From a virus: a stretch of 24,044 bases of DNA. The stretch spans positions 1 to 24,044 of IMG/VR virus record IMGVR_UViG_3300042301_004526; one strand, given 5' to 3'. The notes beneath the pieces were generated by a model that worked only from the letters and a program-made list of their open reading frames with translations, ran no database searches and was not told the origin of the DNA. Within the stretch, counting starts at the first letter, position 1. Each line of letters starts with the position of its first letter. Positions 1 through 24,044 of this stretch are shown here, piece after piece. The position numbers and the translations under genes were made by a program.

Positions 1-3000
1 GTTGGAGTAATAAAGAACTCAATATCGATGAATTCTAATGCCTTCGTAGGTTTAAGATATATTTTACCTGTTAATGTATTTCTATCTAAATCTTCAGGAG
101 AAGATGAAACTGTTACACGGAAATCGTATAAACCTCTGTCTCTTCTAATCGCATCTAAAATAGGGTTAACACTATCTAAGAATTGTTGTCTAACGATTTG
201 GTCGTTTTGTTCAAACAATAATCTTACCGCTACTGCTGATATTAACTTACGAGCTTGTAATAACAATCTTCTTACGTTTAATCTGTTTAATGCTGTGTCA
301 GAAACTTGAAGAGTTTTGTTACCCCAAATAACTGTTCCAACATCAGCAAAAGTCGCGATTGGATTGATTCTACCTTGATATAAAGTATCTCTATCTTCTT
401 GAGTTAGTTTCTGTCTTGCTTTAACTGAGTTTACTAAACCTCTTGTGTAACCCGCAGATGCGAACCAAGGGAAAGCAATGTTATCAGTCAATGCTAAGTT
501 TCTACAAACTTCACCAGTTGGTGGTAAATAGATTTGAGTATTACTTACAGTATCTCTAACTAAAATCCAAGGATAGTAGGTAGCTGTGTAGTTTGAATCA
601 ATTCCTGTATTATCCAAGTTATCAACCGCTTCTTGTGAATAAATAATATCTAAAGAGTTAGTTGAATCCGGAGTATACATATTGTAATCAGGAGTTGTTG
701 CGATGTAAACCGAGTCAGCTCTTGAATATTGAACCATATCGATTGCTTCTTCAACAAGATTAGAGTTGTTAACATAATCAATACCTGTTGTTGCAAAAAC
801 GTTAATGTTTGTTGCTTCAGGGTTTGCAAATGTTAATACACCTAATAAGTAAGCATAGTAGTCAGTGTTTGCAAAGTCTTGAGTATTGTTTTGAACAATA
901 ATTCTTTTGAATACACCATCACCAGTTGCCGTTGGGTATCTTGGAGATGCCGCAGCACCTGCCAAATATCCTGAATCTCCTAATTGGAATCTATCTTGAT
1001 TTGTTCTAAATTCTCTGTAGATATCCCATCCGTCAAATCCACCCGCGAAACATACTGTGTACTTTCTTGAGTAAATGAAGTAATATGGATTTTCTTGAGT
1101 TTGTGGGTCTTCTCTAAAATCAGCAACACCACATTCAAATGCGGTAGTTCCACTATCAACAGAGGTATTACCAATATTAACAACCGTAGCACCTGAGTCC
1201 ATATGGAAACCTTTACTTAACACATTCCATTTAATTGAATCTGTTCTATTCCCCCAATCTACTGTTGGATTTTGTTTACCTTTATAAGAGAAGAATGATT
1301 CATCAACACCATATTGAGCTGTTGAAAATCCTAAGTAAGTTCTTCTTACAATATCTCCACCCGATTCAACAGCATTTGAAACTCCACCTGTAGTTGTACC
1401 AAATGGTGGGTTATAAATAACTTCACCAGGGTAATTATATTTCACTTTATATTGAATATAAGGTGATGGATATACTGAATAATTTTCGTATTCTCTTTGA
1501 GTATAACCATAGAATCCACAAGGAATTGCATCTATTGGTGCTTCGTCTGCCATTTCAATCATAATAAATTTTGAAATTAAAGCGTATTCACCATTTGATG
1601 AACCAATTTTCTTAGCAACAAAGTTGTTAGATGCTGGGTCCAAATTACAATTTGTAAATTTTTCAATTACAACAGGATTTGCATCCGTATCAAAGAAACT
1701 TCTAACCAACACATCAAATGTCATATTATTAAATGATAAGTTAGCAATTGAAACTTTAACTTCTGTATTTGCGGAATCACCATCTGAAATTGAAATAAAC
1801 TTAAATAAGTTATAAACTTTATTACCTCTTAGCTCAGATACTAAGAAAGGAGTTTCTGGTGATTGATATTTTTCTAAATTCCAAGCAATTGAAGTAGTTG
1901 ATGTTGTATCTCTTGCTTCAGGTAACTCGATTAAAGTACAATTTAATCCACGAATATAACCTTGGTTGTAACCATAAGCTAATGATGCTGGATAAACTTC
2001 TTCAATAAACAATGGAACTTCAAATCTTGATTTACCAAAATTATCAAAACCAAAAACTTTTGTAAGATATTTTGATGATGCCGCCAATAATGAAGTTTCA
2101 AATGTGAATACTTCATTTTCTTTAGTAACACCTGAAATTGCAAATGTTGCATATGGTGAAGTTGTTATACCTGAATATTGACCAGTACAAAGTAATGATA
2201 CATCGGTTAAACCAGTAACTTGATAAACAGGTCCGTGATTTTCACTTGTAGAACTATTAGTGTATAATGAAATACCTCTTGAACGTAAAGTAGCAACAAC
2301 CATATTATTGTATTCAGGGTAAGCAGTACCTGAGAAGTTATAAACATTACCCGATACAGTTCCTGTAAAACTTTGTGAAGAACCTGAAGTTAATGAACTT
2401 ACAACGTAATCAAATGAATAACCTGAATAACTATCAGCACTATAGTTTTGGAAGTTAGCATAATACCAAGAATCGTTAGAACCAGCACTTAAATCATTTT
2501 GTGATAAATCAACTGAATAACAATCATAAGCATTTGTTACAGCACTATAAGTTGAAACTAAACTATTGTAATCAGTTTCAGGAATTGCACCATATACTAT
2601 CGCAGTTGTTGCTGATAATGATGGTGTGTCCATAATTGTATCCAAGTAACTATTAAAGTCATTTGAATATGTTGAAACTGAACCATCAGCCAATCTATAT
2701 TGTGTATTATAATTTGCCGATACTTGTGATGGTAAATTATTTGGATTTAAAAATGTTACCGTTCCACCTGAAGATGTTCCTGTAAAAGTAGCACTCCAAG
2801 TAGTTCCTGTAGATGGATTTAATCCAATTGTTAATGGGTCAACATTCGCAGTTACGGTTAAAGACCAAGAAGGTCCCGCGTCATAACCCGACAAACCTAA
2901 TACTCTTGTTACGAATAACTGATTAGATTGTTGAAGATATGATTTAGCAATGTATGCCGCTTCATATTTAGGGATTTGAGTATTAACAAACTTAACTGGT

Positions 3001-3197
3001 TCTGTTCCACCAAAATAAGCTTGAAACTCGTCATAATTAGTAATGAATACTGGTTCGAAAGCTGGACCTTTTAAAGTCTCACCTACCAAACCTAACGTAG
3101 TAACCCCGACACTCTGTGCTACGAACGATAAGTCCGTTTCAGATGTGTATACTCCAGGTGATACGTATACTTTTTGATTTGCTTGTGCTGTTGCCAT
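1..3197 (-). CDS. 18: Contractile tail sheath protein (T4 gp18-like), C-terminus cut by window edge
   Basis: This gene encodes the sheath subunit that polymerises around the tail tube and contracts on infection. The frame is open from an ATG at 3197 to the window edge without a stop, giving 1065 codons. The N-terminus reads KVYVSPGVYTSETDLSFVAQ, the standard sheath opening. The C-terminal part carries the sheath hallmarks: PWFASAGYTRG near residue 910, INPIATFADVGTVIWGNKTL, RLNVRRLLLQARK and finally KALEFIDIEFFITP, which is the end of the C-terminal sheath domain, so only a few residues should be missing. T4 gp18 has 659 residues. The excess lies mainly in a Ser/Thr/Tyr/Asn-rich stretch of roughly residues 130-420, probably surface-exposed inserted domains (inference). 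No Shine-Dalgarno sequence precedes the ATG; a TATTTAT element lies 33 bases upstream. The identification is very secure. Confidence 0.95.
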   Translation of the reverse strand, partial: MATAQANQKVYVSPGVYTSETDLSFVAQSVGVTTLGLVGETLKGPAFEPVFITNYDEFQAYFGGTEPVKFVNTQIPKYEAAYIAKSYLQQSNQLFVTRVLGLSGYDAGPSWSLTVTANVDPLTIGLNPSTGTTWSATFTGTSSGGTVTFLNPNNLPSQVSANYNTQYRLADGSVSTYSNDFNSYLDTIMDTPSLSATTAIVYGAIPETDYNSLVSTYSAVTNAYDCYSVDLSQNDLSAGSNDSWYYANFQNYSADSYSGYSFDYVVSSLTSGSSQSFTGTVSGNVYNFSGTAYPEYNNMVVATLRSRGISLYTNSSTSENHGPVYQVTGLTDVSLLCTGQYSGITTSPYATFAISGVTKENEVFTFETSLLAASSKYLTKVFGFDNFGKSRFEVPLFIEEVYPASLAYGYNQGYIRGLNCTLIELPEARDTTSTTSIAWNLEKYQSPETPFLVSELRGNKVYNLFKFISISDGDSANTEVKVSIANLSFNNMTFDVLVRSFFDTDANPVVIEKFTNCNLDPASNNFVAKKIGSSNGEYALISKFIMIEMADEAPIDAIPCGFYGYTQREYENYSVYPSPYIQYKVKYNYPGEVIYNPPFGTTTGGVSNAVESGGDIVRRTYLGFSTAQYGVDESFFSYKGKQNPTVDWGNRTDSIKWNVLSKGFHMDSGATVVNIGNTSVDSGTTAFECGVADFREDPQTQENPYYFIYSRKYTVCFAGGFDGWDIYREFRTNQDRFQLGDSGYLAGAAASPRYPTATGDGVFKRIIVQNNTQDFANTDYYAYLLGVLTFANPEATNINVFATTGIDYVNNSNLVEEAIDMVQYSRADSVYIATTPDYNMYTPDSTNSLDIIYSQEAVDNLDNTGIDSNYTATYYPWILVRDTVSNTQIYLPPTGEVCRNLALTDNIAFPWFASAGYTRGLVNSVKARQKLTQEDRDTLYQGRINPIATFADVGTVIWGNKTLQVSDTALNRLNVRRLLLQARKLISAVAVRLLFEQNDQIVRQQFLDSVNPILDAIRRDRGLYDFRVTVSSSPEDLDRNTLTGKIYLKPTKALEFIDIEFFITP

Positions 3198-3230
3198 TAT
3201 AAATTTTTATATTGCAGATTTATTTTATAC

Positions 3231-3237
3231 ATAAATA
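3231..3237 (-). promoter_or_regulatory. TATTTAT element upstream of tail sheath gene
   Basis: Read on the minus strand the sequence is TTTTTACGAATATTTATG. The heptamer ends 33 bases before the sheath ATG. It is one of eight same-orientation copies ahead of genes that start after an intergenic gap. The promoter role is inferred from position and recurrence only. Confidence 0.45.
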
Positions 3238-3274
3238 TTCGTAAAAAGACGAAAAAACTTTACTTTTTAATAAC

Positions 3275-3281
3275 TATTTAT
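3275..3281 (+). promoter_or_regulatory. TATTTAT element upstream of small RHH-like gene
   Basis: The plus strand reads TAACTATTTATAAACGG, 35 bases before the ATG at 3317. The 12 bases TATTTATAAACG (3275-3286) are identical to those ahead of the DNA polymerase gene. On the opposite strand the same site reads TATAAATA, the T4 late-promoter consensus, so a role for the sheath gene cannot be excluded. Confidence 0.4.
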
Positions 3282-3285
3282 AAAC

Positions 3286-3310
3286 GGTAGGAAAAAATTC
3301 TACCTTTTTT
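3286..3310 (+). terminator. Hairpin followed by six T (terminator-like)
   Basis: GGTAG (3286-3290) pairs with CTACC (3300-3304). A G-T and an A-T pair extend the stem to seven, the loop is A-rich, and TTTTTT follows at 3305-3310. The form is that of an intrinsic terminator reading rightwards. It sits just before the ATG of the small gene at 3317, so it could instead be an attenuator or block antisense transcription leaving the sheath region. Confidence 0.35.
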
Positions 3311-3316
3311 CACCCT

Positions 3317-3478
3317 ATGAAAACAAAGAAAGAAATAAAGAACATTAAAATATCACCAGAATCACATGATATACTGAAAAAGTATTGTGAAAAACGAGGA
3401 ATTAAGATTTATAAATTTTTAGAAAACTTAATTATAGAAAGGTGTAAAGAGAAGAAAGATATCTACGGAGAGGATTAA
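3317..3478 (+). CDS. Small ribbon-helix-helix-like protein, 53 aa
   Basis: The ATG at 3317 opens a 53-residue frame ending at TAA 3476-3478. It fills the gap between two minus-strand tail genes. The core IKISPESHDILKKYCEKRG followed by IKIYKFLENLIIERC has the length and pattern of a ribbon-helix-helix DNA-binding protein: a short beta strand, a helix, a Gly-containing turn and a second amphipathic helix. It is strongly basic at both ends. Its stop overlaps the 3' end of the convergent gp15-like gene by four bases. A TATTTAT element and a hairpin with a T-tract lie directly upstream. An Arc/MetJ-type repressor role is inferred from the pattern; the short length keeps confidence moderate. Confidence 0.6.
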   Translation: MKTKKEIKNIKISPESHDILKKYCEKRGIKIYKFLENLIIERCKEKKDIYGED

Positions 3479-4770
3479 TAAATGTCCCAACTACTATAAG
3501 TTCCTGAACCAATTACTTTGGTTGCTCCTGAAAAAACTAAGATACCTGTTTCAGGAGAATAAGAAACTACAATAGAATTTTGACTATTTTTTTCATCGTG
3601 AACAATTTTAATTTTATCTCCTTCTTTAAAAATTAAATTTTTTGATATATTAAAAGTTGACCCACTCTGAACACCTAAAGTATATGTGTTATTAGAATAT
3701 GAATTTGTTCTAAAATATATTGGAGTATTTCCATATAAAGTGTTTTCAAATTGTATGTTAGCGGTTTGTCCTGTGATTTGTTTGGTTACACTAATCGTTA
3801 ACGAATCGTTTGTTGTTATTTGAATATTTTGAACATCAACACCATAGTAATCACCATTAATATAAACATCATATGTGTTAATATTATTTGATGAAATAAA
3901 ATTCATATTAGCAGTAAAATCTATTTTATCAGTTAATACATTATTATTATCAACATATAAAAAATTAAAATTAAATTCATCAGGATTTTCTGTAGAATTT
4001 CTTCTACGACTTCTTGTTGAAGTTTCAACTTCCATTAGTTGTGTAACTCTTTGAATTGCGGGTTTAACCTCAAACTCATCTTCATCAATTAAATAACCTA
4101 ACATCGTAAAGTCATAATTTTGAATATAATATTTTCTTGCGTCCATAGTCATTTGAGACTCGTCTGAAATATTATTAAGAACGATTGGAACATATTGACC
4201 TTTTATAAAAGTATATGCCTGACGAGATGAAAACTTTTGCATAACAACTTTATTCAACTCGTTTAATTCTCTCATTCTATTACAAATTATTTTTACACTA
4301 TAGTTAATATCAACAGGTACTGGCTGTGGGATTGTATAAATATCCATACCTTGTTCGTTACCATTCCAAGTTGGAACGGAAGCATAATAGAATTGTTTTC
4401 TATTTGGTATCGTATATTGTAATGAGGGGTTGGTTCCATATTTTACTTCGGGGGTTCTAACAACGGTTATAAATGGTGGTGACGGGTTGTAATCCAAATC
4501 CACAAACTTCCAAGTTTCTAAATATTGTGACCAGTTTTGTGTTGTAATTAGGATATCCAACATAGGTACAATTTTTCCAGCGGTTACAACTTGTAAATCT
4601 GTTTTAACAAAATCTAACATACCCCTATCCAAATCGGCATGTAATACTGACTTTGGTAGATAAGTTCCATCTGCGTTAATATATTCTAAAAGTTGTTCTC
4701 TTCTAGCAGATAACGTTTTCTTAGGAACCAATGGTAATGTTGGTTTTACAACTTGTTTTGGTAATGCCAT
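3475..4770 (-). CDS. gp15-like tail terminator / sheath stabiliser with C-terminal extension
   Basis: In T4, gp15 caps the tail tube and sheath and joins them to the neck. Residues about 45-245 follow the order of T4 gp15: a strand-rich start (KIVPMLDILITTQNWSQYL), a middle segment PVDINYSVKIICNRMRELNE followed by VVMQKFSS, and a closing segment where KYYIQNYDFTMLGYLIDEDE matches the T4 pattern of a strand-rich run ending near the body of the protein. The similarity is recalled by pattern, not aligned. T4 gp15 has 272 residues and this protein 431. The extra part after about residue 265 is beta-rich and Asn/Thr/Ser-rich, ending WDIY. The gene starts one base after the preceding stop, so it is translated in an operon with the two genes before it, and it lies next to the sheath gene, as expected for a tail-completion protein. 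Confidence 0.6.
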   Translation of the reverse strand: MALPKQVVKPTLPLVPKKTLSARREQLLEYINADGTYLPKSVLHADLDRGMLDFVKTDLQVVTAGKIVPMLDILITTQNWSQYLETWKFVDLDYNPSPPFITVVRTPEVKYGTNPSLQYTIPNRKQFYYASVPTWNGNEQGMDIYTIPQPVPVDINYSVKIICNRMRELNELNKVVMQKFSSRQAYTFIKGQYVPIVLNNISDESQMTMDARKYYIQNYDFTMLGYLIDEDEFEVKPAIQRVTQLMEVETSTRSRRRNSTENPDEFNFNFLYVDNNNVLTDKIDFTANMNFISSNNINTYDVYINGDYYGVDVQNIQITTNDSLTISVTKQITGQTANIQFENTLYGNTPIYFRTNSYSNNTYTLGVQSGSTFNISKNLIFKEGDKIKIVHDEKNSQNSIVVSYSPETGILVFSGATKVIGSGTYSSWDIY

Positions 4771-4771
4771 T

Positions 4772-5185
4772 TTATTTTTTTACTACAAATATTTTATTAG
4801 TTGAATTTATCATATCAACTTCATTTGCCCCATATATTGGTTCTTCACTATTTTTATAAACAAAAGTGTTAAATCTATATGGGTCATATGTCACAATTTT
4901 ATTAGAATTTGTGACAGGTAAATCTTCACAAGGATATTCACAATATTCTAATAATTTTCCAATTACAAATGCGTGAACATTTTTGCTTTTTTCTTTTCTA
5001 ACTCTATCTTTTCCACCGGGTCTAACTCTAAATTCAACATCACCCAATTTAACGTAATCCGCATGCATAATTACTTTATTGTTATAAGTTATTGAAAAAG
5101 TATGTTTATGTAAATTATAATATACCATAACTTTTTTACCAATAAACAAAGAATCAAATTGTGATTCGGTTATCAATACTTTCAT
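4772..5185 (-). CDS. Conserved phage hypothetical protein, 137 aa
   Basis: The function is unknown. The central part KVMVYYNLHKHTFSITYNNK, then VIMHADYVKLGDVEFRV and KSKNVHAFVIGKLL, matches a small domain I recall from many phage and plasmid hypothetical proteins (YxNLHK...HAD.V...KNVHAFV). A second conserved-looking segment, VTYDPYRFNTFVYK, follows near residue 105. The N-terminus MKVLITESQFDSLF contains an L/I-x-E-type motif resembling a prohead protease site. Its ATG overlaps the stop of the upstream gp14-like gene by one base, and it ends one base before the gp15-like gene, so it is co-translated with neck and tail genes; a virion role is plausible but not shown. Confidence 0.7.
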   Translation of the reverse strand: MKVLITESQFDSLFIGKKVMVYYNLHKHTFSITYNNKVIMHADYVKLGDVEFRVRPGGKDRVRKEKSKNVHAFVIGKLLEYCEYPCEDLPVTNSNKIVTYDPYRFNTFVYKNSEEPIYGANEVDMINSTNKIFVVKK

Positions 5186-5697
5186 TATAATCCCCTAAAT
5201 TCGTTTTCACTTACGTACGTTCCAATAATCGTTCTATAGAATGGTTTGTAACCACCATATGTATGTTTGTTGTCGGACCTAACATATCCGTCATCACTAA
5301 CTGAATAGTATCTAACTCGGTCTTCAGTTTCATAATAACCAATGTAGTCACCCATGAATATTTCAATACCCAAATCATCAAGTTGTTTTTGATAAAGTGA
5401 AAATTTCATATTACCTGGTTCTTGTTGTTCAACTCTTGATGTACCTAAAAATTTATTGGTTGGTGCCATAACTTGAACTAATCCTTTTAATTCAATAGGT
5501 GCCATAAATTGAACACCATCTTCAAGAACCTCACCATAAACCGCATCAGTTTTTGTTTTATATCTGTCAATACGATATAATACGACGGTAAAGTTCATAT
5601 CACCTTCTAACCACTCTTGACCCATACCCACGTCTAACTCGTAGTCTTCACCACCGAAGAACTTACCTAACCTTGTTATTGGAACTAATTTCTGCAT
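5185..5697 (-). CDS. Putative neck protein (gp14-like), 170 aa
   Basis: This is the first gene of the leftward neck/tail operon. The C-terminal half reads like the T4 gp14 plan: a strand segment (MKFSLYQKQLDDLGIEIFMG), then DYIGYYETEDRVRYYSVSDD, then a Tyr-rich segment GYKPFYRTIIGTYVSENEF, comparable to the T4 segment in which a GDLIYF-type strand precedes PFYQ. The match is weak and rests on pattern and on position directly before a gp15-like gene, as in T4. At 170 residues it is shorter than T4 gp14 (256). A TATTTAT element ends seven bases before the ATG, so the transcript may be almost leaderless. It could instead be another head-tail joining protein. Confidence 0.5.
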   Translation of the reverse strand: MQKLVPITRLGKFFGGEDYELDVGMGQEWLEGDMNFTVVLYRIDRYKTKTDAVYGEVLEDGVQFMAPIELKGLVQVMAPTNKFLGTSRVEQQEPGNMKFSLYQKQLDDLGIEIFMGDYIGYYETEDRVRYYSVSDDGYVRSDNKHTYGGYKPFYRTIIGTYVSENEFRGL

Positions 5698-5704
5698 ATA
5701 ATTG

Positions 5705-5711
5705 ATAAATA
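5705..5711 (-). promoter_or_regulatory. TATTTAT element upstream of gp14-like gene
   Basis: The minus strand reads AAAAATAAAGTATTTATCAA. The heptamer ends seven bases before the ATG at 5697. If it acts as a -10 element, transcription would start close to the start codon. Confidence 0.45.
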
Positions 5712-5726
5712 CTTTATTTTTACTTA

Positions 5727-5733
5727 TATTTAT
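5727..5733 (+). promoter_or_regulatory. TATTTAT element upstream of SNF2 helicase gene
   Basis: The plus strand reads TTTTTACTTATATTTATTCC, 20 bases before the ATG at 5754. With 5705-5711 it makes a divergent pair in a 56-base gap, one copy facing each gene. The upstream bases TTTTTAC also precede the sheath-gene copy. Confidence 0.45.
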
Positions 5734-5753
5734 TCCAAACTTTTATTTTATAA

Positions 5754-7505
5754 ATGGAAATAAGTTTAGAATCAAAAGCAATGACGATTCTTGAAACATA
5801 TGAGGGTGGTAATAATTACCTTTTGGTGTTAAAGAAAAAATCAAAGTTAAATAAGAAATTTTACCCAACTCGGAGTCAATCCGAGTATATCATTAACTTC
5901 CACGATAAACAACCAAAGGTAGCAAGAAAGTGGGTTATCTTGGACGCATACTTCGCACAGAAATTGGCCGACGATAAGTTAATGACCGAAGTACCTGAAA
6001 AAGTTTGGGTGGAAAAGTTATTGGCAGAAAAAGAAAAGGCGTTTCATATTTGGGGAAAGATAAAAGAAACAGAAGAATTTCACGATTTTTGGTTACCAAA
6101 AGCTGCGGTCATAAAAGACAACACGGTTAAAGATGTTGTTATCAATTATGACAAATATTCTAATCGTCCACCACTTGAACATCAAAAAGAAGCTGTCCAA
6201 AAATTGGTTGAAAATAAGAAATTTATTTTGGCGGATGATATGGGTTTGGGAAAAACCACATCAACAATTATTGCTGCGTTGGAAGCAAACTCAAAGAAAG
6301 TTTTAATTATTTGTCCTGCAACATTAAAGATTAACTGGAAACGAGAAATTGAAAATTATTCCGACAAATCAATTTATATTGCTGAAGGTAAAAATTTTAG
6401 TACGGATGCCGATTTTGTTATCATCAACTATGATATTATAAAAAACTTCCACGACCCAAAGAAAAAAGATGATTCGGAAATTCTTAAAGCAAATTTTGAT
6501 TTGGTTATTGTTGATGAAGCCCATTATATTAAAAATGGACAAGCTCAAAGAACAAAGTTAATTAATGATTTGGTTAAAACCGTTGACCGACTTTGGTTAT
6601 TAACGGGAACTCCAATGACATCAAGACCGATGGATTATTTTAACTTATTAAGTTTGGTGGATAGTCCCGTGTCCAAAAATTGGATGGCATACGCAATTAG
6701 GTATTGTCAGGGTTATCAATTCAATGTCGGTGGTAGAAAGATATGGAACATCACCGGAGCGTCGAACTTGGACGAGTTAAGGGAAAGAACGGCATCAACA
6801 ATTTTAAGAAGATTAAAAGAAAATGTTTTGGATTTACCCGATAAAATTATTACACCAGTTTATTTGAGATTAAAATCAAAAAACTATGAAGAAGTTATGG
6901 GTGAATATTATGATTGGTATGATAAAAATCCTGACGAATCAAAATCATTAACGGTTCAATTTTCAAAGCTCACAAAAGTTAGACAGATTATTGCCGATGA
7001 AAAAATATCACAAACAATTGAAATTGCTGAGAACATCATCGAACAAGATAAAAAAGTAATTATCTTTTGTAATTTTACTGATTCATTAAATAAAATTATT
7101 GAACACTTTGGAAAATCGGCAGTAAAACTTGACGGGTCAATGTCAAAACCTGAAAGACAAAGAAGTGTTGATGAATTTCAAGATAATCCAAAAGTTAAGG
7201 TTTTTGTTGGAAATATTAAAGCGGCAGGTGTTGGTATTACTTTAACCTCAGCAGAAGCTGTTATTATGAATGACCTATCATTTTTACCCTCAGACCACGC
7301 CCAAGCGGAAGACCGAGCATACCGATATGGTCAAAAAAATAATGTATTGGTTTATTATCCAATATTTGAAAACACAATCGAAGGTGTCATTTATGATATC
7401 TTAAATAATAAAAAACAAGTCATCGCAACAGTTATGGGTGACAATCAAATAACAACGGACGCAGCCGAAGAAATCTTACAAAAAATAAATCAACTGCGAT
7501 ATTAA
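5754..7505 (+). CDS. SNF2-family DNA helicase/translocase
   Basis: This is a superfamily 2 ATPase of the SNF2 type, closest in pattern to SMARCAL1-like DNA-annealing helicases. It probably acts on replication or recombination forks, the role UvsW has in T4. Visible motifs are Walker A ADDMGLGKTT (about 160-169), motif Ia ICPATLKINW, Walker B DEAH at 254-257, motif III LTGTP at 283-287, the C-terminal lobe with GNIKAAGVGITLTSAEAVI, and motif VI QAEDRAYRYGQ at about 517-527 with both arginines. All catalytic parts are present, so it should be active. The N-terminal 135 residues are an unassigned accessory region. It is the first gene of the rightward block and is followed after 41 bases by the superoxide dismutase fusion. 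Confidence 0.93.
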   Translation: MEISLESKAMTILETYEGGNNYLLVLKKKSKLNKKFYPTRSQSEYIINFHDKQPKVARKWVILDAYFAQKLADDKLMTEVPEKVWVEKLLAEKEKAFHIWGKIKETEEFHDFWLPKAAVIKDNTVKDVVINYDKYSNRPPLEHQKEAVQKLVENKKFILADDMGLGKTTSTIIAALEANSKKVLIICPATLKINWKREIENYSDKSIYIAEGKNFSTDADFVIINYDIIKNFHDPKKKDDSEILKANFDLVIVDEAHYIKNGQAQRTKLINDLVKTVDRLWLLTGTPMTSRPMDYFNLLSLVDSPVSKNWMAYAIRYCQGYQFNVGGRKIWNITGASNLDELRERTASTILRRLKENVLDLPDKIITPVYLRLKSKNYEEVMGEYYDWYDKNPDESKSLTVQFSKLTKVRQIIADEKISQTIEIAENIIEQDKKVIIFCNFTDSLNKIIEHFGKSAVKLDGSMSKPERQRSVDEFQDNPKVKVFVGNIKAAGVGITLTSAEAVIMNDLSFLPSDHAQAEDRAYRYGQKNNVLVYYPIFENTIEGVIYDILNNKKQVIATVMGDNQITTDAAEEILQKINQLRY

Positions 7506-7513
7506 CAACTAAC

Positions 7514-7540
7514 GGATTATTTATATGTAATGGATAATCC
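7514..7540 (+). repeat. Perfect 7-bp inverted repeat ahead of SOD fusion
   Basis: GGATTAT (7514-7520) and ATAATCC (7534-7540) are perfect inverted copies separated by 13 bases. The left arm overlaps the TATTTAT element at 7518-7524, and the right arm ends six bases before the ATG. It could be an operator or a hairpin covering the start. Confidence 0.4.
7518..7524 (+). promoter_or_regulatory. TATTTAT element upstream of SOD fusion gene
   Basis: The plus strand reads AACGGATTATTTATATG, with 22 bases to the ATG at 7547. It overlaps the left arm of an inverted repeat, which suggests the promoter could be controlled at this site (inference). Confidence 0.42.
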
Positions 7541-7546
7541 AAAATT

Positions 7547-9079
7547 ATGAAAAAAATACAAGAAAAAATTCAGAAACTTGAAAAACAAATAGTAAACGAA
7601 AAAGTTGAAACAGGAAAAAAAGTTTTAATTTCTGAAATGAAAAAAATTGGAATAGAGAAATTACCCTATTCTTACTCAGCCCTCAAAAACTTCATTGACC
7701 CAGAGACAATGAATGTTCACTACAACAAACACTATAAAGGTTATGTAGACAAATTAAACAACGCACTATCTAAGAAAAAACGAGGGGACTTAGACTTAGA
7801 AAAGATTATTAGAACAATTAGTCGTTTCGATAAAGATATAAGAAATAATGCCGGTGGAGCATTTAACCACGCATTGTTTTGGAATATGCTAACACCAACA
7901 CCACAAAGATTAACTGGTGAGTTATATAAAAAAATCACAAAACAATACGGAACTTTTACAAAATTCAAAAAAGAATTTGAAAAAATTGCCAAGGAAAGAT
8001 TCGGTTCAGGTTGGGTGTGGTTAGTCCTTACTTCAAGTAATACCTTGAAAATTATGACACTTCCAAATCAAGACAATCCGTTAATGAACGTAATTGAAAA
8101 TGGTGGATTTCCACTTTTAGGTTTGGACTTATGGGAACACGCATATTATCTGAAATACAAAAATAAAAGAGATGAATACATCACAAATTTTTGGGGTGTT
8201 GTAAATTGGGATTTCGTAACCAAAATGTACGAAATGAAAACCCAAACAAAATTAATGGAATCTCAAAAAATGAAACAAATTTTAAGTGAAGGTAAATCTG
8301 AAATGTGTTCATCAAAAGAAAATGAATTTTATAGAAACTTATTTAATACCGTTCCTGAAGTTAAATGGACTTATAGAGATGGTATTGATAGTATTTTGAG
8401 AGATGTTTTTAGTGAAAAATTTATTGAAAAACCTGAAAGAGACCAATTACCTGGTTTTTATGATTTAGAAGGAACTGGTAGGTCTGTAATTAATAAACTA
8501 AACACAAATTACACAGCATTTTGTATTTTATTACAAGACTTAAATGTCGTAATAAAGTCAAAAACAAATGAAGATATTATTAATTTTAAAGATAAAAATC
8601 CTTTTGCTCAAAAAATAGAAACAAAAAGATTTATCAATGCTTTAAATGATTATAAATTTAGAATATTCGATACTGAAAGTTCTACGTTCTTAAACTTAAT
8701 GAGAACACTTACCGAAAAAAATGATGCGGGAGCAAAAAGAGAAGAAATTACAGCTGCAATCTTAAAAAGATTTTTTGGTAATAAAGTTAACGTAACTTTG
8801 ATTGGTGAACCGGGTAGTAAAAAAGATGCTATAGGTGGTATTGATATTGAAATAACTAAAGATGGTAAAACATTAACAGGTCAAATAAAACCATATAGAG
8901 AAATGATACTTGATGATGACAAAATAACACTCAAAGGAACCGCAGCTGTAAGTGTATACAAAACTGATTTAATGATTTTTCAAAAAGGAAGAAGTGTTTT
9001 AATTTTTAATAAAAAACCAAAAATTGTTAATGGTAATTTTGTTTTTTCAACAGATTCATTAGTTTACAATATACAATAA
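7547..9079 (+). CDS. Mn-type superoxide dismutase fused to a PD-(D/E)XK nuclease-like domain
   Basis: Residues about 36-228 are a complete Fe/Mn superoxide dismutase, which converts superoxide to peroxide and oxygen. The metal ligands are all visible: H58 (MNVHYNKHYKGYV, with Y66 as the active-site tyrosine), H108 (NNAGGAFNHALFW), and D194 and H198 (GLDLWEHAYYLKYKNKRDEY). The paired Gly-Gly before NHALFW and Q175 in NQDNPL are the Mn-type combination rather than the Fe-type. Residues 1-35 are a Lys/Glu-rich helix. After a linker (KLMESQKMKQILSEGKS, 235-251) comes a 260-residue domain absent from ordinary dismutases. Its end has a restriction-endonuclease-like pattern: a helix with KREEITAAILKRFF, a strand with D433 (GGIDIEI), then Q446-I-K448 (TGQIKPY) and a further strand YKTDLMIF. 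The nuclease assignment is inference. The dismutase part is very secure. Confidence 0.88.
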   Translation: MKKIQEKIQKLEKQIVNEKVETGKKVLISEMKKIGIEKLPYSYSALKNFIDPETMNVHYNKHYKGYVDKLNNALSKKKRGDLDLEKIIRTISRFDKDIRNNAGGAFNHALFWNMLTPTPQRLTGELYKKITKQYGTFTKFKKEFEKIAKERFGSGWVWLVLTSSNTLKIMTLPNQDNPLMNVIENGGFPLLGLDLWEHAYYLKYKNKRDEYITNFWGVVNWDFVTKMYEMKTQTKLMESQKMKQILSEGKSEMCSSKENEFYRNLFNTVPEVKWTYRDGIDSILRDVFSEKFIEKPERDQLPGFYDLEGTGRSVINKLNTNYTAFCILLQDLNVVIKSKTNEDIINFKDKNPFAQKIETKRFINALNDYKFRIFDTESSTFLNLMRTLTEKNDAGAKREEITAAILKRFFGNKVNVTLIGEPGSKKDAIGGIDIEITKDGKTLTGQIKPYREMILDDDKITLKGTAAVSVYKTDLMIFQKGRSVLIFNKKPKIVNGNFVFSTDSLVYNIQ

Positions 9080-9091
9080 TAAATTAAAAGA

Positions 9092-9098
9092 TATTTAT
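9092..9098 (+). promoter_or_regulatory. TATTTAT element upstream of gp13-like gene
   Basis: The plus strand reads TTAAAAGATATTTATTTGAT, five bases before the ATG at 9104, inside a 24-base gap after the SOD fusion. The closeness to the start would give a leaderless message if this is a -10 element. Confidence 0.42.
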
Positions 9099-9103
9099 TT
9101 GAT

Positions 9104-10228
9104 ATGTCAGTAATACCAGAACCGGAAAGAAGTAAAATATACACACGAGTAAAGCACTTATTAGGTGCTCCAATTAGAAGTGTTGAAGTTGAAGATGAAA
9201 TGATGGATTCTTTAATGGAACTATCTATTCAAGATTATGAAGAATATATTTTACAATGGTTAATCGATAGTCAATGGGTTAACTTAGTAAATTTAAATAT
9301 GACGGAGAAATCTGTGGCGAACGCTTTGATTACTAAAACAATGGATTTTGAACAACAATTCAGTTATTCTTATTCTAAAATTGTTGGTTTACAAACCGTT
9401 GGTCCTTGGGTTCTAAAGAAAGACTATTTCATATTAAGTGCTAATACTCAAAACTATGAAATACCTGCAGGTAGAGAGGTTAACGAACTTTTATGGTTCA
9501 GTAATCAATCTTTTTCGGCATTTGGATTAGGTGGTATGGCTGGTGGTTTTGGTGGTGTCGGTTTAGGTGCCAATGAAGCAGGTTTTGCTCAAGCAGGTTA
9601 TCAAGGTTCTTATTTTATGATGTCAGGTTTTGATTACCTAATAAGAATGCAAGAAGCAAATATCTTGAATCGTATCTTAGGTGGTTCACTTACATATAGA
9701 ATTACAGGTTTACCTGATGGTAAAAGAAATGTATTCTTATACAATACTCCCGGTGGAAGATTTAACTGGAACCAATATAGTGATTACGTAGGTAAAGCCG
9801 TATGGTATTGGTATTATGATGTTGGTCCTGATAGTAGAGCAGATTGTTTAAAGAATAACCCAGATGTTATTAAATTACCTTCAGATGTTCCATTAGAAGA
9901 ACTTACTTGGTCGGACTTAAATGTTCCAGCTAAACAATGGGTTAGAAGATGGTTCACCGCATATGTTAAAGAAACATTAGCAAGAGTTAGGGGAAAATAT
10001 AGTGGTAATTTGAAAACACCTGATTCGGAAATAACAATGGATTATACAAGTCTTTTAACAGAAGCAAAAGATGAAAAGTCTAAGTTAATGGAAGAATTAA
10101 CAGGTGCTGAAGGTTGGTTAACAAGATTAAGACCTGAAAAAGTAATGGAGCGAGAAGCATTAATTGCTGAAAACTTAAATAAACAAATGAAATTTAGAGC
10201 AATGCCTCGACAAATATACGTAATATAA
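9104..10228 (+). CDS. Putative neck / head-completion protein (gp13-like), 374 aa
   Basis: The N-terminus has the plan of head-tail connector proteins: a short helix (SKIYTRVKHLLG), the junction APIRSVEVEDEMMDSLMELS and a helix ending IQDYEEYILQWL. This resembles the LGxPxxxVEVTDEQID pattern I recall for gp13-like neck proteins of T4-like phages. Next comes WVLKKDYFILSANTQNYEIP, which corresponds to the strand ahead of the central body. A glycine-rich loop (GLGGMAGGFGGVGLGANEAG, about 143-162) is inserted, and the C-terminus is rich in charged helices ending MPRQIYVI. The gene is separated from gp14- and gp15-like genes by the helicase and SOD genes and points the opposite way. It is followed after one base by the 111-residue gene. 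Structural role likely; the exact gp13 match is tentative. Confidence 0.5.
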   Translation: MSVIPEPERSKIYTRVKHLLGAPIRSVEVEDEMMDSLMELSIQDYEEYILQWLIDSQWVNLVNLNMTEKSVANALITKTMDFEQQFSYSYSKIVGLQTVGPWVLKKDYFILSANTQNYEIPAGREVNELLWFSNQSFSAFGLGGMAGGFGGVGLGANEAGFAQAGYQGSYFMMSGFDYLIRMQEANILNRILGGSLTYRITGLPDGKRNVFLYNTPGGRFNWNQYSDYVGKAVWYWYYDVGPDSRADCLKNNPDVIKLPSDVPLEELTWSDLNVPAKQWVRRWFTAYVKETLARVRGKYSGNLKTPDSEITMDYTSLLTEAKDEKSKLMEELTGAEGWLTRLRPEKVMEREALIAENLNKQMKFRAMPRQIYVI

Positions 10229-10229
10229 T

Positions 10230-10565
10230 ATGTCAATAATTAGAACAATACCATCTCAAAGATTAATCAACGGTGAAGTAATTAACACTTCAGAAGTATC
10301 TTTAGTATCAGAAAAAGAATACCAAACAAATGGTGAAGAATGTATCATTGTCAGAGGTGTTTCGGAATCAGTGGTGACACTTAATTCCAAAACAACTGAC
10401 CATATTGTTGTTAAAGCAATGACAATGATAACAATTAAACCTGATATCGGTAAAATCGACGAAGACTATGATGAAATCGTAATGGACCGATATGCTTGTG
10501 TTGAATTCAGATTCTGTGGTGGTAGTTGGTATATTTTAAGTAGTGACGGTCTGAAAAACTCCTAA
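10230..10565 (+). CDS. Small putative virion protein, 111 aa, function unknown
   Basis: I do not recognise this protein. It reads as a compact beta-rich fold with alternating hydrophobic strands (CIIVRGVSESVVTLNSKTTD, VVKAMTMITIKPDIG) and an aromatic end, CVEFRFCGGSWYILSSDG. Such small beta barrels are common among phage decoration and fibre-associated proteins, but this is only a resemblance. The ATG starts one base after the stop of the gp13-like gene, so it is translated with it. Its last 30 bases overlap the 3' end of the convergent DNA polymerase gene. Confidence 0.65.
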   Translation: MSIIRTIPSQRLINGEVINTSEVSLVSEKEYQTNGEECIIVRGVSESVVTLNSKTTDHIVVKAMTMITIKPDIGKIDEDYDEIVMDRYACVEFRFCGGSWYILSSDGLKNS

Positions 10566-13268
10566 CTTTTCTTCCCAACCTTCTTCAGCAAGTTCATACA
10601 TATAATCAGGACTAAGACCTCTTTTTTCCCAATAAGATAACTCATTGTCAGATGGTGTCATTACCTCTACCAAACTATCTTGGTCACCATCACCTAATGG
10701 ATAACCATTTATCAACTCACATTGTGCTGTTGTAAAAATACCTCTTTTTTCAGGTTCAGTCACGATTAAATCATTTCTAACTTCATCTTTAAAGACAACC
10801 AATAATGGTTCGATTCTTTTATTAAAAGTTGTTACCGCTCTTGCCGTATTATAATCACCAGTCAAATCAGGATTATCATCCAAAATATTTTTATCTAACA
10901 TATAACAATTAATTTGAACACCATCACCTTTTTTCTGAACATCACCATGAGATGATTTTAATCCGTTATTAACATACATAATAACATCACCCAAGTTTAC
11001 ATTAATACCTTCTTGAATAGCAAGTTCCATATGAGCCATTCTACTCATACTATTCCCCGCCTTTGTCTTAGTCGTTAATCTTTTCTTATATTCGTCAATA
11101 GAAAGTTTAACCCTCGCTCTTTGAGCAATCTTACTTAAAGGGATTTGTTTGTCATAAATCTTTTGTAAATATTCATAATAATATTCAACAAACTCTTTTC
11201 CCTTGCCTTCAAGTAATAATCTAACACCTACGTCCAAGAACTCCTCAATATAAAGTGGTAATTTTTTAGATTTAATACTATTACCGGTAAGTTTAATCTT
11301 ACCCTTATAATCCATAGTGGCGTAGTTTTTACGAGCTAAGTTAATACACGAAGGCCAAGTTCCATCACAATCAAGTGCCATTTCACCCTTCATAAACGTA
11401 TCGTTATATTCTGCAACATCTGCCTCAGGACCAGTAAATTCTTTACCCTCTTTTACCTTCCAATTAAGACCCCTACCGATATATGTCCTAACTTCCACAC
11501 CATCGGGTAATGAAAAGTTTACACCGTCCGTATCCATTACAAGTGGAGTATAACCACGGGACATAAAGAATTTTATCATCTGACGTAGGTATTGTCGTCC
11601 TGTACAGGTTATCTGCTCTCCCATATACATATCACCCCACGCAAACACTTGAGGAGCTGAGAGGGCCCCAAACATAGAGTTAATGAAAGTCTTAATCGGT
11701 AATTGTTTGTTTCCATATGATTCGGACTTCTTACGGTCAGTTTCATAAAACTTCTCGGCAAGTTGTTTATACTTAATACGAGTATCACGGAAATACTTTA
11801 ACATACCTTTCATTGCTCCTGTAACATCACACTCAGGAAACACATCGTGAACCAATTGAATTGACGGATATAGGGAACTAAAGTCGAGTTTTAATACATT
11901 CTTCGAATACCCAACCTTTAACAATCTTGATAATCCACCAACAAAATCAGTTTTACCTTGTTTGGCGGGGATGGCAATATTATGTTTATAAGACCAAGCA
12001 AGCATCAACATCTTCCATAATGTCGCAGTTCCCATTGTTGAAACTCTTTCATATGTTGTTGGAATCATCGCAGCAAGTAAGAACGAACCTTGATTAAATT
12101 CTTGGTCCACTTGTAGAGTTTCGTCCAAGTCATCGTCAAGATACATTTCAACTAACTTATCACCACCAATCTTTTTGTATACACCAGGAAATTTTGTATC
12201 TAAATTATCAAAAGTAGGATTGTTTGCTTTTTTATAATTACCGTTATTAACGTTCAACCAAAACTCATCTTTGTTCTTATAAAATGGTCCAATATCCAAG
12301 TGGTCAATATAAACTCGGTCAGGAGCTTCGGCATTAATAAATTTGGTAATATACTTCAAACCTGCAGATTTAATACTCGAATTGATTGCCTGTGCTCTAC
12401 GAACAGAGTGAATAATATCAATAACATTATAACCCCAAATTGAAGTCTGAACATATGTCTCAACCTCGTTTGCAAGTTTTAACATACCATCTTTTCTTGT
12501 GAATGAATGTTGGGGGTGTAATGATTTACAAATCTTTTTGGGGTCAATACCCAACAATCTACATCTTTCAAATATCCAATGCCAGTCGAAGTTTGCTGAG
12601 TTATAACCACCGATAATACTTGGTTTTAATTCGTTAATAACATTAAAGAATTCTATGATGGCACCCTTTTCTTGGTCTTCATCAATACATTCAATAACTC
12701 TATGATATCCTTTGTTTGTTTTAATTCCAATCATAAAAATCCTACCGTCTTTAGGTTCTAAAGAGGTAGTCTCTAAGTCGAATACGAGTCGGGTTACTTC
12801 GTCATAATTTTCAAAACCTTTGAATAATCTTTTTTCTTTTGAGATTAAATATTGTTCTACAGGTGGTAGAATCATTATCTTATCTTTTCCTTTTTCACCC
12901 CACGGGTCCAAATTACCATCTCTAAAAAATTGGATAAGTTCTCTATAACCTTTTAAAGATTTAACCATAAAGGTCAATCCTTTTTCCAATCTTTCATTTC
13001 CGTGGGTTTCCAATTTTTCAATCATAATCCCATACTTTGTCATAGCAGCCTTTTGAGCTTCTTTTGAATTACCATAAAAGTTAAGGTTTCTCAAATCACC
13101 AACCCAAGCAAATGGAATAAATGTATCCTTACGGATTTCTTTACCTTTACCAGGAATTTCTTTGATTTTGTAAATAGAATTGGATGCGTAGTCGAACTCG
13201 ATTGCGACTATAAATTCTTCGGGGTCGTTTCCATGTAGGAACGATTCAATTTCTTCAGTTGATATCAT
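10536..13268 (-). CDS. 43: Family B DNA polymerase (T4 gp43-like)
   Basis: This is the replicative polymerase with 3'-5' proofreading, 910 residues against 898 in T4 gp43. Exonuclease motifs are Exo I LVFDLETTSL (D164, E166), Exo II GGYNSANFDWHW (N226, D228) and Exo III YNVID (Y280, D284). Polymerase motifs are A LDFSSLYPSI (D462), B KTFINSMFG (K526, N530, G534) and C MDTDG (D579, D581). Motif C has DTDG where T4 has DTDS; both aspartates that bind metal are kept. All catalytic residues are present. The gene is transcribed leftwards, from a leader with a TATTTAT element and a small hairpin. Its 3' end overlaps the 111-residue gene by 30 bases, so the two convergent transcripts are complementary there. 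Confidence 0.96.
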   Translation of the reverse strand: MISTEEIESFLHGNDPEEFIVAIEFDYASNSIYKIKEIPGKGKEIRKDTFIPFAWVGDLRNLNFYGNSKEAQKAAMTKYGIMIEKLETHGNERLEKGLTFMVKSLKGYRELIQFFRDGNLDPWGEKGKDKIMILPPVEQYLISKEKRLFKGFENYDEVTRLVFDLETTSLEPKDGRIFMIGIKTNKGYHRVIECIDEDQEKGAIIEFFNVINELKPSIIGGYNSANFDWHWIFERCRLLGIDPKKICKSLHPQHSFTRKDGMLKLANEVETYVQTSIWGYNVIDIIHSVRRAQAINSSIKSAGLKYITKFINAEAPDRVYIDHLDIGPFYKNKDEFWLNVNNGNYKKANNPTFDNLDTKFPGVYKKIGGDKLVEMYLDDDLDETLQVDQEFNQGSFLLAAMIPTTYERVSTMGTATLWKMLMLAWSYKHNIAIPAKQGKTDFVGGLSRLLKVGYSKNVLKLDFSSLYPSIQLVHDVFPECDVTGAMKGMLKYFRDTRIKYKQLAEKFYETDRKKSESYGNKQLPIKTFINSMFGALSAPQVFAWGDMYMGEQITCTGRQYLRQMIKFFMSRGYTPLVMDTDGVNFSLPDGVEVRTYIGRGLNWKVKEGKEFTGPEADVAEYNDTFMKGEMALDCDGTWPSCINLARKNYATMDYKGKIKLTGNSIKSKKLPLYIEEFLDVGVRLLLEGKGKEFVEYYYEYLQKIYDKQIPLSKIAQRARVKLSIDEYKKRLTTKTKAGNSMSRMAHMELAIQEGINVNLGDVIMYVNNGLKSSHGDVQKKGDGVQINCYMLDKNILDDNPDLTGDYNTARAVTTFNKRIEPLLVVFKDEVRNDLIVTEPEKRGIFTTAQCELINGYPLGDGDQDSLVEVMTPSDNELSYWEKRGLSPDYMYELAEEGWEEKLGVFQTVTT

Positions 13269-13293
13269 AATATTATAACGGTGGTTTATTAGC

Positions 13294-13310
13294 TTTCACT
13301 CACGGTGAAA
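13294..13310 (-). promoter_or_regulatory. Leader hairpin upstream of DNA polymerase (candidate translational operator)
   Basis: In the leader RNA the sequence TTTCAC-CGTGA-GTGAAA forms a perfect six-pair stem with a five-base loop. It ends 25 bases before the start codon. T4 gp43 is known to repress its own translation by binding a hairpin near its start; this hairpin is in a comparable place but does not overlap the start codon. Function is inferred. Confidence 0.35.
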
Positions 13311-13323
13311 TTTACCTTCGTTT

Positions 13324-13330
13324 ATAAATA
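13324..13330 (-). promoter_or_regulatory. TATTTAT element upstream of DNA polymerase
   Basis: The minus strand reads TTTAGTTATATTTATAAACG, with 55 bases to the ATG at 13268. It shares the 12 bases TATTTATAAACG with the copy ahead of the RHH-like gene. The long leader between it and the gene contains the hairpin at 13294-13310. Confidence 0.45.
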
Positions 13331-13355
13331 TAACTAAATTTTTGAATAAATCAAA

Positions 13356-13760
13356 CTAACAACAAGGAGATTTTGAAATAAAACTATCTTGAACATTAAT
13401 GTATAATTCTTCCCTGATTGGTAAAATTAATGTCCCGATTTCAACTGATTGATTGGCACAAGGTTTATCAGATTGAATTAAAAATTGTCCCTGATATCTT
13501 CCCGGTGTGTTTGTATCTCTTTCAGTAAATCTAAAATAAACATAATATTCGGTAGGAGCACCCTCAGGTAAATATAAAGATGTTATACCACATTGACCCG
13601 AAACAATCTTTGGAATACCTGTTTCAACATCAATCATCGTGAAATAGATTGTTGAACATTCTAAAGTTTCCATTAATTGTTGATAACCTGACCTTCCGTC
13701 TTGAACAACTTGCATTTTCAATAACGGTAATGTCGCATTCTTTTTGATAAAAAATTCCAT
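13356..13760 (-). CDS. Small structural protein with BppU-like N-terminal fold, 134 aa
   Basis: The sequence follows the pattern of the N-terminal domain of baseplate upper proteins (BppU): IKKNATLPLLKMQVVQDGRS, a strand STIYFTMIDVETG, then a strand YYVYFRFTERDTNTPGRYQG followed by QFLI. The DTxxPGxYxxxF motif is the clearest mark of this fold, which in lactococcal and related phages anchors receptor-binding proteins on the baseplate. The end is ISKSPCC, with two terminal cysteines. The protein is short, so it may be only the anchoring domain or a small fibre-associated protein. It follows the last glycan-island gene by 16 bases in the same direction but has its own TATTTAT element. Function is inferred from pattern. 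Confidence 0.6.
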   Translation of the reverse strand: MEFFIKKNATLPLLKMQVVQDGRSGYQQLMETLECSTIYFTMIDVETGIPKIVSGQCGITSLYLPEGAPTEYYVYFRFTERDTNTPGRYQGQFLIQSDKPCANQSVEIGTLILPIREELYINVQDSFISKSPCC

Positions 13761-13764
13761 AACA

Positions 13765-13771
13765 ATAAATA
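13765..13771 (-). promoter_or_regulatory. TATTTAT element upstream of BppU-like gene
   Basis: The minus strand reads CATAACAATATATTTATTG, four bases before the ATG at 13760 and within the 16-base gap after the glycan operon. It suggests the structural gene is expressed separately from the island. Confidence 0.42.
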
Positions 13772-13776
13772 TATTG

Positions 13777-15453
13777 TTATGACTCTTTTCTTAGCCCTCT
13801 TTCGTAATGTTCAAATCTATCGTGTTCGGTCGGTGTCATAAGTAATAAACCAGGATATAAATTACCCTCTTTAACCAACTGATACATATGACTCATCCAA
13901 GTTTGCTCGAATGGATGCCCCCAAGTTGTATCTAAAAACATTTTTTGATTACCTGTTCTGGTTACAATCTGAGGCCAATTACAATAATAAACGTCACCCG
14001 TGACATAAGGAATTCCTTGAAATGTTCTTACAGAATCATATAATGCCTTTGGAGCGTTGGGGTCTAATCCTTGTTGAGGTAGTCTATTCTTACCTGGCCA
14101 ATATTTTTCTCTAATATGTTGTGGTACATTATACCAAGCCCATTGAGTTCCATTATCACCAAAAAATTCACTAAAATTAAGTTTAAGAAAATCAAAATTT
14201 TCTTTCTTAACAATCTGTAATGTTTTTGAATATAAATTTGGAACATATCTATTAAATCCGTTTCTACATACTTTACCTTCGTTTGGATAAAAGAACATAT
14301 CATCTTCAAAAAACAAATAAAAATCTAAATCTGTTTCATTTTGAAAATGTTCTGCAATCCATTGACGACCACCACAAATACCTAAATTATCTTTTTTAAT
14401 GTGTTCAAAACCATACTCTTCACAAATTACCGAGTATTCCTCGGTAGTTGACAAATCACTTGAATTATCTAATAAAAACTTTTTTGTCTTATATATGTAA
14501 TCTTTATCGTAGGCAATCATAGAATCAATTAGTGTCCTAAATTGATTCGGACTATTAAATGTTATTACATATAAACCAACTTTATTTATATCCAAATTAT
14601 TTTCACTTTTATGAATATTTTCAGACTTAAGTTTAAGTTCGTCGTTCTTTAAATTTTCAAAAAATTTACCAATCAATCCATTTGAATCAATTTCAAAATA
14701 ATCAATAATGTCAGAATGTTTATAACACATAATACTGAATATAGATTCTTCAGTACCCATAAGACCTTCATTTAATGTAGATTGTAATAAATTATAATAA
14801 ATTCCGTTAATGTCACCTATTGTGTGTTTTGGTCCACCAAAAAAACCACCACGAGCAACTTTATTAACTTTGTCACCCGCAATATCATTTAACCTATTAT
14901 ATTCAAATCCGTGAATTTCAGTTTCAGCGTCATACGGGAAACAAACAAATGAAAATTTTGAAATGTATTTTGATAATTTATCTAAAACTTTATCGTGAGT
15001 AAAATATCCCGAATGAACCGTATTTGTTAAACCACCATCAATCCAAAACATATATTCCGAATTAAATTTATCCATAATCTTGGCATCATTTAATAGGAAA
15101 ACTTTAGACATAACAAGTGGATTATAGTTTTCCAATCTTGCTTGAGTTGACTCTCTTAACCACCCAGCTCGATTTAACCAATCTTCATTAGTTCTTATTT
15201 TTTGAATGTTTTTAAAAAATTCATTGTCTTGAAACCAAGATAATGGTCTACTAATAAATTGTGTATTTTCAGGACTTCGTCTTTCAAATACAAATTTTTC
15301 AAGTTCATCTTCACCAAAAATTATTAAATTTTCTTCAACTTTTAATAATTGTTCAAATTTATCTAAATAGTGTTGAAATGGTCTTGACCATCCTTCAGAT
15401 AAATCCCCCCTTCCGATATCCCAAATACCGGTTACTAATGTTATTTTATTCAT
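13777..15453 (-). CDS. HtrL/YibB-type protein fused to a GT-A glycosyltransferase, 558 aa
   Basis: Two domains are visible. Residues 1 to about 265 match the HtrL_YibB pattern (a GT-like family found in polysaccharide loci): LVTGIWDIGRGD near the start, the WIDGG motif at 137-141 and GGFFGG at 202-207. From about residue 288 a second domain starts with GLYVITFNSPNQFRTLIDSM and LLDNSSD, then an acidic metal site EDD at 383-385 (FYLFFEDDMFF), as in nucleotide-diphospho-sugar transferases. A charged linker (about 266-287) joins them. The fusion suggests two sequential transfer steps on one glycan (inference). Substrates cannot be told. It is the last gene of the glycan operon, and its ATG overlaps the stop of the next HtrL/YibB gene by eight bases. 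Confidence 0.78.
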   Translation of the reverse strand: MNKITLVTGIWDIGRGDLSEGWSRPFQHYLDKFEQLLKVEENLIIFGEDELEKFVFERRSPENTQFISRPLSWFQDNEFFKNIQKIRTNEDWLNRAGWLRESTQARLENYNPLVMSKVFLLNDAKIMDKFNSEYMFWIDGGLTNTVHSGYFTHDKVLDKLSKYISKFSFVCFPYDAETEIHGFEYNRLNDIAGDKVNKVARGGFFGGPKHTIGDINGIYYNLLQSTLNEGLMGTEESIFSIMCYKHSDIIDYFEIDSNGLIGKFFENLKNDELKLKSENIHKSENNLDINKVGLYVITFNSPNQFRTLIDSMIAYDKDYIYKTKKFLLDNSSDLSTTEEYSVICEEYGFEHIKKDNLGICGGRQWIAEHFQNETDLDFYLFFEDDMFFYPNEGKVCRNGFNRYVPNLYSKTLQIVKKENFDFLKLNFSEFFGDNGTQWAWYNVPQHIREKYWPGKNRLPQQGLDPNAPKALYDSVRTFQGIPYVTGDVYYCNWPQIVTRTGNQKMFLDTTWGHPFEQTWMSHMYQLVKEGNLYPGLLLMTPTEHDRFEHYERGLRKES

Positions 15454-16327
15454 TTAATTCTTCTAATATTTTATAAAAGCTTTTATTGTTTTTTACGTGT
15501 TCCACCATATCTATACCAGTCATTCTTTCATTCTCGTGCCACCAAGTTTCAAAATAATAATTGTAAAATAATTCGGGATGATTTCTAAACATTAATGTCA
15601 TAATATCTTCTTCATGGTATAATCTATTATCGTGTTCAGAAACTTTATAAACATAATCTCTAAATAAGTCAACAATTGGTTTCCATATTTCTTTTTTACC
15701 ACCAAAAATACCACCTATAATATGAATCATTCTATTATATTCGGTAAAATGAATTGGGTTTACTGTTCCAGACCAATAGTTTCTATCATTTTCTTTTCCA
15801 ATTAATGTAAATTTGTCTCCAGTATTAACCATTAAGTTTTCCAAGAATTTATTATTAAATAATGAACTCTCATAATAACCTTTATTGTGAGGTCCTCCCG
15901 GTATTAAATATTTGTCAGGTATTAAACCACAGTGTGATAATCCCGCGTCAATCCAAAAATAATAATCGTAAGACATATCTTCAGATAAAAACCAAATAAA
16001 TTTCATATATTGAATCTCAATACATCTATCCCCCACTTTAATTCCTTCGATATCCTTATATTTACCGATAAGTTTAGAAAATTCATTATTGTGTAAATTA
16101 AACACGGAAAATTGTAATTTATCTCGACTAACATTATTTTCATCGTAGAAAAATTGTTCTAAACTATTTAATTCTTCTTCGGAAGTATAACATATAAAAT
16201 CAGCATCATTCATTTTTAATAATGATAATAAACTCCATCTATAATGTCCTTCACGACTATGTCTACCACCTAATTCAGTTCCATTTAATTTTGTGTATAT
16301 TGCCGTAATAATTTTAATTTTTTTCAT
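15446..16327 (-). CDS. HtrL/YibB-family protein, 293 aa
   Basis: This is a stand-alone relative of the N-terminal half of the following gene. It opens KIITAIYTKLNG, has WIDAGLSH at 125-132 and IIGGIFGGKKEIW at 203-215, and ends with a helix-rich segment containing YHEEDIMTLMFRNHPELF. The family occurs in lipopolysaccharide and capsule clusters and is considered glycosyltransferase-like; its exact reaction is not known to me. Two such proteins side by side suggest duplication and divergence. It starts three bases after the stop of the GT upstream and overlaps the downstream gene by eight bases, so they are translated together. Confidence 0.75.
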   Translation of the reverse strand: MKKIKIITAIYTKLNGTELGGRHSREGHYRWSLLSLLKMNDADFICYTSEEELNSLEQFFYDENNVSRDKLQFSVFNLHNNEFSKLIGKYKDIEGIKVGDRCIEIQYMKFIWFLSEDMSYDYYFWIDAGLSHCGLIPDKYLIPGGPHNKGYYESSLFNNKFLENLMVNTGDKFTLIGKENDRNYWSGTVNPIHFTEYNRMIHIIGGIFGGKKEIWKPIVDLFRDYVYKVSEHDNRLYHEEDIMTLMFRNHPELFYNYYFETWWHENERMTGIDMVEHVKNNKSFYKILEELNE

Positions 16328-16330
16328 CTT

Positions 16331-17050
16331 CTATTCATTAAATCTTTTATTATATTTTTCATTTCCCCAATCTGAAAAATGTGGTAAATGAAATGGAGCA
16401 AAATTATTTGTTGGTTTAATTTTATGTTGGATTTTTGAATAGTAAATTCTACCCATCATATCTCCATCTTCTGCACCCCACCCAACATACTTTTCATCAA
16501 ACCCACCCAAAGATGTTAATAAATTAGTATCGGAAATGTAAACACCACCTAATCCACCGGTATGATGTCTTAATGGACCATTTTCTTTGGCTCCTGAATA
16601 TGCATAAGACCAATCCGCCTTTTCAATAATAAATTTATCATCAATAATATAATCAGAAACATTGTCATTTAATTTTGCTAAATCAAAAGTACAAACATCT
16701 CCTTTATCTAAAGATTTAATTAATTCCAAAAGTTTTTCGTAATCTTGTTCATGGAAGAAAGCATCACAATCAATTACCATAAAAAAATCATAGTTTTGTT
16801 TATCCTTTAGAATTATGTTAGTTTTTTCTGATTTTTTATAAACACCTAAAGGATATGAAATGTGAATTGAATCTGAAATTATTTGCTCTGGTGAAAAATC
16901 ATATAAAGACGATTCAACGGTAATATCGTTTAAGTTAAGATAACTTGACAATTTTTTTAATTCCTTCCAAGAAAAATTAACATTTCTTATTCTGGTTGAG
17001 TCGGGTTGACCATCATCCCAAAATTTCATGTTTAATGAAATACTATTCAT
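16331..17050 (-). CDS. GT-A glycosyltransferase with galactosyltransferase-type C-terminal motif, 239 aa
   Basis: The DxD metal site is VIDCDAFF (D94, D96). The C-terminal acceptor region GGLGGVYISDTNLLTSLGGF leads to YVGWGAEDGDMMGRI (W191-D197), the WGxEDxD signature of the beta-1,4-galactosyltransferase C-terminal domain and related GT2/GT7 enzymes. The length suits a single soluble GT-A domain with no membrane segment. Sugar and acceptor cannot be deduced. It overlaps the GT10 gene upstream by eight bases. Confidence 0.82.
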   Translation of the reverse strand: MNSISLNMKFWDDGQPDSTRIRNVNFSWKELKKLSSYLNLNDITVESSLYDFSPEQIISDSIHISYPLGVYKKSEKTNIILKDKQNYDFFMVIDCDAFFHEQDYEKLLELIKSLDKGDVCTFDLAKLNDNVSDYIIDDKFIIEKADWSYAYSGAKENGPLRHHTGGLGGVYISDTNLLTSLGGFDEKYVGWGAEDGDMMGRIYYSKIQHKIKPTNNFAPFHLPHFSDWGNEKYNKRFNE

Positions 17051-17978
17051 TTATTAGTAATTTAATTCTTTCCCAAATATTATATTTAGGATTTATGAAA
17101 AAATCTTTTTTTAATTTTTTTATGTTGTCATAGTATTGTTCATATAGGTTTGATTCGTTATCCACTATAGACTTAACTTTATTAACCATTTCATCCATAG
17201 TCATGTTATTAATAGAGATATAACAATTATCAGGTATTAATTCATTAATGTTGGAACATCCTAAATAAATTGGGATTGTGTTTGTTAAAACTGCATCCCA
17301 AAATTTTTCACTAATATAATTTTTTTGAATGGTGTTTTCACAAGCCACGGAAAATTTATAGTCATCAAGACCAACATGTTTGTTCCAAACCTCTCCTTTA
17401 ATATTTTCACCATTAGATACCCAATAAGTTCCGTAAACATCAATCCTGTTATCTTTAGATAATTCAATACCTAAATTGGTTCTTTCTTCATAATTTATTT
17501 TATTAGTATTTGGATTCTGTAAATGATTGTAATGACTATAAGTGTCTTTTCTAATTATGATTGAAACTGACTTGTTTTTTGAATAGTCTTTATCTTTTAA
17601 TTTAGAAGACCAATCCCATTCTTCTCTATGGTCATTTTCTCCTCGACCCGCATAAAACATTGGTAATAATGTTTCTATGTATTCTTCTCTATCAGGATAC
17701 TCTAATTTATCAGATATTAATATTTTTGAACAGTAATCGTGTATCCCATCTTTTGGTTGATTTGGGGACCATAAAGGTTCCTGTGAGACATAAAAAGTTT
17801 TTTCTTTTTGGGTTTCAATTTTGTCCCAATCGGTTCTACCAAATACTATTGTATAGTCCGGATTTTCAGTAACAAAAGAATACTCTGTTAAATCTGCACT
17901 CGGTACAAATTGTCTAATCATTCTTGAATTTAGTGACAATGCATCGGTCCACCAACATTCTAATTTTATTTTAATCAT
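17043..17978 (-). CDS. GT10 family fucosyltransferase
   Basis: The family transfers fucose from GDP-fucose, usually in alpha-1,3 or alpha-1,4 linkage. The donor-binding C-terminal signature is clear: KFSVACENTIQKNYISEKFW at 208-227 (with E214, N215, and Y221-I-S-E-K225), then DAVLTNTIPIYLGCSNINEL and PDNCYISI. The N-terminal half has FYVSQEPLWSP, an equivalent of the family's ESP segment. At 311 residues it is typical of bacterial enzymes such as those of Helicobacter. There is no membrane anchor. No gene for GDP-fucose synthesis is in the window, so the donor would come from the host or from outside the window. Confidence 0.88.
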   Translation of the reverse strand: MIKIKLECWWTDALSLNSRMIRQFVPSADLTEYSFVTENPDYTIVFGRTDWDKIETQKEKTFYVSQEPLWSPNQPKDGIHDYCSKILISDKLEYPDREEYIETLLPMFYAGRGENDHREEWDWSSKLKDKDYSKNKSVSIIIRKDTYSHYNHLQNPNTNKINYEERTNLGIELSKDNRIDVYGTYWVSNGENIKGEVWNKHVGLDDYKFSVACENTIQKNYISEKFWDAVLTNTIPIYLGCSNINELIPDNCYISINNMTMDEMVNKVKSIVDNESNLYEQYYDNIKKLKKDFFINPKYNIWERIKLLINE

Positions 17979-17992
17979 ATTATTTTTTTTAA

Positions 17993-18592
17993 TTATACAA
18001 TCTCCATAGATAGGCTATTATATCTTACAAATTTATCAGGACAATATTTAAAAACATGTTCATTTTTAAGTTGTCTAATGTCTAAGGCGTAATGACCATC
18101 GGCATTCCTATAAGAAATATTATGTATGTATGTTTTTTTTATCATACGATATCTCATCATGAACGATGCAATATCACAAAGACCTAAATTAAATCTATGT
18201 TCACCATCACCGTACAATCTAATTTTTTCAGTCAAACCCGCTTTTTGTGAAAATAAAACTAAATCAACATTAGAATTTTTTTCTTCATTATATGTTGAAA
18301 TTAAATCCCAAGTAACAACATTATCGTCGTCTAAAAAATAACACCAATCATTATCATCTACAGGTATATCGGTGATAAAATAATTTCTTTGTTCGTGACC
18401 CCAAATATGTGAAGTGTCTATCTTATAAAATTTAACTCTATCATCTTCTTTTAAAAAACTAAAATCATCTTCTCCAATGGTATTACTACCCTCGATTAAA
18501 TGCCAATTAAAATCATCAACTTGATGTTTAATTGTTGAGTATATCACCTTTAAATTATTATATCGATAAAGAGGGGTAATAAAATGTATCAT
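17993..18592 (-). CDS. Small GT-A glycosyltransferase, 199 aa
   Basis: The N-terminus MIHFITPLYRYNNLKVIYST is a GT2-type opening strand and helix, and FLDDDN (86-91) is the metal-binding acidic motif. The HIWGHEQRNYFITDIP segment fits the helix before that motif. A histidine (DGHYALDI, near residue 167) may be an acceptor-side residue. It is shorter than usual, so only the catalytic core is present. Its ATG overlaps the upstream stop as ATGA, indicating coupled translation. Confidence 0.78.
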   Translation of the reverse strand: MIHFITPLYRYNNLKVIYSTIKHQVDDFNWHLIEGSNTIGEDDFSFLKEDDRVKFYKIDTSHIWGHEQRNYFITDIPVDDNDWCYFLDDDNVVTWDLISTYNEEKNSNVDLVLFSQKAGLTEKIRLYGDGEHRFNLGLCDIASFMMRYRMIKKTYIHNISYRNADGHYALDIRQLKNEHVFKYCPDKFVRYNSLSMEIV

Positions 18593-19440
18593 ACTATGTA
18601 ATTTTTAAAAATTAAAGACATTTCATTGTCCGAATCATCTTTCATTTTTTTTAACGTTAAATTTAAATTAGTTAAATATTTTTGTCTAAAAAAATTGTAA
18701 TTCTCTAAAACGTTATTTATGGTTTCAACCATCTTATCATATGAAGACCATATAATATGTTCATGGTATGGAATATGTTCTTTATATGGAGATTCTTCAC
18801 TAATAACTAATATACCTGTCATTAAAGCGGGTAAAACTCTTAATTCTTCTAAAGTACAATATTTGTCTGTTTGGTGTATATTAACTAATACTTTATAGTC
18901 ATCCATAACACTTTTAATAATATCTTTAGAATACATAACACTACCTCCACACGCATTATGAAAATAATCCATATCAACTTTTTGATGGATATTATTCCTT
19001 CTTGGAGTTGAACTATGAATTGTTAAACAATTTTTAACCCTATTACCAATATTATCTATATCACTAATATCATAAATTAATGGAGGATAATACCGAAAAA
19101 TATCTGAATATTCTTTAAAATGGTTAGATATTTTTATGTTATTTATATTTGAGTTTGAGTACTCAAAAACTGATTCTAATTTAATTAATTCTTCAAATCT
19201 ATACACCTCACAAGAATAAGTACCATCACCATTATTAGTAATGGTGTGTTCATATTGAAAGTTTAAATTAACATCTTTTGATATATTATTACACCCAAAA
19301 TTAATTGAATAGGGAACATTATTTTTTGTTAAAAACAAAATAATACCATTAAGAATATATTGGTAATATTCGTTTATATTTGAATTACCATATTTTGTTT
19401 CATAAAATAATTCACTTTTATTAACTATTTTACTTTCCAC
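18589..19440 (-). CDS. GT-B-like glycosyltransferase, 283 aa
   Basis: The recognisable part is the C-terminal donor-binding half: YKVLVNIHQTDKYCTLEELR (182-201), then VLPALMTGILVISEESPYKE and a closing segment IIWSSYDKMVETI. The TLEELR-PAL-TG-VISE order resembles GT1/GT4-type proteins, where the acidic residue contacts the nucleotide sugar. The N-terminal 130 residues are Asn-rich and not recognised. The start codon is GTG, overlapping the TAG stop of the upstream GT by one base; no better in-frame ATG was noted nearby. Family assignment is tentative. Confidence 0.6.
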   Translation of the reverse strand: MESKIVNKSELFYETKYGNSNINEYYQYILNGIILFLTKNNVPYSINFGCNNISKDVNLNFQYEHTITNNGDGTYSCEVYRFEELIKLESVFEYSNSNINNIKISNHFKEYSDIFRYYPPLIYDISDIDNIGNRVKNCLTIHSSTPRRNNIHQKVDMDYFHNACGGSVMYSKDIIKSVMDDYKVLVNIHQTDKYCTLEELRVLPALMTGILVISEESPYKEHIPYHEHIIWSSYDKMVETINNVLENYNFFRQKYLTNLNLTLKKMKDDSDNEMSLIFKNYIV

Positions 19441-20186
19441 TATAAATTTTCTTTATTTTCCATAAAAAATCTTTCGTATGGATATAGTTGTATGTCTTCT
19501 AATAGTTGTTCACATTCTATATCTTCAGGGAAATAATATATGTCTCCATTACATTTATATTTTTGGTTAAAGATATAATTCCTATTAAAAAAAGAGTATT
19601 TGCCAACTCCACTTTTTATATGTTCATGTCTTATATTTGAAATAATATTTTCAAGACCTCCTGCATGTAATCTGAAAACTTTTTTTCCCTTTTGTTTATT
19701 TAACCGATACATAATATCACCATCTTCTTCCCCAAATCCAATTAATCGTTCATCAAAATATCCTAACTCATCAACAAATTTTTTGTTAACAACAAAAAAT
19801 GAGAATGTGTTGTTAATAATACTTAATCCAAAATATTCTGGAGATTTAATATGACCAGAGACAACTTCAAACATATTGTCAGAAGTAACATTAATATCAT
19901 CATTCAATATTAATAAATCGTCTTTAGTTGAATGTATTAATAACGTGTTCCACATCTTTGATAATCCTCTTGTCTCAACAAAAAATATTGGAAATACATT
20001 TTTATAATTAAGACATAGTGATAACATTTTTTGTCTATATTCTTCAGAAAAGTTTGAATCCTTTTCACCATTAATGCATATAAAAATATTATTATCAACA
20101 CCTAAAGTTCGAATACTTTTTACTAATGACTCGACAAAATCATATCGTAATGAAAATGTGGTAATACCAATGTCAAAATTATTCAT
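19440..20186 (-). CDS. GT2-type glycosyltransferase, 248 aa
   Basis: The opening FDIGITTFSLRYDFVESLVK is a GT-A strand-helix, with the metal site ILNDDINV (D96, D97). A C-terminal FGEEDGDIMYRL (151-162) matches the W/F-G-x-E-D-x-D acceptor motif also seen in the 239-residue transferase at 16331-17050, so the two may be related. The sugar is unknown. The gene begins one base after the methyltransferase-exostosin stop and shares one base with the next gene. Confidence 0.82.
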   Translation of the reverse strand: MNNFDIGITTFSLRYDFVESLVKSIRTLGVDNNIFICINGEKDSNFSEEYRQKMLSLCLNYKNVFPIFFVETRGLSKMWNTLLIHSTKDDLLILNDDINVTSDNMFEVVSGHIKSPEYFGLSIINNTFSFFVVNKKFVDELGYFDERLIGFGEEDGDIMYRLNKQKGKKVFRLHAGGLENIISNIRHEHIKSGVGKYSFFNRNYIFNQKYKCNGDIYYFPEDIECEQLLEDIQLYPYERFFMENKENL

Positions 20187-20187
20187 A

Positions 20188-21579
20188 TTAATTTAATTTA
20201 TTTTTAATTTTTAAATCCAAATTACTTTTAAAGGTTGAGTACCAATTAAATACGTTATTGTGTAATTCATTATATTGGTTATTGTCCATATTATAATATT
20301 TTACAATTTCATTCCAAGAATTAACTACAGGTAATGGAGAATCTCCCCAAACTTTAGTAAAATATTCTAAGTTGTTGTAATTTTTTAAAATTGGTATTGA
20401 ACCTGATTCTAAACACTCCATCAATCTAAATGAGTCAGGATGAACCCATCCCATAGGACACGGAACAAATTTTGTTTTACCGTAAATTGAAATACATTCG
20501 TCTTGAGTTAATGATGTCGAACAATTCCATGAATTTGTTTTATGTATAAAAACATTTTCCATATTTTCAATCACAGACAATAACTCTTGTCTATCTGATT
20601 TTGGTTGTCCGATAAACGCAAACACATACTCTTTTGTTTTTGACAAATTTTCATTCTTATTAAGAAATCCTGATTTTACACCTAAAGGAATAAATGTAAC
20701 ATTTTCATCACTAATATTTGAATCATAATAATTTCTAAAAACATTTTTTGCCTTTGAATAATAGTCACAATTATGACTTAAGTTTTCGTTAGAGAAATGT
20801 AACAAATAAAAAGTATAACCTAGTTCAACAAACTTGTTTAAATAGTTATTGAAGTCATCAGATATGTTATTTGAATTGTTAGAATAAATAATTACAGAGT
20901 TATCTAAAACAGTAGATAATTTACCGTCATCAAATATTCTGTTTTGTTCAACATTTTTAAATAAAAATTCTGTGGTATATTCAAATTCAAAAGTCGTTTG
21001 GTCTCCATTAAATGTTTGCCAAATTAAATTAAGAGGTTTTGTTTGTTTTCTATGAATTAAAAGTTTGTTGTTATTATGTAATTCAAAAGGTATATTTTTT
21101 TCTTTAAACCATTCTATTGTATTAACACAATCATACGCATGTAAATCCTCAATAACGTATAACCCATTTTCTTTTAAATGAGGATATAATGTCTCAAAAC
21201 TTTTAATATGGTGAAAATGGGTGTGAAGTCCATCATCAATAATAATATCGTAATTACCTCCATACTCACTTACACATCGGTTTAAATCCTCAGTTACACT
21301 TTGGTCTCCAATGAATATTCGAACATTTTCTTTTTCATATTTTTTACAATCTTGATTTATGTCAAAGCCAATAAAATCAATATTTGAAAAGAACTCGGTC
21401 CACATTTGTATTGAAGCACCAGGAAATCTTGGGTCAGCAACACCTATTTCTAACATCTTAATTTTTTCATCTTTTAATGGATAAAATAATTCTTGATATG
21501 TTTCGGTATAAGAGTGATATTCAAAATGTTTGGTTCCTTTATCAGTACCAAGTCTATTTGCTATTTCTGTTAGTGTCAT
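20188..21579 (-). CDS. SAM methyltransferase fused to exostosin-like glycosyltransferase, 463 aa
   Basis: Residues 1 to about 165 are a class I SAM-dependent methyltransferase of the MycE/CmcI type: NRLGTDKGTKHFEYHSYTET, the SAM-binding LEIGVAD at 43-49, IIDDGLHTH (113-121) and IEDLHAYD (143-150). The second half, from about residue 185, ends with an exostosin-type transferase signature: FAFIGQPKSDRQELL, then CPMGWVHPDSFRLMECLESG followed by SIPIL. The two activities could add a sugar and O-methylate it, or modify successive residues (inference). Fusion of these two domains is unusual to me. Confidence 0.8.
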   Translation of the reverse strand: MTLTEIANRLGTDKGTKHFEYHSYTETYQELFYPLKDEKIKMLEIGVADPRFPGASIQMWTEFFSNIDFIGFDINQDCKKYEKENVRIFIGDQSVTEDLNRCVSEYGGNYDIIIDDGLHTHFHHIKSFETLYPHLKENGLYVIEDLHAYDCVNTIEWFKEKNIPFELHNNNKLLIHRKQTKPLNLIWQTFNGDQTTFEFEYTTEFLFKNVEQNRIFDDGKLSTVLDNSVIIYSNNSNNISDDFNNYLNKFVELGYTFYLLHFSNENLSHNCDYYSKAKNVFRNYYDSNISDENVTFIPLGVKSGFLNKNENLSKTKEYVFAFIGQPKSDRQELLSVIENMENVFIHKTNSWNCSTSLTQDECISIYGKTKFVPCPMGWVHPDSFRLMECLESGSIPILKNYNNLEYFTKVWGDSPLPVVNSWNEIVKYYNMDNNQYNELHNNVFNWYSTFKSNLDLKIKNKLN

Positions 21580-21590
21580 AAATTAATGAG

Positions 21591-22196
21591 TTATTTCTTT
21601 TTTATTATTGATGTAACACTTTGATTATATTCTGGTGTTTTAGACCATATTCTAATATCGGCAACATTATTTTTTATGTATTCCTTTTCATCGTCTAAGA
21701 TATGATTGGATGCAATGTTGTTAGTAAATTTAAATGATTGTAACATATCTAAAGTAGTTATTAAATCATCGGGAAAAATAGTCCCAAAATTTTCTATTCT
21801 TGATGTATGTAAGTCTTCTAAAATATAAATTCCACCTTTCTTTAATCTTTTAAATAATATTCCAAACGATACTTGTTGTTGTTTCATTGTGTGACCACCA
21901 TCATCAATAATTATATCAAACTCAACATCAACTTCTTTTAAAAAACCATTTAAAGAGTCTCTATCTTCTTGATTAACGATGTATGTTTTAACTCTTTCTT
22001 CATCATATTGAGTTTTATCCTCAATGTCAATTCCGTAAATGTTACCATCTTTAAATTTATCTGATAAGTATTTAAGACTTCCACCATAATATACTCCAAT
22101 CTCTAATATATGTTTACTATCACTTACTTCATTAAAATATGGTTCGTAAACATCTATGAATCCATGTGCGTATTTATCCGTATTATATTGTTCCAT
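21591..22196 (-). CDS. SAM-dependent methyltransferase, 201 aa
   Basis: This is a stand-alone relative of the methyltransferase half of the downstream gene. It has YNTDKYAHGFIDVYEPYF, the SAM loop LEIGVYYGGS (31-40), IIDDGGHT (96-103, whose acidic and His residues match the metal-dependent MycE-type site) and YILEDLHT (about 124-131). It probably O-methylates a sugar hydroxyl. It ends 11 bases before the next gene. Two copies of the fold side by side suggest duplication with one copy later fused. Confidence 0.82.
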   Translation of the reverse strand: MEQYNTDKYAHGFIDVYEPYFNEVSDSKHILEIGVYYGGSLKYLSDKFKDGNIYGIDIEDKTQYDEERVKTYIVNQEDRDSLNGFLKEVDVEFDIIIDDGGHTMKQQQVSFGILFKRLKKGGIYILEDLHTSRIENFGTIFPDDLITTLDMLQSFKFTNNIASNHILDDEKEYIKNNVADIRIWSKTPEYNQSVTSIIKKK

Positions 22197-22203
22197 TTTA
22201 TTT

Positions 22204-22350
22204 TTAACTAACGTTATTATGATTTAATTGAGCTGTTAACCTATCACACCATTCTTTTGATTCTGAGTCAGGCCAAACAACCAAATGAGAAGGTATCTCA
22301 TCAGTTTGAAACTCTCTCCATATCTTACAATATTTATCAAGGTATCTCAT
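22204..22350 (-). CDS. Small hypothetical protein, 48 aa
   Basis: An ATG at 22350 opens 48 codons ending at TAA (22204-22206). It fills the only larger gap in the island, with three bases to the upstream gene's stop and seven to the downstream start, the same close spacing as its neighbours. It is rich in Trp, Asp and Glu (WREFQTDEIPSHLVVWPDSE) and has no motif I recognise and no membrane segment. Spacing is the main evidence that it is translated. Confidence 0.5.
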   Translation of the reverse strand: MRYLDKYCKIWREFQTDEIPSHLVVWPDSESKEWCDRLTAQLNHNNVS

Positions 22351-22353
22351 AAT

Positions 22354-23712
22354 TTATTTTTTATTTTCAATATAAAAGTTTAAATCTTCAGGAGTTCCTA
22401 GTCCCCACATATTTTTAACTTCATAAACTCTTATTTTTTTATTGTCTTCTACCGCCTGATTAAAAACAGGACAAACGTAAAATTCATTATTAACCCTAAC
22501 ATTTTTTTCAATCATTTGTTCGGCATATTTTACAAAATCAGAACCATGTTTCCAATAATAAAACCCTACAGTTGCATTATCCGAAATTGGATTTTTCTCT
22601 GCCACTTCAGTAACATATCCTGTTTCATCTATTTTAACAAAAGACCATTTAGGGTGAGTGGCTTTAAACGTAACTATACCACCATCCGCATCAGTCTCAT
22701 TCATCTTATACATAAATTCATTTGAATCCCATTCAACAAATTGGTCTGAATTAGCAAAAAACAATGGAGAATCGTTATTAATAAATTCTTTAGATAATAA
22801 AGCGGTACATGCAGCTCCTTCGGTAATACCATCAACCTCAACAATTTTACAATTTGGTGTTATTAAATTTAATAAAGTATCTAAGTTATATTTTTCACGA
22901 TGTGATTTTTGAACCACGTAAATGTAGTTGGCATCAATGTTTAAATTGTCAACAACAACTTGAATCATTGGTTTATTATTTACATCAATAAGTGGTTTTG
23001 GAAATGTATATCCGGCTAATTGAAATCTTGACCCAGCTCCAGCCATTGGAATAAGAATGTTCATTTTATGGTCTTCCCATTTTGGTGTCATCATATTATG
23101 TCCTGATTTTATTTCTAATATTTTTTTTGTTATGTTAATATAAGTAACTTCAATTGGAGATTTTACTCTAAAAACGTGAGATTTACTTCTCGACGCGGCA
23201 AGTAAACCATATGGAGAATCTTCAACAATTAAAGTTTCTTCAGGTAAACACCCAACCATAGATATCACTTTCCAATAAATTTCGGGGTGAGGTTTTGAAT
23301 TTTTAACATCTTCATTAGATAAAATTAAATCAAAAAATTCAATAATCCCTAACTTAGATAATACCGTTAAAACAGTTTTTCTAATACTATTAGAACACAC
23401 CGCCAACTTATAACCTTCATTAACTAACATAGTCATTGTTGTAATTAAATCCGTATTATATTTTAAATTCCTTAAAGATTGTAAAGTATAAGTTTGTTTA
23501 TTATCCCAAATTTCTTTGAATTGTTCTTTAGGTAAACCTTTACGTTCGTGTAACATATCTAATTTTTGATTTGTTTTTAAACCATCATAAATTGATAAGT
23601 GTTCATCCCAAGTTATTGAATAACTACCTAATGCCTTATTTAAAGATTCATAATGAATTTCTTTGGCCTCAACCAATACTCCATCTAAATCAAATATTAT
23701 TGTTTTAATCAT
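22354..23712 (-). CDS. HAD phosphatase fused to sugar nucleotidyltransferase, 452 aa
   Basis: The N-terminal half is a HAD hydrolase of beta-phosphoglucomutase type: FDLDGVL (D8 nucleophile, D10), VCSNS (S107), NSKPHPE (K140) and IVEDSPYG (E164, D165). The second half starts MNILIPMAGAGSRFQLAGYT (M217 on), with the GxGxR loop and FPKPLIDVNNKPMI, then NSDQ (N321-D323), the nucleotidyltransferase signature that activates a sugar phosphate with NTP. The fusion would combine phosphate handling with formation of an NDP-sugar. M217 could be an internal start. Its start overlaps the upstream gene by eight bases. The precise sugar is unknown. Confidence 0.88.
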   Translation of the reverse strand: MIKTIIFDLDGVLVEAKEIHYESLNKALGSYSITWDEHLSIYDGLKTNQKLDMLHERKGLPKEQFKEIWDNKQTYTLQSLRNLKYNTDLITTMTMLVNEGYKLAVCSNSIRKTVLTVLSKLGIIEFFDLILSNEDVKNSKPHPEIYWKVISMVGCLPEETLIVEDSPYGLLAASRSKSHVFRVKSPIEVTYINITKKILEIKSGHNMMTPKWEDHKMNILIPMAGAGSRFQLAGYTFPKPLIDVNNKPMIQVVVDNLNIDANYIYVVQKSHREKYNLDTLLNLITPNCKIVEVDGITEGAACTALLSKEFINNDSPLFFANSDQFVEWDSNEFMYKMNETDADGGIVTFKATHPKWSFVKIDETGYVTEVAEKNPISDNATVGFYYWKHGSDFVKYAEQMIEKNVRVNNEFYVCPVFNQAVEDNKKIRVYEVKNMWGLGTPEDLNFYIENKK

Positions 23713-24044
23713 TATATTTTTTTATAAAATCTGAACAAATACCCAAACATATTGAAATATCATCATTATGTATTTCAGGCATAACTGCAATACTTCCAAT
23801 AATAGGTTGTTTACCTGGATAAACCCACATATAGTTTTTAGATGTTAATGTTAGTGTATCTTGTTCGTGCCAAAAATAATGTAATGAGGTGTTTCTAATC
23901 CAATTTAAAGATTCAAAATTTTTACAATGAACCCATAATTTATCAATTCTTTCACCTAACCACTCATCACTAACTTCATATTGTGGTTTATCGTGTCCCA
24001 AATAAACTTTACCATCAACCCACCATAAGTCAACTTCAACATCA
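23705..24044 (-). CDS. GDPD-like phosphodiesterase, N-terminus cut by window edge
   Basis: The frame is open to the right edge (codons to 24043), so the true start lies outside; the TTG at 24001 is not needed. The visible protein opens DVEVDLWWVDGKVYLGHDKP, then QYEVSDEWLGERIDKLWVHC. The E-x-D and G-H-D elements match the metal site of glycerophosphodiester phosphodiesterases; the first catalytic histidine would be off the window. Similar proteins occur in bacterial capsule loci beside HAD and nucleotidyltransferase genes, as here. Its 3' end overlaps the next gene by eight bases. Confidence 0.68.
   Translation of the reverse strand, partial: DVEVDLWWVDGKVYLGHDKPQYEVSDEWLGERIDKLWVHCKNFESLNWIRNTSLHYFWHEQDTLTLTSKNYMWVYPGKQPIIGSIAVMPEIHNDDISICLGICSDFIKKYND

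Follow-up and report, generated by a model that had tools for sequence, protein, structure and literature searches.

This locus raises the question of what the heptamer TATTTAT does ahead of its genes: is it a promoter and, if so, which factor reads it? The window, that is, the whole stretch of DNA analysed, is an entire virus record of 24,044 bases, and genome-wide counts were therefore taken in relatives. The initial annotation had placed eight copies of TATTTAT in coding orientation ahead of every gene that starts after an intergenic gap outside the glycan island, in six gaps of about 340 bases. All eight coordinates and strands are correct: eight of eight such gap-leading genes carry the word, and the six gaps sum to 343 bases. 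The word is slightly rarer in the window than expected (17 copies vs. 23.7). The signal in the window is the placement of TATTTAT, not its abundance. Sense copies inside genes had been pointed out as background; these are present, but the list was incomplete and missed one at 4336-4342(-). After dinucleotide-preserving shuffling of each gap, TATTTAT preceded on average 0.81 of these eight genes (maximum four), and eight of eight was reached in 0 of 2,000 shuffles. The outcome was the same (0 of 2,000) when the best of all 7-mers was scored, which corrects for the post-hoc choice of the word.

The pairs 3231/3275 and 5705/5727 sit in divergent gaps, so that the gene to which a copy belongs cannot be told from its strand. 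These copies were therefore allotted by footprinting. With the family-B DNA polymerase as query we obtained 80 related loci, whose orthologous upstream regions were compared. The counts below are of distinct upstream sequences, from relatives that are nonetheless not independent samples; distances run from the box to the start codon.

3231..3237 (-): putative late-type box ahead of the tail-sheath-type gene starting at 3197(-); predicted RNA start about 3225; kept in 44 of 44, at a distance of 34-35 in most
3275..3281 (+): putative late-type box ahead of a 53-aa gene at 3317(+); kept in 23 of 41
5705..5711 (-): putative late-type box ahead of the gene starting at 5697(-), with a very short predicted leader; kept in 38 of 44, at a distance of 6 or 4 in most
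5727..5733 (+): TATTTAT, probably a chance copy, ahead of a UvsW-like helicase gene at 5754(+); kept in 1 of 47
7518..7524 (+): putative late-type box ahead of a 510-aa gene at 7547(+); kept in 40 of 41, at a distance of 16-23 in all but one
9092..9098 (+): putative late-type box ahead of the neck-protein gene (9104+, phrog_211), 5 nt from its start codon; kept in 58 of 58, at a distance of 4-6 in 54; leaderless mRNA predicted
13324..13330 (-): putative late-type box before the gene for DNA polymerase (10536-13268-); kept in 40 of 51, at a distance of 55-65
13765..13771 (-): putative late-type box ahead of a 134-aa gene (13356-13760-), 4 nt from its start codon; kept in 54 of 55, at a distance of exactly 4 in 51; leaderless mRNA predicted

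Seven of the eight sites are kept in orthologous gaps. The copy at 5727(+) is kept in a single upstream sequence and is therefore probably there by chance. The box is likewise found ahead of the tail sheath gene in six relatives. Control starts, operon-internal or in the glycan island, have the box in 3 of 49, 0 of 29, 0 of 57 and 0 of 49 orthologous upstreams, as expected from the original remark that such genes lack it.

Some other features were observed at these loci. A perfect inverted repeat, ATAACAATA-TATT-TATTGTTAT, occupies window positions 13757-13780(-), spanning the start codon of the 134-aa gene together with its box, and a similar one is found in many relatives. A short hairpin (GGTAG-CTACC) followed by TTTTTT (3287-3310) separates the box at 3275(+) from the gene start at 3317. 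The 510-aa protein (7547-9079(+)) has no PHROG match; by eye, its N-terminal stretch is like Fe/Mn superoxide dismutase and the remainder is unrelated.

Six long relatives of 130-321 kb (1.3 Mb in total, several of the records being fragments) were used for the genome-wide counts. Their genes were called with our own script, which was checked on the window. In co-directional gaps TATTTAT occurs 305 times in sense (4.0 per kb) and 49 times in antisense (0.64 per kb); inside genes the density is 0.15 per kb on either strand. The 45 convergent gaps hold one copy. In divergent gaps the word is equally frequent on both strands, as would be expected where a copy can belong to either flanking gene. 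The check proposed in the initial annotation, a count of intergenic vs. coding copies by strand, gives a strand-biased enrichment in the gaps of the relatives, but no excess over expectation in the window as a whole. Leaving tRNA words aside, TATTTAT ranks first among the 7-mers in the gaps of the first four genomes (141 observed vs. 13.6 expected), followed by TATTTATA and ATATTTAT, and the conserved unit, (A)TATTTATA, is longer than the heptamer. About 40% of the co-directional gaps in whole genomes carry TATTTAT. The rule that it precedes every gap-leading gene holds for the window and not for the whole genomes of relatives. Terminator-like hairpins and T runs are also seen directly 5' of TATTTAT boxes (upstreams of G003 123531, G004 37098 and G001 24501), so that terminator and promoter abut. 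If TATTTAT were merely a chance word of AT-rich gaps, the low whole-window count and the one unconserved site among eight would be easily understood. For the class this explanation is refuted and keeps next to no credibility, given the shuffles, the 305:49 strand ratio and the retention of the word across dozens of distinct loci; it probably applies to 5727(+) only.

The box also partitions genes by function. In the relatives it leads the genes for tail sheath, tail tube, baseplate wedge, portal and neck and, in three of the six, the baseplate hub gene. It is never found ahead of the genes for NrdA and NrdB (ribonucleotide reductase), DnaB, exonuclease, UvsX and SSB. As with a T4-type late promoter, virion and not replication genes are preceded by the box, with two exceptions that count against the late-promoter reading: the major capsid gene has no box in five relatives and in Flavobacterium phage immuto, and the DNA polymerase gene has one in the window and in several relatives. 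Judged by its gene membership, the box class would be expressed late. Gaps without TATTTAT are enriched in the host-type word TATCTTTG (37 observed vs. 0.7 expected; 1 antisense). The arrangement TTTG-N17-21-TAnnTTTG is found in 43 gaps in sense and in 1 in antisense; this set is separate from the box sites, and TATTTATA and the host-type word seldom occur in one gap. By its motif, the TTTG-N17-21-TAnnTTTG set is the Bacteroidota primary-sigma promoter. Since such host-type promoters are present in the same genomes, the phage host very probably belongs to the Bacteroidota. For TAnnTTTG, too, the distance to the start codon has two peaks, at 0-4 and 15-24 (G001-G004, G009 and G010), and some early mRNAs may likewise be leaderless. 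The heptamer had been distinguished from the Bacteroidota -7 box (TAnnTTTG), correctly, as TATTTATA does not contain TTTG.

The distance between box and start codon was analysed at 414 sites. It is exactly 4 nt at 84 sites and 4-6 nt at 150 (33 expected). Distances of 0-3 nt (5 sites vs. 48 expected) and 7-10 nt (8 vs. 37) are depleted, and a second, broad peak is found at 11-22 nt (149 vs. 82). In the 11-22-nt class an A run lies exactly where the ATG falls in the 4-6-nt class. Most simply, RNA synthesis would begin at one fixed point, 4-6 nt downstream of TATTTAT; transcripts would then either start with the start codon or have leaders of about 6-7 nt or more. This start position is predicted from the distances and the A run. 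About one third of these promoters are predicted to make leaderless mRNAs that start at the A of the ATG. In two genes of the 4-6-nt class, at 9104(+) and the 134-aa gene, selection at the protein level acts on the frame from codon 2 or 3 on; codon periodicity begins with the ATG at 9104(+) in the neck-protein gene and with codon 2 in the 134-aa gene. The annotated ATG is therefore the real start in both. In Bacteroidota, leaders no longer than about 10 nt are found on about 4% of the mRNAs in B. thetaiotaomicron and 13% in F. johnsoniae (PMC7366714, PMC6847099). Upstream of the box, an A/T tract is found at -17 to -14 from its first T. Logo positions farther upstream carry 0.08 bit or less each, and there is no -35 element and no -33 signal.

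The variable distance of 4 to 55 bases had been taken as an argument for a promoter and against a translation signal. The promoter is supported, but the spread is not random and has the two peaks just described. The sharp peak at 4-6 nt would suit a translation-initiation or mRNA-processing signal as well, and Bacteroidota lack Shine-Dalgarno sequences (PMC6847099). More than half of the sites, however, are at least 11 nt from the start codon, at positions conserved for each gene. Operon-internal genes also need translation, yet the box is found at 0 of 123 starts after gaps of 0-9 bases and at 4 of 146 overlapping starts. Its absence before replication genes points the same way, and we consider a translation or processing signal very improbable.

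The mRNA of the DNA polymerase gene has a leader with a structure of its own:

13283..13316 (-): conserved RNA structure in the leader of the polymerase mRNA, from just after the predicted RNA start

The leader forms two helices with 98% of cells paired and four pairs with compensatory changes, and a structure as good was found in 0 of 500 shuffles. GGU/ACC is swapped for GAC/GUC in some relatives. RNAalifold alone gave the inner hairpin only; the outer helix was read from the alignment and then counted. There is no Rfam match. T4 gp43 represses its own translation via a leader hairpin. The polymerase leader RNA described here is possibly a translational operator.

The candidate reader of the box is a gp55-type sigma factor. 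It is encoded in seven of the eight long relatives (phrog_234, E 1e-5 to 1e-3); the eighth long contig lacks this gene and also its neighbouring genes. A profile built from 31 homologues finds further ones in phage immuto, which grows on Flavobacterium sp. LMO8 (2.5e-13; ORF 78150-78872), and in Mel-JY01 (1.9e-10). In the reverse search with the profile, T4 gp55 (3.6e-4) and S-SM1 gp55 (1.2e-3) were each the best match of their own stretch. The region-2 part of the structure model, whose mean pLDDT is only 67, can be superimposed on T4 gp55 of the open complex (7d7c_F) over residues 25-136 (Z 10.1, 107 aligned, 4.3 A) and on sigma-E region 2 bound to the -10 strand (Z 10.6, 2.1 A). Against two-domain sigma factors the aligned part extends over 28-245, with a large rmsd over both domains. 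The C-terminal part of the phage sigma aligns to sigma region 4, which T4 gp55 does not have, and this counts against the gp55 model. A phage-encoded multisubunit RNA polymerase was considered and rejected, as no PF04997 (beta-prime) match over the cut-off was found in six records.

Five relatives (G002 and the four of 309-321 kb, G009-G012) encode a second, RpoD-like sigma of 265-266 aa with a strong region-2 match, for example:

G002 141311-142108 (+): gene for the RpoD-like second sigma (L133)

This second sigma counts against the gp55 model, as does LR756508; in this and in LR756511 and SP-15, all more distant T4-like phages, the 50 kb read per record gave no clear box. TATTTATA might be a divergent -7 element read by the RpoD-like sigma or by the host primary sigma, and its start spacing and A/T tract near -28 are like those of -7 promoters in F. 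johnsoniae (PMC6847099). Immuto and Mel-JY01, however, carry the box and have no PF04542 (RpoD-like) match; a gp55-type factor is therefore favoured. In addition, the box lacks the TTTG of TAnnTTTG, the -33 signal is missing from the logo and the host-type sites form a set of their own. We regard reading by an RpoD-like or primary sigma as unlikely. Its co-occurrence with the box suggests that the gp55-type sigma is the factor that reads it. The original proposal of a promoter, perhaps read by a phage-encoded factor, is supported in its first part by the strand bias, the near-absence from convergent gaps, the functional partition, the conservation and the fixed start position; the second part gains support from the co-occurring sigma.

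We think it likely that TATTTATA is the late-promoter core of T4-like Bacteroidota phages, a large clade with genomes of up to about 320 kb, and that it is read by the gp55-type sigma on the host core polymerase. The host core RNA polymerase would carry the phage sigma, whose region 2 would recognise one 8-bp box. No -35 element would be needed, and the A/T tract, roughly one and a half turns 5' of the box, would probably help. The RNA would start 4-6 nt downstream of TATTTAT and, where this coincides with the A of the ATG (in about one third of cases), the mRNA would be leaderless. In the F. johnsoniae promoter numbering, the box begins at -12, the start is 4-5 nt downstream and the A/T tract is near -28 (PMC6847099); the phage tract and start match this numbering, which suggests the host core enzyme. 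No convincing match to a gp45-type sliding clamp was found with the profiles phrog_223 and PF02916, and the likeness to T4 may therefore not extend to clamp activation.

In immuto, 38 gaps have TATTTAT in sense and 12 in antisense, and in Mel-JY01 14 and 4; RM378 has TATTTAA-like words, too few to judge. In immuto the box leads the genes for TerL, portal, sheath, tube, hub, tape measure and other virion proteins, and is lacking before those for SSB, DnaB, primase, QueC and FolE. Among immuto genes after gaps, 10 of 13 virion-type vs. 0 of 5 replication/nucleotide genes have it (p = 0.007, on a small list chosen by annotation). Another strand-biased word, TTTAGGTA(TCAA), occurs in immuto co-directional gaps 20 times in sense and once in antisense (L260-L263) and is possibly an early promoter class. 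In the open-access journal literature searched, no published promoter of immuto and no report of the box or of phage late promoters bearing it was found. Immuto is cultured, which lets the promoter be tested directly. The box would provide a late-promoter rule for very abundant uncultivated giant freshwater phages, with operons and timing classes readable from sequence alone. Homologous sigmas (gp55 of T4 and cyanophages vs. that of Bacteroidota phages) paired with a changed box offer a natural experiment on box choice by sigma region 2. Should the leaderless prediction be true, the phage exploits leaderless initiation in a phylum where such mRNAs are rare.

In T4 late promoters an 8-bp box precedes the start by about one helical turn; there is no -35 element, and the DNA downstream is A/T-rich (PMC2988020). 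The co-directional gaps read in T4 and cyanophage S-SM1 have TATAAATA in sense and lack TATTTAT in that orientation. In the co-directional gaps of four relatives, TATAAATA is found 7 times in sense vs. 80 in antisense (T4 control: 4 gaps in sense, 0 in antisense); the sense-strand word of these genomes is not the T4 consensus. A T4 late promoter in normal orientation, considered for the divergent gaps, was rejected because the co-directional gaps are biased to the other strand. The initial annotation had stated that the box is not the T4 late consensus. The letters do differ and TATAAATA is mostly antisense, but the box is not remote from T4: the architecture looks the same and two of eight letters are changed. 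The box thus differs from the T4 promoter in sequence, but its architecture and probable reader suggest that it works in the same way.

Compared with T4, the giant phages share the single 8-bp box without a -35 element, its predicted place about one turn from the RNA start, an A/T-rich segment downstream, its position before virion genes and a phage-encoded homologue of the gp55 sigma. In the box, TT replaces AA at letters 4 and 5, which makes TATTTATA the exact reverse complement of T4 TATAAATA. The giant-phage sigma, of about 249 aa, has a C-terminal part, possibly region-4-like, that T4 gp55 lacks; no gp45 homologue was detected in the relatives, and many predicted starts are at the ATG itself. 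That the T4 late promoter turned into its reverse complement, while gp55 gained or kept a region-4-like domain and about one third of late transcripts became leaderless, with virion proteins made from such mRNAs in hosts where they are uncommon, is a scenario to which we give even chances of being right or wrong. Immuto (Immutovirus) is likewise T4-like, with the box ahead of virion genes and the same sigma family; unlike the giant phages, it has a family-A DNA polymerase, a smaller genome, few 4-6-nt sites and no TAnnTTTG enrichment. The Bacteroidota primary-sigma promoter (TTTG / TAnnTTTG) is similar in its A/T tract near -28 and in the 4-5 nt from box to start (PMC6847099), whereas the giant-phage box has no TTTG within it or upstream.
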